Positions 1 through 64,000 of a stretch of 64,000 bases of DNA are shown here, piece after piece. Within the stretch, counting starts at the first letter, position 1, and each line of letters opens with the position of its first letter. The translations under genes were made by a program, and so were the position numbers. This stretch comes from an uncultured Oligoflexia bacterium (lineage in GTDB: Bacteria; Bdellovibrionota; Bacteriovoracia; Bacteriovoracales; Bacteriovoracaceae), in assembly GCA_913058265.1 (NCBI GenBank), contig CAJXPQ010000002.1, positions 124,001 to 188,000 of the forward strand. The letters run 5' to 3'. The notes beneath the pieces are model-generated. The model had not been told where the DNA came from and did no database searches. It saw nothing but the letters and a program-made list of their open reading frames with translations.

Positions 1-713
1 AGTCCCAAATCGTAAGAATAAAAAAGGCTTATGAACAAAATGTACCCAAAAGACTCTCAGAGTTTAAGGGGGTAAATATACTTTCAAAGTATGCCGCCGG
101 CGAAAATATGGGGGGCGAATTTTTTGATATGTTCTCTACAGAGAATAAAATATTTTTATTAATGAGTTCAACAAGTTCATATCTAGCGTCAAGCAGTATC
201 TTACAGTGCTTTGCTGAGATGAAAAGTAGCGGAGATATTTCTAAGAAATCTGAGCTTCAAACTCTAGAGAGTATTAGGGCCGAAGTTGTAAACATGAATC
301 ACGGAAAGAGTAAGGAAATTGAAGTTCAAATCGCAACTTGTATTCTTGACTTGCAGACGCTAAAGATCTCTGGGCATATCCTTGGAAACTTTCAATTTTT
401 AAGTTCAAATACAGAGCATAATAAGAATTACTCGAATCCAATAACATCAGATCTAGAAGATGCTTATTTCGAAGCTCAAATCGTAAGAGGAGAGCGAATT
501 TTATTTAACTCACCAGGATTTATTCATAATTGGAATAGTATTGAGTCTAATTTTTTATTAGAAGAGTTAGTTCTTAATAGAAAACTTCGCTCTTTAGACA
601 TTCTAGATGAGGCTTTTTTTAATTTGAAGAAAAACTCAACTACCGAGTTTCTTCCTTATGATGCATCAGCAGTTTTGTTGGAGGTAAAAGATAATGTTAT
701 GTTACAAGTTTAA
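1..713 (+). CDS. SpoIIE/PP2C-type phosphatase C-terminal part, degenerate, 5' truncated by window edge
   Basis: The reading frame is open from base 3 and has no start in the window, so only the C-terminal ~237 residues are seen. Known family pattern: RsbU/SpoIIE phosphatases have an early Gly-Gly-Asp-Phe-x-Asp metal motif, then Asp-x-Ser-Gly-His-Gly, then a late Gly-His-Pro-Pro strand. Here the first reads AAGENMGGEFFDMF (start about base 93), the second LLMSSTSSYLAS lacks the Asp and Gly-His-Gly, and the last reads FNSPGF. The fold looks preserved while several metal ligands are replaced. I infer a catalytically weak or inactive phosphatase-like module, probably the output half of a larger signalling protein whose sensor lies upstream. 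Its 3' end overlaps the next gene by 20 bases, so the two are probably co-transcribed. The fold call is fairly secure; inactivity is inference. Confidence 0.6.
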   Translation, partial: SQIVRIKKAYEQNVPKRLSEFKGVNILSKYAAGENMGGEFFDMFSTENKIFLLMSSTSSYLASSSILQCFAEMKSSGDISKKSELQTLESIRAEVVNMNHGKSKEIEVQIATCILDLQTLKISGHILGNFQFLSSNTEHNKNYSNPITSDLEDAYFEAQIVRGERILFNSPGFIHNWNSIESNFLLEELVLNRKLRSLDILDEAFFNLKKNSTTEFLPYDASAVLLEVKDNVMLQV

Positions 714-1386
714 TTTATTTATTATGTTGTTATTAATCTCAGCAAGCTCTATTGGGAGTGATGAAAAATTCACATCTGAACAATGTCTTAAGGCACAGCT
801 TGAAACTAATATTATTCATTCTGGAAAACTTTTTGGGCTCATTAAGAGTGACTTAAAGATATCAAAAGGTGAATGTATCATAAAAGTTACATACAAAAAT
901 ATACTTGAAACAAAGTGGATTGTTGATGTTTGTCGAGAGCCGATTCATGTCAAGGTTACCTCCAAAGGAAGCCAGGATGTTTATAAAAGGGTTAAGGAGT
1001 GTGATGCTGGAAACCCTACTGACTTTTGTACGCATTGGAATGAGTTGAGTAATGTTCTTCAAGACCACGGACTTATCTTTGCCAGTGGTGAAAGAGAAAA
1101 TATAACGACCTCACATGGTAAAACATATTGTACTTACCTACTTCTAAAGAAGCATCTCGGAAAAGGTATCTTATTCTCAAAATATGATGTTCCTGGTAGT
1201 ATTTTTGAAGACGACCTTGTTTCAGACGAGAGTTGTGATTTACCCGAGTCTAAAAAATTAGTGCCAGTAAATTCCAATATGAGTACTAAGAACAATTTTG
1301 TTCAATCTGATCAGAATAGTTCCGTCGACAAAGTTGAAGCGATTGAACAAACAGCTGATAAGCTAGTTGAGGAAGCTAAGTTTTAG
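694..1386 (+). CDS. Secreted protein of unknown function
   Basis: A 230-residue protein I do not recognise. A hydrophobic N-terminus (residues 4-20, ending SASSIG) looks like a signal peptide, so periplasmic or outer-surface location is inferred. The mature part has about ten cysteines spread along the chain, which suggests disulfide bonds in an oxidising compartment. The C-terminal 40 residues are polar and acidic, like a disordered tail. The start at 694 is preferred over the internal ATG at 724 because GGAGG at 680-684 sits nine bases upstream. The gene begins inside the end of the phosphatase-like gene, suggesting translational coupling. It is followed by an 11-bp inverted repeat near 1425-1459. 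Confidence 0.75.
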   Translation: MLCYKFNLFIMLLLISASSIGSDEKFTSEQCLKAQLETNIIHSGKLFGLIKSDLKISKGECIIKVTYKNILETKWIVDVCREPIHVKVTSKGSQDVYKRVKECDAGNPTDFCTHWNELSNVLQDHGLIFASGERENITTSHGKTYCTYLLLKKHLGKGILFSKYDVPGSIFEDDLVSDESCDLPESKKLVPVNSNMSTKNNFVQSDQNSSVDKVEAIEQTADKLVEEAKF

Positions 1387-1424
1387 CCTTTACAGTAACT
1401 GGTACACTTTTACATATTTATAGT

Positions 1425-1459
1425 AAACCCTTTAAAGTTATTTAAACCTTAAAGGGTTT
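1425..1459 (+). promoter_or_regulatory. Perfect 11-bp inverted repeat just before the pseudogene start
   Basis: AAACCCTTTAA (1425-1435) and TTAAAGGGTTT (1449-1459) pair perfectly across a 13-base loop. The right arm contains the AAAGGG that would serve as ribosome-binding site for the ATG at 1463, so the hairpin could hide it. Only a short, broken T-run follows, so it would be a weak terminator for the gene ending at 1386. Translational control and termination are both possible; the sequence does not decide. Confidence 0.45.
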
Positions 1460-1462
1460 ATT

Positions 1463-3957
1463 ATGAGAAAGCTGTCTGTTTTTTTGACACTTGTTCTATT
1501 ATCATCTTTCAGCACTTTTGTCTTCGCAGATAATGTATGCCAAGAAGTTGAGTTGCGTGAGTACCAAAAACCAAATTGGAGAGAGAGTCTCAGTGATGGT
1601 CTTAAAGGTGAGCTCGTAAGGCAAATAGATAGAAGGGACGACCTGTTTGAAAGACTAAGCCCAGAGATAGAGTATGGGGTTAATCAATATATCGACCTTG
1701 AGCTTCAGTTTAATCGATCAGTAAAAGATAATTTACCCAAATTAAACTCTGAATGTATGACAGGAGATGATCTTTTTTCAACTAAAGTTCAGAACAGATT
1801 ACAGCTTGAGATTAATGCTAATGTTGAAGGGGAGTTTTTGTTCTCTGAGGGAGTGGCCGGTCTACATTTAGTCCACTCTACTAATAACTATGGCATTAAG
1901 TCTGAGAGTGGGTGTGATATATTTTAAATACTTAATTGATAGAAAAAATAAGAGAGGCTCCACATTTTATACCGCCGCTTGTAGTGGAAAAGATAAAACT
2001 CTTTTCTTAGTTTATTATGAAAAATTAATTAATTTCTTTTCACTAACAACAAAGAAGACACTTTCCTACTTTGTGGATACAGAAAAGGGAAAAGTGTTTG
2101 CTGAAGATCTCTTGGCACCATTAAAGGTACATTCTATGCTTGGGGTCCCAATGGATCACAGGGTATCTTTTGAAAATAATACTGATCATGCAATTGGTGA
2201 TATTGTAGAGCACACAAGCTTCTATGGAATTAAGCCACTTGATGTGACGATTTACTTGTTTTCCTCTATTATTCCAAATTACACAAAGTATTAAAGAATA
2301 TTTAGAACACTTGCTTTTAAAAAAATGATTGGAAATCAGGTCGAAGTTGAAATTGAAGATACCTCACTTTCTGGATACAGTGCGGAAATATATAAAATAA
2401 ACCCTAAGCTTCTTGGACTTGTAAAAATTAATTTGGGGAAGTGGGGACTTGAAGATTTTCATGAAAGAAAAAACTACTCCAGAAACTTCGAATTGACCTA
2501 ACAAAAGTCAAGGGGGTTGAGCTTTTTAAGAAAATTCTTCTTTCTGCTTATCAACCAACTTTTAGCTTGAATAAAGACTCTATTCTCATTGATATTACTG
2601 ACTATGAGAAAGTCGTGAAATCTTATTCACCAGTTTTTACTGATGGGTACGGAGATGATAATCGTAGTGTTTTAAAGTTTTCAAGTACATTTAATTACGA
2701 AAAGTGAAAAATTACAAATCTTAAACATGTCTTAGTTGATGAGAGTAAGTACTCTAAAGTCGAAAAACTAAATTCAAAGAGCTTCGCTCATAATATTAAT
2801 TTTAAATTTGGATTCATAAAGATAAATCCAAAGGATACTAGTTTTCAGTGCCGTATGGGAATTGAATTTACGAAAGGTGAGGTCCTTGCTGTAGATACAT
2901 CAATGAATATCGAATGTAATTATCATAATCGTTATGCAGAGAAGAAACACTCCGAAGATATCGTCGAGTTTCTTGAAATGATTCAACATGAAAATATGAA
3001 TCAAGATCATAAAAAGATTTTAGAGCATTTAGAGTTCGCTGATAGAGAGAGAATTTCAATCTATTCTAATATCAGCTTTTCTAAGTCCGATATTGATAAG
3101 ATTATGTCAAGTGATGAGGATGTGATGTATCACGAAGTTGCAAAACTACTATTTGGTAATGATGCTGATAATATTTTTGCAAAAAAATATCATCGTGTAT
3201 GGCATAGAATAAAAACTGATAGTCGTGGTAGAGGTTCTTTACAAAGTACTCGCTTATATCGGAACTGCTCTCAAGTCCTATATACTTATAATATAACAGA
3301 CTCAAAGAATCATCAGTATAGTGAATTTAATGGCATTGTGAGAAATGATAAGGGAATAAATGCTTATAAAACAAGTGCATGTTATAACTACTTTAGAAGA
3401 GCAAAGAAAATTGTCACGGCCATATCGAGCGTTAAGGATCAAATTATTGCGATACTGCGATTGCAAAGTTCTTAAAACTCTAAATGATGCAAAGTTGATA
3501 GGATTAGCTCAGTCACTTCTTGTTAAACTTGCTGGAGGCTTTAGTGATGTACACAACTATATTACCTGTTTTTGAGCGTGGAATTATTGCTGAGTTGGAT
3601 GCCACTTTTGATCCTCGAATAGGACAAGTCTCTTACAGTACGCAGAAATGTCGCACGAACGAACTTATCGTAGAGTTAGATTTAATTTATAAAATCAAAG
3701 AAAAAAAAGATATCTTTGCAAATATCGTCATTGCGAAAAATCAAATCTTAGCAGATGAAATTCAAGCAGAGTATAAAGTGAGTTTTGATGACATGGTATT
3801 TAAAGATGGTAAGTATAGGTTTAAGCTAACGTTACCGTATGGTGTTGGAACAGATGAAGAGCATCATATTTATTTAAGGTTAATGAATGATGAGGGGTAT
3901 GGACTCTCAAAAGAGACTAAAACTTTTACTAAGGCCAATATAATTACAAAAAAATAG
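1463..3957 (+). pseudogene. Decayed gene for a large secreted protein (about 830 codons)
   Basis: The region starts with a good signal peptide (MRKLSVFLTLVLLSSFSTFVFA) and reads as protein-like sequence to 3957, but in changing frames. Frame 2 runs to the stop at 1925-1927, frame 3 to about 2290, frame 1 to a stop near 2500, then frame 2. Frame 2 is cut by an in-frame TGA at 2705-2707 and continues through the stretch ending at 3475. Frame 3 then covers about 3400-3545 and frame 1 runs to the end. Segment ends join sensibly at each shift. That makes about five frameshifts plus one nonsense codon. I recognise no family; the fragments are polar, beta-rich looking, with several cysteines. Intact copies elsewhere in the genome or in relatives would be needed to name it. 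The segments are unlikely to be separate genes because the internal ones lack ribosome-binding sites. Confidence 0.75.
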
Positions 3958-3977
3958 GCTCCTGTTGGAGCCTTCTT
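3956..3977. terminator. Bidirectional intrinsic terminator
   Basis: AGGCTCC (3956-3962), a TGTT loop, then GGAGCCT (3967-3973). T-rich sequence follows on the plus strand, and on the minus strand a seven-T run follows the stem. It separates the convergent pseudogene (plus) from the CBS/cysteine-synthase-like gene (minus). Confidence 0.85.
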
Positions 3978-3979
3978 GC

Positions 3980-5023
3980 TTACACTAAATTTCCGTTTTC
4001 ACCTATAATCTTTAGAATGTGATTGGCCAATTCATCTTTTGTTGTATCAATTTTGTAATCGTTTGCTAGCATCCATTCATCATTATAGATTTTTCCAGCA
4101 TAACGGTTTCCTGAATCAACCATTATTGTGAGTATCTTTTCTGGTTTCGAAAGAGTTTTTGCGTATCTAATCGCTCCAACTACTGCAGAGCCACATGAGC
4201 CTCCAGCATAAATCCCTTCTTCTTTTAGCAGGCGCCTAGTCATTTGAAATGACTCTTCATCTCCAACAACAACGAAGTCATCAATGATATCGAAGTGAAC
4301 ATTATCTGGGAGGAAATCCTCTCCAATTCCTTCAAGTACGTATGAGTGTGCCTCTCCCATTTCACCTGTTTTTTTATAATGGGCAAGAATAGATCCTTCG
4401 CAATCAACAGCGACTATATTCATTGAAGCTTTTTTTTCTTTTAGAAACTTCCCTATTCCAGAAATTGTTCCTCCTGTTCCAACCGCCGCCATAAACGTAT
4501 CGAACTCAGCATTTGTTTGTTCAAAAATCTCAGGTCCAGTTTGCGTGTAGTGGCACATCATATTGGCTTCATTTGCATATTGGTTTAGAACAAATGCATT
4601 TGGAAGTTCTGCTAGAGCTGCTGCAACGGAGTAATAACTTCTAGGATCTTCTGGTTCTACATTCGTAGGACAGACAATGACCTTGGCTCCGAAAGCTTTA
4701 AGGTTATCAATTTTTTCTTGGGATTGTTTGTCGGCCATAACAAAAACACATTTATAACCATATGTATTAGCAAAGAGAGCAACACCTACACCGGTGTTTC
4801 CGGATGTACATTCAACAATCGTTCCTCCGGGCTTTAGATCACCTTTTCGAACAGCTTCTTCACACATATAGACACCCATACGATCTTTAATTGATCCTCC
4901 AGGGTTCATGTATTCAAGTTTAACATATATTTCAGACTCAAGATCATCTGTAACAGAGTTGAGTTTTATAATCGGTGTATTCCCAATAGCAGAAATGATA
5001 TTCGTATTCTTAAATTTTTCCAT
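3980..5023 (-). CDS. PLP-dependent cystathionine beta-synthase / cysteine synthase family enzyme
   Basis: A 347-residue fold-type II PLP enzyme of cytoplasmic sulfur-amino-acid metabolism. PGGSIKDR carries the PLP lysine (K46), SGNTG (74-78) binds the substrate carboxylate, VGTGGT (181-186) the PLP phosphate, and GGSCGSA (274-280) is the late glycine loop. The segment EDPRSYYSVAAALAELPNAF followed by NQYANEAN is more like cystathionine beta-synthases than CysK, so condensation of homocysteine with serine is my first guess and O-acetylserine sulfhydrylase the alternative. The C-terminal Bateman (CBS-pair) domain of the animal enzyme is absent. The start has a strong AGGAGA site. No cystathionine gamma-lyase gene lies nearby, so the exact reaction is not settled. 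Confidence 0.85.
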   Translation of the reverse strand: MEKFKNTNIISAIGNTPIIKLNSVTDDLESEIYVKLEYMNPGGSIKDRMGVYMCEEAVRKGDLKPGGTIVECTSGNTGVGVALFANTYGYKCVFVMADKQSQEKIDNLKAFGAKVIVCPTNVEPEDPRSYYSVAAALAELPNAFVLNQYANEANMMCHYTQTGPEIFEQTNAEFDTFMAAVGTGGTISGIGKFLKEKKASMNIVAVDCEGSILAHYKKTGEMGEAHSYVLEGIGEDFLPDNVHFDIIDDFVVVGDEESFQMTRRLLKEEGIYAGGSCGSAVVGAIRYAKTLSKPEKILTIMVDSGNRYAGKIYNDEWMLANDYKIDTTKDELANHILKIIGENGNLV

Positions 5024-5032
5024 AATTCTCTC

Positions 5033-6076
5033 CTAGCAATTCTTCCAAGTTTGAGTGAGACCCTTTAGGTGGTCAAGAGGGGAGAGGCTTATAACCTCTG
5101 GAAACTCTAAGACCTTCTCAAAAGAATCTTTTAACGATTTTTTTAAATGTCTTTCACGATTTAATAATGTTTCTTTTAATTTATAATTTTTATGATCTGC
5201 TGATGGGCTCCATTTCATTAGCTCATTCTCAATACATTTATTTAATACCATGTATGATTTGTTTGTAATGAGACCTTTTGCATGGGCCTTTAACTGAAGA
5301 GCTTCTTCTAGTTTATTTTGTTCAACACTAGTTACTAAGAACCAATTTGAATATTTATCGTCTTTAAGTGTTTGTTGTAATTGAAGTGCAGCCAGAAAGG
5401 ATGATTTTGTTTTGTAGATGGCCAGCACTGCCTCAATAAATTCATCAACAAATTGGTCGCCCGTAACCTTACTAAGGTAAGAAAGTAATTTTTTTATACC
5501 GCTCGAAATGACCTTATTAAATATTTTTTTCCCAATATTAACACCAGTTAAATCGGTTTTCTTTCCTAGGTAGTTAAAGATATCCACAAAGGATTTATCA
5601 AAAAAGACTTGAATTCTCTGTGTGGCATCTAAAAAGTCTAGGAAGTGGCTTCCTGGTGGAGTGTCGAGTACGATTGTATCGTATTTCCCACTCAGATAGT
5701 TCATGTTAAGTTCTACAATAGATAGGATTTCATTGAGACCACCGTAGGGCCTAGTTAAGATACTTACAATTCTGTTTTGAAGAACTTCTTCCGCATTGGA
5801 CTCTTTGGCCATACGTGCAAATGTCTTTTCAGGATTCATTAACTCAACAAATAGTTCTAGATTTTCACCTTCACTTAAAGGATCAGTCACTTGGATGACT
5901 TCACCTTCACCTTCAAGCTTTAACAGGTCTTTTAATCTTTTTGCAGGATCTATAGTTATGAGTAAAACTCTATTTCCCGACCTTGCAAGCTCTATTGCCC
6001 TTGAAGTTGCTAAAGTGGTCTTCCCAACACCGCCGGTACCGCTGAATATTTCAAATTGTTTATTTAGTTGACTCAC
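5033..6076 (-). CDS. ArsA/Get3-like P-loop ATPase, copy 1
   Basis: A 347-residue soluble ATPase of the ArsA/GET3/MinD class. It has the deviant Walker A SGTGGVGKTT (residues 12-21, the extra lysine position replaced by threonine), an ITIDPAKRL switch-like segment (40-48), and the Walker B/switch II segment VLDTPPGSH (136-144), all typical of ArsA-like proteins. The start codon is GTG. It is the first of two adjacent family members on this strand; the second lies immediately upstream in transcription order. There is no arsB, arsR or arsenite cysteine triad that I can see, so arsenical export is unlikely. Paired ArsA-like ATPases are known from predatory and gliding delta-group bacteria, but their job is poorly defined. 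Functioning as a heterodimer with its neighbour is inference. Confidence 0.85.
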   Translation of the reverse strand: MSQLNKQFEIFSGTGGVGKTTLATSRAIELARSGNRVLLITIDPAKRLKDLLKLEGEGEVIQVTDPLSEGENLELFVELMNPEKTFARMAKESNAEEVLQNRIVSILTRPYGGLNEILSIVELNMNYLSGKYDTIVLDTPPGSHFLDFLDATQRIQVFFDKSFVDIFNYLGKKTDLTGVNIGKKIFNKVISSGIKKLLSYLSKVTGDQFVDEFIEAVLAIYKTKSSFLAALQLQQTLKDDKYSNWFLVTSVEQNKLEEALQLKAHAKGLITNKSYMVLNKCIENELMKWSPSADHKNYKLKETLLNRERHLKKSLKDSFEKVLEFPEVISLSPLDHLKGLTQTWKNC

Positions 6077-6103
6077 TCTCTACCTATGCAAAATATATAG
6101 TGT

Positions 6104-6922
6104 TTATACAAGACTTTTCATGGATGGTACAAGTTCTTTTATTAGTGAGGTATTATCCTCTGTCAGAACCAAGTTTATTGTTACACTCAATTCTGCTTGG
6201 TTTTGACCTATTGCTTCAACTTCGTTTGCAATTTTTTTCTTTAGAAATTCAGGCAGCTCTTCATTTGCATAATCCTTCAAAGTGAAGTTGCAACAGATAT
6301 CTATTTTGTATTGGAAGTCTTGATTAATTTGTTGTTTGAGCTCTCTTGCTTCTTGCAATGATAGAGTTGTGGGAATTGTAATGACATTTATCTTGACGAA
6401 GTTTTCTTGGCGCATACGTGACAGCATGAGTTTTGTATCATCGAATATGGCACCACTTTTAAAAATCTCACTGAAGTTTGTTGTCGCCTGTAGCATTGTA
6501 AGTGCATGTCCAGATGATGGTGAGTCTAGTACTAAGACAAGGCTAGGATCATCCTCAAGCATAGTAAGTATCTGCCCAAGATAAATAACATAGTTGAAAC
6601 CAGGGATCATATTTATTAATGATTTAAAGAAAGGAGTTTTAATGATCCATGAGGCAATTGTCTTCGAGTTTAATTTTCTAGCAATATAGCCTTGTGCACA
6701 CTCTAAAAGGTCTAAGTCTAGAACTTGAACTCCGAGCTCATTGGCTTCTTTCAACAGCACATTATATTGAAGACTACCTTCATCTAGCTTACTTGTTTTA
6801 AAGAATACTAATTTTACATTTTTATTTTGATTTTTAAGGTACTTAGAAAAGGAAAGTGACAGAGTTGATTTTCCAACTCCGCCTTTACCGGTAAATATAT
6901 AAAATCTACTTAGGTCATCCAT
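6104..6922 (-). CDS. ArsA/Get3-like P-loop ATPase, copy 2
   Basis: A 272-residue ATPase with the canonical signature lysine in its Walker A, FTGKGGVGKST (residues 10-20), whereas copy 1 has threonine at that place. A DSPSSGH segment replaces DTPPGSH. I place the start at the ATG at 6922: it puts the P-loop close to the N-terminus as in the family. The longer frame from 6979 would add 19 unrelated residues overlapping the upstream gene. The gap to copy 1 is 27 bases, so one transcript is likely. The pair may form an asymmetric dimer with only one classic intradimer lysine; that is inference. No strong Shine-Dalgarno is visible, so translation may depend on coupling to the beta-barrel gene upstream. 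Confidence 0.8.
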   Translation of the reverse strand: MDDLSRFYIFTGKGGVGKSTLSLSFSKYLKNQNKNVKLVFFKTSKLDEGSLQYNVLLKEANELGVQVLDLDLLECAQGYIARKLNSKTIASWIIKTPFFKSLINMIPGFNYVIYLGQILTMLEDDPSLVLVLDSPSSGHALTMLQATTNFSEIFKSGAIFDDTKLMLSRMRQENFVKINVITIPTTLSLQEARELKQQINQDFQYKIDICCNFTLKDYANEELPEFLKKKIANEVEAIGQNQAELSVTINLVLTEDNTSLIKELVPSMKSLV

Positions 6923-6932
6923 CGGAAGATTT

Positions 6933-7550
6933 TTAGAACATATACATAGAAGTAAGTAGGAGTTTGAAGTACGAACCACTTACGTTCTCTGTCTCATCTT
7001 GTTTAATTTCAAACGGATAATGGTATTGAGCGATTAAGCCCGTAACAAATTTAGAATTTAATCTTAAATCAAGTCCACCACCAACATTAAATCCAAACGT
7101 ATACTTAGGATCTGATGTTTTTCCATCAGAATCTTTAATTTGTGGCATATAAAAGCCAAGGCCACCAAGAAGGAAAGGAGAGAATGCATCAAATTCGTAT
7201 GACCTTGCTTTGATACTCATCGTGTAGCCTCTTAGCCATACCTTTTTTTCTTTGTGCTCATGTGTAGATATATGGGCATTTAAAAGGAGGTCAAAAGAAT
7301 AACTAGCTGTATAAGTATAAAGTAAGTCAGCAGCGATTTTGTTATCACCTTTTTTTTCAAAGTTACCTAGAAGAAAAGTTTGTCCAAGTCCAATTCCAAT
7401 TGCGTGCTTGTGGATTTCTCTTGCGGCAGCAGTTAAAATTTTTTTCGTTTCTTGTTTAACTTCTTCTGTTTCTTTGGCAAAAACAGTCGTGTTTGAAACT
7501 AAAAAACTCATGGTCATTACGACCATGAGTTTAGCTATTAAGCTTGTCAT
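6933..7550 (-). CDS. Outer-membrane beta-barrel protein (OmpA/OMP_b-brl-like)
   Basis: A 205-residue protein with a signal peptide (residues 1-25, SNTTVFA before the likely cleavage), then alternating hydrophobic/polar strands rich in Gly, Tyr and Phe. It ends in a C-terminal phenylalanine (SMYMF), the usual recognition signal for the BAM machinery. Length and strand pattern fit a small 8-stranded barrel. It sits between the PhaR-like gene and the ArsA-like ATPases on the same strand, with only ten bases to the second ATPase start. A link between envelope and ATPases is therefore possible but unproven. An AAAGAAG site precedes the ATG. Confidence 0.75.
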   Translation of the reverse strand: MTSLIAKLMVVMTMSFLVSNTTVFAKETEEVKQETKKILTAAAREIHKHAIGIGLGQTFLLGNFEKKGDNKIAADLLYTYTASYSFDLLLNAHISTHEHKEKKVWLRGYTMSIKARSYEFDAFSPFLLGGLGFYMPQIKDSDGKTSDPKYTFGFNVGGGLDLRLNSKFVTGLIAQYHYPFEIKQDETENVSGSYFKLLLTSMYMF

Positions 7551-7567
7551 ATATAATACTTCTTTAA

Positions 7568-8002
7568 TTAGTTTAAAGTTGTAGTCGTTGTTTCAATGTT
7601 ATTTAAGTTAACATTTGAATTCATAAAACCAGGTGACATAGTTGTTTCTTCAACCTTTGGAGCAGCAATAGTCTCAGGTCTAGGAACGATAGCAGTAGGG
7701 AAGTCTAGGTTTAACTGAGCTTCTAATCCTCTGATGTATCCAGTAAGAGTTCCCTCTTCACTTCTAATTACTCTCTTTAAAAGTTCAGTATCAGCTGGCT
7801 TTAAAGATTTTCTTTCTTGGTCAGCAAGAAGTTGTAATTGAGTCATGTAAGTGATGTCATTCTTAGTTTTATTATCGATTACCTGAATTTCATTTCCTTC
7901 TCTTACGATTTGAGAAATTTCTTCAAGAGTTACGTAGCATGATTGAAAAGTGTCATAAAGTTTTCTGTTTTGATACCTTTTGATAATTCTTACGTCTTTC
8001 AT
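7568..8002 (-). CDS. PhaR-type polyhydroxyalkanoate regulator-like DNA-binding protein
   Basis: A 144-residue protein whose first ~65 residues match the PHB/PHA accumulation regulator DNA-binding domain: IKRYQNRKLYDT, then YVTLEEISQIVREGNEIQVID and a DIT segment. In PHA producers this domain represses phasin and synthesis genes. No PHA synthase or phasin gene is present in this window, so the target here is unknown. The C-terminal ~60 residues are Pro/Thr/Asn-rich and probably flexible. The start is preceded by GGGGAAAA. It is the first gene of a minus-strand group (regulator, barrel, two ATPases), so it may control that group; this is inference. Confidence 0.75.
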   Translation of the reverse strand: MKDVRIIKRYQNRKLYDTFQSCYVTLEEISQIVREGNEIQVIDNKTKNDITYMTQLQLLADQERKSLKPADTELLKRVIRSEEGTLTGYIRGLEAQLNLDFPTAIVPRPETIAAPKVEETTMSPGFMNSNVNLNNIETTTTTLN

Positions 8003-8418
8003 TTTGGTTTTCCCCTATTGTTTTGTCGCTCATTAATTTTAGTGAGCTAATTCATTGTTAATCCCCATGTCGTAGCGCGACTAAATAAATAACGCTACAG
8101 CACATTTCTTTTTATGCACCACTTAATACACGCCAATGGCGAAAAATGTCAACCCACATAGTCAAAAAAAATGGATTATTGCGTAAATTTAGTTAAACTA
8201 AGTACTTTTTACTCGTTGTGGCATGAAAAAAGTCCATGGTTTGCTTCTTCTACACCTTTTTTTAAGAACTAAATAAATTTATTTCATAGTAAGAACTGTA
8301 TTTGGGGCAAATTTGTTCTTTTTTCGAGATTCCAGACAAATCCTTTAATAAAATACGTACTGAGCCGATTAGTTAGCATGAATATCATGTGAATCCACAC
8401 ATGATTTCGAGGATTTAG
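8003..8418. other. Intergenic region between divergent genes (416 bp)
   Basis: AT-rich divergent promoter region between the PhaR-like gene (minus) and the TPR lipoprotein (plus). I see no open frame with a credible start and no RNA gene. The only clear structure is a perfect inverted repeat, ATCATGTG (8384-8391) and CACATGAT (8398-8405) with a six-base loop. It lies directly before the GAGGA ribosome-binding site of the gene at 8419 and could be an operator or a 5'-leader hairpin. Confidence 0.5.
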
Positions 8419-10287
8419 ATGCTATATCATAAAATGTCGATCTCTCTTTTACTCGCTTTTGTGTTAACAAGCTGTGCAACGAACTCAGTAGATAAGAAGA
8501 CTGAGCCTAAGCAGCTAACAAGAGTTGAAATTGAGGCGATGAATACCAAGGCAATAGATAGAGTATCAAAACGACTTGAAGAGCTTTCTGTGGCAGCTAA
8601 AGCTTCTGGTCCGGACAAGGTTAGGTTTTTAGCTTCAGACATGTATTTGAAGGCTTCAGCGGCTTTGATGGAAGGTGATTACCAAGCAGCGAATCTTATC
8701 TTTGAGCACCTTATTACTTTAGAGCCTAATGACGATTTTATTAAGCAAAAGTATGCGGTAAGTCTTATTCGAACTGGAGATATAGAAGACTCTGAGAAAA
8801 TTCTTGCAGAGGTTTTTAATAATACAAAGAAAAAGGATGTAAAGATAGGACTTGTTCTTGCTGGAGTCTATTCTAGTCTCGGTAAGGTCAAAAAATCTAG
8901 ATCTATATATAAGAGACTTATATCACTTCATCCAAAGCAAGAAGAGGCCTGTATATTCTTAGCAAAGTCATATGCCCTGGAGAAGAAAACTTCCAGAGCA
9001 TTAAATTTATTGAAAAAATGCGCAAAAAAGAATCCAACAAAAGGTATTTATGGGTACTATATGGGGAAAATTTTTGTAGATAAAAAGCAATACGTACCTG
9101 CCAAAAAATATTTTCAACAAGCTTTAAGAGCGCAACGAGACTTCTCTCAAGCAGTAATGGCACTAGGTTTAATCCAAGAAGAATTAGGTCACTTTCAGAA
9201 GGCCAAAAGAACTTACAAGAACTATTTAAAGAAAAATCCAAACGATACTCTTATCCTTTCACGCTTGGTTCAGCTCTTGTTTACGATTGAGAGTTTCACA
9301 GAGGTGATTGAATACGCTGAAAGACTCAGTGACTACGAACCTGACAATCTTAATTTAAAAGTTAAATTAGCGATTATATATAAGGATGTTAAATCCTATA
9401 GGAAAGCAGTGCGTATCTTTAAAGACCTTTTAGTTTTTGCTCCTGACAATGATCAGATCTTGTATTATTTGGGTGCAACTTTTCAGGAAACGAAAGACTA
9501 TCAAGACGCGATCGAATACTTTGGTAAAATCAATGTAGATAGTGGTCTTTATCATGATAGTTCTTTTCAGATCGCCCAAATGTTATCGTATATGGCAAAA
9601 GGTGAATATTTAGAAGACAAAGGCCAAGGGCCTATTCATAAGGAATTTGTAAAGTTCATCGACGGGAAAATTAAAGAAATTAATGCTTTTAAAGTCGACT
9701 TTAGTGTTGTTAAGGCAACATACTTTGAAAATTTAGAGGACAATAATGAAGCTATTGAAACTCTAGAATACGTCAAAGAAGATAAGGCATTCAATAATGA
9801 ACACCGCTTCTACCTTGCCGCGCTATTTGAAAAAGAAAGTAAATACGATAAGGCGACAAAGCTAATTGAGGAAATCTTAGAGACTGATCCGAAAAATGCA
9901 CATGCATGGAACTTCTTGGGCTACTCCATGTTAGAGAGAGGTCAGAAACTTGATACAGCTCTCGATTATATTAAGAAAGCAATTAAGTTAAAGCCTAATG
10001 ATGGCTATATTAGAGACTCTTTAGGTTGGTATTACTTTAAGACCGGCAAATACAAAATGGCATTAGTTGAGTTAAGAAAAGCGATAGCTCAAGTTCCCAA
10101 TGATGTATCTATTAATAAGCACCTAGCTATTGTATATACAAAGATGAATAACTTCTCAAAAGCGAAAGAATTTATCAGGAAAGCTCTTGCTTTCTCTCAA
10201 AGTGAATCAGATAAAAAAGAGCTAAATGAAGTTCTGAAGAGCCTAGAGAAGAACAGAATTCCGGCCTCTTTTGAAATCTCTGAGTAA
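8419..10287 (+). CDS. TPR-repeat lipoprotein
   Basis: A 622-residue lipoprotein: hydrophobic N-terminus with lipobox LTSC (Cys about residue 19), then many tetratricopeptide repeats from about residue 65 to 600, visible as repeated A-x-x-x-Y/F-x-x-A and P-N-D spacers (for example LEPNDDF, DPKNAHAWNFLGYSMLERG, KPNDGYIRDSLGWYYFKTG). It is likely anchored to the inner or outer membrane, facing the periplasm, as a protein-protein scaffold. The late repeats AWNFLGYSMLERG and DSLGWYYFKTGKY are typical of TPR proteins that neighbour lolB in other proteobacteria, and the next gene is a small lipoprotein, so a LolB-type arrangement is conceivable. GAGGA precedes the ATG; an alternative start exists at 8434. 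Confidence 0.85.
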   Translation: MLYHKMSISLLLAFVLTSCATNSVDKKTEPKQLTRVEIEAMNTKAIDRVSKRLEELSVAAKASGPDKVRFLASDMYLKASAALMEGDYQAANLIFEHLITLEPNDDFIKQKYAVSLIRTGDIEDSEKILAEVFNNTKKKDVKIGLVLAGVYSSLGKVKKSRSIYKRLISLHPKQEEACIFLAKSYALEKKTSRALNLLKKCAKKNPTKGIYGYYMGKIFVDKKQYVPAKKYFQQALRAQRDFSQAVMALGLIQEELGHFQKAKRTYKNYLKKNPNDTLILSRLVQLLFTIESFTEVIEYAERLSDYEPDNLNLKVKLAIIYKDVKSYRKAVRIFKDLLVFAPDNDQILYYLGATFQETKDYQDAIEYFGKINVDSGLYHDSSFQIAQMLSYMAKGEYLEDKGQGPIHKEFVKFIDGKIKEINAFKVDFSVVKATYFENLEDNNEAIETLEYVKEDKAFNNEHRFYLAALFEKESKYDKATKLIEEILETDPKNAHAWNFLGYSMLERGQKLDTALDYIKKAIKLKPNDGYIRDSLGWYYFKTGKYKMALVELRKAIAQVPNDVSINKHLAIVYTKMNNFSKAKEFIRKALAFSQSESDKKELNEVLKSLEKNRIPASFEISE

Positions 10288-10331
10288 ACTTCTTTGTTGT
10301 AAACTTATACTGAATCATTCATAGTCTATGT

Positions 10332-10931
10332 ATGAACTACTTAGCGATTTTCATTTTATTTTTTCTTGTAGGATGTGGGCATCTTAAGACTAAATCCCTT
10401 GAAAAAAATCTAAAAAAAGCCTCTCAGGCCGTATGCTTATCATCAGATGGAAAAGGCAGATTAGGGATATTAGAGCGGAAATATGTATTTAGCTACGAAA
10501 GTGTGCTTGATAAAGAGCTGGCCAACTGGATATTGGCGCTCAGCTTTCCTCTAAGGGATCAAGAGACTTTTACAATTGATTGGAGTAAAGAAAATCAAAT
10601 CAAGTTTGAATCATCCGTAGAGGATAAAATTCTTAAGGAAAATAAGAATATCAATCCCAACTCACTTCATGAGTTTACACAAAACCTCGGACACTTACTT
10701 CACGAAATAATTAATAGAAATGACAAAGTAAATAACGCTTCGCCGTCTAAATTTATTTGGGACGTAACTAATAAAGAACTATTGGTCACAAATAGGTCGA
10801 AGACATTTAAGGCTTCATTTCTCAACCTTGCTGCGTTGGGTTATTTTGGTTTGATGCGAATAGAATATATGGGAATTAACGAGCAAAGTTATAAATTAGA
10901 ACTAGTTGTAAGAAACTGTCATAAAAAATAG
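10332..10931 (+). CDS. Small lipoprotein of unknown function (possibly LolB-like)
   Basis: A 199-residue protein with lipobox FLVGC (Cys about residue 15), so a lipid-anchored envelope protein. The body contains a segment RLGILERKYVFSYES followed by ANWILALSFPL, mildly reminiscent of the LolB/LolA barrel (lipoprotein receptor). The identity is too weak to claim. Position right after a TPR lipoprotein matches the TPR-lolB order seen in other proteobacteria, which is the main reason to mention it. The 44-base gap and weak ribosome-binding site leave operon membership open. Confidence 0.6.
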   Translation: MNYLAIFILFFLVGCGHLKTKSLEKNLKKASQAVCLSSDGKGRLGILERKYVFSYESVLDKELANWILALSFPLRDQETFTIDWSKENQIKFESSVEDKILKENKNINPNSLHEFTQNLGHLLHEIINRNDKVNNASPSKFIWDVTNKELLVTNRSKTFKASFLNLAALGYFGLMRIEYMGINEQSYKLELVVRNCHKK

Positions 10932-11050
10932 GTAATTCTGACACCAATTGTAGACTTTTCTTAGTGCCAAATTGCACTAGTTGTCAAAATTCTTTGCATT
11001 GTTTAAAAAACCATAAGAAACTTTTAGGTAAAAATTTTAAAGGGGTAGAT

Positions 11051-12853
11051 ATGTTTAAATTTGGATTGAGTATTGTATTGGCGACAGCCTTTATGACAAT
11101 AGGGTGTACAAAGAAAAAGAACTACGATGAAAAAGTTCTGCTTAGAAATGTTAAAGCAAAAATTAAAGGACTAGATCCCGTAAATGCTGGTGACACTTAT
11201 TCTAGTAGAGAGATCTCTAGAATCTATGAAGGTCTTTTAGAGTATCACTACTTAAAGCGTCCCTATACATTACAACCAAACTTAGCTGAATCAATGCCAG
11301 TTGTATCTGATGATGGACTTACTTATACATTTAAAATCAAGAAAGGCATTCTGTTTCAAGATAATAAATGTTTCCCCGAAGGAAAAGGAAGAGAGCTAAA
11401 AGCATCTGACTTTGTGTACTCTATAAAAAGAATGGCCGACACAAGAAATATCTCAACTGGTTGGTGGCTTCTTGATGATAAAGTTGAAGGACTAAATGCT
11501 TGGAGAGATAAATATTCAGGAAAAGCTGCAAACTACTCTGACGAAATCGCAGGTATTAAAGCGCTAGATGACTATACTCTTCAATTTAAATTAACGACTA
11601 AATATCCACAGTTCTTGTACTCTTTAGCAATGGTTTATACTTTCGCTGTTCCATATGAAGCTGTAGCAATGTACGGTGAAGAGTTTTTAAATAATCCAGT
11701 TGGTACTGGTGCTTTTATGACTGAAACATACAAGCAAAGTAATAAAATAGTATACGTAAAAAATCCAAATTATAGAGATGTTTTCTACCCGTCGGAAGGA
11801 GCTCCTGGTGATAAGGAAAGAGGACTACTGAAAGATGCAGGAAAAAAGCTACCACTTGTTGATAAAATAGTTGTAAATATCGTCCCAGAATCATCTCCAC
11901 GATTTCTATCATTTGAAAACGGCGATGTTGATTTTTCTGAAATACCAAAAGATAATTTTGAGTCAAGTGTTACTCCATCAAAAGAAGTTACAGAGGCCTT
12001 CAAAGCAAAAGGAATAGAGTTAGAGATCGTTCCTGATTTAGATATCACTTATATCGCATTTAATCATGATGATCCGTTATTTAAAAATAATCTAAAACTA
12101 AGACAAGCAATGAGTCTTGCTTATGATGTTGGAAGATCAAATGAACTTTTTCAAAATGATAGAGCAGTCGAAGCTCAAACAATCATCCCTCCTGGAATTG
12201 GTGGTTATGATAAAGATTTTGTAAACGAATTTGCAAAGTATGATTTAAAGAAGGCAAAAGCACTACTTGCAGAAGCTGGATACCCAGGTGGAAAAGGTTT
12301 ACCTACAATTGTATATGACACTCTTGCTACGACGTTATACAGACAAAGTAGTGAGTTCTTTAAAAAATGTATGAATGATATCGGAGTGAATATTGAGGTA
12401 AGACAAAATACATGGCCTCAACTAGTCGATAAAACAAAAAAGAGAAAAGCACAGATGTTTGGAATGGCGTGGTTAGGCGACTATCCAGATGCTGAAAACT
12501 TTCTTCAACTACTTTATGGACCGAACGCAGCTCCAGGACCAAATGGATCAAACTATAATAACGCTGAATTTAACAAAGAGTTTGAAGCAGCAAAAGTTAT
12601 GCAACCAGGACCAGAGAGAGCTGCAAGATACGCTGCTCTTGCACAAAAGGTTGCAATGGATGTTCCTTTAATTATAAATCTACATAGAACAACTTATATC
12701 TTAAAGCACTCATGGCTAAGAAATCACAAGTTCTCAAGTTTTGAGCATGGAAACTCTCAGTATTATGCTGTTGATATGGATGCAAAAGAGAAGACGATCA
12801 AGTCAGGTGTGTTAAGAATGAATCATAAAAAAGCTACAGCAAAGGTAGATTAA
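11051..12853 (+). CDS. Peptide ABC transporter substrate-binding lipoprotein (SBP family 5)
   Basis: A 600-residue DppA/OppA-type binding protein. Lipobox TIGC follows a short signal peptide. N-terminal lobe landmarks are RNVKAKIKGLDPVNAGDT and YEGLLEYHYLKRPYTLQPNLAESM, with the later conserved AMSLAYDVGRS and MFGMAWLGDYPDAENFLQLLYG. I start at the ATG at 11051, preceded by AAGGGG. A longer frame from 10964 would put a cysteine-rich 29-residue extension ahead of the signal peptide. It delivers oligopeptides to the permeases encoded directly downstream (1-base gap). A predator or scavenger digesting prey protein would rely on such a system; that ecological link is inference. Ligand class (di- versus oligopeptide) cannot be read from sequence. 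Confidence 0.9.
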   Translation: MFKFGLSIVLATAFMTIGCTKKKNYDEKVLLRNVKAKIKGLDPVNAGDTYSSREISRIYEGLLEYHYLKRPYTLQPNLAESMPVVSDDGLTYTFKIKKGILFQDNKCFPEGKGRELKASDFVYSIKRMADTRNISTGWWLLDDKVEGLNAWRDKYSGKAANYSDEIAGIKALDDYTLQFKLTTKYPQFLYSLAMVYTFAVPYEAVAMYGEEFLNNPVGTGAFMTETYKQSNKIVYVKNPNYRDVFYPSEGAPGDKERGLLKDAGKKLPLVDKIVVNIVPESSPRFLSFENGDVDFSEIPKDNFESSVTPSKEVTEAFKAKGIELEIVPDLDITYIAFNHDDPLFKNNLKLRQAMSLAYDVGRSNELFQNDRAVEAQTIIPPGIGGYDKDFVNEFAKYDLKKAKALLAEAGYPGGKGLPTIVYDTLATTLYRQSSEFFKKCMNDIGVNIEVRQNTWPQLVDKTKKRKAQMFGMAWLGDYPDAENFLQLLYGPNAAPGPNGSNYNNAEFNKEFEAAKVMQPGPERAARYAALAQKVAMDVPLIINLHRTTYILKHSWLRNHKFSSFEHGNSQYYAVDMDAKEKTIKSGVLRMNHKKATAKVD

Positions 12854-12854
12854 A

Positions 12855-13799
12855 ATGAATGGTAACTTAAACTATATAATTAGAAGACTGATTTATTTGA
12901 TACCAGTTCTACTCGGTGTATGTTTTTTAATTTTTATTTTGTTTAATGTCGTTGCACCTGATCCTGTAAATATGATGCTTGGTAAACACCCTACGGCAGA
13001 TCAAATCATAGAAGTCAGAGAGCAGTTAGGGCTAAATAAGTCTCTTCCTGCTCAGTACCTAGACATTGTAAAGTCTGCTTTTACTTTTGATTTCGGAAGA
13101 TCTTGGGCCACGAAACAACAAATTTCCACAATGTTTATGAACGGTGCAATACCTTCACTTACTCTGACTATACCAGCATTTTTTATTGCTACATTTTCCA
13201 GTATTATATTTGCTGTCATTGTCGCTTATTTTAGAGGTAAGGGAGTTGACCTTTTTATACGCGTAACTTGTATCGCGATGATGAGTATCTCATCTCTTGT
13301 TTATATTCTCGTTTTTCAATATTTTCTAGCTTATAAGTGGGGATTATTTGAGATCTCTGGCTATGAATATGGCTTTCCAAACTTTTTATATTACGTCTCT
13401 TTACCGATTTTGATTTGGGTCGTACTAAGTTTAGGCCCAGACATTAGATTTTACAGAACTCTAATTCTAGATGAGATTTACCAAGACTATGTAAGAACCG
13501 CTAAAGCAAAAGGCTTAAGTGAAAGAACGATTATGTTTAAACACGTTCTTCGAAATGCGATGATTCCAATTGTGACTTATACAGTTGTGCAATTACCCTT
13601 TTTACTTTTAGGCTCACTGTTATTAGAAAGCTTCTTTAGTATTCCTGGTCTAGGAGATATGACTATTAGTGCACTTAATGCGTCTGACTTTCCAGTTTTA
13701 AAGGCAATGTCGATTGTTTCTGCCGTTGCTTACATAATATTCACTTTAATTCAGGATATTGTTTATACAGTAGTTGATCCAAGAATAAAATTACAATAG
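12855..13799 (+). CDS. Peptide ABC transporter permease (OppB/DppB type)
   Basis: A 314-residue inner-membrane permease with about six membrane segments (first at residues 8-30). It carries the EAA loop in the family form (YVRTAKAKGLSERTIMFKHVLRNAMIP), which contacts the ATPase. The periplasmic part between the first two segments, including GKHPTADQIIEVREQLGL, is the conserved N-terminal region of OppB/DppB proteins. It starts one base after the binding-protein stop and is followed seven bases later by the second permease, with an AGGATAG site. It is part of the complete importer 11051-16512. Confidence 0.92.
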   Translation: MNGNLNYIIRRLIYLIPVLLGVCFLIFILFNVVAPDPVNMMLGKHPTADQIIEVREQLGLNKSLPAQYLDIVKSAFTFDFGRSWATKQQISTMFMNGAIPSLTLTIPAFFIATFSSIIFAVIVAYFRGKGVDLFIRVTCIAMMSISSLVYILVFQYFLAYKWGLFEISGYEYGFPNFLYYVSLPILIWVVLSLGPDIRFYRTLILDEIYQDYVRTAKAKGLSERTIMFKHVLRNAMIPIVTYTVVQLPFLLLGSLLLESFFSIPGLGDMTISALNASDFPVLKAMSIVSAVAYIIFTLIQDIVYTVVDPRIKLQ

Positions 13800-13806
13800 G
13801 ATAGAT

Positions 13807-14784
13807 ATGTTAAAGCAAAACACAATTAATGATGTTAGGGGAGCAATGTCTCCGTCAAAAAAGGCTGATAAAATTAATACAGTACTGAAAGATAGGTCGT
13901 TATGGCTGGATGCTTGGCATAGATTAAAGCAGGATAAGATTGCAGTTGTTTCTCTTGCAATAGTTCTTTTCTATGCTGTTGTTGGATTACTATCTGCGAT
14001 GGGTTTACTCGCCGCTAATTGGAATGAAGTCGTAGGGCCTAGCTATGCACCCCCAAGTGCAGACTATTGGTTTGGAACTGACTTTTTAGGTCGAAGCGTC
14101 TCACGAAAAATAATTAGTGGAACCCAAGTCGCTATGAGTGTTGGGCTTATATCATCTTTAATTGCAATTCCAATTGGAGTTGGACTAGGAGCTTGTGCAG
14201 GTTATTTCGGGAAGTGGGTTGATGAAGCTATTGTATGGTTTTACACAACCTTCTCTTCAATTCCTAGTATTATGCTTCTTATGAGTATTGCTTTTATCAT
14301 ACAAAAATTTCAAGTAGAAATTTCTGAAGTATTTGGAGCTAATTTTGATATCGGATTATTTGCTGTTTTTATCGCCTTAGGGCTGACGTCTTGGGTTGGA
14401 CTATGTCGCCTGATACGTGGTGAAGTAATGAAGCATAAAAATAGAGAATACGTACAAGCTGCTGATGCACTTGGTGCAGGTCATACAAGAAAACTTTTTA
14501 AGCATATTCTTCCAAATGTTACTCATATTATAATTATTAATACTTCATTGCAGTTTCAGATAGCAATTAAATCAGAGGTTATTCTTTCTTACTTGGGGCT
14601 TGGAGTTTCCGGTCAACCAAGTTGGGGAACAATGATTAATGATGCTAAAGAGGAGCTTGCTCGAGGTGTATATTGGCAACTACTTGGTGCGACTATAGCC
14701 ATGTTTGTGGTTGTTCTCGCATTTAATATTTTGGGTGATGCCCTAAGAGATGCGCTTGATCCAAAATTAAAAGGAAAATCTTAA
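13807..14784 (+). CDS. Peptide ABC transporter permease (OppC/DppC type)
   Basis: A 325-residue second permease. It has a cytosolic N-terminal extension of ~40 residues, a first membrane segment near 48-68, the conserved APPSADYWFGTDFLGRSVSRKI motif of OppC/DppC proteins, and the EAA loop YVQAADALGAGHTRKLFKHILPN. The C-terminal DPKL is typical. It pairs with the 12855 permease to form the channel. The stop codon abuts the ATG of the ATPase gene, so all four components are translated from one message. Confidence 0.92.
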   Translation: MLKQNTINDVRGAMSPSKKADKINTVLKDRSLWLDAWHRLKQDKIAVVSLAIVLFYAVVGLLSAMGLLAANWNEVVGPSYAPPSADYWFGTDFLGRSVSRKIISGTQVAMSVGLISSLIAIPIGVGLGACAGYFGKWVDEAIVWFYTTFSSIPSIMLLMSIAFIIQKFQVEISEVFGANFDIGLFAVFIALGLTSWVGLCRLIRGEVMKHKNREYVQAADALGAGHTRKLFKHILPNVTHIIIINTSLQFQIAIKSEVILSYLGLGVSGQPSWGTMINDAKEELARGVYWQLLGATIAMFVVVLAFNILGDALRDALDPKLKGKS

Positions 14785-16512
14785 ATGAGTGATTTATTAG
14801 AAGTTAAAAACCTATGCGTTGACTTTAATACACCGGAGGGAGTTGTTAGAGCAGTTAATGATATCAGTTTCACTGTTCCTCAAGGTAAGACGATAGGACT
14901 TGTTGGAGAGTCAGGCTCAGGAAAATCAGTTACTGCTTTAGCTGTTATGGGACTTATCCCCAATCCTCCAGGATTTATATCTGGTGGAGAGATATTATTT
15001 GAAGGTACTGATCTTGTGAAGTCACAAGAAGACTATATGAGAAAAGTTCGTGGGAATGATATTGCGATGATTTTTCAAGAACCAATGACTTCGCTGAACC
15101 CTGTCTTTAGAGTTGGTGATCAGATTGCAGAAGTCTTAATTCTACATATGGGAATGACTAAAAAACAAGCTTGGGATAGAGCGGTTGACCTGATAAACCA
15201 AGTTGGTATTCCAGACCCTTCTCGCTCCGCCTTGAAGTATCCTCATGAAATGAGTGGTGGGCAAAAACAAAGAATAATGATTGCAATGGCCATTGCTTGT
15301 GAGCCTAAACTTTTAATTTGTGATGAGCCAACGACAGCTTTAGATGTCACAATCCAACAGCAAGTTCTTGAGCTTATGTTTGACCTTCAAGATAAGTACA
15401 AAATGGGAATGCTCTTCATCACCCATGATCTAGGTGTTATTGCTGATATCGCTGATGATGTCGTTGTTATGTATCGCTCAAATCTTGTAGAGCAGAATAC
15501 GTGTGAAAATATTTTTACGGGAGCAAAACATCCATATACTAAAGGACTACTGTCATGTCGTCCGGCCTTAGATCGTAATCCGGAAAGACTGCTTACTGTA
15601 AGTGATTTTATGGAAGAAGATGGATCTGAGATTGTAGTAGATGATGAAAAAACAATAAAAGTAGATAAAGTCTATAATGTTGATGAAGAGAAGAACCCAT
15701 ATCTCTTGGAAGTGAATAATTTAAGTGTTCATTTCCCAATTAAGGGGGGAATCTTCGGAAGAACTGTTGATCATTTTAAGGCAGTAGATGATGTTTCATT
15801 TAAGCTCAGAAAAGGGATGACATTAGGACTTGTTGGAGAATCAGGTTGTGGTAAAACAACTCTTGGTCGAGCACTTCTAAGGCTACTTGAGCCAACATCT
15901 GGACAGGTTATTTATGATGGTATCGATATTACTGCTTTAGATAAAAAAGAATTGAAAGGTATGCGTTCTCGTGTGCAAATTATATTTCAAGATCCATACT
16001 CATCATTAAATCCAAGAATGACTGTAGGAGAAATCTTGCTAGAGCCAATGAAGCTTCATAGTATTGGAAAGGATAAAATTGAGAGGATTGAGAAGGCTAA
16101 ATGGCTAATGGAAAAAGTTGGTCTCAAGGCTGATCAACTTGCAAGATATCCTCATGAGTTTTCAGGGGGGCAAAGACAGAGAATTTGTATTGCCAGAGCT
16201 CTTGCAGTTAACCCAGAGTTCATCGTTTGTGATGAGTCTGTTTCAGCGTTAGATGTATCAGTGCAGGCACAAGTTTTAAATTTATTACTTGATCTTCAGG
16301 AAGAGTTTGGTCTTACATATATTTTTATTTCTCATGATCTTTCAGTCGTTAATTTTATTTCAGATGAAGTGGCAGTTATGAATGCTGGTCAATTTGTTGA
16401 GCTAGATCAAGCAAATAATATTTATCTAAAGCCTAAAGAAGATTATACAAAAAGACTTTTAGCTGCAATTCCTAAGGGGATTCCGAAGTCATTAATTGAA
16501 GGGCAAGCTTAA
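14785..16512 (+). CDS. Fused double ATPase of the peptide ABC importer (OppD-OppF fusion)
   Basis: A 575-residue protein with two complete ABC ATPase domains, the counterpart of separate OppD and OppF and similar in plan to YejF or GsiA. Domain 1 (about 1-265): Walker A GESGSGKS, signature MSGGQKQR, Walker [13 protein letters not shown]. Domain 2 (about 305-570): [28 protein letters not shown], where the glutamate is kept and proline is replaced by serine. Both have H-loops (ITHDLG, ISHDLS). An acidic ~40-residue linker joins them. It directly follows the permeases. The stop codon lies inside a terminator hairpin shared with the opposing gene. Confidence 0.92.
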
Positions 16513-16524
16513 GCTGGCCCTTTT
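16501..16524. terminator. Bidirectional terminator containing both stop codons of a convergent pair
   Basis: GGGC-A-AGC TTAA GCT-G-GCCC (16501-16520) is a palindrome with one mismatch, followed by TTTT on the plus strand. The central TTAA provides TAA for the ABC ATPase (16510-16512) and, read on the other strand, TAA for the symporter (16509-16511). The gene ends overlap by four bases inside the hairpin loop. Confidence 0.75.
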
Positions 16525-17942
16525 GTTGAGAATAATTTTTCAGATAAGTACATGCCTAGAAGACCTAGTGTGAACCCAAAGTAGACATTAAAGTTCCAGT
16601 TAAGTTCAAAGATGAATGTATTTAGAAAGACTGCGATCACTCCAAATAGATACGCAGAGACAACATTTTGAAAAGTCAGCCTGGCAAATTTAAATATTGT
16701 TGTTCCAAAGAAAACAGCAAGAAGTGAGCCAGCAGTCCAAGAGGTAATTCTTAATCCAAACATTAATAAACCATCACTTTGTGCAGCAATAAATGCAATA
16801 AGCATAAGTACAAATGTAATAATTAATGTATCACGTCTGTAGTAGTTTTCTATGAGTGACTTACTATGGGATCTGTGATGGAAAATATCATTATATAGGC
16901 ACGAACTAAGTGCATTGATAGTTGAATCCAGAGTACTCATCGTTGCAGCAAGAACTCCCGCTACCATTAAGCCTTTAATTCCAATGGGAAAGTAGAAGGT
17001 TATAAAGTGTGCAAATATTTTATCATTAGGAAGATCGGGTGTTGGTACCATTTGGTAGTGAGACCATAAAAGCGATCCAATACTTAGAAAGAGAAGCCCA
17101 ACAAAAATGGATATGAAGCTTGATGAAATAATAGCTATCTTTGCGCCTCTGATACTCTTATTAGCAGTTAATCTTTGAACAAAATCTTGATCGACTCCGT
17201 GAGTTGCCATATCAAATAAGATCCCACCAAAAACACCAATGATAAAAGGCATAGGGTTACTAAATGATAAGAAGCTTGTCTTGTCTTGAGCGTGGGCATA
17301 GCTCATAAGCTCTGACCAACTATGTTGTGAAATTTCCGGGATCATATAGTGGGCAACAAGACCTCCAAAAATGAATAAGAACATTTGTACCATATCCGTT
17401 CTTACTACGGCTTTAAGACCACCAATAAGTGTATAAAAGAATGTAATAATACAGATAACACCAACTGCAATATAGATATTCAGATTGAAGAATTCGGCAA
17501 CTAAAATGGATCCTGAAAAAAGTCTCACACCAACGGCCAAAATTTTATTTATTGTATAGAAAATTGCGATGGCCTTCTGACCATTTACATCTCCAAATTT
17601 TGCCATCACGGTGTAAACAGTGATTCCTTTATCATAAACTGCTGGCAACATGACTCGAGCTATAAGTAAGCGTCCAACAATGGCGCCAAAATAGATTTGA
17701 ATGAATGAATAGTCTTTACCAAATGCAAAAGCTGGAATTCCTAAAAAAGTGAGTGCTGAGACCTCTGTCGCTATTATGGAAAAAAGTGATTCTGGTATGG
17801 TCAGAGATTTTCCTGCCAAATATTGCTCTTCGACAAGGTCACCTTTATTACTTTTCTTACCAGAGTAGAAAGCAAGCGTGAAGATACTTGCCAAATATAC
17901 TCCGATAATTGTATAGTCCAAAATATGTATGGAATTATTCAT
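16509..17942 (-). CDS. Sodium:solute symporter family transporter
   Basis: A 477-residue inner-membrane protein with about 12-13 hydrophobic segments. SSF-family landmarks: [28 protein letters not shown] near residues 40-70 (sodium-site helix), the [13 protein letters not shown] segment, and [10 protein letters not shown] with [20 protein letters not shown] (sodium site, Ser/Thr rich). Substrate cannot be read from sequence; sugars, proline, pantothenate and sialic acid are all known in this family. The gene is alone on its strand, with a weak TAGGTT site. Its 3' end is interlocked with the ABC importer terminator. Confidence 0.88.
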
Positions 17943-18114
17943 TTTTATAACCTAAATCTAAATACTTAATCACTACTATACAATACTAAATTAGTCTTTC
18001 AACTCAAACATTAAACTTTATGATTTTAATTAATTTCTCTTTCATATTTCTTCTTAAAATACCGATATGTTATTGAGATCTTAAGGTCTTAGAGAGTGAT
18101 TAAATAGGAACAGT

Positions 18115-19191
18115 ATGCAATTTAATGTAAAGGGTATTACATTCAATCATGATGACTTAGAAAAAGTTGAGCTAACTGAAATCAAAACAGAAACGATTTC
18201 TCATGCTCATTACTTTCATATGTTGTCTGACACTCGCGCTATTTTAATTTTAAGGGCCGGTGACTTTGTTGAGCCTTCATTCATAACAAAATACTTGGAG
18301 AAGGGAATGAACTCTCTTCACCAACTTTCAATAATTAATAAAGAAGATCTACTTGTTTATAAACAGAAGTGGTCTCAACTGAAAGTGGCTAAAACACAAA
18401 TATTACAAATGAAAGTTAGAGATGAGCTTATTAAGAAAGTTTCAAATGATTTCTGGCACTCAAATGAAAAGAGCTTCTTAAGCTTTGTTATTGCAGCTTA
18501 TGAAGAGTTTTATCAATTTGAACCATTGGTTCTAGAAAACTTTCAAGAAAAAAGTATGATTATGTATACCAGGACATTATTAACAAGCTCTATAGCGACA
18601 TTAGTTTCATTATGTAATGGAATTGTAGATTATAAATTTATAAAAGATATGTATAATACGACGTTTCTACTTGATTATGGAATGATTGCTTATGATAATT
18701 TTTCTTATGTCATGGCACAAGCTTGTGAAGCTGAACGAAATAGACCCGGATCAGGACCTGATTACCTTGTTAAGTTGAAGCGTAGTGAGAGAGAAATCAA
18801 TCTATTTAAAAATCATCCAGAGCTTAGTTATAATATTGCAAGAGACTTCGAGAAAGATTTTACTTACCCTGAAGTTCTCGATTTGATTTTATTACATCAT
18901 GAGAAATGTGACGGCAGTGGTTTTCCAAAAGGATATAGCTACTCAGGAATTAGTGATACTGCAACCTTGTTAATGTTCTGTGATTATATGATTCCATTTG
19001 AGGAACACATTTTTAGTGTCGGTGATGGACAAAGAGTCCTCTATGATTATTTCAAAGATTTGAGTTCAAATGAGTCAAAGTATCTGCTACCAATAAACAA
19101 AGTTCTTGCTTCATGGGAAGGAATGATGGTTTGGGCAAAGGATATAAATCAAAAAGTCGTTGATGAGTGTGAAGAAGAGGTGGCAAGCTAA
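18115..19191 (+). CDS. Degenerate HD-GYP domain protein
   Basis: A 358-residue protein. The C-terminal half matches HD-GYP cyclic-di-GMP phosphodiesterases: NHPELSYNIARDF, then LLHHEKCDGSGFPKG (HH at residues 261-262, DGSGFP 265-270) and TLLMFCDYMIPFEE. The HD pair that should come first is altered to LLDYGMIAYD (family form LHDIGK), so the first His-Asp metal ligands are lost, and GYP reads GFP. I infer impaired or absent hydrolysis and a c-di-GMP binding or scaffold role. The N-terminal ~130 residues are not recognised. The stop codon shares a base with the ATG of the next gene (TAATG), so it is translationally coupled to the 1645-residue protein and presumably works with it. Confidence 0.75.
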   Translation: MQFNVKGITFNHDDLEKVELTEIKTETISHAHYFHMLSDTRAILILRAGDFVEPSFITKYLEKGMNSLHQLSIINKEDLLVYKQKWSQLKVAKTQILQMKVRDELIKKVSNDFWHSNEKSFLSFVIAAYEEFYQFEPLVLENFQEKSMIMYTRTLLTSSIATLVSLCNGIVDYKFIKDMYNTTFLLDYGMIAYDNFSYVMAQACEAERNRPGSGPDYLVKLKRSEREINLFKNHPELSYNIARDFEKDFTYPEVLDLILLHHEKCDGSGFPKGYSYSGISDTATLLMFCDYMIPFEEHIFSVGDGQRVLYDYFKDLSSNESKYLLPINKVLASWEGMMVWAKDINQKVVDECEEEVAS

Positions 19192-22100
19192 TGGCCAAAA
19201 AAGAAATATTAATATTAAATCTTGTTGATGATCTAAGTGATTCTATGCTGAATTACTTTAAGGAATCATCAATCAATCTGGTTGTGAGATCAGAGGTTCA
19301 GGATATTGCTGAATTAGGTTATATTATAGTTTCTAACGAGGAAGAAGCAGGGGCCATCTCAAAAGAATATAATACTCTCAAAAATGATATCAAAGTCATT
19401 TGTTATTCAGATGTCAAAGAGATGAAAAACTATTTATTAGTAAATGGACGTCTTGTTATCGGGCCTAATTTCTCTGAGGAGGAACTTGGTAAATTCATAT
19501 TAAATAAGTTTTTTAATCAAAATTATAATATTCATTTAGATGAGAGTTTTGGATCAAGTCTAGAATCCATAAAGGATTTCAAGGTCACAAATCATCTTGC
19601 AATTGGACATGTTACTGATCAGCTTGCTGTTGATGCTTTTGAGCAAGGCTTTAATTTAGTTTCGATAAGAAGTTTTGTTGACCATATAATTTATTATTTC
19701 ACATATTTAAAACAGGTTGGAAAGGCCAGTGTTCCGTTCGAATTCGAATACGGACATAGTGAAGATTACTTTGCTATAAATGTACATGCTCCAGTAAAAG
19801 AGTTTGTTGCCGAATACTTAATTGATTCATTTGGCGATGTTAACTCAAAAGATCCTCTTAAGTATTTACTCGGGGTTGTTTCTAGGAGTTGTGACTTTCT
19901 AGATGTTACTTATATTGAAGATCCTTCTCGAGTGGCATTTACAGCGTTCTTTGCAAAACAGAATGTTAAAAAGATATCTGGATTATCATTTAATAATGTA
20001 TTAACAACAGCTCAAGTGTTAACTCAGTTAGATAAAAAAATAAAAGATTTTGTTCCAGAAGAGCAGAGTTCTATAGAGTTGGCAAAAAAACAAAGTAAAA
20101 TGCAGGATGAGCCTTTACCTGGTGGCTTTTTTGATGTTCTAGCGACTCCTCATCCTGACTCAATCCTGTCAAAAGATGTAAGTAAGACAAAAGAAATTAC
20201 CACTTTTGCTGCTGAAATGTTTGAGCAAAAATTCCCAGATACTGAACTCGGTGAGTTCTCAGTGGCAAGCTTAGATGAGTTGTTGTCCGATTTTCCCGAC
20301 CAAGAATTTATTCAAAATCTAACAGAAGATGATAAAAATCATTTGATAGATAGAGTCCAGAACAAAAACATTGTTGAAGCTCATGAAAAGGATATTGCGA
20401 AGGCCAGGGAAGAGCTTTTAGAGGATGATGACTTTGTAAGAGAGATCAATGACTCGATAACCACAGAATTAACTAATAAAGTTGTAGCTAAGTTAGACTC
20501 AAACATTTTAAATAATATCTTGTCGAGCTCCCCCCTACCAGTTTTTGATGGTGGAGATCCTTTTGCAACACCAATGCAAGCAGCCGAAAGAATATCCGAG
20601 CAAGTTTTTGATAAAATTGAAAATCCAGCAGAGGCTCAGGCTATTGCTATCGATATGGCAAAGAAAGCAGTCGATACATATATTGACCAGGAGCAACTGA
20701 AAGACTTTACTAATAATTTAGCAGACAAATTTACAGCAAGTTTTCCTGATGTATCAGCATCTCAGTTAGAAGTATTTAAAAATGTTTTAGAAACTCAAGC
20801 ACTAGGTACTGAGAAGGTTTCTTCAGAAGCTCCTAAAATTAAAGATCTACCAATATTTGGAAATGATGATCCATTTGCAACTGCAGGAGGAGAATTCATT
20901 GAACCAAATGTTGCAGCAGAGTCAATTGCAAAAAAAACAGCAGAGGCATTTTCTTCTCCACAAGAGCTGATGGACTTTACGGCCAATGCTGTTGCCGAAG
21001 CATCTGCTCAATATACAAATCCAGAGCAGGTACAAGATTTTGCAAATTTACTAATGTCGAATCTTGCTCCAAATCTTTCGAGTTTACCTGACGTTCAAAT
21101 GGATGCTTTTCAAGAACAGGTTCAAGATATAGCAACTGGTAATGCAGCAAAAAATGTATTACCACCGATGCCTGGAATACCAGTATTTACAGAGGATGAT
21201 CCTTTCGCATTTACAGCTGAAGCCTTCGCTGAACCAGCAAAAGCTGCAGTAGAATTAGCTGATAGAGCTGCTGAAGATTTTTCTACTCCAACTGAAATGC
21301 AATCTTTTGCTCTTAATATAGCCTTGCAAGCTCAGGGACAGTTTAGTACTCCTGAACAAGTTGACGATTTTGCGAATAGTCTTGCAGATCAGTTTGCTGA
21401 TCAATTTGAAAACGATGAACAAAGAGGGGCCTTTGCTGAGTCAGTTGCCGCACTAACAAATGGTGTTGGAGGTAACTTACCTGAAATGAGTGATGATCCT
21501 TTTGCAGTTGCTCCCAGTTTTGCAACTCCAGAAAAAGAAGATGATGCTGTGGTAATCTCAGGTCTCGTGGGTAGTGATGAATCAGCTGTAACTGTGACTG
21601 GAAGTAATGAAGATCCAGAGTCGGTCATCAATGTTAGTGGGAGTCCTACTGAAGCAGAAGGGTTTACTAATGTTAAGGGTGGTAAAGAGGATGCTGATGA
21701 TTTTATGCAAAAAATCTCAGGTATGGCAGTTGATAAAGATAAAAACTTTTCGACATCATTCTCAAACGCTTTTGATGATGATTCCAAAGGTCAATTTAAT
21801 TTAAAAAGTCTGTCCACTGAAGATCGTAAATCTAAAATGAATATTATGGTAAAGAGTACATTAGATAATGCTCCAGGACTAAAAGACACAGATTTAAAAG
21901 TTAAAGCTTATGTGAATAAATTAGCCCCTGGGAAGATTGATGCTGCTTTAAATGATTTCGCTTTGAACCTAGATAGTTCTATCGATGATTTAACAGCAGA
22001 GCAATTCTCAGAGTTTAAAGAAACGACCTTACCAACAGTACTTAGTGCTCTCGTAGAAGATGAAGAAAGTATCATGGCATTCAAAAGTGAACTTGAAGAT

Positions 22101-24128
22101 GTTAATAATTCTATTCAAGTCATCAGTGGTGGTAATGGGGACAATAATGATTTTCAACTAAAATTAAAACAGCGATTAGAAGATAAGATGTCTAAGCTTG
22201 ATGATGTTGAGAAAGTGAGTGGAAACTTTGTTGTTGCCGACAATCAGTTAAATGATGATAAAATGCAGCAGGTAATTAAAGATACAATGAAGGAAACCTT
22301 TGAAGAGGGGGTGAAATTTTCAAGCGATAATCCTGAAGCCCGCGATGCAAAAGAAAAAATTCTAATTAAAAACCTTTCGTCTTCGCTTGAAATGGATGAA
22401 GGAGATGTAGCACAAATTGTTAAGGGTGCTTCTGATAAAGCAAAAGAATTAGAACAACAAGCTATTACACAAAAAATGAATACATCTTCTGGGCAAGATA
22501 CAAAAGCTGAGGCTGAGCTGATATCGAAACTCAAACAAACAGAGATAGAAAATCAAAAATTAAAAGCTCAAGTTCAAGCATTATCCATACAAGCAGATGC
22601 ATCAAAGGCGACTGCAGATCAAGTACAAAAAGTAAGTGAGCTATCACAGGTTAATGATAAAGAGGTTCAAGTATCACTCCAAAATAGTGAGACAAGTGGT
22701 GATTCACCAATTAGTCTAGAGCCTACAATGAGTTCAGGAGAGCGAGAGAAATTACTTAAAACACTTGGAGATGGACGAACTCTATCTCGAATGGAATTGG
22801 AAAAGTTACAGCGAGCTCTTTCACAGGAGCAAGCGAGTATTGCAAAGGCAAAAAATGCAGAGACTAGCGCCAGAAGAGCTGAGATTGAAAATCAAAAACT
22901 AGAAGAAAACTTTAAATCAGAGTTAGCTAGAAGTAATAAAATTTTAAAAGTAAAAGATACTGTTCTTGAGAAAGCAAAAGAGTCGATGAAGAATATTGCT
23001 GCTAAAAAAGACAGAGAAATGTCGGAGCTTAAGAAACAAGTCAATATGCTTAATCAGCAACTTACAAGTGATAAGTCTACAGTTCTCTCTGCTCAGCTTA
23101 AGTCTGTGCTTGGAGATAAAGAGCAGTTAGAAAGACAAACAGAGGTTTATAAAAATAAGCTCGAAAGCATGTCAAAATCTATTGATGAGAATAAAAAAAC
23201 AGATAACTCGGCGGTACTTACTGAGGAGAATAGAGCACTCAAAGGTGTTAAGAATCAGTTGGAAAATAAACTTAATGCAGAAATGAGAAGTAAACGCTCA
23301 ATTGAGGAGCGCTTTCAAAAAGCTAAAAGCTTTGAAACCAAAGCAAGTTCAGAGCTTGTTTCTCTGAAGTCAGCTTTAAAATCTGCTGAGGGGCAGACTA
23401 GAATGCTGCAAACAAAAAATGAACAATTATTGAAGAACACGTCTCAGTTAAAGGCTAGCACCGGAGGAGTCTCTGGTAAGGAATTTGGGCTTCTAAAGGA
23501 TAGAAATGCGAAACTACATGAAAAGGTCTCATTTTTAAATGCCAAGCTAGCTGAGGCTACAAAAGTAAAAGCACCTGATCCAGTTGCAATAAATACTGCT
23601 GAACTTCAGAAGAAGACAATCGAGCTAGATAAGACTGTGAAAGAAGTTGATACCTTAAAAGAGAAGAATACTAAGCTTCAAGAGATGATAGAAAAACTTA
23701 AAAGTGAAAATGATCATATGGTAGTTAAGGATGTCGATCCAGCAAAGGTGGCGGAAGTTCAAGCTGCAAAAGATGATAAGGCCGAAGCTGCTGCCGATAA
23801 GGAGCTGGCTCAGCTTAAAACGCAAAATGAAGAGTTACAGGCAAAGATACAGGCAATGGCAGTTAAGTTGAAGAAAGCAAGTGAAGTGCCGGAGAAAAAA
23901 GAGGAAGATAAGTCACCAGCTGAGCAAAGGTTAGAGCAGAGTGTTAAAAGTATGAGCCAAGAGTTGACTAAAGCAAAGACAGTGGCAGCAGACTTTAAGA
24001 AAGAGTCTATGCAGGCATCGAAAGAAGTTACAGGTCTAAAGAATAAACTGGCACAGATGAAAAAAGCTTTGGAGAGGTCTGAGGCCTTGGCTAAGAAAGC
24101 AGGAGCAGCTAAGAAAAAAGCCGCATAA
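19191..24128 (+). CDS. Giant repeat and coiled-coil protein of unknown function
   Basis: A 1645-residue cytosolic protein; no signal peptide or membrane segment. Residues 1-240 form a globular domain beginning with a strand KEILILNLVDDLSDSML that resembles a receiver-like fold, though I cannot confirm it. Residues ~449-770 hold three ~104-110-residue tandem repeats, each opening with (L/I)P(V/I)F-x3-DPFA, plus a partial fourth. Residues ~785-830 contain short beta motifs (VVISG, VTVTG, INVSG, NVKG). Residues ~1090-1640 are a long heptad-rich coiled coil ending in KKAGAAKKKAA. It is a likely scaffold or cell-pole/cytoskeletal organiser, judged by architecture only. It is coupled by TAATG to a degenerate HD-GYP protein. 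I know of no named homologue. Confidence 0.85.
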   Translation: MAKKEILILNLVDDLSDSMLNYFKESSINLVVRSEVQDIAELGYIIVSNEEEAGAISKEYNTLKNDIKVICYSDVKEMKNYLLVNGRLVIGPNFSEEELGKFILNKFFNQNYNIHLDESFGSSLESIKDFKVTNHLAIGHVTDQLAVDAFEQGFNLVSIRSFVDHIIYYFTYLKQVGKASVPFEFEYGHSEDYFAINVHAPVKEFVAEYLIDSFGDVNSKDPLKYLLGVVSRSCDFLDVTYIEDPSRVAFTAFFAKQNVKKISGLSFNNVLTTAQVLTQLDKKIKDFVPEEQSSIELAKKQSKMQDEPLPGGFFDVLATPHPDSILSKDVSKTKEITTFAAEMFEQKFPDTELGEFSVASLDELLSDFPDQEFIQNLTEDDKNHLIDRVQNKNIVEAHEKDIAKAREELLEDDDFVREINDSITTELTNKVVAKLDSNILNNILSSSPLPVFDGGDPFATPMQAAERISEQVFDKIENPAEAQAIAIDMAKKAVDTYIDQEQLKDFTNNLADKFTASFPDVSASQLEVFKNVLETQALGTEKVSSEAPKIKDLPIFGNDDPFATAGGEFIEPNVAAESIAKKTAEAFSSPQELMDFTANAVAEASAQYTNPEQVQDFANLLMSNLAPNLSSLPDVQMDAFQEQVQDIATGNAAKNVLPPMPGIPVFTEDDPFAFTAEAFAEPAKAAVELADRAAEDFSTPTEMQSFALNIALQAQGQFSTPEQVDDFANSLADQFADQFENDEQRGAFAESVAALTNGVGGNLPEMSDDPFAVAPSFATPEKEDDAVVISGLVGSDESAVTVTGSNEDPESVINVSGSPTEAEGFTNVKGGKEDADDFMQKISGMAVDKDKNFSTSFSNAFDDDSKGQFNLKSLSTEDRKSKMNIMVKSTLDNAPGLKDTDLKVKAYVNKLAPGKIDAALNDFALNLDSSIDDLTAEQFSEFKETTLPTVLSALVEDEESIMAFKSELEDVNNSIQVISGGNGDNNDFQLKLKQRLEDKMSKLDDVEKVSGNFVVADNQLNDDKMQQVIKDTMKETFEEGVKFSSDNPEARDAKEKILIKNLSSSLEMDEGDVAQIVKGASDKAKELEQQAITQKMNTSSGQDTKAEAELISKLKQTEIENQKLKAQVQALSIQADASKATADQVQKVSELSQVNDKEVQVSLQNSETSGDSPISLEPTMSSGEREKLLKTLGDGRTLSRMELEKLQRALSQEQASIAKAKNAETSARRAEIENQKLEENFKSELARSNKILKVKDTVLEKAKESMKNIAAKKDREMSELKKQVNMLNQQLTSDKSTVLSAQLKSVLGDKEQLERQTEVYKNKLESMSKSIDENKKTDNSAVLTEENRALKGVKNQLENKLNAEMRSKRSIEERFQKAKSFETKASSELVSLKSALKSAEGQTRMLQTKNEQLLKNTSQLKASTGGVSGKEFGLLKDRNAKLHEKVSFLNAKLAEATKVKAPDPVAINTAELQKKTIELDKTVKEVDTLKEKNTKLQEMIEKLKSENDHMVVKDVDPAKVAEVQAAKDDKAEAAADKELAQLKTQNEELQAKIQAMAVKLKKASEVPEKKEEDKSPAEQRLEQSVKSMSQELTKAKTVAADFKKESMQASKEVTGLKNKLAQMKKALERSEALAKKAGAAKKKAA
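20535..21540 (+). repeat. Tandem ~105-residue protein repeats within the giant protein
   Basis: Repeat units begin at residue 449 (LPVFDGGDPFATP), 553 (LPIFGNDDPFATA), 663 (IPVFTEDDPFAFT), and about 768 (DDPFAVA, incomplete). Each contains a helical segment with (E/D)Q-(L/V)-x-DF(A/T)N and a following F-x-x-x-V. Period lengths are 104, 110 and about 105 residues. The copies are diverged at nucleotide level, so this is old duplication rather than recent slippage. Confidence 0.75.
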
Positions 24129-24189
24129 GAGTAATTTTTTATTGTCATTCTTAGTAATAAATCTTATAAATATCATCAGATTATATTTT

Positions 24190-24274
24190 GCTCGAGTGGT
24201 GGAATTGGTAGACACGCCAGACTTAGGATCTGGTGCCGTAAGGTGTGAAGGTTCAAGTCCTTTCTCGAGCACCA
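24190..24274 (+). tRNA. tRNA-Leu (anticodon UAG)
   Basis: Acceptor stem GCTCGAG pairs with CTCGAGC before an encoded ACCA. D-arm, anticodon stem CCAGA/TCTGG around the loop CTTAGGA (anticodon TAG at 24224-24226), a long variable arm typical of class II tRNAs, and T-arm GGTTCAAGTCC are all present. 85 bases including CCA. A terminator follows at once. Confidence 0.96.
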
Positions 24275-24290
24275 TAATATTTATCTAAAA

Positions 24291-24318
24291 AAAACCTTCC
24301 CTTGCGGAAGGTTTTTTT
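24291..24318 (+). terminator. Intrinsic terminator after tRNA-Leu
   Basis: AAAACCTTCC (24291-24300) pairs with GGAAGGTTTT (24306-24315) across a CTTGC loop, followed by more T. It ends the tRNA transcript. Confidence 0.9.
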
Positions 24319-24530
24319 GTTTTTGGAAGGTAGTAGTCTTAAAAGCTACTAGTTATTTCAGTGGCTTATGTCCCCCGTGACTTAAGATGTCAGAGTGTCA
24401 GAATGTCATACTATTCACAAAGCTAATTCCAAGTACGTATTCTAAAGTTAGTTAAGAGAGATCATAGTCACCCAAAGAAGTGGTGAAACTTAAAAGCTAA
24501 CTAATAGAACAATTGTTCGATGATAAAAAT

Positions 24531-25052
24531 ATGAAATTTTTAATGACGGTAATGTTTATCTTAACTAGTCACAGTGCATTTGCACTAAGTGAAGCAGATA
24601 CACTAAGTGTAGATATCGTTGACTTTGATACCAGAGGCTTAACTGACAAGGATATTACTAAGCATGGCTTTAAAAATGGTTATGGAGATGCAGAATTTGC
24701 TTTGCGCTTTACTGCGAATACAAGGTCTCCATATTATATCTCATTTGTGAAAGAGATTGAAATAGATGAATCTACTGAGAGCATTTCAATTACGATGCAA
24801 GAACTTGTAGACGATGTAATTGAACAGAATAAGCGCCGAAATCTTTCTAGGGAAGAGGCAATTAACCTTTTGACCACATGGAAGGCTACGACACATCATG
24901 TCAAATATGACTGGGCAGACTTTCCACAGGGATTTTACAGTGTATTTGTTGGTAAGACGGATAAAAAGGTTAATCTCAGCGAGTTAACAGAAGTATCAAT
25001 GGATGATAGAGAGAAAGGTATTTCTCTCGATTTAGAAATTTCAGTGAAGTAA
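24531..25052 (+). CDS. Secreted protein of unknown function
   Basis: About 173 residues starting at the ATG at 24531, which gives a compact signal peptide (MKFLMTVMFILTSHSAFA) ending in a good AFA cleavage site. An upstream in-frame ATG at 24513 would add six charged residues. Neither start has a strong ribosome-binding site. The mature protein is acidic, with no cysteines and no motif I recognise. It stands alone between the tRNA terminator and another short secreted-protein gene. Confidence 0.7.
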   Translation: MKFLMTVMFILTSHSAFALSEADTLSVDIVDFDTRGLTDKDITKHGFKNGYGDAEFALRFTANTRSPYYISFVKEIEIDESTESISITMQELVDDVIEQNKRRNLSREEAINLLTTWKATTHHVKYDWADFPQGFYSVFVGKTDKKVNLSELTEVSMDDREKGISLDLEISVK

Positions 25053-25221
25053 ATTAAAAAAAATATTTAATATCTTGATCAAAGGTTTCGGTTTTCAGCC
25101 GGGACTTGTTTGTTTGAAATTCTTTTAACCTTACTTAATAAAGACATAACTTATACTTAACAAAAGGTATTGCCTGATTCCTGTCCTAGTGGTTTGATTA
25201 ATAAAAACTAAGGAGAAACAC

Positions 25222-25677
25222 ATGAAAAAACTATTTATTGTTTTAGCATTAATCAGTTCACAGGCTTTTGCTGTAAACTATCAATCAAACACTAGTAACT
25301 TTGTCATTTCTGATATGGCCAGAGACGGTTCAAGAGTTTATTACAATTGCGATTCTGTAGAAGATAAAGTTGAAAAACTTTTAACTGATATGGGTGCAAT
25401 TGTTAAAAATGTTCGCTGTTCAGGTGGAATTGACCGTAACTCAAGGATTTTTACTCCTGCATTTGTAAGAGTTAGCTACGATACATTGAGTTCAGAGATT
25501 GCTGGGAATGTTTCAGCAAGTATTATGACAGTAAATTTAAACGAGAGATCGAACTGTCATATAAATAATACTGTATTTAAAGCAGTAAAAAAGAATTTTG
25601 AAATCTCATCAGTTAACATGAGATCTTGTTTTAGACCAAGTCAAAGAACAATGATTCAAGTTGATGTTTTAAAGTAA
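25222..25677 (+). CDS. Small secreted protein of unknown function
   Basis: A 151-residue protein with a clear signal peptide (MKKLFIVLALISSQAFA). The mature chain of ~134 residues has four cysteines (NCDS, RCSGG, NCHI, SCFR), probably two disulfides in the periplasm, and alternating beta-like segments. The start is secure: AAGGAG lies nine bases upstream. I recognise no family. It is a single-gene unit, judging by the long upstream gap and the opposing gene downstream. Confidence 0.78.
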   Translation: MKKLFIVLALISSQAFAVNYQSNTSNFVISDMARDGSRVYYNCDSVEDKVEKLLTDMGAIVKNVRCSGGIDRNSRIFTPAFVRVSYDTLSSEIAGNVSASIMTVNLNERSNCHINNTVFKAVKKNFEISSVNMRSCFRPSQRTMIQVDVLK

Positions 25678-25698
25678 TTAAATTGATAAAGAGATGGG

Positions 25699-26328
25699 TT
25701 AGGAATAGCCCATCTTCTTTTTTTCTTTAGCAAAAATATCCCTCGTAACTAAGTGTGCTACCTGGAATATATCAAAGTTCTTCATCAAATCATCAGATAC
25801 AGCTTTCCCTTCGATAACTCGTAAGGCGTAGGCAATTGCTTCGAAAGTACATAGGCCAAATTCACTTTTCTGCCTACGTAGTAAATATTTTGTTTTCTCT
25901 GATAACGAGAGTTTTACCTGGGGAATACTATCGAGAAGCTTTTCTCTTCTATATACTTTTTTAGCTTGTCTCCATGTTCCATCGGGTACGATCAAATTAA
26001 TAGGTTTATTGAAACTCTCTAAAAACTTGGGAGTTAACTCTTTTGCGTCATCACTTGGATAGAGAAAAAGTGGTTGGTAGCTCTCGTGGTCAATAAAAGA
26101 TTCCTCGATTTGTGTATCCTTATGGCCTCGTTCAAAGTATTGCGTATTTGAGAGTGATTTAAGTGCAAGGTGAGCGGTGTTACTAGGGAGAGTCATCTCT
26201 TTCTTATAGATTATGATACTGACCTTAGTTGCTAATGATAGAGAGCTAATTTTTTTACAAAAACAATCCTCTTTGTGGACAAAACAGCTTTTACATCGGG
26301 GTTTAATAATTGAATCTCTAATAGACAT
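25699..26328 (-). CDS. DTW-domain protein, tRNA aminocarboxypropyltransferase-like, copy 1
   Basis: A 209-residue protein of the DTW/TDD family, whose characterised members (TapT, DTWD1/2) add the 3-amino-3-carboxypropyl group of SAM to tRNA uridines. It has the N-terminal cysteine cluster CKSCFVHKEDCFCK (likely metal site) and the motif VPDGTWRQAKKV (family D-G-T-W-x-x-A). The ordering of the C-terminal segment, FGLCTFEAIAYALRVIEG, also fits. A second family member is at 47093-47671, so the genome has at least two. The tRNA site modified is not readable from sequence. Transcribed alone, upstream of nothing obvious; a terminator serving hflC lies just behind it. Confidence 0.85.
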   Translation of the reverse strand: MSIRDSIIKPRCKSCFVHKEDCFCKKISSLSLATKVSIIIYKKEMTLPSNTAHLALKSLSNTQYFERGHKDTQIEESFIDHESYQPLFLYPSDDAKELTPKFLESFNKPINLIVPDGTWRQAKKVYRREKLLDSIPQVKLSLSEKTKYLLRRQKSEFGLCTFEAIAYALRVIEGKAVSDDLMKNFDIFQVAHLVTRDIFAKEKKKMGYS

Positions 26329-26361
26329 TTTTTGAATGTAGTTAAAAAGACATGATTGGTA

Positions 26362-26387
26362 AAGAAAAAGGCCGCATAAGCGGCCTT
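26362..26387 (-). terminator. Intrinsic terminator of the hflKC operon
   Basis: On the minus strand AAGGCCGC and GCGGCCTT (26368-26375 and 26380-26387) pair across a 4-base loop and are followed by TTTTTCTTT. It lies eight bases past the hflC stop. Confidence 0.9.
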
Positions 26388-26394
26388 ATAATGA

Positions 26395-27354
26395 TTATAG
26401 AAATTTAAAAAATTGTGAATCAGTTGATAGAATCATCTTTGAATCACTTTTAATTGATTTTTTATAGGCCTGCATAGATCTTAAGAATTTATAAAAACCA
26501 GGATCTGAATTTAGAGACTTAGCATATATTGCTGTTGACGTGGCCTCGGCCTTACCTTTAATTGTTTCAGCTTCTTTGTAGGCTATAGACTCTATTTCTT
26601 TAAGGTCTTTGGCTATTCTTCCTTCAATCTTAGCTTTCTCCCCTTTACCAATAGATCTAATTTTTTGGGCTATTCTTGTTCGCTCAGATATCATTCTCTC
26701 GTACACTTTCTTTTCAACAGATTCTTCGTAAGAAATTCTTCTTAATTGAACATCAATGAGCTTGATACCTAGTCCAGTTAATTCTTTATCAGCTTGTCTA
26801 ACAATCATTTGACTAAGTTCTTCTCTCCCAATAGAGATACTTTCAATATCACCACTGATTTCCTCTTCTAGGATAAACTCACCTTTGGCTTTTTTATCTT
26901 GGATACGTGCTCTTTGCTCTTGTACTGAAGCTAAAATTGCATTTGAGTTTCTCACTCCTTCAACAAGATTATGTCCTGAAATTATATCCCTGGTATGACC
27001 ATCGATAATGGTATCAAGTCTTGCCTGTGCACCTTGTTCATTCTGTACTGTTTGAATAAACTTTAATGCATCAATAACCATCCAACGAGCAGTGGTGTCT
27101 ACTTTGATATACTTCTTATCCTTAGTTGGGATTTGATTTGGATATCCATCCCAGTTAAGAATTCTTTTATCAACATAACGAACATCTTGAGTTATGGGGA
27201 TTTTAAAGTGAACACCGGCTTTTGTAATTGGTTGACCAACGGGCTTCCCAAATTGGGTCACGATAGCTTGCTTTCCTTCCGTCAAAATAAAGATAGAAGA
27301 GTTAAGTACGAAAAAAATTAAGATTGAAACGATAATTAAAATATTTGTTTTCAT
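26395..27354 (-). CDS. hflC: HflC, SPFH-domain modulator of FtsH
   Basis: A 319-residue inner-membrane protein: one membrane anchor (residues 4-25), then the SPFH/band-7 domain (GKQAIVTQFGKPVGQPITKAG, then WMVIDALKF) and a long helical region with Ala/Glu-rich coiled coil (AKIEGRIAKDLKEIESIAYK). HflC and HflK assemble into a large periplasmic cage around the FtsH protease and modulate membrane-protein turnover. Gene order hflK-hflC and the TAATG overlap at 27354 support the assignment, because stoichiometric partners are usually coupled. The conserved SDPGFYKFLRSMQAY segment near the C-terminus matches HflC proteins. Confidence 0.92.
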   Translation of the reverse strand: MKTNILIIVSILIFFVLNSSIFILTEGKQAIVTQFGKPVGQPITKAGVHFKIPITQDVRYVDKRILNWDGYPNQIPTKDKKYIKVDTTARWMVIDALKFIQTVQNEQGAQARLDTIIDGHTRDIISGHNLVEGVRNSNAILASVQEQRARIQDKKAKGEFILEEEISGDIESISIGREELSQMIVRQADKELTGLGIKLIDVQLRRISYEESVEKKVYERMISERTRIAQKIRSIGKGEKAKIEGRIAKDLKEIESIAYKEAETIKGKAEATSTAIYAKSLNSDPGFYKFLRSMQAYKKSIKSDSKMILSTDSQFFKFL

Positions 27355-28349
27355 TATTTAGTTACTCCATTATTTCCAAAGACAGGAAGAAGTCCTTTCA
27401 CTTTACTATCAATAACTGTTACATCATTCATTTTTGAAAATACACTTTCCATAGTTTCAATGTATATTCTTTGCTTGGTAATCGCAGGAGCTTTTCTATA
27501 TTCTCTTGCAACTGACATAAAACGTTGGGCATCACCTTTTGCTCGGTTTACAATTTCGAATGCATACCCCTCAGCTTCTGATATCACTCTATCAGCTTTA
27601 CCTCTCGCCTCAGGAATAATTCTATTGTATGCCTCTTCAGCTTGGTTAAGCATTTTTTCTTGCTCTTGCTTTGCAGCGTTTACGTCATTAAAAGATGCTT
27701 GAACTGATCTTGGTGGGTTAACATCTTGAAGCTTGATCGATTTTATATTTACACCCATATCGTACTTGTCTAGGATTTCTTGCATCAACTTTTTAGCATC
27801 TGTTGCAATGATAACTCTTCCTGTTGTCAGAACCTCTGTAACAAGTTTGTCTCCAACGACTCTTCTCATAATCGACTCTGCTACGTCTCTTATGTTTGCA
27901 ACTGGCTGACTTGTTTTAAAAATAAATTTAAAGGGATCAGATATTTGATACTGAACAACCCATTGCACTTCTGCAACGTTTAAGTCTCCAGTAAGCATTA
28001 GTGATTCAGAGTCAAAATTCTGAGTTGAATACGTCGTTCTCTTTGAATTTGTATTCACAGTTCTAAAACCGAACTCTGCTTGTTGAACTATTTTTGTTTT
28101 TACTTTAATGACATCATCCACACCAAAAGGAATTTTAAAGTGAAGTCCAGGTTGAGTGTTGCCGAGATATTTTCCTAGTCTAGTCACTACCGCTTCTTCA
28201 TCAGGTTCTACGGTATAATAGGAACCAGTGATACCAATAATAATAGAAAAGCCTATTACAATAGGAACTAAGTATTTTTTTAGTTTCCCTAGGGCTTCCT
28301 CTACCAATTTATCGATATCGGGTGGCGTTTGGTTTTGTTGAAAACTCAT
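27354..28349 (-). CDS. hflK: HflK, SPFH-domain modulator of FtsH
   Basis: A 331-residue partner of HflC. A short proline-rich cytosolic N-terminus (QNQTPPDIDKLVEEAL) precedes a membrane segment at about residues 30-50, the SPFH domain (VEPDEEAVVTRLGKYLGNTQPGLHFKIPFG) and a helical tail. The typical HflK sequence INIKSIKLQDVNPPRSVQASFNDVN is present in near-identical form. I start at 28349 rather than 28361, because the GGAGGA site falls inside the first four codons of the longer version and sits correctly ahead of the second ATG. It is transcribed divergently from ogt. Confidence 0.92.
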   Translation of the reverse strand: MSFQQNQTPPDIDKLVEEALGKLKKYLVPIVIGFSIIIGITGSYYTVEPDEEAVVTRLGKYLGNTQPGLHFKIPFGVDDVIKVKTKIVQQAEFGFRTVNTNSKRTTYSTQNFDSESLMLTGDLNVAEVQWVVQYQISDPFKFIFKTSQPVANIRDVAESIMRRVVGDKLVTEVLTTGRVIIATDAKKLMQEILDKYDMGVNIKSIKLQDVNPPRSVQASFNDVNAAKQEQEKMLNQAEEAYNRIIPEARGKADRVISEAEGYAFEIVNRAKGDAQRFMSVAREYRKAPAITKQRIYIETMESVFSKMNDVTVIDSKVKGLLPVFGNNGVTK

Positions 28350-28417
28350 CTTTTCCTCCATTTAAATTTGTGCGAGTATTGTATGAGCATATAGCTCTTA
28401 ATGGCAATGAGGTTTTT

Positions 28418-28882
28418 ATGATTTACTGTTGTGCATTCAACGCACCGAAACCAGTTGGTACAATATATTTAACCGGAGATGATGACTATCTTCACTCAAT
28501 TTCAAAAAATAAAACGACCCACCCACAAGGTGAAACCCCTGTTTTAAGTTTCGCGGCGGAGGAACTTAAGCAATACTTCTCGGGGAAACTCCAAGTTTTT
28601 AAGACACCAATTAGATTTACTTCAAGTGAGTTTAGAGAGAAGTGTTGGTCCTGTCTAAGGGAAATTAAGTACGGTTCAACTATTAGTTACAAGGATCAGG
28701 CGATTCTTGTTGGGGGACCAAACTATGCGCGTGCAGTTGCAGGTGCAAATAATAAAAATTTGATTCCAATTATGATTCCATGTCATCGAGTTATTGGTTC
28801 AGATGGTTCGTTAGTTGGTTTTGGTTGGGGGCTAGAGATAAAACAGTATTTATTAGATTTAGAAAAAAGCGGCATCAAATAA
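28418..28882 (+). CDS. ogt: Methylated-DNA-protein-cysteine methyltransferase
   Basis: A 154-residue suicide DNA-repair protein that takes methyl groups from O6-methylguanine. The active-site motif IPCHRVIG (acceptor Cys122) and the preceding GGPNYARAVAGANNKNLIPIM helix-turn-helix/arginine-finger region are standard. The N-terminal ~60-residue partner domain is short, as in Ogt/MGMT proteins. The open frame extends back to 28322, but the ATG at 28418 has GAGG upstream and gives the family length. A 12-bp inverted repeat covers the last codons and the region after the stop. Confidence 0.92.
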   Translation: MIYCCAFNAPKPVGTIYLTGDDDYLHSISKNKTTHPQGETPVLSFAAEELKQYFSGKLQVFKTPIRFTSSEFREKCWSCLREIKYGSTISYKDQAILVGGPNYARAVAGANNKNLIPIMIPCHRVIGSDGSLVGFGWGLEIKQYLLDLEKSGIK

Positions 28883-28905
28883 TAGAGAGAGAGTTGATGC
28901 CGCTT
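28867..28905 (+). terminator. Long inverted repeat over the end of ogt
   Basis: AAGCGGCATCAA (28867-28878) and TTGATGCCGCTT (28894-28905) pair perfectly for 12 bases around a 15-base loop. The left arm is inside the last ogt codons. No T-run follows the stem, so factor-independent termination is doubtful. It may stabilise the mRNA 3' end or act with Rho. Confidence 0.5.
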
Positions 28906-29105
28906 ACACACAAGAGAGAGAAGACTTCACCAATTTTCATTCGAGAAGCCTTTCAAATTAATCGCATATTACTGAGTGTTACTCAGTTTGTCACCCCTTA
29001 TTGTAAATATTACATATTAAAGCTTTAACTACTTGAATATATTGGACTTTTTTGAATTAACTTTCTGGTGCTTCTTTGCTAAGATACCGGAAATTAGGGA
29101 TTTAT

Positions 29106-29582
29106 ATGAATTCAAAGTTATCACATTATGTTAAGTCTAAATTTGTGCGTCTTGCTCAGGACCTTATGGAGAATCCACAAGGGCTTAAGTTTAAGCTAGA
29201 AAAAGCCTCTGAGAAACTTACGAAGGCCAGTGTTGTAGATTCACTAGGTGCATATGTTGAAGAGCTAAAGACATTGATTCGTTTATCTCTTGCTTGGGTT
29301 ACAAGAAAGTATACAAAAGTGAATACGCAGACGATCCTTTATACAATTGTAGCTGTTATTTACTTTGTGACACCGACTGACTTTGTACCAGACTTCTTAA
29401 TCGGCCTGGGCTTTGTGGATGACATTGGAGTTTTAACTTGGGTCCTAAGTTTGATAAAGGATGACTTAGATAAATTTAAAGATTGGGAACAAAAAAAAAC
29501 AACAAAAAAATCAAAACAAATAAAAACAAAAGCAAAAATAAAAACAAATAACAATTTAAAAATGGAGAGAAATATCTCATGA
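29106..29582 (+). CDS. YkvA-like DUF1232 membrane protein
   Basis: A 158-residue protein with the DUF1232 core PTDFVPDFLIGLGFVDDIGVL, where two short hydrophobic stretches (VAVIYFV and the following loop) sit in the membrane. The C-terminal ~40 residues are almost all Lys/Thr/Asn/Gln, a strongly basic tail encoded by A-rich DNA. The family function is unknown. I choose the ATG at 29106, preceded by TTAGGGA. Its stop overlaps the start of the next gene by four bases, so it is the first gene of a short operon with the YajG-like lipoprotein and the nitroreductase. Confidence 0.78.
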   Translation: MNSKLSHYVKSKFVRLAQDLMENPQGLKFKLEKASEKLTKASVVDSLGAYVEELKTLIRLSLAWVTRKYTKVNTQTILYTIVAVIYFVTPTDFVPDFLIGLGFVDDIGVLTWVLSLIKDDLDKFKDWEQKKTTKKSKQIKTKAKIKTNNNLKMERNIS

Positions 29583-30151
29583 AGTCGATATTATTAATCT
29601 TACTGGTTACGTCATGTGCGACAGAGTCTTTAATGCTAAAGAAAAAAGAGTTATTACCCTATAAAGAGTCGAGTCAATTAACTAAACTTCAGGGATTAAA
29701 AAAATCAATTAACTTGACGGGGGTAACTGATCTAAGAAAGACCAATCTTTATGGTAGTGCTTATACCGGAGTTCAGTATCAAAAAACACCTCTAACCTTT
29801 GATGAAACTCTTAGTGCGCTTGTCACAGACTATATGACATCAGCACTTGAAATGAGAAATATTCAAGTGAATGTTGAGTCGGAAGTTAATTTAGTTATTG
29901 AAGTTGAGCAAATGTGGGTCGAAGAAGTTATAGAAAAATTTCAACCAGAAAAAGCAAAGTGTAATGTGAAAATGAATTTTCATGTAAATCTTCCAAATAC
30001 AAAATGGTCGGGTAGCTATTGGGCCGAGTATCTCTCAGCGGGTAATCTGGGTGACGGAACTGAAAAACTAGCGCCTACTCTTGCGAGTTGTATGAATGAA
30101 ATTGTAGAGAAATTAATTAATGATAAGAAATTTATAAACCTATTGAGGTAA
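29579..30151 (+). CDS. YajG-like lipoprotein
   Basis: A 190-residue lipoprotein: lipobox VTSC (Cys about residue 13). The region INLTGVTDLRKTN followed by TFDETLSALVTDYMTSALEMRNIQVNVES resembles the YajG/LptE-like fold, in which a strand-helix pattern ends in an amphipathic helix. YajG has no settled function. It starts with ATGA overlapping the upstream stop, and its own stop overlaps the nitroreductase start, so translation is coupled throughout the three-gene operon. Confidence 0.68.
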   Translation: MKSILLILLVTSCATESLMLKKKELLPYKESSQLTKLQGLKKSINLTGVTDLRKTNLYGSAYTGVQYQKTPLTFDETLSALVTDYMTSALEMRNIQVNVESEVNLVIEVEQMWVEEVIEKFQPEKAKCNVKMNFHVNLPNTKWSGSYWAEYLSAGNLGDGTEKLAPTLASCMNEIVEKLINDKKFINLLR

Positions 30152-30783
30152 TGATGCATAAAATAATTGAAAGTTTAAATTGGCGTTACGCATGTAAAAA
30201 GTTTGATGCGACAAAAAAAATTACAGACGAAGACTTTAACACTCTTTTAGACGTTTTAAGAATGACAGCTTCATCCTATGGACTGCAGCCATGGAAATTT
30301 GTGGTTGTAAGTAATAAAGAACTGAGAGAGAAACTTGTTCCAGCTTCATGGAATCAAGCTCAAGTCATGGATGCTAGTCACCTTATTGTCCTATGTGCCC
30401 CTTCAAAATTAGATGAAAAATTTGTAGACGATTATCTAATAGATACTGCCAAAACAAGAAATCAAGATGTCTCTGAGCTAGCTGGCTTCAAGAAAATGTT
30501 AATGTCTATTCCAGGGAAAGCTCCAGCAGATCAATATATTTGGTCAAAAAATCAAGTTTATATTGCTCTTGGAAACCTTATGACTGCTTGTGCTGAAATG
30601 CGAATTGATAGTTGTCCTATGGAAGGTTTTAAGCCTAAAGAATATGATGAAATCCTTGGTTTAACAGAAATGGGACTTTCTTCGATGGTTGTTTGTCCTG
30701 TGGGATATCGTCATGCTGAGGATAAGTACAGTGACCTTCCAAAGGTAAGATATCCTTTAGAAGATCTAGTCATCAATCTTTAA
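30151..30783 (+). CDS. NAD(P)H-dependent nitroreductase family protein
   Basis: A 210-residue FMN-dependent oxidoreductase of the NfsB type. Conserved pieces: NWRYACKKFD (FMN phosphate-binding Arg/Lys), ASSYGLQPWKFVVV, and the C-terminal GLSSMVVCPVGYRHAEDKYSDLPKVR, where the last Arg closes the FMN site. Family members reduce nitro-compounds, quinones or dihydropteridines; the native substrate is unknown. Either of two adjacent ATGs could start it, with GAGG four to seven bases ahead. The stop overlaps the convergent transporter stop by four bases. Confidence 0.88.
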   Translation: MMHKIIESLNWRYACKKFDATKKITDEDFNTLLDVLRMTASSYGLQPWKFVVVSNKELREKLVPASWNQAQVMDASHLIVLCAPSKLDEKFVDDYLIDTAKTRNQDVSELAGFKKMLMSIPGKAPADQYIWSKNQVYIALGNLMTACAEMRIDSCPMEGFKPKEYDEILGLTEMGLSSMVVCPVGYRHAEDKYSDLPKVRYPLEDLVINL

Positions 30784-32180
30784 GAGTATAGATAAATAAA
30801 GCCAGCTAGGATAAATGCATAAATGATATTTAAAGCTAATCCATGCTTGATCATATCATTTTTGGATACGAGCTCACTTCCATATACAATTGCATTAGGT
30901 GGAGTTGCTACTGGTAACATAAAGGCCAGTGAACATGCAATACCAACTCCCATTGTTAAGTAAAGAGGATCAAGCTTAAGCTGAACTGACATTGATATAA
31001 CAATAGGAAGTAGTATGTTTGCCGAAGCTGTATTTGAGCTAAACTCTGTGAAAAAAATTACTGCAAGAAAAACGACCAACATTAAAGTGAATAGGTGCCA
31101 TTGTGAAACTAAGGCTATTAAATAAGCTCCTGCCATCTTTGCAAGACCCAGGTCAAATAGTAGTTTTCCCATTGCCAGGCCAGCACCAAAAAGCATTAGT
31201 GATGACCAATCAATACTTTTTATATCGGATGATTTTAAAATTTTTCTGCCAGCACGAAGTGGAAATATAAAGAGTAGTGAAGATCCAAAAATAGCGACGG
31301 CACCAGGGTTGAGATTGATGGGGAGAGTTATCCCCATAAGCCTCGTAATACTGGGGATAAGCCATAACAAAATCGTAAAGAGAAAAACGAAGAATGTGAT
31401 GATTTCATATATTGAAAGCGTTGGTAATTTTTTATATTCTTGAATGAGAAAAGAATTATCAAAACAAATAAGATCTTTTTTTATTCTAATATGAACAAGA
31501 AAGAAAAGTACCGCAAGGAAGATCATTGAAATAGGCAGAGCTTGAATCATCCACTCAAAAAATGTGATTTTGATACCAACTAATTCTTCAAGCATACCAA
31601 TTCCGATAATATTTGGGGGTGATCCAATTGGAGTTGCAATACCACCAATACTTGAGGAGTAAGCGATTGAAAGGAGTATTAATGATACTGTTTTCTTATT
31701 CTCTATCTTTAAACTCTTTAAAGTACCAAGTACAAGGGGGAGCATCATTGCTGTTGTGGCCGTGTTGGATATCCACATTGTGAAGACAGCAGTTAAGGCG
31801 ATTAGGGTAAAGAGGAGTCGCGATATTGAGCCCTTAATAAAAGACCTTGTTAGTAGGTAGAGAGATATTCGATTATCTAGTCCAACATTACTAAAAGCTT
31901 TTGCCAGGAGAAAACCGCCCAGAAATAAAAAAATAATTGGATGTCCAAAATTTCCAAATATTTTTGTCGCCGTATCAAGGTTGATAAAGACAGATAGAGT
32001 GACTCCGATTAACCCTGAAATATAGAGAGGAATAGTACCGAAAAGCCAATTGAAAACCGTAAAGGCAAAAATGGCAAGAAACTGTTGTTGCTTTGTAGCA
32101 AGGTCAGTCGGTAAGAACCAAACAAGTAGAAATAAAAAAGGCCCAAAAACTTGGGCCCCGTATTTTTTTAGAATATTCAT
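30780..32180 (-). CDS. DASS/SLC13-family sodium-coupled anion (dicarboxylate-type) transporter
   Basis: A 466-residue inner-membrane protein with roughly 11-12 hydrophobic segments. DASS landmarks are FLFLGGFLLAKAF, MWISNTATTAMMLPLVLG (substrate/sodium hairpin Ser-Asn-Thr), GGIATPIGSPPNIIG and, in the second repeat, FFTEFSSNTASANILLPI with MLPVATPPNAIVYG. Two Ser-Asn-Thr motifs as in SLC13/CitT proteins indicate citrate, succinate, malate or sulfate as likely substrates. It is coupled to pckA by TAATG, which favours a C4-dicarboxylate. Its first codons contain a full intrinsic terminator on the sense strand (32134-32157). Confidence 0.88.
   Translation of the reverse strand: MNILKKYGAQVFGPFLFLLVWFLPTDLATKQQQFLAIFAFTVFNWLFGTIPLYISGLIGVTLSVFINLDTATKIFGNFGHPIIFLFLGGFLLAKAFSNVGLDNRISLYLLTRSFIKGSISRLLFTLIALTAVFTMWISNTATTAMMLPLVLGTLKSLKIENKKTVSLILLSIAYSSSIGGIATPIGSPPNIIGIGMLEELVGIKITFFEWMIQALPISMIFLAVLFFLVHIRIKKDLICFDNSFLIQEYKKLPTLSIYEIITFFVFLFTILLWLIPSITRLMGITLPINLNPGAVAIFGSSLLFIFPLRAGRKILKSSDIKSIDWSSLMLFGAGLAMGKLLFDLGLAKMAGAYLIALVSQWHLFTLMLVVFLAVIFFTEFSSNTASANILLPIVISMSVQLKLDPLYLTMGVGIACSLAFMLPVATPPNAIVYGSELVSKNDMIKHGLALNIIYAFILAGFIYLYS
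32134..32157 (-). terminator. Intrinsic terminator/attenuator inside the start of the transporter gene
   Basis: On the minus strand GGCCCAA-GTTT-TTGGGCC (32157 down to 32140) is a perfect 7-bp hairpin followed by TTTTTT (32139-32134). It lies at codons ~8-16 of the DASS gene, just past the pckA stop. Transcripts not followed by a ribosome should end here. Confidence 0.75.
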
Positions 32181-33754
32181 TAGGCCTTATAGGTTGGTGC
32201 ACCTTTAATATTTTCAGTATAGAAGTCACCAAAGCCTTCCATTTGTTTATGGAATGATGCCGCCAGCTCTTGAGCTTTTGATGTGTAAGCTGATTGATCC
32301 TTCCACGTTTTTTGTGGCTGAAGCATATCACTTTCAACACCATTAATTTCGAGAGGAATGCTTAAGTTAAAGATTGGATCAGCTTCAGTTACGGCCGTAT
32401 TTAAAGTATTCGCTTGAATCGATCTAATAATTTGTCTTGTAACTTTAAGAGGAAATCTTTCTCCCTCTCCGTAAGCACCACCAGTCCAACCAGTATTAAC
32501 GAGCCAAACATTAATATCGTATTTGTCTAGATATTCCCCTAGAAGCTTTGCGTATTCACTAGGGTGTCTCAGCATGAAAGGAGCACCAAAGCACGGTGAG
32601 AAGGTCGCTACTGGCTCTGTTATGCCAATCTCAGTTCCAGCAAGCTTCGCAGTGTAACCTAGTACGAAGTAAAACATTGCCTGCTCTTTTGTAAGCTTAC
32701 TTACTGGAGGAAGAACCCCAAAAGCATCGGCCGTTAAAAAGAATATGTGACCTGGAATTTTCCCTTGAGAAGTTTCATCAACTTCATCTATAAAGCTTAG
32801 AGGATATGCAGCACGTCCATTCTCAGTTAAGGTCTTATCAAAAAAGTCTACGACACCTGTTTTTTTATCGTAAGTAACATTCTCAATCATGGCACCAAAC
32901 TTATTTGTTGCATCCCATATTTCGGGTTCAGTTTCTTGTGAAAGTTGGTAGGTTTTAGCGTAACAACCACCTTCAAAATTAAAAACACCTTCATGACTTA
33001 AACCGTGCTCATCGTCTCCAATAATATAAGTTCCAATATCTGTTGATAGAGTTGTTTTCCCCGTTCCTGAAAGTCCAAAAAAGACCGATGATTCCATACT
33101 TTCTTGTCTGGAAGCACCTGCATGCATAGGAAGAATTCCAATTTCTGGTAAGCGGTAATTCATTGCTGCGAACATTGATTTCTTTATTTCACCAGCGTAA
33201 AAAGTTCCGACAATAATTGTTGTATTGGTATCAAAACAAGTCACTACACATGTCTCAGACCTAGTTCCAAATTCCTTTGGATCAAGGTTGAGCCCAGGAG
33301 CATGGAGAATAGTGAAGTCAGAGTCTGAAAACTCTCTCATTTTTTCTCTGAAAAGGTGACCTGTAAATACACAGTATTGTGGATGCGTTGAAATTGTTAA
33401 TGCACCAATATTGTGTTCGTGGTGAGCACCGACACATCTTTCGGTAACATATAATTCTTTTTCTCTATTGAGTAAATTTAAAACCTTTGCTTTAAGACTA
33501 GCAAAGTTTTCTTTTGTCATTGGACTTAAGTTGTTCTCCCACCAAACTGTATTTTCTGTGGTTGGGGACTTCACAATATATCTATCTTTGGCAGATCTAC
33601 CTGTATGCTTACCAGTTTCAACCAGTAGTGCTCCGTCTTTAGATAATTTACCGTAGCTACGCTTAATCGTTTCCTGAATGTAAAAACTTGTTGGACGATT
33701 ATAATAAATATTAACGTCTTCTGATACGCCTACACTTGTAAGTAATTCTCTCAT
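32180..33754 (-). CDS. pckA: Phosphoenolpyruvate carboxykinase (ATP)
   Basis: A 524-residue cytosolic enzyme converting oxaloacetate and ATP to PEP, CO2 and ADP, the gateway of gluconeogenesis from TCA acids. The nucleotide P-loop GLSGTGKTT (residues 227-235), the metal site IGDDEHG (246-251 region), RSAKDRYIV, and ARGINE-rich RHPSEYAKLL with TGWTGGAYGEG near the C-terminus are all in place. The size is normal for the ATP-dependent class. GGAGA precedes the ATG. Downstream coupling to a dicarboxylate-type transporter suits growth on amino acids or C4 acids. The gene looks intact. Confidence 0.96.
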   Translation of the reverse strand: MRELLTSVGVSEDVNIYYNRPTSFYIQETIKRSYGKLSKDGALLVETGKHTGRSAKDRYIVKSPTTENTVWWENNLSPMTKENFASLKAKVLNLLNREKELYVTERCVGAHHEHNIGALTISTHPQYCVFTGHLFREKMREFSDSDFTILHAPGLNLDPKEFGTRSETCVVTCFDTNTTIIVGTFYAGEIKKSMFAAMNYRLPEIGILPMHAGASRQESMESSVFFGLSGTGKTTLSTDIGTYIIGDDEHGLSHEGVFNFEGGCYAKTYQLSQETEPEIWDATNKFGAMIENVTYDKKTGVVDFFDKTLTENGRAAYPLSFIDEVDETSQGKIPGHIFFLTADAFGVLPPVSKLTKEQAMFYFVLGYTAKLAGTEIGITEPVATFSPCFGAPFMLRHPSEYAKLLGEYLDKYDINVWLVNTGWTGGAYGEGERFPLKVTRQIIRSIQANTLNTAVTEADPIFNLSIPLEINGVESDMLQPQKTWKDQSAYTSKAQELAASFHKQMEGFGDFYTENIKGAPTYKA

Positions 33755-34007
33755 TTAAGTCTCCATGAAAAATTCTCATAAAAAAATATCGAAATTTTGA
33801 GCTTTTGTACACAGGTAAAGGTCTTGTAGAAAAAATGTTTTTCATTGCGAGGGTATCTTGGTTTTTATCTTATGGAATATGACCACTCGTGTCTTACTTA
33901 TTTTGCCTTGCGCAGTATGATTGGAGTAAGGTAGTGCATTCATATTACTCCTATGAGAAGATCTTCTTAAATCATATTGATTATGTCTATGGTATTAAGG
34001 GGATCTT

Positions 34008-34721
34008 ATGAAAACTGTATTGATAACTGGTGCGAATAGAGGTTTAGGCTTTGAAACTGCGAGACAATTAGGTGCTAAAGGATATAAAGTTTATCTGGGA
34101 GCGAGAAATGAAGAGAAGGGAAAGATAGCTGCTGAGATACTTTTAAAGCTTGGGTACAACGTTGAATTTATTAAGTTAGATGTAACTAAAACAAGTGATA
34201 TTAGAAATTTGCATGACCGTCTTAAAAAAAATAGTGAATCAATAGATATTCTTATTAACAATGCAGGAGTCTTTTTGGAATCCTCAGGTCCCACTGATAT
34301 AAGTGAGGCAAGTATTTTTAAGGTAGATCCTGTTATTATTTTAAAAACAATTGAAGCAAATACCATGGGCCCTTTAAAACTTATTCAGTCAATCGTTCCT
34401 TTAATGATGGAAAAAAATGAAGGGAGAGTCATCAATGTCTCATCTCAAATGGGAGCTCTTAGTGAAATGGGTCCCTTTTGGCCTGGATATAGAATGAGTA
34501 AGACTGCGCTTAATGCTTTAACTCAGATCGTTTCTGCGGAAGTAGAAAATACTAATATTTCAGTAAACTCTATATGTCCTGGTTGGGTTAGAACAGATAT
34601 GGGGGGAGAGAATGCTCATAGAAGTGTAGAGGAAGGTGTGGCTACTGCAGTCTGGCTCGCAACTTGTGAAGAACCCCCTAAAGGAAAATTTCTGAGAGAC
34701 TGTAAAGTTATTGATTGGTAG
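34008..34721 (+). CDS. Short-chain dehydrogenase/reductase
   Basis: A 237-residue SDR. Classical motifs: ITGANRGLG (residues 6-14, dinucleotide site), NNAGV, catalytic serine in VSSQMG, YxxxK as YRMSK, and the closing ICPGWVRTDMGG segment. The close spacing and the NADP-type ARN after the second strand resemble carbonyl-reductase-type SDRs. Substrate unknown. AAGGGGAT precedes the start. It has no operon partner; the next gene is convergent. Confidence 0.9.
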   Translation: MKTVLITGANRGLGFETARQLGAKGYKVYLGARNEEKGKIAAEILLKLGYNVEFIKLDVTKTSDIRNLHDRLKKNSESIDILINNAGVFLESSGPTDISEASIFKVDPVIILKTIEANTMGPLKLIQSIVPLMMEKNEGRVINVSSQMGALSEMGPFWPGYRMSKTALNALTQIVSAEVENTNISVNSICPGWVRTDMGGENAHRSVEEGVATAVWLATCEEPPKGKFLRDCKVIDW

Positions 34722-34734
34722 TGAGAGAAAGAGG

Positions 34735-35721
34735 CTAGGCTAATAGCTTTTCTATAAGTTCATTGTACTTGATGCCATCAAAAACAGCGCTATTAGCAAA
34801 CTCATCATCGGAGGCTATATTTGGATTAGGATTTGCCTCCAAAATGTATACCTTTCCGTCATCCGTAAGTCTTAGGTCAATTCTTGCATAGCCACTTAGC
34901 TCTAAGAGTTGATATGTTTTTTTACAGGCTTTAACAACTTTATCTTCTAGATATTTAGAGAGCTTCGCTGGGCCATTCGTTATGCCTTTACGATCTCTAT
35001 AGTCTTTATTCCACTTGGCCCTACTGGAATATATTTCTTTTTCAGGACTCTCTACCTTATTAAACTGAAGTTCCCATACGGGAAGATTTGTAAGCTTTTT
35101 ATTTCCTATAATTCCAACATATAATTCTTGTCCAGCAATAAACTCTTCTATGATAGCGTCCTGTTCAAGGTTTGAGTGAATATAGGCAACTCTTTCGTGA
35201 AGCTTCTCTTCTGAATGACATATACTCGATTGAGCAATCCCATAGCTGGCTTCCTCATAAAGACACTTCACAATCACAGGATACTTTATACCTTTCGGTA
35301 GTTTTCTTTTTTTATTTTTTGGAAGAGTGAAGAATTGTGGAGTTCCAACTTTATGATGCTTTAGAATCTTTTTACTTAGTGCCTTATCTCTTGCAATCAT
35401 TAAACCTCTGGGATTGCAGCCAGTATATTTAATATTCATCATTTCTAATAGTGCAATAACCTTATAATCACTTCTAGGGTCATAGTTAAATTCTTCTAAC
35501 AGGTTAAATATTCCGTGGGGCTTAAACTCTTTTATTTGGTTTATAAGTGAGTGAATATCATCAACGACTCCAAAGATGAGTACTTCATATCCAAGACTTG
35601 TCAGGGCTTCTTTTACATCATATTCAGTTATCCAGGGGGACTTAAAGCGATCAGGTTTGCCCTTAATATCATTCGGCGGTACTAAATCCTTATGCACAAG
35701 TAATAAAATCTTCTTACTCAC
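34735..35721 (-). CDS. ATP-grasp ligase (D-Ala-D-Ala ligase-like)
   Basis: A 328-residue ATP-grasp enzyme. The glycine-rich ATP loop (CLYEEASYGIAQSS), EEFIAGQELYVGIIG, and the metal-binding end YARIDLRL followed by VYILEANPNPNI (Asp, Glu, Asn ligands) are clear. D-Ala-D-Ala ligases share this arrangement, but the N-terminal substrate domain is not a standard Ddl, and the start is a GTG overlapping the stop of the zinc-peptidase gene. I infer an amide- or peptide-bond ligase acting on a substrate handled by the peptidase, perhaps a peptidoglycan fragment or a small peptide. Which substrate it joins is unknown. Confidence 0.82.
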   Translation of the reverse strand: MSKKILLLVHKDLVPPNDIKGKPDRFKSPWITEYDVKEALTSLGYEVLIFGVVDDIHSLINQIKEFKPHGIFNLLEEFNYDPRSDYKVIALLEMMNIKYTGCNPRGLMIARDKALSKKILKHHKVGTPQFFTLPKNKKRKLPKGIKYPVIVKCLYEEASYGIAQSSICHSEEKLHERVAYIHSNLEQDAIIEEFIAGQELYVGIIGNKKLTNLPVWELQFNKVESPEKEIYSSRAKWNKDYRDRKGITNGPAKLSKYLEDKVVKACKKTYQLLELSGYARIDLRLTDDGKVYILEANPNPNIASDDEFANSAVFDGIKYNELIEKLLA

Positions 35722-36713
35722 ATGTATATCCTAGTATTTCCTGCTTTTTTGTAATCGTTGATAGTTGATTGGAGTAGCTTCTTAATTTTTATTTCTGTCG
35801 CCTGCTCATTAAACTTTAACGCATATTTATTCTTCTTACACTCTTGCTTTAACTCTTCATAAGATCTTGTGAGGTTCCAGATATCCTCATTGGTTTTTGA
35901 TTGGAGATCAAGAAGTATTCGAAATTTGTTTTTATTCAAGTACGAGACAGCTTTACTCGCACTCACTTCATTTGTAAAAATAGGGCTCAATTTATCTGTG
36001 TAAAAGTTTTTTCGGTTTTTGTTTAGTGATTTTTGTTTCTGAATAAGGTATTGCTTTACAGTTCTCTTATCATTTTTATAGCTAAGATAGGTATTTCGCT
36101 TCGTATTTTTAGGGGCGCTGAAGGCGAGCTCTTTCATGATTTCATCTATATAATTTAGTTTTTCTAAGGCGATTGTTCCCTTGTAGGCTTGCTTCCAGTT
36201 ATCTGTACTTAACCAAACGCCAAAAGTTTCGGCCCAGTCTTCATCTGGGTGTGCTTGGGCATAGTGATCACCTAGGAAGTTAACGAACTCTGTTGTGTGA
36301 ATCTTTGGGCGGTAAGAACTTGGGTACCTTTTTGAGCTTAATCCAAAAATATTTTGCCTTTTCTTTTTTAACCTTAATTTGAAAGCATTATCAATTGCAT
36401 GACCTGCTTCATGACAGAGAAGCTTAAAGAACTCTTTCTTTTTTTCACCCTCACATTCACCGAGAAATTCTTTTTCAAGCTTAATTAGTCGAGGATGTAG
36501 TAGGATGAAAGGAACGGCAATTCCACCAATACCATCAGGAGAGAACCACTCATCAGAAGCCCAGATATGTGGCCTCCAATTTATATTTTTTTCTTTCAAT
36601 CTTGCATAGAAGACTTTGATGATTGCCTTTTGATCCTTATTGAAATCAAGACTCAAATCTTTTACTTTAAGATTTAAAATATCGGTTTTTGATAATTTAT
36701 CTAGCCTTGTCAT
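35718..36713 (-). CDS. Putative zinc metallopeptidase (Peptidase_Mx-like)
   Basis: A 331-residue cytosolic protein, no signal peptide. HEAGH (residues 101-105) is a HExxH zinc site, and HPDEDWAETFGVWL (155-168) supplies the third ligand in the pattern of the putative zinc-binding metallopeptidases of the Peptidase_Mx type. The remaining C-terminal ~150 residues are Lys/Asn-rich and helical, with no match I can name. It ends in a four-base GTGA overlap with the ATP-grasp ligase gene, so the two are translated together and probably act on one molecule. Confidence 0.75.
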   Translation of the reverse strand: MTRLDKLSKTDILNLKVKDLSLDFNKDQKAIIKVFYARLKEKNINWRPHIWASDEWFSPDGIGGIAVPFILLHPRLIKLEKEFLGECEGEKKKEFFKLLCHEAGHAIDNAFKLRLKKKRQNIFGLSSKRYPSSYRPKIHTTEFVNFLGDHYAQAHPDEDWAETFGVWLSTDNWKQAYKGTIALEKLNYIDEIMKELAFSAPKNTKRNTYLSYKNDKRTVKQYLIQKQKSLNKNRKNFYTDKLSPIFTNEVSASKAVSYLNKNKFRILLDLQSKTNEDIWNLTRSYEELKQECKKNKYALKFNEQATEIKIKKLLQSTINDYKKAGNTRIYM

Positions 36714-36781
36714 TTGTATATTTTACGCAGAGATATTTGTAAATTCAATGATTTAGGTAATTTTTACTTTGTGTACAAAGT

Positions 36782-37798
36782 TTATAACTTAAATTGTTTT
36801 GTATGTCCTATCGGCAATAATAGAAAGGTCTCGGGGGAGATACCTTCCTTCTTGAGATGCATTCCTAGTTTCGTTTTCGGCTCATCAATAGATTCATTTG
36901 TAAGTTGGAAGGTTCCGTAATGCATGCCAATCGAATACCTTGATTTTAGGTCTTTATGCGCCCAAATGGCTTCCTCTGGGTCCATATGCATAGTCTGCAT
37001 AAACCACCTCGGAGCATATGCACCAATCGGAATGAGGGATATATCCATTGGGCCAAATTTGCTATTGATACTTTTGAAGTGCTTTGAATAACCTGTATCT
37101 CCACCAAAGAATATTTTATGTCCATTCCAAGCTACTACATAACCACCCCATAGACTGTCAAAGCGATCGAAGATTCCTCTGGCAGACCAGTGTTGAGTGG
37201 GGACAAATGATATGTCTATGTTGTTAAAATTGACCTTGTTCCACCAATCGAGATCAAAGACTTTTTGCACTCCAGCACTTTTAAGTAGTTCTTTATCACC
37301 AAGCGGGACAAAGAATGCAGGGGAAAACTTTTTTTCAAGCTTCTTAATACTTTCAATATCAAGGTGATCATAATGGTTATGAGAAATAAGTACGATATCA
37401 ATCTTTGGAAGTTCTTCTATTGTTACTCCGGGGGGATGAACTCTCTTGGGCCCTGCAAAACTGACAGGGCTAACTCTTTCACTCCAAACAGGGTCAGTCA
37501 GAATATTGTATCCATTGATTTGAATGAGAAAAGTAGAGTGATTTACAAAAGTGATATTGACATCATTTAAGCTTTTCGGGGAAAGCAAACTTGGTTTAGG
37601 ATCAATTTCAATTTTTTCAGGCCACTTTGCTGGAGTTGTAAAAAGCTTCCAGCGTAAAAAACTATATAATCCTTTGTCCGCTTTTACTGTTGTATTAAAA
37701 AATTTATCAGTTTCTTGAGAGTAGTGGTCTGATTCTTTAAACTCTCTTGAGGAACATGACGTCAAAATGAGTATTGATAGTATAATAATTTTTTTCAT
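36782..37798 (-). CDS. Metallo-beta-lactamase-fold lipoprotein (NAPE-PLD/UlaG-like)
   Basis: A 338-residue lipoprotein with lipobox LTSC (Cys about residue 15). The MBL zinc motif LISHNHYDHLD and the later ligands in GDTGY and HYGTF are complete, and WSERVSPVSFAGPKRVHPPG matches the N-acyl phosphatidylethanolamine-hydrolysing phospholipase D / UlaG branch. Known members cleave phospholipids or lactones. Membrane attachment favours a lipid-modifying role, but that is inference. No ribosome-binding site is obvious. It is transcribed alone from the same strand as the peptidase pair. Confidence 0.85.
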   Translation of the reverse strand: MKKIIILSILILTSCSSREFKESDHYSQETDKFFNTTVKADKGLYSFLRWKLFTTPAKWPEKIEIDPKPSLLSPKSLNDVNITFVNHSTFLIQINGYNILTDPVWSERVSPVSFAGPKRVHPPGVTIEELPKIDIVLISHNHYDHLDIESIKKLEKKFSPAFFVPLGDKELLKSAGVQKVFDLDWWNKVNFNNIDISFVPTQHWSARGIFDRFDSLWGGYVVAWNGHKIFFGGDTGYSKHFKSINSKFGPMDISLIPIGAYAPRWFMQTMHMDPEEAIWAHKDLKSRYSIGMHYGTFQLTNESIDEPKTKLGMHLKKEGISPETFLLLPIGHTKQFKL

Positions 37799-37910
37799 GG
37801 CAGGATTTTAGCATGCTTGTGGAGATTTGATAGTGAAAGCATTAGATTAAGCTGATATAGCTCATAACTTTTTAGTAATTAATGTATATAATGACTTTGA
37901 GAGGTGATTT

Positions 37911-38816
37911 ATGAAAAGATTTATTATTGGAAACTCCTTAAAGGATGAAGCATTAATTGTACTTAAAGTTGGACTCAAACTAGCAAAACAAGTTAAACAT
38001 CGTGCAACAGTGATTCACTCAGACAGATTGGCGGATTTTGATTCCCTAGACACAATATTTAACCAGTTAAATATGGAAGTAAAACAGCAGTATATTGATA
38101 ATATAATTACCTCGAATAACTTAATGCTAAAAGAGCAGATTCAATCCATTGGAGATGATTTCGAGGAATTCGAGTACTTTAGTCGTTCTGGTACTGCGGA
38201 TGATATTCTCATTAAAGAAGCTAGAGATAGTGATGTTGAATTAGTTGTTCTCGGACATAATGCGAATAAAACATGGTCTGAAAAATTTCTTGGAGGTGTC
38301 ACGGAGAGTGTTCTGCATCGATGTGAAAAATCAGTTTTAGTTGTGAAAGATGAGAAGCTCCTAAACCCTAAGAAGATTCTTTTGGCCTATGACTTCTCAT
38401 ACCATTGTGATGAAGCTCTTAATTGGGCAAAAATGATAAAGAGTGAAGCTGGAATTGAGCTTCATTTAGTAAATGTTCTTCCTTGCTACTATGAAGGATA
38501 TTACCTGACTCACCAAATGCAAGATAACTTTAATGAGTTGATGGAAAAAAATATTACTGAAGGCGTTGATAAAGTTAATAAGAGATTGGCTGAAGTTAGA
38601 GACGATTTTCCAGAACAAGACAATATTATTTGTAAAACTATTCTTGATAAAGAGGGGAGTGTTTCGTCTAAACTTGCAGATTATTGTGATGAGCACGAGA
38701 TTGATCTTATTGTGATGGGATCTCACAAAAGAGGTAAGATAGGTGATTTTGTTTTAGGAAGTGTTGCTTCAAAAGTACTTAAAAAAGTTAAGACAAATAT
38801 CCTAATAGCCAAATAA
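37911..38816 (+). CDS. Tandem-domain universal stress protein
   Basis: A 301-residue cytosolic protein with two UspA domains. The second keeps the ATP-binding signature G-x2-G-x9-G-S as GSHKRGKIGDFVLGSVASKV near the C-terminus. The first has GHNANKTWSEKFLGGVTESV with one glycine displaced, so it may not bind ATP. Such tandem proteins are induced on stress or stationary phase; the exact role is unknown. GAGG precedes the ATG with good spacing. No operon partner. Confidence 0.88.
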   Translation: MKRFIIGNSLKDEALIVLKVGLKLAKQVKHRATVIHSDRLADFDSLDTIFNQLNMEVKQQYIDNIITSNNLMLKEQIQSIGDDFEEFEYFSRSGTADDILIKEARDSDVELVVLGHNANKTWSEKFLGGVTESVLHRCEKSVLVVKDEKLLNPKKILLAYDFSYHCDEALNWAKMIKSEAGIELHLVNVLPCYYEGYYLTHQMQDNFNELMEKNITEGVDKVNKRLAEVRDDFPEQDNIICKTILDKEGSVSSKLADYCDEHEIDLIVMGSHKRGKIGDFVLGSVASKVLKKVKTNILIAK

Positions 38817-38822
38817 GGAATC

Positions 38823-39299
38823 TTAATCCAAAATTCCAGATTTAAGAATAAAGATTATGCCACCACCTATCAGTCCAATAAAGACAAAGATAAAAATAAA
38901 AAATATTGTTGGAATACTTTTTGCCGTAATGAGTGCGGACTCACTGGGATTCTTTGGATTGAAGAATATATTTGTCTCTTTATCAGTAGGGTATGTAGAG
39001 AGGATTTTTTTAGCATCGGCTTCAAGGTCAAATATATTTGGTAAGACTGCTGTTATAGCTTCACCAGTATAATTTTTACTTTCAACGGTATACTCATATT
39101 TAATATTTACTTTGTAATCATAGCGAGAAGTTCCTTGGGATGTTTGCTGAGAATTAGTATTCTTAATTTCTTCAATAGAGCTTGAAATAACTCTTCCATT
39201 AATAGGCAACCAGTCTGTTGTACTCTTAAATTTTTGTAAGCCGACTAAGACAGTCAACAATGCTAGGGCAACAATACTTATCCAAATCCAAGTGCTCAT
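38823..39299 (-). CDS. DUF3592-family membrane protein
   Basis: A 158-residue protein with membrane segments at residues 5-20 and about 130-152 enclosing a ~100-residue beta-rich periplasmic or cytosolic domain. The features W-x-P-I-N-G-R-V-I-S-S-S, then YEYTV-x4-Y-x-G and the YP...FFNPKNPSESAL tail match DUF3592 proteins, whose function is unknown. AGGGAGAA precedes the ATG. The gene is convergent with the stress protein, separated by six bases. Confidence 0.8.
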   Translation of the reverse strand: MSTWIWISIVALALLTVLVGLQKFKSTTDWLPINGRVISSSIEEIKNTNSQQTSQGTSRYDYKVNIKYEYTVESKNYTGEAITAVLPNIFDLEADAKKILSTYPTDKETNIFFNPKNPSESALITAKSIPTIFFIFIFVFIGLIGGGIIFILKSGILD

Positions 39300-39414
39300 T
39301 AAAATTCTCCCTGTATAAGCTCTCTTCTAGCTTACTTCATACGAAATATCTCATTTTTAGCTTTATCGTCTTAGATCATTCTAACTTAAATTATATAGAG
39401 TTCGATAAGGTTAT

Positions 39415-39735
39415 ATGCAACGAAAAAAAATCCAATTAAAATATATAGCACTTCTTTTTGTTCCTATTATATTTTTTTTGATAGGAAATCTAGTAAATCT
39501 TTATTGGCTTCCTGCGGATATTAGAGTCTTATTAATTTATCCTAAGTTCAGTGAGAGAGAGTGTATTGCTGCTACAAGTATCTGGGGAGTAAATCCTAAA
39601 GTCGTACTAAATCTTAAAGTCGAAAAAGGAGAAATCGTTTATGTTCTCCAGGATGCAGATAGGCACGGGCATATTCAATTTATGAAAAAATTAGTAGTTG
39701 AAAAATATGCTGTGAAAATAAATTGTCCACGTTAG
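39415..39735 (+). CDS. Small membrane-anchored protein of unknown function
   Basis: A 106-residue protein with a single membrane segment at residues 11-30, then a ~70-residue soluble part with two cysteines (RECI and NCPR) that could pair in the periplasm. I see no motif. AAGG seven bases before the ATG supports the start. The next gene follows after 35 bases on the same strand and may be in the same operon. Confidence 0.65.
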   Translation: MQRKKIQLKYIALLFVPIIFFLIGNLVNLYWLPADIRVLLIYPKFSERECIAATSIWGVNPKVVLNLKVEKGEIVYVLQDADRHGHIQFMKKLVVEKYAVKINCPR

Positions 39736-39770
39736 TTGTAAAAAAAACAAATTCGTAATAGTTTATATAC

Positions 39771-40310
39771 ATGAAGTATTTATTTCTTTTTATCATTACT
39801 TTTACTCTTAATAATGCAATGGCAAGCGACCTTTATAAGAAGGTTTTCTCTTCTTATGATGAAATTATTAAATTAAAAATCTCAGATCCTATTAGTGATG
39901 AGCCTGTTAATACTGAATTATTGAAAATATATAGTAAGAAAAAGCATATCGGTTTCATCAGAGAAATAGCGACTACAACAGGTTGTGATAGTGCATGCTT
40001 ACCAGTTATATATACTTCTTTCTATAATGAAAAAGGTCAGTTTTTAAAAATCCTTTCAAAGGATGGTCTAACTAAATTGAATCATATGCCTTTTACTCCG
40101 GAAGATTATTCAAAGCTAGAATACTTACTCTTACTTGCTCCCAAGGAGCTTGATAATATTTCTAATCCAAAGGCAATGACTGATGCAATCTCTGGAGCGA
40201 CTTTAAAGAAATTTGAAAGTCATGTGGTTAAATATGCAGCTTACTCTACGCTTCGGATTCATGTTTATAATCAGCACACAATAAAAATAATCAAGACAAA
40301 AATCGATTAA
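39771..40310 (+). CDS. Secreted protein with FMN-binding-like signature
   Basis: A 179-residue periplasmic protein: signal peptide MKYLFLFIITFTLNNAMA, then a region GCDSACLPVIYTSFYNEKG and FTPEDYSKLEYLL. The sequence TDAISGATLKK (about residues 140-150) resembles the SGAT motif of covalent FMN-binding domains (RnfG/NqrC/NosR), where threonine carries the flavin. That domain usually has S/T-G-A-T; here it is SGAT, so flavinylation is conceivable. There is no ApbE-type flavin transferase gene nearby. A paired CDSAC could be redox-active. Function remains unknown. Confidence 0.65.
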   Translation: MKYLFLFIITFTLNNAMASDLYKKVFSSYDEIIKLKISDPISDEPVNTELLKIYSKKKHIGFIREIATTTGCDSACLPVIYTSFYNEKGQFLKILSKDGLTKLNHMPFTPEDYSKLEYLLLLAPKELDNISNPKAMTDAISGATLKKFESHVVKYAAYSTLRIHVYNQHTIKIIKTKID

Positions 40311-40450
40311 ACTGCTTAAAACATAATGCTCTAAACAACTTTAATTACTTCCCTCGTTTCTATTGATCCTTATCAGCTTAAAAGGATGTGAATAGGTGAA
40401 AGTAGCTGTATCATTTTTCAGGCTTTAACAGTCATGAAAATAATGCTGAG

Positions 40451-40561
40451 ATGAGTGAACCTACTTCTTGGGACCATTTTATATTAATAGGCCAAATGTT
40501 TGAAAGTACACCGGATTTAATTGCCGAAAAAGCTCAAGTATTGTCTCGTTTCTTCCGATAG
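40451..40561 (+). CDS. Possible small ORF (36 codons)
   Basis: An ATG at 40451 opens 36 protein-like codons (MSEPTSWDHFILIGQMFEST onward) ending 20 bases before the next gene. No convincing ribosome-binding site precedes it. The same frame is open back to about 40406 without another ATG, so it may be the remnant of a longer gene. Confidence 0.25.
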   Translation: MSEPTSWDHFILIGQMFESTPDLIAEKAQVLSRFFR

Positions 40562-40581
40562 AAAAAGGAGCGAGGTGATTT

Positions 40582-41805
40582 ATGGCAAAGCCAATACATT
40601 TATATTTAGTTTTTAATCCTATGATGAATACTGGTGAAATGTACCCAAGTCAGGCACATGAGTTTTATGCTGCCTTGAAGGATAAGAAGAGAGATGAAGT
40701 TGGAAAACGATCCTCTCTTTTCTGGGGAAAAATACAATTAGATAATTCACCCGAGTTCGACTTTGAAAAGTTTAATTCTATAATTGAAACAAATAAGGAT
40801 ATGGGGGCGGATACCCATCTCTATATAACTGATTATCATCACTTTTGGACAGCGAAACTTGAAAGTGTTCACCATGGTAATGTTGCAACAAACGATACGA
40901 TCTCATTTTATGATAATAAAGATGTCAAAAATTGGTTTGAGATTTCAGATATGGATTTATTATCTGCTGAATTTCAAGAGACTTCTTTTTATCTTTCGCA
41001 ACTCTATGTTGATAATGAGTACCAAAATCAAAAAATAGCGTCGTTAAGTCCATATGTCGGCGGACTTACATTTCCATTAGTTATTCAAGATCATTCTGAA
41101 GAGTCCTATTTTAAGCATTCATTTGTCGAGGATACTTTACGAGTAAATAGATATAATCCTCTCATTGAAAACCCTAAAATGGCCGGTGTCATTAAGGATA
41201 ATGTTAACTCATTCGTTATACCTCCATATGTTTTTTCAACATTATCTCAAAATCTAAGAGAAGAAATTATTAGAGTTGAAACTCTTTTTGCAAAAGAAAA
41301 GAATGAGGAATCAGACAAAACGATTCTGAAGTCATATCTAAAAATCTTAGAAATTTTAATGCATGAAACACTTGGTAATGTACTAAAAAGTGAATATGGA
41401 AACTGTTTGTATGTAAGTAACGACGGTCGTAAGATTTTTGATTCATCCCTAGAGGATACAGTTCCTCTAAATGGCTATTCAGGAAACCTCTCTATTGGTT
41501 GTTATATTAATCTGTTAAAAGATATAAATAATTTTGGAAATTTGAGTCTTAAGAAGTTAACCGAATTTCATTCAGATCTTGTCTCTTACTTTGTTGATGA
41601 ACTCGTTCCTTTTATGAATGAATTCGAAATTGATCACTTAAGAACAACTCTGTTTCAAGATGTAAAAGTGGATATTCAAACGGTAAAAGTCATGGCGATT
41701 CGAAACAAAATTCTTGGAGTTGGATGCCATGGTATTATTAATTCATTGATAATGATTAAACAAAAAACGCATCCTAAGATTTTAAAAATAGATAATGCAG
41801 CATAA
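40582..41805 (+). CDS. Unknown 407-residue cytosolic protein
   Basis: I do not recognise this protein. It has no signal peptide or membrane segment. Notable pieces are VFNPMMNTGEMYPSQAHEFY at the N-terminus, a His/Asp/Tyr-rich stretch ADTHLYITDYHHFWTAKLE at ~75-93, and a helical C-terminal half with KSYLKILEILMHETLGN. The AGGAGCGAGG site seven bases before the ATG makes the start secure. It is followed by a strong terminator, so it is a one-gene unit (or pairs with the 36-codon ORF ahead). Confidence 0.8.
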   Translation: MAKPIHLYLVFNPMMNTGEMYPSQAHEFYAALKDKKRDEVGKRSSLFWGKIQLDNSPEFDFEKFNSIIETNKDMGADTHLYITDYHHFWTAKLESVHHGNVATNDTISFYDNKDVKNWFEISDMDLLSAEFQETSFYLSQLYVDNEYQNQKIASLSPYVGGLTFPLVIQDHSEESYFKHSFVEDTLRVNRYNPLIENPKMAGVIKDNVNSFVIPPYVFSTLSQNLREEIIRVETLFAKEKNEESDKTILKSYLKILEILMHETLGNVLKSEYGNCLYVSNDGRKIFDSSLEDTVPLNGYSGNLSIGCYINLLKDINNFGNLSLKKLTEFHSDLVSYFVDELVPFMNEFEIDHLRTTLFQDVKVDIQTVKVMAIRNKILGVGCHGIINSLIMIKQKTHPKILKIDNAA

Positions 41806-41825
41806 ATGACATTGTTTTACAAAAT

Positions 41826-41851
41826 AGGCCCTTAAATAGGGCCTTTTTTTT
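41826..41851 (+). terminator. Strong intrinsic terminator
   Basis: AGGCCCT (41826-41832), loop TAAAT, AGGGCCT (41838-41844), then eight T. It ends the transcript of the unknown 407-residue gene. Confidence 0.93.
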
Positions 41852-41904
41852 GGTCAAAATTCGAAAATTATTGTACTTTTATCTTATAATACTAAGGGAA
41901 AATT

Positions 41905-44271
41905 ATGAGTAAAGTATATCGAGTTATTGTCGTTCTTTGTTGTTTCGTAGGTATTGGTTTAATTAGTTTCTTTCATCATAAAGAAATTAAAAGATCTGGA
42001 AGCTATGACTTATCTATTTTAAGTGAGAATGTTGAGGTTCGTTTTGATGAATACGGGATTCCTCATATCAGTGGAGATAAAATTGAAGACGTGTATCGTG
42101 TCCATGGATTCATTGTGGCCGGGGAGAGATTGTTTCAGATGGACCTCTTACGACGACTTGTCCAGGGAAGATTAAGCGAAGTTTTTGGTGATAAGACTTT
42201 AGATGCAGATAAAATGTTACGACAAATTCTGATTAAGAAAACTTCAGATAAAATTGTTGCTAGTGACGCATTTAAAAATGATCAACAAATGACAATGAAA
42301 ATGAAGGCCTTCTTAGAGGGAATTCATTATTATATTGATAATCAGCCATTGCCAGTTGAGTTCAATCTTTTAAATTACAGACCAGAACGATTTACTCTTT
42401 CAGATATCGTTGGAGTCACTGGTTATATGGCGCTTACTTTCTCTGAAGGCATAAAAGCAGACGTGTTTATTTCTGAAATGAGAGATAAGCTACCTGACGA
42501 AAAGTTGGCACTTCTTAGAATTGGGGCCGATGCTGACAAAGATTATTCTCCTTCGCAAAAAATTGTAAAGTCAGACGTCTTAAATAATATTCATAAAAGC
42601 ATTGAGCAGGTGACGGGAGTCCTACCTTTATTTCATGGGTCAAATTCCTGGGTGCTAAGTGGTGACAGAACAGTTTCTGGTAAACCTATCTTGGCGAATG
42701 ATCCCCATATAGGAGCGGGAAACCCTCACATCTTCTATGAAGCACATTTGAAATCTCGTAATTTTGAACTATACGGTAACTTTATACCTCTTGTACCTTT
42801 TGCTATCATGGGACATACCCCACACTCTGCTTGGGGGATTACCATGGCGATGGTCGATGATGTTAATGTCTACGCGGAAAAGCTTGATCCACAAAACCCT
42901 GATGTTGTTATGTTTAATAATGAATGGGTATCGCTTGCAAGAACTAGAGAAAAAATCAAAGTTAAAGATGGTGATGATGTTTATATTGATATCGCTGAGA
43001 CATCACATGGTCCAATTATAGATGGTTCAAAGTATGGAGCTGAAGGAAAAACCCTTTCTCTCTCTTGGTCTTACTATCATCCAAGGAATCTCGCGATTAA
43101 GAGTTTACATGAACTGCCTATGGCGGAAACAGTCCCCGAGTTTAAGCAAGCATTAAGTCATGCCGCTGCACCCCCTTTAAATGTTACTTGGGTTAATAAG
43201 CAGGGAGATATTGCTTGGTGGGTTTTGGGTAAGTTTCCAAAATTAGCAGATGGAGTACCTTCTGATATTATTTTAAATGGTTGGGATGGTTCTCATGAAG
43301 TAGAGAGCTATTATGACTTCGAAGAAAATCCTCATGTTGTAAATCCGGACTCAGGTGTCATTGTTTCTGCAAATTATCAACCTCAACAATTAGAGTTTGC
43401 TCACTTCGATGGCTATTGGCAGCCGGCTGGAAGATATTTTCGCCTAGAAGAGCTACTAGATAAGAAAACTAAGTGGGACCTTGAAAGTCTTAAAGAAGTT
43501 CAAACAGACAATATTGTTCCTATTATCTCTAAGCTTAAAATTCAACTCTCGCAAGGAATTGTGAAGTCAGAGTTAACATCCCTTGAACTTGAGGCTTACT
43601 TAGCTTTTGAAAGTTGGGATGGTAATACAGATCGCTCAAGTGTCAGCAGTTCTATTTATCATATGTGGCTTTACTATATTACTCGAAATGCTTTCCTTGA
43701 TGAGTTAGGTAAGGACGGCTTTAAAACATTTGGTAAGCTTGCTGATTTTTGGCATGCGATGAAAAAATTACTTTTCTCTTTAGATCATTCATTTTGGGAT
43801 GACGTTTCTACAAATCGAGTTGAGTCAGGTAGGGATATAATTTATCTTAGCTTTAAGCAAGCAGTAGATGAGTTGGACAATCGATTTGGGAATAGAATTA
43901 ATAGTTGGGAGTGGGGTAAGCTTCATCGCGCCGTTTATGAGCATCCACTTGGTAAGGTTAAACCCCTGGACCTTATTTATAATATAGGCCCTGTTCCGGC
44001 GGATGGTGGGCGATACGTTATTAATAATCTTGCCCATAGAAAAGATACGAATAATTTTACTATCGTTCATGGGCCTGCTACCCGTAGGCTGATTGATATG
44101 AACGATCCATTACACTCATTTGGAATAATGCCAATAGGGAACTCTGGAAACCCTTTTAGCGATCATTTTGATGATCAACTAGATCTCTATCACTCAGGCA
44201 AGTACCGTCTGCAAAATATGGACTGGAGCTTGATTAGACAGTATCCACTACTAGAATTTCGCGCTGAGTAA
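41905..44271 (+). CDS. Penicillin acylase family Ntn hydrolase
   Basis: A 788-residue precursor of the penicillin amidase/acyl-homoserine-lactone acylase family, cut autocatalytically into two chains in the periplasm. An N-terminal membrane/signal segment (residues 3-25) targets export. The alpha-chain shows VEVRFDEYGIPHISG and GFIVAGERLFQMDLLRRLVQGRLSE. The nucleophile is Ser246 in HGSNSWVLSG, which would become the new N-terminus of the beta-chain. Later landmarks are NDPHIGAGNPHIFYEAHL, MGHTPHSAWGITMAMVDD and NVTWVNKQGDIAWWVLG. Substrates in this family include beta-lactams, acyl-homoserine lactones and other N-acyl amines; the natural one cannot be read here. AAGGGAAA precedes the ATG. 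Confidence 0.92.
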   Translation: MSKVYRVIVVLCCFVGIGLISFFHHKEIKRSGSYDLSILSENVEVRFDEYGIPHISGDKIEDVYRVHGFIVAGERLFQMDLLRRLVQGRLSEVFGDKTLDADKMLRQILIKKTSDKIVASDAFKNDQQMTMKMKAFLEGIHYYIDNQPLPVEFNLLNYRPERFTLSDIVGVTGYMALTFSEGIKADVFISEMRDKLPDEKLALLRIGADADKDYSPSQKIVKSDVLNNIHKSIEQVTGVLPLFHGSNSWVLSGDRTVSGKPILANDPHIGAGNPHIFYEAHLKSRNFELYGNFIPLVPFAIMGHTPHSAWGITMAMVDDVNVYAEKLDPQNPDVVMFNNEWVSLARTREKIKVKDGDDVYIDIAETSHGPIIDGSKYGAEGKTLSLSWSYYHPRNLAIKSLHELPMAETVPEFKQALSHAAAPPLNVTWVNKQGDIAWWVLGKFPKLADGVPSDIILNGWDGSHEVESYYDFEENPHVVNPDSGVIVSANYQPQQLEFAHFDGYWQPAGRYFRLEELLDKKTKWDLESLKEVQTDNIVPIISKLKIQLSQGIVKSELTSLELEAYLAFESWDGNTDRSSVSSSIYHMWLYYITRNAFLDELGKDGFKTFGKLADFWHAMKKLLFSLDHSFWDDVSTNRVESGRDIIYLSFKQAVDELDNRFGNRINSWEWGKLHRAVYEHPLGKVKPLDLIYNIGPVPADGGRYVINNLAHRKDTNNFTIVHGPATRRLIDMNDPLHSFGIMPIGNSGNPFSDHFDDQLDLYHSGKYRLQNMDWSLIRQYPLLEFRAE

Positions 44272-44281
44272 TTCTTTTGGC

Positions 44282-44310
44282 TTTACGGAAAAGTTACGGT
44301 TTGTTATACT
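44282..44310 (+). promoter_or_regulatory. umuDC promoter with putative LexA box
   Basis: A -35-like TTTACG (44282-44287), 17-base spacer and -10 TATACT (44305-44310) precede umuD. Overlapping the -35 and spacer, TACGGAAAAGTTACGG (44284-44299) is a direct repeat of TACGG at an 11-base period, the same motif found twice between lexA and dinB. Confidence 0.7.
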
Positions 44311-44316
44311 TGCTGA

Positions 44317-44772
44317 ATGCGATATATCCCTCCCGTTATTACAGCTAAAGATAGGTCTCAGTTTTACCATTCTGGTGAGAAGTATCTGATCCCAGTTTAC
44401 TCAATGGCCGTGAGCTGTGGCCTATTTGGTATCCAAGATGACCATGTCGAAAACTATATCAGTCTCGACAAAGAGTTTATCAAAAACAAACTTTCAACAT
44501 TTATTTTTCGTATGCAAGGAGAGTCTATGTCTCCGTATATATGCGAGGGAGATTATCTCATTGTAGATCGAGCAGTGAGCGCATATTCCAATCGAGTAGT
44601 CATTGTGGATATTTTTGATGAACGCGTATGTAAGTTATATATCCAGCAAGAAGGATGTATCACTCTGCGCTCACTAAATACTAAGCATAAAGACTTAGTC
44701 GTCACAGAGGAGATGAATATGCAGATCTTTGGTGTTGCTACTCTGTGCTTTCGTGACTTGGTACTCAAGTGA
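44317..44772 (+). CDS. umuD: UmuD-like SOS mutagenesis protein (S24 peptidase fold)
   Basis: A 151-residue UmuD homologue that cleaves itself with RecA help and then joins UmuC as DNA polymerase V. A Cys34-Gly35 pair in AVSCGLFGIQ is the likely self-cleavage site, as in E. coli UmuD. The catalytic Ser70 is in QGESMSPYI and Lys106 in ERVCKLYIQ. The predicted transcription start falls on or next to the ATG and no Shine-Dalgarno is visible, so the message may be leaderless. Its stop overlaps the GTG start of umuC (GTGA). It is controlled by the putative LexA box directly upstream. Confidence 0.92.
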   Translation: MRYIPPVITAKDRSQFYHSGEKYLIPVYSMAVSCGLFGIQDDHVENYISLDKEFIKNKLSTFIFRMQGESMSPYICEGDYLIVDRAVSAYSNRVVIVDIFDERVCKLYIQQEGCITLRSLNTKHKDLVVTEEMNMQIFGVATLCFRDLVLK

Positions 44773-46040
44773 AAGAGAAGGTGTTTGCTCTGGTAGACTG
44801 TAATAGTTTTTATTGTAGTTGCGAGAGACTCTTTAAACCATCGCTTAAGAACAAGCCTGTCATAGTTCTATCTAATAATGATGGCTGTGCGATAGCAAGA
44901 ACTCAGGAGGCCAAGGACTTAGGTATAAAAATGGGGGATCCATTTTTTAAGATAAGAGACTATTGTAAAAAAAGTGACATCCATGTTTTTTCCTCAAACT
45001 TTGCGTTGTATACGAATATTTCTGATCGAGTGATGAAAACACTAGCTCGCTTTGCTGTGACAATAGAAGTTTATAGTGTTGATGAAGCATGGCTTGATAT
45101 AACTGGGGTTACAGATGACTATACTGCGTATGGAAAAAAAATAGAACAAGCGATCTTAAGAGAAGTTGGAATACCTGTTGGAGTAGGAATTGCTCCTACA
45201 AAGACTATGGCAAAACTTGCAAATCATCTGGCCAAGAAATCTATAAAAGCAAACGGTGTTGTGAATTTGATGGAGAAGCAATTTGTAAGTGTTGCACTAA
45301 AAAGAGTCGCAGTGGGAGATGTGTGGGGAATAGGTAGTAGAAGTGCAGAAAAGCTAAGGGCGATTAATATTAGAACGGCATATGACTTTGTAAACTTTAA
45401 AAATGACAAGCTCATACAAAAAATCTTAACGAAGCCAGGTCTGCAACGTAAGCAGGAGTTGCAAGGGATTAGGTGTTTTGAGCTTGAGGTTGATATCCAG
45501 GACAAGAGAAGTATCGGCTGTAGTCGTAGTTTCTCTATTGGTGTCTATGCGAAGAATGAAATGAAAGAAGCGATTGCAAACTATATAACTCATGCTACGC
45601 AGAAGCTGCGTAAGCAAAAAGGATTATGTTCAAGAGTCAGCGTATATATGCGTACGAGTCCATTTAAGGATACAAATCAATACTCACGCATGGAAACAGC
45701 ATTGCTAGCGTCACCTAGCTCAAATACTTGTGAGCTTATTGAGGTGGCCTGGGCCATTGTAGAGATTATTTTTAAGCAAGGTTATGAGTATAAGAAGGCA
45801 GGGATTGAACTCCATGGGTTGATAGGAACTAGCGAATTTCAACTCTCATTTCCGTCATTTAGTAATCATATAAGCTCAGGGGAATTAATGAAGGTAATGG
45901 ATAATGTGAATGTTAAGAATGGTGATATGTGCCTGAAATCTCTTGCCTGTGGTACGAGTATGGGGGCATGGAAAATGCTGAGAGAACATAAGTCACCGTC
46001 ATATACGACCAACTTCAAGCACGTCCAAAATGTGAAGTAA
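44769..46040 (+). CDS. umuC: UmuC-like Y-family DNA polymerase (Pol V catalytic subunit)
   Basis: A 423-residue translesion polymerase. Catalytic motifs FALVDCNSFYCSCERLFKP (first metal Asp) and YSVDEAWLDI (second acidic pair) and the thumb/little-finger region with GVGIAPTKTMAKLANHLAKK are intact. The C-terminal ~60 residues show the UmuC-specific tail (SLACGTSMGAWKML near 395-408). The start codon is GTG overlapping umuD, so the pair is translated in step, as expected for the UmuD'2C complex. Length matches E. coli UmuC (422). Confidence 0.95.
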   Translation: MKEKVFALVDCNSFYCSCERLFKPSLKNKPVIVLSNNDGCAIARTQEAKDLGIKMGDPFFKIRDYCKKSDIHVFSSNFALYTNISDRVMKTLARFAVTIEVYSVDEAWLDITGVTDDYTAYGKKIEQAILREVGIPVGVGIAPTKTMAKLANHLAKKSIKANGVVNLMEKQFVSVALKRVAVGDVWGIGSRSAEKLRAINIRTAYDFVNFKNDKLIQKILTKPGLQRKQELQGIRCFELEVDIQDKRSIGCSRSFSIGVYAKNEMKEAIANYITHATQKLRKQKGLCSRVSVYMRTSPFKDTNQYSRMETALLASPSSNTCELIEVAWAIVEIIFKQGYEYKKAGIELHGLIGTSEFQLSFPSFSNHISSGELMKVMDNVNVKNGDMCLKSLACGTSMGAWKMLREHKSPSYTTNFKHVQNVK

Positions 46041-46068
46041 AAAAGGGTGTGAAAATCGTTTAGGGTTC

Positions 46069-46080
46069 TAACAATTGTTA
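46069..46080. promoter_or_regulatory. 12-bp palindrome before the 46116 gene
   Basis: TAACAATTGTTA is a perfect palindrome 35 bases before the ATG at 46116. Size and position suit a dimeric repressor site; no regulator is assigned. Confidence 0.25.
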
Positions 46081-46115
46081 AATACTTACGAGGTTAAAAG
46101 TCATAGAACTCCGTA

Positions 46116-47120
46116 ATGAAAAATATAAGTATAGCTCTATTAATTATTCTCTTGTTTTCCTGTGGAAGTGATTCTGCGGAAAAATCAACAAGAAAGAAGA
46201 AAGTCGTAAAGACTGAAGAATCAGTTTCTGAGTCATTAGAGTGTGAGCCTTTAAATATTAAAAAAATTCTTGATGATGGAAAAACAATAATTGTAAAAAA
46301 TACTGAAGATAAGAGATATGAATTTTGGGATGTTTCTAGTAAGAGAATTGTAAAAACAGCAAGCTATCACTCAAGACGCATGTACTATTCCAGATCAGGT
46401 AAGTATTCAATTCGAAGAGTATCTTCGAAGCGATACATATTAGAACGTAAAAATGGCGATAGAAGGCTTTATCGTGAAACATTATATGTGAATGAGCAGT
46501 ATAAACCTAAGTTTTTATTTAGTCTTAACGAAAGGTACCTGGTTATTACAACGAAAATCTCTAGGAACATTAAGCAAATTAAAGTTCTTGATATTCAAAG
46601 AAATGATTATGTCATACGTAAAACCATCAAAGATTTAAAGAGGGTTTTCATCTCTGAGAACTCCTCATTAGTACTCTTAAGATCTGACAAGGAAGAAAAT
46701 CAGATTGATATTCATAATTTGAGAAGCCGTGAAACTCAAACTCATATTCTAGCAAGTGGTAAAATACGAAAGGCTTTTTTAGGGGCTAATTCAATTCTTA
46801 TTCAGATAAAAGATCAACATTTTAATTTTGATCTAAGCTCTGGTCATTTAAATTACTCTAAATCTTTGGGGATTGTGGTCTCAGGAGATCGCTTATCTGG
46901 GACGGTTCTCACGGTCACTGAGGGGAAGGATGTGCACGTTCTCGATGTTGACTCCGGTGAGAGAATTTTCACTTCAGATCAACTTATTAGTGAGGTTTTG
47001 CTAAGCAGCTGTCGATTGAATTATCAAAGTAAAAAAATGAATTGTTTTGAAACAAAAGAGAAAAAGAAATTAAAAACAGTAAGTCTTGAAAACTATTCCT
47101 TAACGGACTTTTGTTTATAG
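46116..47120 (+). CDS. Lipoprotein of unknown function, beta-propeller-like
   Basis: A 334-residue lipoprotein: lipobox LFSC (Cys about residue 16) after a hydrophobic leader, a Lys-rich linker, then ~290 residues of short beta-strand repeats (patterns such as YEFWDVSSKRIV, VLDIQRNDYV, VHVLDVDSGERIF) reminiscent of a WD40/YVTN-type propeller. No enzyme motif is seen. Its last 28 bases overlap the end of the convergent DTW gene. No good ribosome-binding site is visible. Confidence 0.72.
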   Translation: MKNISIALLIILLFSCGSDSAEKSTRKKKVVKTEESVSESLECEPLNIKKILDDGKTIIVKNTEDKRYEFWDVSSKRIVKTASYHSRRMYYSRSGKYSIRRVSSKRYILERKNGDRRLYRETLYVNEQYKPKFLFSLNERYLVITTKISRNIKQIKVLDIQRNDYVIRKTIKDLKRVFISENSSLVLLRSDKEENQIDIHNLRSRETQTHILASGKIRKAFLGANSILIQIKDQHFNFDLSSGHLNYSKSLGIVVSGDRLSGTVLTVTEGKDVHVLDVDSGERIFTSDQLISEVLLSSCRLNYQSKKMNCFETKEKKKLKTVSLENYSLTDFCL

Positions 47121-47671
47121 AGGAACTTGGTTTGACTTTCATTCATATACTCAAAAGCGTCTAGTGCTTTTGAGTAATCACCTTCTTCAAGAATATTTAA
47201 TGCATAAACAATTGATTCAATGGTTGAATAGTGACCTTCTTTCGGAGCTTTTCGAACAATGTATTTTGATGAAAGGTTCAAAGGCAGAGAAACTTTAGGT
47301 AGGTCGTGCAGGAAGGTATTAAGAAAATACATCTTTTTTGCTTTTTTCCAGTTCGCATCAATGACAATTAAGTGTGAGTAATCATCACCTTTCTCAGCAA
47401 TAACTGAAAATTCAGGCCTATGAAACAGTAATGCGACTTTATTGTTTTCAATAAGCTTGTGTAACGATGAGTCTTCATTGAAGTCTTCACCTTTAAAGGT
47501 CGTAATATTTGTAAATGAGAGTTCACAGATTCGGCCAGTATTAAAGGGATGATCTATTTCTAATGGGTGCTGAAGTAAGATAATATTAATTTTATTTTGA
47601 AAAGATTGAACTTTGTGGCAATAGCAAAGGTTAAGAGGGCGCATGCATTCTTGACATGTATTTCTTGGCAT
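47093..47671 (-). CDS. DTW-domain protein, tRNA aminocarboxypropyltransferase-like, copy 2
   Basis: A 192-residue second DTW-family protein. The N-terminal cysteine cluster CQECMRPLNLCYCH matches copy 1. The signature reads VIDANWKKAKKM, so the canonical Asp-Thr-Trp is Asp-Ala-Asn-Trp, a substitution at the threonine. A change there could alter activity or specificity; some family members tolerate it. It starts eight bases after udk, in the same operon, which pairs a nucleoside salvage enzyme with a likely tRNA modifier. Its 3' end overlaps the lipoprotein on the other strand by 28 bases. Confidence 0.82.
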   Translation of the reverse strand: MPRNTCQECMRPLNLCYCHKVQSFQNKINIILLQHPLEIDHPFNTGRICELSFTNITTFKGEDFNEDSSLHKLIENNKVALLFHRPEFSVIAEKGDDYSHLIVIDANWKKAKKMYFLNTFLHDLPKVSLPLNLSSKYIVRKAPKEGHYSTIESIVYALNILEEGDYSKALDAFEYMNESQTKFLYKQKSVKE

Positions 47672-47679
47672 AGTTCTAT

Positions 47680-48294
47680 CTATTCACACTTGCTACAAAT
47701 TGCTTGAAGAATTTTCCTAAAGATATCCATGTCTGTACCTGAGGAGATAATATTTGCAAATGCTTTCGAAGGTTCAACAAATTCATCATGCATAGGTTTT
47801 ACTTGGTTTTCAAATTGCGCTTTAACACCATCTGGTGTTCTTCCTCTTTCTTCAACATCTCTCGCTAATCTTCTTTGGAAGCGAATTTCTTCGGGTGTCT
47901 GAACAAATATACTTTCATCGAAGAGTGCTCTCACATGAGGTTGACTCAGAATGAGAATTCCATCGACGATTACGATTTTTTTATGCTCTTGGTGAAGAGT
48001 TTGATTGCTTCGCTTGTGAGTTGAAAAGTCATAGATTGGTATTTCTATTGGAGAACCAGATTTTAATTCATTTAAATGTTCAGCAAGTAAGTCGAAGTCA
48101 AGTGCATCAGGGTGGTCGAAGTTTACAGATCCACCGTCATGATCAAATTTAGCACTTTGATCGATATAGTAGTTATCTTGATAAAGAACAAATGATTGCT
48201 CAGCTCCAAGGTTTTTGGCCAAGGCTTCTGCAAAGAATGTTTTGCCAGAGCCACTTCCACCAGCAACACCAATAATGATCGATTTATTAGTCAT
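47680..48294 (-). CDS. udk: Uridine kinase
   Basis: A 204-residue P-loop kinase phosphorylating uridine and cytidine in pyrimidine salvage. Walker A GGSGSGKT (residues 12-19), the substrate region YQDNYYIDQS with FDHPDALDFDLL and PIYDFSTHKR, and the later RRLARDVEERGRTPDG are all standard for Udk. It is followed within eight bases by the DTW gene. Nothing unusual in the catalytic residues. The message probably also carries the DTW gene. Confidence 0.95.
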   Translation of the reverse strand: MTNKSIIIGVAGGSGSGKTFFAEALAKNLGAEQSFVLYQDNYYIDQSAKFDHDGGSVNFDHPDALDFDLLAEHLNELKSGSPIEIPIYDFSTHKRSNQTLHQEHKKIVIVDGILILSQPHVRALFDESIFVQTPEEIRFQRRLARDVEERGRTPDGVKAQFENQVKPMHDEFVEPSKAFANIISSGTDMDIFRKILQAICSKCE

Positions 48295-48361
48295 AACTGG
48301 TTTAATATGGCCCTAAACGGTATTTAAATCAAGTTTCTCTATATATTTTACTTTGTGGGAA

Positions 48362-49033
48362 CTACATACCATCTACAAGTTGTTGGATAATTGTACCAAC
48401 AGCATAGGGAACAGAGTAGGCCCTACGTGCTGTTTTTTTGAAGTCATGACCAAATCCAATCTTATGAGTCCACTCGTGGCTCACATTTGCAGCGACTTTT
48501 CCAAGAGTGAATGAAGAGAAAAACTTGTTGTTGACCCAGATTCGACTAGTATTAGGGTAGGTATATCCTACTGTAGAGTTATTTCTATAATATAGAGTTA
48601 AGTCGACATCAATTTCTTCATCAATTGAGGGGAGAAGTGTTTCAGACCCTTCCATGATTTTGATATAAACCTCTTCATTTGAAAGACCACCGTTATCAAC
48701 AAATGTCTTTTCTCCAAGATATTCATGATTAAGAACACGTCTCTTAAATTCTTGTGAGTTAATAACGATCTCAATCCGTTCTATAGCTTGTCTCATTTTA
48801 CTTTCTTGTTCAGGATTAAAGTCCTGTAGAGTTGCATTAACCTGTAAATTAGCAGTAACTTCTCTTTCAGGTATCACACATTCCTTAGCTTCATCTGAAG
48901 TGGTATCGTCATTCAGGATGTTCTGCTCTTGAGGTAGGGTACATGTCGCACTAGTTTCAGGTACAGAGTCACAGGCCATAAGGGTAAAGAGTGACATTGA
49001 TAAAATGGCTTTTAAACAGAGTTCTCTTTGCAT
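48362..49033 (-). CDS. Metzincin-like zinc-protease lipoprotein
   Basis: A 223-residue lipoprotein: lipobox LMAC (Cys21), then an acidic linker. The motif HEWTHKIGFGHD (residues 186-197) matches the metzincin signature HExxHxxGxxH/D, in which two histidines and the third His/Asp bind zinc. The usual Met-turn is not obvious in the short tail, but VPYAVGTIIQQLVDGM follows. Surface-anchored metalloproteases are common in predatory bacteria and could act on prey or on the cell's own envelope; that is inference. AAGGAAG precedes the ATG. Confidence 0.78.
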   Translation of the reverse strand: MQRELCLKAILSMSLFTLMACDSVPETSATCTLPQEQNILNDDTTSDEAKECVIPEREVTANLQVNATLQDFNPEQESKMRQAIERIEIVINSQEFKRRVLNHEYLGEKTFVDNGGLSNEEVYIKIMEGSETLLPSIDEEIDVDLTLYYRNNSTVGYTYPNTSRIWVNNKFFSSFTLGKVAANVSHEWTHKIGFGHDFKKTARRAYSVPYAVGTIIQQLVDGM

Positions 49034-49380
49034 ATTAACTTCCTTGTTGGTTACAAGAGAGTTATCGGCTAAAGGAAAATGCTCTAAAGGGCTTTATGGT
49101 GGGGGGGAAGAAAATTCTAAGAATAAAAAAGTTTGAAGCTGGACTAAAGAAAAAGAGTTTTTGAAAGTGATGTGGGAGATTAGCCGAATTCTCAACTAAT
49201 CGAAGGTAGGATGGTAAGGTAGGAAATAGATTCCTTTTGTCCAGCTCATCTATAGGTGAAGCAAGCTATGTGCCAACTTTTAAGCAATCTAAGTCATTAA
49301 AATTACAGCGTAACTTCCTCGGACATTCTGCACTAGGTGCAAATTGCTCCCGGCCTTTAAGGACAGATAGCACTTGGTAA
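49034..49380. other. Intergenic region (347 bp), no convincing gene
   Basis: This separates two minus-strand genes. The plus strand has a stop-free stretch 49210-49380 with a GTG (49270) but no ATG and no ribosome-binding site; the opposite strand also lacks a credible start. I see a seven-G run near 49100 and no hairpin with a T-run. Probably untranslated spacer with the promoter of the 48362-49033 gene. Confidence 0.4.
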
Positions 49381-50064
49381 CTATTTCAGAGCATATATTG
49401 TGAGTAGGATAGATTCATTAGATTGGTCGGTGCTAAGCTGATTCTTTCGTATACCTAAGACTTTATTGTCATTTTGCTTTAGCTTATTGTATTGACCTAG
49501 TTCGGCAGATGATCCAAAAGGTACAGTGATATTAGTATGAAGCTTAAACCGAGGAGAAGATGAGCTTGTTGAGAGTTGGTAGCCAGTTTTATTAATGGAA
49601 CAAGTAATTTGAAATTGTGCCTGATCAATAGTTACTGAGAGTTCTTTTTTCTCAAAGGTTTTAATAATGATTTCTTCTTCAACTGCTCGCTTAAAATCAT
49701 TAGCTCTTAAGTTTATTTGAGTATTATTATTTCCAATAGAATTAACGTTACCTTTGATAAGAGTCTTTTTAACAATCTTGAGGTGACATGACCGATTAAA
49801 ACTATCATTGGTAGATGAGTATTTTATATTATTAAACTTTGCCTTGATAAATTTAAAAAATAAATTCTCTCTTTCTTGAGATGTGTTAACAAGGATACAT
49901 GAACTGTCCCTTTGTATTTTATCTTCAGGAATTTTCAAGAAATGGATGTTCTTTTTAATTTGAGCAAGTTCAATCGCGTTATCTGAGCAAAAGGATAGTA
50001 TCACTTGAGAGTGTGACAGAGAGATTGTCGAAATGAAGTAAATATAAAGTAATATAAATCTCAT
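49381..50064 (-). CDS. Secreted protein of unknown function
   Basis: A 227-residue protein with a signal peptide (residues 1-19, SLSHS before the likely cleavage). The mature part is Asn/Ser/Lys-rich with four cysteines and beta-like strands. I recognise no family and see no catalytic motif. It is a single gene on its strand, 90 bases beyond the terminator of the lexA-linked small genes. Confidence 0.7.
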   Translation of the reverse strand: MRFILLYIYFISTISLSHSQVILSFCSDNAIELAQIKKNIHFLKIPEDKIQRDSSCILVNTSQERENLFFKFIKAKFNNIKYSSTNDSFNRSCHLKIVKKTLIKGNVNSIGNNNTQINLRANDFKRAVEEEIIIKTFEKKELSVTIDQAQFQITCSINKTGYQLSTSSSSPRFKLHTNITVPFGSSAELGQYNKLKQNDNKVLGIRKNQLSTDQSNESILLTIYALK

Positions 50065-50135
50065 AGGAAAATTTTAAAGGATTATATTTAATATTGATAG
50101 TGTAGATGTTTTGACCGAAATCAATAAAGTGAAAA

Positions 50136-50157
50136 AAGGAGGCGATTAAGCCCCCTT
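50136..50157 (-). terminator. Terminator behind the lexA-linked small genes
   Basis: On the minus strand AAGGGGGC, six-base loop, GCCTCCTT (one G-T wobble) and then TTTT, at 50157 down to 50136. The stop codon of the 23-codon gene lies in the first arm, so the unit ends exactly here. Confidence 0.78.
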
Positions 50158-50227
50158 ACGAATTTTCTGGGAGAAATCTAGCTATAATATATAAAATAAG
50201 CGAGATAATAAAAAAATCAAAAAACAT
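50156..50227 (-). CDS. Candidate 23-residue hydrophobic membrane peptide
   Basis: ATG at 50227 to TAA at 50156: 23 residues beginning MFFDFFIISLILYIIA and ending RFLPENS, essentially one membrane helix with a short polar tail. It begins seven bases after the stop of the 57-codon gene; a weak TAGG overlaps that stop. It ends at a terminator. The size and character resemble SOS-induced small membrane peptides such as TisB or SidA, but sequence similarity is not claimed. Confidence 0.4.
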   Translation of the reverse strand: MFFDFFIISLILYIIARFLPENS

Positions 50228-50234
50228 TTTAAAC

Positions 50235-50408
50235 CTACTGTAATATTAATGAATTATATTCATTAATATTAGAGTCCGAGACTTTTAAAATCTCAATAAT
50301 CTCCAGCGCCAGTTCGGCAGCTGTGAAATTATCAAGATTGAACCTTTGTGTGAAACTTACATGCATCTTTGAAATAAGCTCTTCCTCTAAAAAGAAATAC
50401 GAATCCAT
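50235..50408 (-). CDS. Small protein (57 residues) behind lexA
   Basis: ATG at 50408, stop TAG at 50235. A very strong AAGGAGGA (50421-50414) lies five bases before the ATG, which argues this is a real gene despite its size. The protein is acidic and helical (MDSYFFLEEELISKMHVSFT, then NFTAAELALEIIEILKV). It follows lexA by 55 bases on the same strand, with no terminator between. I recognise no family. Being in the lexA transcript, it would be induced with the SOS response. Confidence 0.7.
   Translation of the reverse strand: MDSYFFLEEELISKMHVSFTQRFNLDNFTAAELALEIIEILKVSDSNINEYNSLILQ
50241..50271. repeat. 14-bp perfect inverted repeat inside the small-gene unit
   Basis: TAATATTAATGAAT (50241-50254), TAT, ATTCATTAATATTA (50258-50271). 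It lies over the last codons of the 57-codon gene, upstream of the hydrophobic peptide start. It could slow or regulate translation of the peptide. Confidence 0.55.
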
Positions 50409-50463
50409 ACCTGTCCTCCTTGACTGATTGATTTGTTAAAGTAATGTTAAAAATTTAAGGTTG

Positions 50464-51066
50464 CTAGTACGATCTATACAGGCCGACAAGTATACCTTTT
50501 ATCTGAAAATCCCCATCATTAATAATGATTGGTTTCATAGAGCTATTGGCAGGATGAAGCTCTATGCAATTTGAGCGTTTATAATATCTTTTGACCGTGG
50601 CTTCATTATTAACAGTGGCAATGACTGTTTCACCATTAGTGGCCGTATTCTTTTCTTTTACAATAATAAGATCCCCGTCAAATATTCCATCGTCAATCAT
50701 GGAGTGGCCACTTACGCTTAGAGCGAAGTGATTTCCAGTTGAAACCATCGAAGAAGGAATACTGATCATCTCTGTACCTTCAATTGCCTCAATTGGGTTT
50801 CCGGCAGCAACGTTTCCGTGGAGTGGGATATCGATTACTGATGAGTCTATTTGAGAAGTTGATACAGGAGTTAAACCTCTGACTGAGTTTGCATCACTTT
50901 GAAGATAACCTGCACTTTTTAAGTAACGAATATAATCTTGTACAGATCCAAGAGACTTGAAACCAAAGTTTTCTTGGATTTCAGTTTGTGTAGGGGAAAA
51001 GCCCTCACTTTGAAGATAGTCACATATATAGTCATAAACTTGTTTCTGTTTCTTAGTTAGACTCAT
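50464..51066 (-). CDS. lexA: LexA repressor
   Basis: A 200-residue SOS repressor. N-terminal winged-helix DNA-binding domain (residues 1-65: KKQKQVYDYICDYLQSEGFS with the recognition region SLGSVQDYIRYLKSAG), then the self-cleaved Ala88-Gly89 bond in NVAAGNP, catalytic Ser122 in VSGHSMIDDGI and Lys159 in NEATVKRYY. I start at 51066, where AAGGAAA precedes the ATG; the longer frame from 51225 would run back through the operators and into dinB. The recognition helix differs from E. coli LexA, in keeping with the unusual operator seen here. Divergent from dinB; autoregulation is likely. Confidence 0.95.
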   Translation of the reverse strand: MSLTKKQKQVYDYICDYLQSEGFSPTQTEIQENFGFKSLGSVQDYIRYLKSAGYLQSDANSVRGLTPVSTSQIDSSVIDIPLHGNVAAGNPIEAIEGTEMISIPSSMVSTGNHFALSVSGHSMIDDGIFDGDLIIVKEKNTATNGETVIATVNNEATVKRYYKRSNCIELHPANSSMKPIIINDGDFQIKGILVGLYRSY

Positions 51067-51088
51067 GGTAATTATTTCCTTTTTGCAT

Positions 51089-51104
51089 CCGTATGATTTC
51101 CGTA
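51089..51104 (-). promoter_or_regulatory. Putative LexA box 1 (lexA proximal)
   Basis: Read on the minus strand: TACGGAAATCATACGG, two TACGG at an 11-base period. It lies 22 bases ahead of the lexA ATG, just past the predicted transcription start (about 51109). Confidence 0.65.
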
Positions 51105-51115
51105 GTACTTTAAAT

Positions 51116-51144
51116 ACTATATCCGTAAAATTTCCGTAGATCAA
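51116..51144 (-). promoter_or_regulatory. lexA promoter
   Basis: On the minus strand, -35 TTGATC (51144-51139), a 17-base spacer and -10 TATAGT (51121-51116). The spacer is filled by LexA box 2. Confidence 0.6.
51123..51138 (-). promoter_or_regulatory. Putative LexA box 2 (dinB proximal)
   Basis: Read on the minus strand: TACGGAAATTTTACGG. It sits between the -35 and -10 of lexA and 17 bases ahead of the dinB ATG, so one bound repressor could silence both genes. Confidence 0.65.
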
Positions 51145-51155
51145 GGAGTTTTTTG

Positions 51156-52199
51156 ATGGAAAGAAAAATAATTCATGTTGATATGGACTACTTTTTTGCT
51201 CAAGTAGAGGAAAGAGATAACCCAAAGCTTAGAGGAAAACCGGTCGCCATTGGTGGGCTGATGAACGGTAGAGGAGTTCTTAGTACAAGCAACTACGTAG
51301 CAAGAAAGTATGGCGTAAAGGCGGCCATGCCAACTCTCATGGCGTTAAAACTATGTCCTCAGCTTATCTTAGTTCCTGGTAATTTTGAGAAGTATAGAAA
51401 GGCCTCCACTGAGATCTTTGAAATTTTTCAACAATTTACAAAGAAAATTGAACGACTCTCATTAGATGAAGCCTATTTAGATGTGACTGATAATACAAAG
51501 TATAAACATGCAAAAGATATTGCCATCGAAATTAGAAGAAGAATTTATGGTAAAACCGGACTCACCGCAAGTGCTGGTGTTTCATATAATAAACTATTGG
51601 CAAAAATTGGCAGTGATTTTTATAAGCCCAACGGGATGGCGATTATACCTCCACATAATATTAAAGAGAAGATTATAAATTTTCCGATTAAATGGATTTG
51701 GGGGGCAGGCAAGGTTACGCAGGAAAAAATGAACCTTAAGGGCATTTATACCTTTGGAGATTTACAGCAATTTTCAAAACTTGATTTGATCAATCATTTT
51801 GGCGACTTTGGAGCTTCTCTATATAACTATTGCCGTGGTCTGGATCATCGTGCTGTTTCAGAGGGGGGCGAGAGGAAGTCACTAACGGTAGAGAGAACTT
51901 TTTCAGAAGATATTAAGGATGATCAAATTGTCTTAGGTTACCTAGAAGGTGCATACGATGAAATGATAGAGCGTCTTAAGAAATATCAAGAGAGAAAGGT
52001 TAAAACAATCTTAGTAAAAATTAAATATCATGATTTTAGGTCCACAACAATTGAAGCCTCTCTAGATAAGGTATTTGAAAATTTTAAAAATCTTTACTTC
52101 AAAAGAAGAGGAAGTGGAAGAGATGCAATTAGACTTATTGGTTGTGGTGTTAAATTTTATGATACTCAAACAAAGGGGCAGTTAGAGTTCTACTTATAA
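51156..52199 (+). CDS. dinB: DNA polymerase IV
   Basis: A 347-residue Y-family translesion polymerase. The N-terminal HVDMDYFFAQVEERDNP carries the first metal Asp residues, and RLSLDEAYLDVT the second acidic pair. KPVAIGG and GVSYNKLLAKIGSDFYKPNG are typical Pol IV segments. It ends QLEFYL, a plausible sliding-clamp-binding motif. I start at the ATG at 51156, with AAGGAG seven bases upstream; a TTG at 51153 is in frame but not needed. It is divergent from lexA and shares its operators. Confidence 0.95.
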   Translation: MERKIIHVDMDYFFAQVEERDNPKLRGKPVAIGGLMNGRGVLSTSNYVARKYGVKAAMPTLMALKLCPQLILVPGNFEKYRKASTEIFEIFQQFTKKIERLSLDEAYLDVTDNTKYKHAKDIAIEIRRRIYGKTGLTASAGVSYNKLLAKIGSDFYKPNGMAIIPPHNIKEKIINFPIKWIWGAGKVTQEKMNLKGIYTFGDLQQFSKLDLINHFGDFGASLYNYCRGLDHRAVSEGGERKSLTVERTFSEDIKDDQIVLGYLEGAYDEMIERLKKYQERKVKTILVKIKYHDFRSTTIEASLDKVFENFKNLYFKRRGSGRDAIRLIGCGVKFYDTQTKGQLEFYL

Positions 52200-52525
52200 A
52201 AACCAGCTCTTTTTTTCATGAGGTCAATATGTTCGTCTAGATCTTTGTGTAGTGGAAGTTCAATATGTGAAGCTACAGAAGCTAGCTGTGTAAAGCTATT
52301 ACTTTCTAGGCAAGTTGCGAGTTTATTTTTTAAGGATTGAAGCTCAGCTGAAATGGAAGAACTGTTTTCTAACTTTTCAATTTCAAGGTGGATATAGTTG
52401 GCAATATCAAATATCTCTTCTTTGTCGGCCCTAATTATCCGTTTACGTTGAAAGAAATAATATATAAGTGCAAAACCACCTAAAATTCCTGCCTCTACTA
52501 AATATCCCCACCATTTACTGTCCAA
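52190..52525 (-). CDS. Small membrane-anchored protein of unknown function
   Basis: A 111-residue protein with one membrane segment (residues 8-24) followed by a ~85-residue helical, charged domain. The start is a TTG with AAGGTGAG before it; no ATG is available further upstream. Its 3' end overlaps dinB by ten bases on the opposite strand. No family recognised. Confidence 0.6.
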   Translation of the reverse strand: MDSKWWGYLVEAGILGGFALIYYFFQRKRIIRADKEEIFDIANYIHLEIEKLENSSSISAELQSLKNKLATCLESNSFTQLASVASHIELPLHKDLDEHIDLMKKRAGFYK

Positions 52526-52665
52526 ACGCTCACCTTATACGATTAAAATACAATTAAAAAAGTTTATATAAAATAATCCATTCTCTCATATGTAGTTAAG
52601 AATGAAAAGTTTCTTTAGTAGATTGAGCATTTCGCCGATGAGTATAGTGTTAGAAGGAGCAGTAG

Positions 52666-52911
52666 ATGTATTACGCTAAAGGCATGAAAGATTTTTTACA
52701 AACGACTCAATTAAATATGGAATTTTTTAATGATTTAGACTCTTTCCAGTTACACTTTATCGAAATGTGCTTTAAGCAATCTATAGATAATAAAATGGGA
52801 CTGATGTCCGAAGTCGAACGATATAATTATCATTTATACGAAGAGTATAAAATGCAAAAGATTGAAGATATGTATGGAGTTGATGCAGATTACTTTAAGA
52901 AGGCTGCTTAA
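52666..52911 (+). CDS. Small cytosolic protein of unknown function
   Basis: An 81-residue acidic/aromatic protein (MYYAKGMKDFLQTTQLNMEF start). A clear AAGGAG six bases ahead of the ATG makes it a real gene. It contains no cysteine pair or recognisable motif, and looks helical. The last 17 bases overlap the convergent glutamine amidotransferase gene. A monocistronic unit. Confidence 0.65.
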   Translation: MYYAKGMKDFLQTTQLNMEFFNDLDSFQLHFIEMCFKQSIDNKMGLMSEVERYNYHLYEEYKMQKIEDMYGVDADYFKKAA

Positions 52912-53770
52912 GAAACTCGACCTCAAGTTGTGACTGGTGAAGAAGCATTTCTTCATCAACACCGATCATTTCACCGTTTTTCATTCGTAACCATATGTTT
53001 TCACCTTGAAGCTCTTCACTTGAGAATAGAAGGTGTTTTATCTGATGACCTTTATCGGAAGGGTTTACACAGTTTTCACCGTAGAATGCACATGTTTCAC
53101 TTTCAGAACATTTAGTCTTATAGGTACTGTATTTTAATTGCAAACCGCCGTTAAAAGCAATCATGGTCTTGCCGGTTGTTAGTATAAAGGTGAGATGCGA
53201 TTCAGCAGGGTTGGACTCTAAACCACCATAGAGTGGCCCTGTAAATTTACAAATAATATCGCAGAGTTCTTGAGTTGATTCTTTCAATGTTTGAAAAGAA
53301 GGTGTCGTGTTTGTAAGCTTATGCTTTTTCTTAATCAATGAAATAAGAAGATAAAAAATAACTTCACTGTCAGTTGTTCCTAGTACAAAACGCCTAAGAT
53401 CTTCATCAATATATTTCATAAGTTCATTTTTATAACAATCAAAATCTTTTAAATTTCCATTATGAGCAAAAACCCACTTACCATATTGAAAGGGGTGAGA
53501 ATTTAAAATACTAAGTTTTCCTTGAGTTGCCTTGCGAATATGGGCAATAACAGTCTGAGAGGATACAACTCCGCTAATCATATGAAATATTTGGTCGTCT
53601 ACAGCTCGATCAGTAGACTTAATTAGGTGAGGAGTATTTTCTCTGTAGTATGCAACTCCCCAGCCGTCAGGGTGGTCGAGACTTTGTGATATAAGAGCAT
53701 TGTCTGCGTGGACTAAGCTTGAGTGTACTTGACTGTTAATGACTGAGCGAAAACCGAATAATCTGCACAT
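52895..53770 (-). CDS. Class II glutamine amidotransferase (YafJ/EgtC-like)
   Basis: A 291-residue Ntn-type amidotransferase. The catalytic Cys2 directly follows the initiator Met in MCRLFGF, which must be removed. The family pieces HPDGWGVAYY, AHIRKATQGKLSILNSHPF and WVFAHNGNL form the glutaminase pocket. The stand-alone domain, without a synthetase, fits YafJ/EgtC-type gamma-glutamyl hydrolases. The substrate is not known; there is no ergothioneine gene set nearby. The last bases overlap the small gene on the opposite strand. Confidence 0.88.
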   Translation of the reverse strand: MCRLFGFRSVINSQVHSSLVHADNALISQSLDHPDGWGVAYYRENTPHLIKSTDRAVDDQIFHMISGVVSSQTVIAHIRKATQGKLSILNSHPFQYGKWVFAHNGNLKDFDCYKNELMKYIDEDLRRFVLGTTDSEVIFYLLISLIKKKHKLTNTTPSFQTLKESTQELCDIICKFTGPLYGGLESNPAESHLTFILTTGKTMIAFNGGLQLKYSTYKTKCSESETCAFYGENCVNPSDKGHQIKHLLFSSEELQGENIWLRMKNGEMIGVDEEMLLHQSQLEVEFLKQPS

Positions 53771-53855
53771 GAGTTATTATGTCGAATCTCTTAATCTGAT
53801 TCAAGAGGTCACTTTCTACCTATTCTAAATATCGAGAATTACGATATAATTAAGT

Positions 53856-55577
53856 ATGAAAAAATTGATAACCATATCTGGCCTACTACTTTTTATAATC
53901 CTATTTTTTGTTCTTAAGCCAAGAATATCAGCTGACACTGAAAAAACTTTGAATCTGGTCATTAACAATGAAGTGAGATCTTTCGATCCCGCAGTTGCAT
54001 TTAATGATGATGCCTTATTTGTCATGTCCCAATCTCATGAAACATTATATCAATATCATTATTTGAAAAGACCTTTTGAGGTCATTCCTTCACTTGCTGA
54101 TGGTATGCCTGAAATTTCAAAGGACGGATTAGTCTATATAATTAAGGTTAAGAAAGATATTTACTATCACGAGGCAGATGGGGTTTTAAAAAGCGATAGA
54201 ACCCTAAAGGTTGATGACTTTATTTGGCAAATCAAGCGCCTTGCTTATAAACCATTAAAAAGTACCGGTAAGTGGTTATTCGAAGGCAAACTTAAGGGGT
54301 TTAGTGAATTTAGTGAGGTTGTTGGGGATGATTTTCAAAAGTTTTTAATAACAGATATTTCAGGGCTCATAAAAGTTGATGATCACACATTTAAAATTAT
54401 TCTAGACAGACCAGAGCCAAATCTGTTGTACTTTTTATCCATGCAATTTACAGTACCTGTCCCATTAGAGGTTATAGATCATACTAAGAATGACTTATCT
54501 AAAACGTTAGTCGGAACAGGGCCTTATGAATTTATAAATCATAGTAATTTAAAGTATTACTTTAAAAAGTTTGATAACTTTCATGATGAGTTCTACCCCA
54601 GCTCGGGGGATCGATATGCAAACACTGAAAATTTACTTGGGTCTTCCAAGAAGAAACTTCCTTTCGTATCAAATGTCATCTTTGAGGTTATCTCAGATGA
54701 GAGTTTACGTTGGGAAAAATTTTTAAGTAAAAATATTGATATTCTTGATGTTCCTACAAAGTATTTGGTTAAACTTTCTAACCCTACATCAGAGGCAAAT
54801 CAAAATTTTAAAAAGAAAGAAATAAATGTAAAGCATTTCTCAAGGCAAACAACGAGATGGCTTGGGTTTAATATGAATGATCCTATCTTAGGTGAAAACC
54901 TAAACCTAAGGTTGGCAATTGCTCACGCTATTAATTATGATCGCTATATTGAAGTGATAACAAATAATACGAACTTAAGATCAAACTCTATGTTTAATCC
55001 TTCTATTCAGGGCTACAGACCTACACATCAATTACCTTATGATTATAATTTAACGAAAGCGAAGAGCTTCTTAAGTAAGTCAGGGATCAAACCAGGAGAG
55101 TTAACTTTAACTTATTCAACACGTGGGAAACAGCAAATTCACTTCGATGAGGCTGAGTTTCTTCAAAGCCAACTTAAAAGAATTGGAATTGCTTTAAAGA
55201 TTAATGTGATTGAATTTTCCGATTTCCTAAGGCTAGGACGGGCAGGAGAACTTCAGTTTTGGACTGATAATTGGATTTATGACTATCCGGATGCAGAGAA
55301 TTTACTGCAGCTATTAATATCAAAGAACCATCCAGGAATTAATAAAAGCGGTTATTCAAATGATAAAGTGGATCAGCTATACGATAAACTATCGAAAACT
55401 TTACAGAAAGAAGATAGACAGAAGATTATGTATGAGATTGAAAAAATCGTTGAAACTGAACTCCCATGGATAATGCTAATGTATGAGAGCACATATATTC
55501 TTCAGCAAAAAAATATTCGTAATTTTAGGAAATCATTCTTTATTAGGAACTTTATTAAATACCTTGATAAAGACTAG
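53856..55577 (+). CDS. Orphan SBP family 5 peptide-binding protein
   Basis: A 573-residue relative of the binding protein at 11051-12853. Shared pieces: LYQYHYLKRPFEVIPSLADGM against YEYHYLKRPYTLQPNLAESM, and DNWIYDYPDAENLLQLLIS. It has an N-terminal hydrophobic segment (residues 4-22) with no lipobox Cys, so it is either secreted by signal peptide or membrane-tethered by an uncleaved anchor. No permease or ATPase genes adjoin it, so it may feed the importer at 12.8-16.5 kb or serve as a chemosensory or scavenging protein. The last 23 bases overlap the convergent metalloprotease gene. Confidence 0.88.
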   Translation: MKKLITISGLLLFIILFFVLKPRISADTEKTLNLVINNEVRSFDPAVAFNDDALFVMSQSHETLYQYHYLKRPFEVIPSLADGMPEISKDGLVYIIKVKKDIYYHEADGVLKSDRTLKVDDFIWQIKRLAYKPLKSTGKWLFEGKLKGFSEFSEVVGDDFQKFLITDISGLIKVDDHTFKIILDRPEPNLLYFLSMQFTVPVPLEVIDHTKNDLSKTLVGTGPYEFINHSNLKYYFKKFDNFHDEFYPSSGDRYANTENLLGSSKKKLPFVSNVIFEVISDESLRWEKFLSKNIDILDVPTKYLVKLSNPTSEANQNFKKKEINVKHFSRQTTRWLGFNMNDPILGENLNLRLAIAHAINYDRYIEVITNNTNLRSNSMFNPSIQGYRPTHQLPYDYNLTKAKSFLSKSGIKPGELTLTYSTRGKQQIHFDEAEFLQSQLKRIGIALKINVIEFSDFLRLGRAGELQFWTDNWIYDYPDAENLLQLLISKNHPGINKSGYSNDKVDQLYDKLSKTLQKEDRQKIMYEIEKIVETELPWIMLMYESTYILQQKNIRNFRKSFFIRNFIKYLDKD

Positions 55578-56367
55578 GTGATAACCAACAGCTTGGTTGC
55601 TTGTATGCTTCATTGGTACAGGTAAGGAATAAGTCTTCACTCTTGGATAGGTCTCGAACTTCTTGGTATAGTAAGGCCGCAATGAGTGCGTCTAGGCGAC
55701 ACTGAGGATTAAGGTGTTTTCTAATCGTTTGGTGAGCGATTCTGTCATCTTTTTTTACAAAGCTAAGCTTTCTCTTCCAGAATTTGATATCCGCATATAT
55801 TTTGGCCACTTTATAGCTAGCAAGTGCAACCTCTTTACATAGATCATTCTGACAAATCTTATTTATTTCTGTCTTAAGAGTTTGTGCAACATTAGATAAA
55901 TCTTTTTTAATACTATTTGATTTCTTTATAATTTTTTTCATACAAATAGAGGTTAAGTAAAAGTCTGCTTGCCCTTCAGCAGTACTCCAACTTTTTCGAT
56001 CTGATCTTACTCTCATTTGCTTAGGTTCCCCGCCAATGAAGTGTCCGAGTTCGTGGCAAACCATTAACTTTAGTACGTTTTTTGTTGCGAGTTTGTGATC
56101 TAGTAATCCTCTTGAAATAACAATTAGTAGGTAGTCATCATCAGTGTAAGTTGCGTAAGCATTAATTCTATCTGAATCCTGTATTTCAAACTTAATCTTT
56201 TCCGTATATTGAGTATTAATATCAACGACAACTTTAAATTTTACATTCAACTCTGCTTTGTTTAAAAACCTTGAGTCTAGACCATGTGCCCCGGGCATAA
56301 ATAGGGAATAACTGATCCTTGGAAGCGATAACAGTAGGATTGTCAGTATTAAGTTCATTTTCTTCAT
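55555..56367 (-). CDS. Secreted M48-like zinc metalloprotease
   Basis: A 270-residue exported protein: signal peptide of ~21 residues (ISYS at its end), then a catalytic helix CHELGHFIGG (HExxH at residues 105-109) and the third ligand in TAEGQADFYL (131-138), the order of M48-type peptidases. The remaining ~130 residues contain several cysteines (CMKK, CQNDLC, NPQCRLD, LTCTN, PSCW), probably disulfide-linked outside the cytoplasm. The substrate is unknown. It ends in the 3' end of the orphan binding protein, 23 bases overlapping. Confidence 0.82.
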   Translation of the reverse strand: MKKMNLILTILLLSLPRISYSLFMPGAHGLDSRFLNKAELNVKFKVVVDINTQYTEKIKFEIQDSDRINAYATYTDDDYLLIVISRGLLDHKLATKNVLKLMVCHELGHFIGGEPKQMRVRSDRKSWSTAEGQADFYLTSICMKKIIKKSNSIKKDLSNVAQTLKTEINKICQNDLCKEVALASYKVAKIYADIKFWKRKLSFVKKDDRIAHQTIRKHLNPQCRLDALIAALLYQEVRDLSKSEDLFLTCTNEAYKQPSCWLSPSLYQGI

Positions 56368-56529
56368 GGGCCAAATATACCTAGATTCATATTTAAAGAA
56401 CTTGATCTATATCAGTTTTTTATATATTTATTCACATGTAATTGCCTGTTATAACCAGTATTCGATCAGTGAACTGAGAGATACTTTGTGTATGTAATAA
56501 AAAATTAAATAGTCTCATCGGAGGGAATT

Positions 56530-57060
56530 ATGAAAAAAATAACAATTTTATTCTTATTAACGGTAGCAGCTTTGGCCAACGCGTCGACTCCTACGTAAAA
56601 ATTAGTACCTGTAGATCATATCTACGTACCAACTGGATTTGATAGTAACGACACAGTAGAGGTTGTTATTACTGGCTATTTACCGAACCTATGTCACAAG
56701 TCGCCTTGGGAGCTTAATGAAAAGATGAAGGTTACTGAGTCTACAAGTAATGCTGTAGATGACTTTCAGTATGCTTATGTAAATTATATTGATAAAGAAG
56801 AGCAAAGTTTTGGTGAAGTGACTCTTAAAGGTTATAACCCAAGTGACTGTTTTGAATTATATACAATTGAATATGTTCACAACGGTAAAGATACTTACTC
56901 GGTATTACCAAAAATGAAGCAAGTAAGAAGTTTTTGTCCAATGAAGATGGTTCCATTTAAATACAAGTGGAAGGTTCCAAGTGACTTAAATAAATCAAGA
57001 GTACTTATTCATGTAAGAACAATGGATGGTAAATCTGTAAATACAATCTTTTCGAAATAA
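56530..57060 (+). pseudogene. Secreted protein gene interrupted by one stop codon
   Basis: From the ATG at 56530 (GGAGGG upstream) the frame gives a perfect signal peptide, MKKITILFLLTVAALANA, then codon 23 is TAA (56596-56598) and the same frame continues without break to 57060. The downstream part reads as a beta-rich secreted domain of ~150 residues with cysteines at conserved-looking places (NLCHKSPW, SDCFEL, RSFCPMK). A single nonsense change explains everything, so the inactivation is recent. The alternatives are readthrough or a sequencing error. No family recognised. A terminator follows. Confidence 0.75.
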
Positions 57061-57085
57061 AATTGGGTTTGAATTGATTGATAAT

Positions 57086-57117
57086 AAGCCCCTCTTAAAA
57101 AGAAGGGCTTATTTATG
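57086..57117 (+). terminator. Intrinsic terminator
   Basis: AAGCCCCTCTT (57086-57096), a short A loop, and AAGAAGGGCTT (57100-57110), one G-T wobble, then ATTTAT. It ends the transcript of the interrupted gene. Confidence 0.8.
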
Positions 57118-57155
57118 TATTGACTCGGTGTTTCTTTTTAGCTAGATTTTATTAT

Positions 57156-57911
57156 ATGAACTCACATCGAAACAAACTTTTTCTACACTTCGGTCCGGGA
57201 GGAAACCCTCTCATTGATAAGGAAATTATCTCAGATGACTCTGTTCATTTTTGGCATCAGCCCGGATATAATAATCATGAAAGCTATATCTCTTTCTTGA
57301 TCAAATCCACTGAAGACGAAATTAAGAGAATGCATGAAGCGTGTGGCGAGCAAGTCGATTTAATTGCTCATTCATTTGGAGCTTTTATAGCGATGAATCT
57401 CAATCAGAGCACCAAACAACTGATTAAAAAGTATACTTTTATAGCTCCAACATTCAGCTTCCAAGATGCGATTGTTAACTTAGTATCTCGCGTAAGTTCT
57501 CATGAAAGTCAGTACAATATCTTAGAAACGGTTGATAACTTCAAGAACGACCAAACACCTGAAAAATTCTGGGAGATGTTCCAAGCTTTTTCAACAAAGT
57601 ACCCTGATTATTTAAAATTCTATTGGAGTCTAGAAGAAAATTATAGTAAATACTTAACACTTTGCACTAAGTACCCTGAGTTAGACGAATCGACTCTTGT
57701 TAGGGCAACGAATGAGTTAATTCTTGGGCATAAAAAATTGTTACTAGATTACGATCGAATTGATTCCGAAACTTTAGTTTATTTAGGTGAGTTTGACCCT
57801 CTTGTTTCAGAGGAGCAAATTAAAGAAATAAAATTCTTCTTCGGAGATAAGGCTGTGCAAATACTTGCAACAGGGCATTTTCCACATCTTGAAACGAAAA
57901 TTATTTTTTAA
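57156..57911 (+). CDS. Alpha/beta hydrolase
   Basis: A 251-residue cytosolic hydrolase fold. Nucleophile elbow LIAHSFGAFIAM (family Gly-x-Ser-x-Gly read as H-S-F-G), oxyanion-type HFGPGG at the N-terminus, catalytic Asp in LGEFDPLV and His in ATGHFPHLE complete the triad. I start at the ATG at 57156; the in-frame TTG at 57120 would add 12 residues that lie in the terminator tail. No ribosome-binding site is obvious. The 3' end overlaps the ThiF-like gene by 11 bases. Substrate unknown. Confidence 0.82.
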   Translation: MNSHRNKLFLHFGPGGNPLIDKEIISDDSVHFWHQPGYNNHESYISFLIKSTEDEIKRMHEACGEQVDLIAHSFGAFIAMNLNQSTKQLIKKYTFIAPTFSFQDAIVNLVSRVSSHESQYNILETVDNFKNDQTPEKFWEMFQAFSTKYPDYLKFYWSLEENYSKYLTLCTKYPELDESTLVRATNELILGHKKLLLDYDRIDSETLVYLGEFDPLVSEEQIKEIKFFFGDKAVQILATGHFPHLETKIIF

Positions 57912-58758
57912 TATGAGTCTCGGTACTTATCTCTAGGGTAGATAAATCTATCTTTATAAAATTAGGCATAATGGGAGTTTTCTTTATTTTTGTACCAAGG
58001 ATTTCTTCTCCAAGAAAATCACATAAAATTCTAGTGACAACTATTGAATGTCCAAGAAGACAAGAAGGTCCAAAGATTGGAACGCCAAAATTTAAAGATG
58101 TTTTTTTAAATTCAAGAAGGTTCTTTCCCTTAAGATAGGGAGGTGTCGGTGAAACTATCTTCTCTACAACTTCGTCAAAAATTTCAGCATCTTTCATTTC
58201 AGCTGTGTACTTCAAGAAGTCTTCGAACTTAAAATCTTCCCCTTGAAATTTGTAAAAATGTACACCTAGACCTACTACGTATGCACTGTAAACGGGGATA
58301 TTATGTTTCCTACATACCTTATGTAAAATATAGTGAGCTTCAAGCGGAAATACATCAATTTCATCAACAATGAAGTCACAGCCTGTTACAAAGCTCTCAA
58401 CTGTTTCTTCAGTAATCCCTTGCTCAAATAGATGTAGTATTGCGTCAGGAGCTATTTTTTTTAACTCGTTAATGGAAGCCTCTGACTTTTTTTGACCAAC
58501 AGAGTCAAGATTGGCTATGACTTGTCTGTTTATATTGGATACATCGATAGTGTCATTGTCAGCAAGCCTAAGCTCTCCTACACCAATTCGGGCCAAGTAC
58601 TCTGCGATGTTTGAGCCCATGCCGCCAAGACCTGCAATTCCGATTTTTAAGTTCCTGATAGCACTTTGCCCTTTGTGACCACCTATGAAAAATTGGTTTC
58701 TCTGTGTTCTTTCGAAGTATACATGGTCCTCTTTACTTTTTTTTATTGCATTGCTCAT
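57901..58758 (-). CDS. ThiF/MoeB/HesA-type E1-like adenylation protein
   Basis: A 285-residue protein with a Rossmann-type ATP-binding fold: GLGGMGSNIAEYLARIGVGE (residues 43-62), the Asp/Asn segment LADNDTIDVSNINRQ (65-79) with the catalytic Arg, and a later DEIDVF segment. E1-like enzymes adenylate a C-terminal glycine or a carboxylate. The four-cysteine zinc site of MoeB/ThiF is missing, so sulfur transfer is not assured. Its job may be closer to peptide or small-molecule adenylation. It is divergent from the tandem HTH genes, sharing their promoter region. Exact partner unknown. Confidence 0.85.
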   Translation of the reverse strand: MSNAIKKSKEDHVYFERTQRNQFFIGGHKGQSAIRNLKIGIAGLGGMGSNIAEYLARIGVGELRLADNDTIDVSNINRQVIANLDSVGQKKSEASINELKKIAPDAILHLFEQGITEETVESFVTGCDFIVDEIDVFPLEAHYILHKVCRKHNIPVYSAYVVGLGVHFYKFQGEDFKFEDFLKYTAEMKDAEIFDEVVEKIVSPTPPYLKGKNLLEFKKTSLNFGVPIFGPSCLLGHSIVVTRILCDFLGEEILGTKIKKTPIMPNFIKIDLSTLEISTETHIKK

Positions 58759-58852
58759 TCTTAGGCCTCGAGAGTTTAATATTATATGGTTATTTATGTT
58801 ATCTGTACTTTCTATGCTTGTATTTTCGGCTTAACTTTCCATTTACTTTAGC

Positions 58853-58872
58853 TATATTCTAAGTAGAATATA
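58853..58872. promoter_or_regulatory. Inverted repeat in the promoter of the HTH genes
   Basis: TATATTCT (58853-58860), AAGT, AGAATATA (58865-58872), a perfect 8-bp inverted repeat 40 bases ahead of the start of the XRE gene. A plausible autoregulatory operator for that XRE-type protein; unproven. Confidence 0.4.
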
Positions 58873-58911
58873 ACTAAATATTAAATTGATAATTACCTGC
58901 TGGAGATATTT

Positions 58912-59718
58912 ATGGGTTCAAGTGATAAGGTCGTAAGAGAAAAAACTGCAAATATCTTTAGGGCAGCAAGAAAAGTTCGAGGCTTTAAGCAATCTGATAT
59001 GGCCCAGAGCTTAGGTATAACACAGGGGATGGTATCTAAACTCGAAAGTGCCACCTTAGCTCCAGATGCAGGTTTATGGTATGATTTTTGTAAACTCTTG
59101 GGTGTTGATGGTGACTTAACGTATACCTCTGGTTATCTGTTTACATCTAACATTAATGAGGAACTTTCATTAGACTCATTTAATATTGGGAAAATGGAAA
59201 AAAGCACTTTAATCAAGGTAAAAGAATGTATTCCGTTCATTCATACTATTCGTGATATGAAACTTATGGATGACTTTAGTACTCTGTTAAAAAAGCATCA
59301 AATAGATATCGATGTATTTACTGTACCCGAATACCAAGTACCAATGAACCTATTAGCGCTTATCTTTGACTTCTTAAATGAAAATTTATCACAGATTAAG
59401 TATATGAATTACTCTTCAAAATATTTTGCTAATGACTTTGACTACTTTATGAGTGGAGTCGATAGCTCGATTGATAAATTGATCCAAAAATTACAATATT
59501 TGGAACAGATATTTGAATATGAAAAGAATAAGCATTCTCTAACAATCTCTCTAAGTCCAACATTTAAGTATTCCATAAGTGACGATACCTTTGTGAAATC
59601 TTATATGAGGTATAAAGCACAACTTCTAAAAACAGTTTGTTCTAATATTTACGATCTTAAAAATATAAAACTTTATAAGTTGGACCCACTCAACTATGAA
59701 ATTCAGTACACAGCATGA
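58912..59718 (+). CDS. XRE-family HTH regulator, first of a tandem pair
   Basis: A 268-residue protein. Residues ~12-70 form an XRE helix-turn-helix: FRAARKVRGFKQSDMAQSLG, then TQGMVSKLESATLAPDAGLW and a FCKLLGV tail. The C-terminal ~190 residues are helical, unrecognised, and probably sense something or mediate dimer contacts. GGAGAT precedes the ATG. The stop overlaps the start of the second HTH gene (ATGA), so the two are made together and may act as a heterodimer. The inverted repeat at 58853 could be its own operator. Confidence 0.78.
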   Translation: MGSSDKVVREKTANIFRAARKVRGFKQSDMAQSLGITQGMVSKLESATLAPDAGLWYDFCKLLGVDGDLTYTSGYLFTSNINEELSLDSFNIGKMEKSTLIKVKECIPFIHTIRDMKLMDDFSTLLKKHQIDIDVFTVPEYQVPMNLLALIFDFLNENLSQIKYMNYSSKYFANDFDYFMSGVDSSIDKLIQKLQYLEQIFEYEKNKHSLTISLSPTFKYSISDDTFVKSYMRYKAQLLKTVCSNIYDLKNIKLYKLDPLNYEIQYTA

Positions 59719-60563
59719 ATTTACCGAATACCTTTTGGGATAATATTAAAAAGATTAAATTGATTTTATCTTTAGAGGATATTGATATTGCTCATATGCT
59801 CACAATTAAAGAACGAGAGTACGCAAATATTAAACAATTACACCAGATTCCTTCTGTAGAGAATGTAATATCACTTTGCCGCTCTTTAGGAGTTAGTCTT
59901 GATAATTTTTTTGAAAATAAACTAGATCTAATACAAATTAGAAACCAGTATTTTGGAGCCGTTTACGACCTGCCTTCTAGGTACGACTATGGAAAGCTTT
60001 CTAAGTCGCGAACAGTTACAAACTGTCTTGATTTTCTCGATCTTAAATACGGTGAAGGTCTTAAGAAGAGTCTTCTAAGATCTATGCAAATTGACCCACG
60101 TTTTTTTGAGTCGCAAGATAGAGATATGAATATTAATGTTCTAACAGACTTATGTGAGCACTTAAGAAAGTTGGGTTTCACTGATACCGACTATAAACAA
60201 CTGGGGCAAAGATCTTACGATGTAAATAAGAATACCGACTTGGGGAAAAAGTTAAGCTCTTACAATAGTGTTTATGATTTGTTTGAAGATGTATGCACAA
60301 ATCTAAGTACAAAGTTTGATCAAAACTTTACTTATAATATTTCAAAGATGAAAGCCGGTGAGATTTATATAGAGTCTCGTCCAACAGAAATCGCACAAGA
60401 CCTAATGCATACGAATAATATTGGAAACCACCTTGTCTGTCAGACAAAGCTGGGAGTCTTTGGTAGTTTTCCAAAGTATCTTGGAATTTATCACTCAGAT
60501 GCAGTTAAAACGAAATGTATTTATGATACAGATTCAGTCATTGAGTACAGAGTTACATTCTAA
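59715..60563 (+). CDS. HTH-type regulator-like protein, second of a tandem pair
   Basis: A 282-residue protein coupled to the upstream XRE gene by ATGA. Its N-terminal ~70 residues keep the XRE spacing (DIAHMLTIKEREYANIKQLHQ, then SVENVISLCRSLGVSLDNFFE) but with weaker helix signals, so DNA binding may be reduced. The rest (~200 residues) is a beta/alpha region ending in a KCIYDTDSVIEYRV segment; it looks like a ligand-binding fold, not assigned. I infer a co-regulator or effector-sensing partner of the first HTH protein. Confidence 0.7.
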   Translation: MNLPNTFWDNIKKIKLILSLEDIDIAHMLTIKEREYANIKQLHQIPSVENVISLCRSLGVSLDNFFENKLDLIQIRNQYFGAVYDLPSRYDYGKLSKSRTVTNCLDFLDLKYGEGLKKSLLRSMQIDPRFFESQDRDMNINVLTDLCEHLRKLGFTDTDYKQLGQRSYDVNKNTDLGKKLSSYNSVYDLFEDVCTNLSTKFDQNFTYNISKMKAGEIYIESRPTEIAQDLMHTNNIGNHLVCQTKLGVFGSFPKYLGIYHSDAVKTKCIYDTDSVIEYRVTF

Positions 60564-60657
60564 GTCTTTAATTTCTTTTAAAATACGACATTATCTTTTT
60601 TATTACTGAATTCTATATGGAATGATCCGAAGAGGTCTCATACTCTGGAGGTTTTGT

Positions 60658-61395
60658 ATGACAAAAGATGATCTACAAATAGTTGTAATTGAAAATTTAA
60701 AAGAGCACTGGGATAACAGTGATGTTAGAGATTTATACTGCGATATGATGAAGCTTAAACTTGATGGCTATGGTGCCGTTTATGGAGAGAATGTAATCTC
60801 AGCGGATAAAGCTGATTTTTTTGGCACGCACTTAATAGTGTGTCAGAAGGGATTACGTCTTAAACCTCTTTTTGGGTATAAGTCAGTCACCTTAAACAAA
60901 TGTGATGAATTCTTATATAAGTTTCCTGCTCTTTCATTAGTTAGTAGTGATGCTGAACCTGAATGTTTGAAAGAATTAGAAAATATTCTTGAGAGAGCTA
61001 AGAAGAATAACCAGAGTATTTCTTTTGATTATTCTTGGGCGCAGGATCCTAGTATCAAGGCAACAAGATCAGAGAGTATGGCCAAGATGTTTCGTGATTT
61101 AGTCATGGTACTTGTAGTGAATCACCATAAGGACTACGAGATCGATGAAATGATAACCTGTGGAGTTGTAAAAGTTAAGACAGATCAATTTTTTGATCGA
61201 ATGGGCTTTTCTAAAATATCTAATAAATCTCTTTTTTCTCAAGCTGATTTGAATGGTGATGATGTACACGTTTTTCACACTAAAACATATTCAGAATACG
61301 CTAATCAAGTAGCTAAAGAGTACAAAGACCTATGGAATAACAGATTAGAGTTCTCGGGTACAGCGGGTAATGTTAAGTTGAAGAGATCAGCTTAA
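60658..61395 (+). CDS. GNAT-fold-like protein, possibly acyl-homoserine-lactone-synthase-related
   Basis: A 245-residue cytosolic protein, started at the ATG at 60658 with GGAGG seven bases upstream; the in-frame ATG at 60622 lies ahead of that site. The segment LYCDMMKLKLDGYGAVYG, the HLIVCQKGLRLKPLFGYKSV region and the spacing of acidic residues resemble the N-terminal half of GNAT-type acyl-donor synthases (LuxI, FeeM, PEP-CTERM types), but the match is remote and the key LuxI residues are not all present. It sits between the HTH pair and a histidine-kinase-like gene, in a regulatory cluster. Function uncertain. Confidence 0.5.
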   Translation: MTKDDLQIVVIENLKEHWDNSDVRDLYCDMMKLKLDGYGAVYGENVISADKADFFGTHLIVCQKGLRLKPLFGYKSVTLNKCDEFLYKFPALSLVSSDAEPECLKELENILERAKKNNQSISFDYSWAQDPSIKATRSESMAKMFRDLVMVLVVNHHKDYEIDEMITCGVVKVKTDQFFDRMGFSKISNKSLFSQADLNGDDVHVFHTKTYSEYANQVAKEYKDLWNNRLEFSGTAGNVKLKRSA

Positions 61396-61425
61396 GTTCT
61401 TTACAGATTTTTTTTCTTCTGTATA

Positions 61426-61436
61426 CTATATGGAAT
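61426..61436 (+). promoter_or_regulatory. Shared 11-bp promoter motif
   Basis: CTATATGGAAT at 61426-61436 recurs exactly at 60613-60623, ahead of the GNAT-like gene. The copies lie 72 and 34 bases ahead of the respective starts. It may be a common promoter element or a regulator site; chance cannot be excluded in AT-rich DNA. Confidence 0.3.
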
Positions 61437-61508
61437 ATGGTGTGTTTTGCTTTGCACTCTGATATTTATGAAGCCACTCAAAGTCACTGACTTCATTTGG
61501 AGAATACT

Positions 61509-62147
61509 ATGAGTAAAAAAGATCCAATTGATTATGAGCTTGCAGGTAAGCAAGCTGTATATCTACTGCATGATTTAAATAACTACCTTACTATTTTAAA
61601 TTCAAGCTTTAGTTTATTGAATAAAATGTCTACAACTAGTGAAAACCTTTCTGAAAAAGAAAAGGTCACTCTAAGGCGAGGAAGTAAGGGAATGCTTGAG
61701 CTTAATAATCTTTGCTCTACATATTCCTTATTGATTTTGAATAGATACACGCTGAATTTCAAAAAATACAAAAGAAGTGAAGTCTTTGAATGCGTAATGA
61801 ACACTCTGAGTGAAGGGTATGATCTTAGCTTGTTTCAAATCAATATTGATGTATGCGAGGAAGAAGAGATAAATACTGACAAGCCTCTGTTATTACAATG
61901 TCTAATTAATTTATTAAAAAATGCAATCGAACATCAAAAAAGTTACCCAGATAAAAAACTAAGTATAGTCTGGGATACTACAAAGTTAAAAATTACAAAT
62001 CCAATCGATGAAAATTACTGTGAATCATCGTCCTATGAACGCGGGATTGGGCTCAGCTTTGTTACTGAAACCTCTAAAAAACTTGGTCTTACTTTTGAAG
62101 TGAGTAGCGATGTTGAGTTCTGCTCAACAATATATTTTAAGAAATAG
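61509..62147 (+). CDS. Soluble histidine-kinase-like protein
   Basis: A 212-residue cytosolic protein with H-box His21 in LLHDLNNYLTIL, N-box LINLLKNAIEHQ and a G2-like GIGLSFVTE. The G1 (DxGxG) segment is not recognisable, the usual transmitter length is much reduced, and there is no input domain, membrane segment or partner receiver gene. It could be a phosphatase, a histidine phosphotransfer-like adapter, or a divergent kinase. I start at the ATG at 61509 (TTGGAGA upstream). It probably belongs with the GNAT-like gene because of the shared promoter motif. Confidence 0.68.
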   Translation: MSKKDPIDYELAGKQAVYLLHDLNNYLTILNSSFSLLNKMSTTSENLSEKEKVTLRRGSKGMLELNNLCSTYSLLILNRYTLNFKKYKRSEVFECVMNTLSEGYDLSLFQINIDVCEEEEINTDKPLLLQCLINLLKNAIEHQKSYPDKKLSIVWDTTKLKITNPIDENYCESSSYERGIGLSFVTETSKKLGLTFEVSSDVEFCSTIYFKK

Positions 62148-62153
62148 ACACAA

Positions 62154-63125
62154 TTAATAACGAAGGAATTCTTGAAAAATCTGCATTTGATCTGCAAATG
62201 ATTTTGACAAAAGAAAGTGCTTCTTAATGGCAACACCATCTGGTAGGTCGTCAAATATATATCGGCTTACGCTTTTGAGTCTTTTAATTCTGGAAGCTTC
62301 CTCTAAATTTTGTTTTAAAGTTTCTTGATAGAAAGCATGGAAGTATTTACTTGCTTCATGCATTCTAAGCTCAGGAGTATCATCTAGTTTTTGGTGATAC
62401 ATCTTCGCAAGCCATGGAGTTTTTAGGGCAGATCTCGCAAGCATAATAGAGTGGCATCCTGTGTAGTCATAATACTTTTCAATATCATCGGTCGTCCAGA
62501 TATCACCATTACCTATAATTGGGATATTAACCATTTTTACAGCGTCTTTAACATACTCCCAACGAGCTACGCCTTTATAGAGTTCGTCCCTAGTTCTTGC
62601 ATGAATGGTAATCCCATCCACTCCTTCATCTTCAAGCATCTTTAAAATATTCTCAAAATTAGAGTCATCCCTGTATCCAACTCTTATCTTGCAAGTAAAG
62701 GTGGACTTAAAATTCTCACGAATTAGTTTTATAATTGGCCTTAAGGTATCAAGATCACTTAAAAGATATGATCCACCTTGATTTCTACAAACAGTTTTTG
62801 ATGGACAGCCAAGATTAAGGTCAAGCCAATGACTCCCAAGTTTTTGAATACTTTGTACTGTATCGAGAGTATGTGCATGAGGAGTTGTTAATATCTGATA
62901 GATAGTCTTAGAGAACAGCTCTTTGTTTGCAATAACCCCTTCTCCCATATGTTTTCTAACGTGTTTGTACGGGTAGGGACCAGGAGTTGGAGCTCTTAAG
63001 AAATCACAAGAGAATGTATCCCATTCCGGATACAGCTTACCTACAAAGTTTCTGTAATATTCATCTGTTACACCCTCCATGGGTGCAAACATAAGTGAAT
63101 GGGGCTTTATGGGAAGCAATTTCAT
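62154..63125 (-). CDS. tRNA-dihydrouridine synthase family protein
   Basis: A 323-residue FMN enzyme reducing uridine to dihydrouridine in tRNA. FAPMEGVTDEYYRNFV opens the TIM barrel, LNLGCPSKTVCRNQGG holds the catalytic Cys, and TCKIRVGY, ITIHARTRDELYKG and PIIGNGDIWT are FMN-contact strands. The C-terminal ~80 residues (RMHEASKYFHAFYQ onward) form the helical tRNA-binding tail. The subfamily (DusA/B/C) is not settled; the long tail and the NLGCPS form lean to DusC. It is transcribed alone. Confidence 0.9.
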   Translation of the reverse strand: MKLLPIKPHSLMFAPMEGVTDEYYRNFVGKLYPEWDTFSCDFLRAPTPGPYPYKHVRKHMGEGVIANKELFSKTIYQILTTPHAHTLDTVQSIQKLGSHWLDLNLGCPSKTVCRNQGGSYLLSDLDTLRPIIKLIRENFKSTFTCKIRVGYRDDSNFENILKMLEDEGVDGITIHARTRDELYKGVARWEYVKDAVKMVNIPIIGNGDIWTTDDIEKYYDYTGCHSIMLARSALKTPWLAKMYHQKLDDTPELRMHEASKYFHAFYQETLKQNLEEASRIKRLKSVSRYIFDDLPDGVAIKKHFLLSKSFADQMQIFQEFLRY

Positions 63126-63231
63126 GAGCTAAATTCCTATAAATATTATCATGTTGCAAGTAATTTCTATCGCCAAGCATAAAATGACTATATAACCAAT
63201 AAAAAATTTTATTAATATGTACGGAGAATTT

Positions 63232-64000
63232 ATGAAATTTTTACTAGTAGGACTTTTATCAGTAAGTTCAGTTTTTGCTGCTTCAATAAAAGATTATGAT
63301 CATTATAACTATGATGTATTTTTCACAAATCCTTTATGCCAGGCATATGAATTTGAAGACACTGTTTACTCATTTGATGGAAAGCCACTAAATGCAAAGC
63401 CAGAGAATGTCTATTGTAAGTATAACGATGCTCGTAGTAACGAGAAAAGAAAATCTTCACCTCATTATAACCTCATTAAATTAATTTCTGATAAAGATGT
63501 TGTCGAACTTAGAATGGCCTACTTGTCATTTTCAAGTTCAGGAATCTTAAAAACTCTATGTGACACAACAATTAAGAAGAATAATACCAAACTAGTGTTA
63601 ATCGTAGATAAGGGCAATAAGTCAGACGAAAGAAAACTAGAAAAGCTAACAACTCTCGCAGCTTGTAAGCCTGCAAAGAAGTTCATTGATAATGGAACTG
63701 CAAACTATCCTATTATTGAGTATAGAGGACAAAATGGTGGACTTGGTTATGCTCATAATAAAATTATTATGGCCTCTTACAAATCGAATAAAGATAAAGT
63801 CACTTTAGTATATTCTTCGGCAAATATGTCTTCAGGAACAACTCTTCACCACGAGAACTGGCATTTCTTAACGACTTCAAAGAAATCTTACATGGCGCAA
63901 GCTCATGTATGTATCCTCGATGGTATGATGGATCATTCTAACTCAATTAGAGGTAGTCGAAGTGCTGGAAGAGCGAGTGTTACTGGAATAAATAACTTTA
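63232..64000 (+). CDS. Secreted PLD-like phosphodiesterase, 3' truncated by window edge
   Basis: An open frame from the ATG at 63232 (ACGGAGAA upstream) runs to the window end, 256 codons. A signal peptide (MKFLLVGLLSVSSVFA) leads to a secreted domain with cysteines. The PLD-type motif GLGYAHNKIIM (residues 171-180, His175 and Lys177) is followed by VYSSANMSSGTTLHHENWHF (193-212), the usual HxK...SxN...E-x layout of a single HKD half. A second half would have to lie beyond the window, or the protein dimerises as Nuc-type nucleases do. DNase, phospholipase or other phosphodiesterase activity is possible. A candidate for prey digestion. Confidence 0.72.
   Translation, partial: MKFLLVGLLSVSSVFAASIKDYDHYNYDVFFTNPLCQAYEFEDTVYSFDGKPLNAKPENVYCKYNDARSNEKRKSSPHYNLIKLISDKDVVELRMAYLSFSSSGILKTLCDTTIKKNNTKLVLIVDKGNKSDERKLEKLTTLAACKPAKKFIDNGTANYPIIEYRGQNGGLGYAHNKIIMASYKSNKDKVTLVYSSANMSSGTTLHHENWHFLTTSKKSYMAQAHVCILDGMMDHSNSIRGSRSAGRASVTGINNF

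Follow-up and report, generated by a model that had tools for sequence, protein, structure and literature searches.

The divergently arranged lexA and dinB genes of an uncultured Oligoflexia bacterium raise the question of which DNA sequence serves as the SOS operator of LexA in this lineage. The window analyzed here is a stretch of 64,000 nucleotides from a genome (G000) whose family has Bacteriovoracaceae/Halobacteriovoraceae as its named members, and none of the open-licence papers searched describes a LexA box in that family. Between the ATG of lexA (51066, minus strand) and that of dinB (51156, plus strand) lies a gap of 89 bp, not 91 bp as given in the original prediction, which had also described two minus-strand sites of the form TACGGAAA-N3-TACGG at this place. 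Both sites are present as exact matches and are referred to as the predicted LexA boxes 1 (51123..51138, TACGGAAATTTTACGG) and 2 (51089..51104, TACGGAAATCATACGG). Judged by the location and conservation of such sites, the TACGG repeat is almost certainly what LexA binds in this member of the Bacteriovoracaceae and in related bacteria.

Both flanking genes match their curated families. The lexA gene (50464..51066, minus strand) encodes a LexA repressor of 200 aa with an N-terminal LexA winged helix-turn-helix domain and a C-terminal S24 autoprotease domain (PF01726 and PF00717), scoring 184.6 bits against TIGR00498, above the curated cut-off of 110.95. Residues A88-G89, S122 and K159 are invariant in an alignment of 20 rows; we take them to be the Ala-Gly cleavage site and the Ser/Lys catalytic pair, with roles as in E. 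coli LexA. The protein matches a solved E. coli-type LexA over its full length, and the helices align, including residues 39, 40 and 44 with the recognition helix. This helix, KSLGSVQDYIRYL, carries L39, G40 and D44, and the homologous E. coli protein has RSPNAAEEHL where KSLGSVQDYI is found here. The dinB gene (51156..52199, plus strand) encodes DNA polymerase IV (PF00817, E=2e-52; PRK02406, 418 bits against a cut-off of 256), and RecA likewise matches its curated family.

Within the gap, a consensus scan found TTGATC-17-TATAGT (51116..51144, minus strand) as the sole promoter-like site, assigned to lexA, and detected no plus-strand promoter for dinB. As originally proposed, box 1 fills the 17 nt between the -35 and -10 elements of this promoter, and it is the best genome-wide match of a box model built from relatives (E=0.003). 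Box 2 (E=0.02) follows just downstream of the lexA -10 element in the region common to lexA and dinB, and most close relatives possess a comparable second box. Because box 1 fills the space between -35 and -10, LexA bound there would be expected to block RNA polymerase directly, while box 2 would strengthen the repression and also act on dinB, which is read in the opposite direction. The overlap with the promoter spacer, together with the TTGAC that directly precedes the box in most relatives, could also be read as a conserved promoter element, or as chance repeats, with no repressor role. This reading is barely conceivable: at recA, the boxes in the clade of the window have the opposite orientation and immediately precede a conserved TTGCTTGGC element, outside any recognisable spacer, and the repeat recurs mostly at SOS genes and is nearly absent from genera without lexA.

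A third predicted box that the original prediction did not include was identified 6.8 kb from lexA/dinB in the umuDC promoter region (44284..44299, plus strand; TACGGAAAAGTTACGG, exact match, box-model E=0.01). A umuD-like gene begins 17 bp downstream of this box, which falls in the spacer region of TTTACG-17-TATACT (44282-44310), a candidate promoter. The umuD-like gene (44317..44772, plus strand) encodes an S24 peptidase (PF00717, E=1.5e-24) whose best NCBIfam match, PRK10276 (UmuD subunit), stays below the cut-off. It overlaps umuC (44769..46040, plus strand; overlap at 44769 vs 44772), which encodes a Y-family polymerase V subunit with DUF4113 (PF00817, PF11799, PF13438) and has PRK03609 (UmuC) as its best NCBIfam match, at 376 bits and below the cut-off of 431. 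Allowing up to one mismatch, the window contains three matches where 0.35 are expected, a number equalled in 1 of 100 shuffles.

The genome-wide scan that had been suggested as a check, for the motif near repair genes, came out in favour of the prediction. Exact TACGG-N6-TACGG occurs four times in the 3.23-Mb genome: twice at lexA/dinB, once at umuDC and once at recA. The lexA, recA, dinB and umuDC loci thus all carry a predicted box in this genome. The count in itself is near chance, with one site in the reversed control and 2.4 expected from base composition; an argument from numbers was accordingly rejected, and the case rests on location and conservation. For a site placed by chance, the probability of falling in the 300 bp upstream of any of the five SOS genes is about 5e-4. 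These four sites were also the ones recovered by the box model at E<0.03, with the next match in the genome at E=1.7; this search scored the best 150 first-pass candidates and may therefore have overlooked weak sites. The list of sites with up to one mismatch (27 matches, exact ones included, vs 69 for the reversed control) was set aside as a regulon, as the two genes read from it (L008, L023) are not repair genes. A repair radical SAM gene that is boxed in relatives was searched for in this genome and not found. With only four sites, and with both of the only two Y-family polymerases in the genome boxed, the predicted regulon is small, comprising lexA, dinB, recA and umuDC.

Conservation across the family provides the second line of evidence. 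TACG-N7-TACG was found within 300 bp upstream of 75 of 77 family lexA genes, and the strict form is absent from the other two promoters. When TACG pairs were counted at every distance, 71 of the 77 lexA promoters contained a pair at a step of 11 bp, as the original prediction of a direct repeat with this period implied; any other step was found in at most nine, and shuffled sequences reached a maximum of two, so A+T-rich letters alone offer no explanation. Two flavours can be distinguished. In the clade of the window, TACGG-N6-TACGG is usually present as two boxes, and the rest of the family usually has one TTACGC-N5-TTACGC box inside TTGAC...-10; the TACGGAAA form is specific to the one sub-clade. 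The recA upstream regions of relatives carry the flavour that matches their clade, with the box about 175-245 bp upstream in most family members outside the clade of the window. In six complete genomes, 22 exact TTACGC-N5-TTACGC sites, mostly at lexA, recA and umuD, compare with none in the reversed control. Further boxed targets in relatives are an ImuB-like Y-family polymerase and a putative repair radical SAM protein (TIGR03916), the latter lying directly behind a LexA box at L352 (G078) and L316 (G014).

Since palindromes make up the majority of known LexA boxes (PMC8565304), the operator bound by LexA might really be palindromic, in the manner of TTAC-N3-GTAA, with the direct repeat incidental, and an inverted TACG..CGTA pair is indeed present in a few members as well (e.g. 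G028, G006). The distances in the family lexA promoters make this very unlikely. The commonest inverted TACG..CGTA pair is found in 11 promoters, against the 71 of 77 with a direct pair at 11 bp, and TTAC..GTAA exceeds the shuffled maximum at no distance; the palindromic reading was rejected on this comparison. In the lexA/dinB gap of the window, no TTAC-N3-GTAA palindrome was seen. For the direct-repeat operator, the most likely arrangement is a LexA dimer whose two winged-helix domains would each contact one TACGG half-site, oriented head-to-tail and spaced by one helical turn (11 bp).

If the boxes are bound by LexA, they should depend on its presence, and their distribution agrees with this. 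In 14 family genomes with lexA, 53 sites were counted vs five matches of the reversed control, and five family genomes from genera without detectable lexA gave two sites vs eight control matches. The latter genomes (G026, G042, G019, G025, G003) retain recA and have almost no boxes, and a lineage-specific loss of SOS control is possible in these genera. In three further genomes (G023, G085, G059) lexA was not found and the boxes are still there; here, lexA was probably lost in assembly. Another damage-responsive regulator, e.g. an XRE-type co-regulator or a UmuD-like S24 protein, might conceivably use these sites at the same promoters. Such a scheme has precedents, since non-LexA S24 repressors such as HdiR, UmuDAb and Bacteroidetes LexA run SOS-like networks (PMC8565304) and M. 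xanthus is reported to use DdiA (PMC12288472). It is nevertheless extremely improbable here, given the near absence of boxes from the genera without lexA and the way in which the box letters follow the residues of the LexA helix, also within genomes that have two LexA paralogs.

This covariation between protein and DNA involves residue 44 and the base that follows TACG. Of 38 genes with Asp44, 37 have G or T at this base, whereas Arg or Lys is paired with C in all 46 and Asn with C in 21 of 27. For residue 40, N40 is accompanied by TTACA (15/15) and G40 by TACG (94/95). In genomes with two LexA proteins (G006, G052), each paralog gene has the box of its own type, D or R, and within family f8 a QD in LexA is accompanied by TTACGG-type boxes, a QN or QR by TTACGC. 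When the helix columns were left out of the tree, three changes of D44 could be placed on it, and wherever the box differs it does so in step with the residue; with so few independent switches, the sign test is not significant (p=0.25) and the link between residue 44 and box flavour is suggestive. At the molecular level, the flavour switch could be accounted for by Asp44 facing a cytosine and Arg or Lys facing a guanine on the opposite strand.

The motif thus behaves as predicted for a LexA box: it is found at lexA, dinB, recA and umuDC, is conserved in the family, and tracks both the presence of LexA and the residues of its helix. From these patterns we infer that LexA binds these sites as a head-to-tail dimer, represses the genes and lets them be induced as in an SOS response. 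Besides the two boxes at lexA/dinB, the further boxes would repress umuDC and recA; upon DNA damage, RecA filaments would stimulate LexA self-cleavage, leading to derepression of lexA, recA and the two Y-family polymerases. The same 11-bp architecture would extend across the Bdellovibrionota, with the letters TACGG, TTACGC, TTACA, GTACG and GTTCG going with LexA residues 39, 40 and 44. Taken as a whole, the explanation that TACGGA-N5-TACGGA is the LexA SOS operator in this genome, including the mechanism and the phylum-wide architecture, appears very likely from the comparative data.

The originally proposed status of the motif as matching neither the Bdellovibrio nor the alphaproteobacterial box, and as founding a new LexA binding class, needs to be qualified. 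The alphaproteobacterial LexA box is GTTC-N7-GTTC (PMC8565304). Compared by box only, it shares head-to-tail half-sites of 4-5 bp and a step of 11 bp (4+7) with the sites described here, whereas the half-site differs, GTTC as opposed to TACGG or TTACGC in the family, with GTTC being restricted to other LexA lineages of the phylum. Owing to this common geometry, a new class is not supported; the TACGG box, as far as its letters and spacing tell, is a new sequence of the known direct-repeat kind and not a new binding mode. The statement on the letters stands with respect to both known boxes, but the contrast with Bdellovibrio is weakened because Bdellovibrionaceae lexA promoters have the same 11-bp repeat with TTACA half-sites. 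A direct repeat with a TTACA half-site is also known from the Balneolaeota, where the EMSA-tested box TTACACATATTTTWTACATA belongs to a LexA regulon of recA, lexA, pol IV/V and a radical SAM protein (PMC7739468). The Balneolaeota box resembles the present one in being a direct repeat and in having a radical SAM target, as in the relatives of the window's genome, and differs in its phylum, its TACA letters in place of TACGG and a step of 13 bp, taken from the printed consensus, instead of 11. The E. coli box, CTGT-N8-ACAG, is a palindrome with other letters.

For B. bacteriovorus, the published box is a palindrome, TTAC-N3-GTAA, reported to control few SOS genes, and according to the title of reference 49 in PMC8565304, LexA does not govern the canonical SOS genes of this species. 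The Bdellovibrio box and the box of the window come from the same phylum and share the TTAC letters, and TTAC-N3-GTAA overlaps TTACA-N6-TTACA in Bdellovibrionaceae lexA promoters; the difference is that the published box is a palindrome, while the boxes in the genome of the window form no palindrome and are also present at recA and umuDC. In f6, all eight lexA promoters of the TTACA type contain two converging direct repeats, and the strict TTAC-N3-GTAA, which appears to be their junction, is present in four of the eight, a further observation against a palindromic operator. The same arrangement, converging 11-bp boxes with TTAC-N3-GTAA at the junction, was seen at L260, L381 and L382 (Bdellovibrionaceae lexA and imuA-like promoters). 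The group f6/g83 is presumed to be Bdellovibrio, partly from the presence of the TTACACTGTAA site. In the genomes so assigned, the dinB box (L374, L375, L403) is a direct repeat only, and the dinB promoter taken as that of B. bacteriovorus carries TTACACATTATTTACAT without TTAC-N3-GTAA; in one relative, G197, a box was also found at recA. The dinB box and the G197 recA box appear to conflict in part with the published view of B. bacteriovorus SOS genes. These arrangements suggest that TTAC-N3-GTAA marks the point where two converging direct repeats meet and that the published Bdellovibrio box is only part of a larger site. The small regulon reported for Bdellovibrio would then be incomplete, as exemplified by dinB with its single direct-repeat box, and a correction to the published box is suggested.

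In the remainder of the phylum, other Bdellovibrionota families have TTACGC-N5-TTACGC, and TTACA-type 11-bp repeats are found in f11 and f21 as in the Bdellovibrionaceae. Some LexA lineages have GTACG, or a GTTC-N7-GTTC identical to the alphaproteobacterial box. On a joint reading that we regard as probable, the LexA boxes of most Bdellovibrionota form a single 11-bp direct-repeat family whose letters (TTACGC, TACGG, TTACA, GTACG, GTTCG) drift with LexA residues 39, 40 and 44 and are linked stepwise to GTTC-N7-GTTC, with the Bdellovibrio palindrome as the junction of converging boxes and its reported regulon as incomplete. It is uncommon for a master regulator to change its DNA box repeatedly, as LexA has done, and this phylum presents a graded series of boxes with constant spacing, changing letters and matching LexA helix residues. 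Given this series and the genomes in which two paralogs have different boxes, the recognition code becomes testable by a one-residue swap. With this operator, the SOS regulons of predatory Bacteriovoracaceae can also be predicted.

Several individual promoters show additional arrangements. GTTC-N7-GTTC was observed at the lexA promoters L265 (G133, f15) and L278 (G230, the second LexA type of f6). The lexA genes of f3 (L273, L274) are preceded by a CCATAC-N4-GTATGG palindrome, outside the direct-repeat pattern. Upstream of one recA gene (G083:C4:74109-74147), four TTACGC half-sites follow each other in tandem at 11-bp steps, with a -35-like TTGAC between two of them, and similar triples of half-sites are present at other recA and lexA genes (G034, G068, G082).
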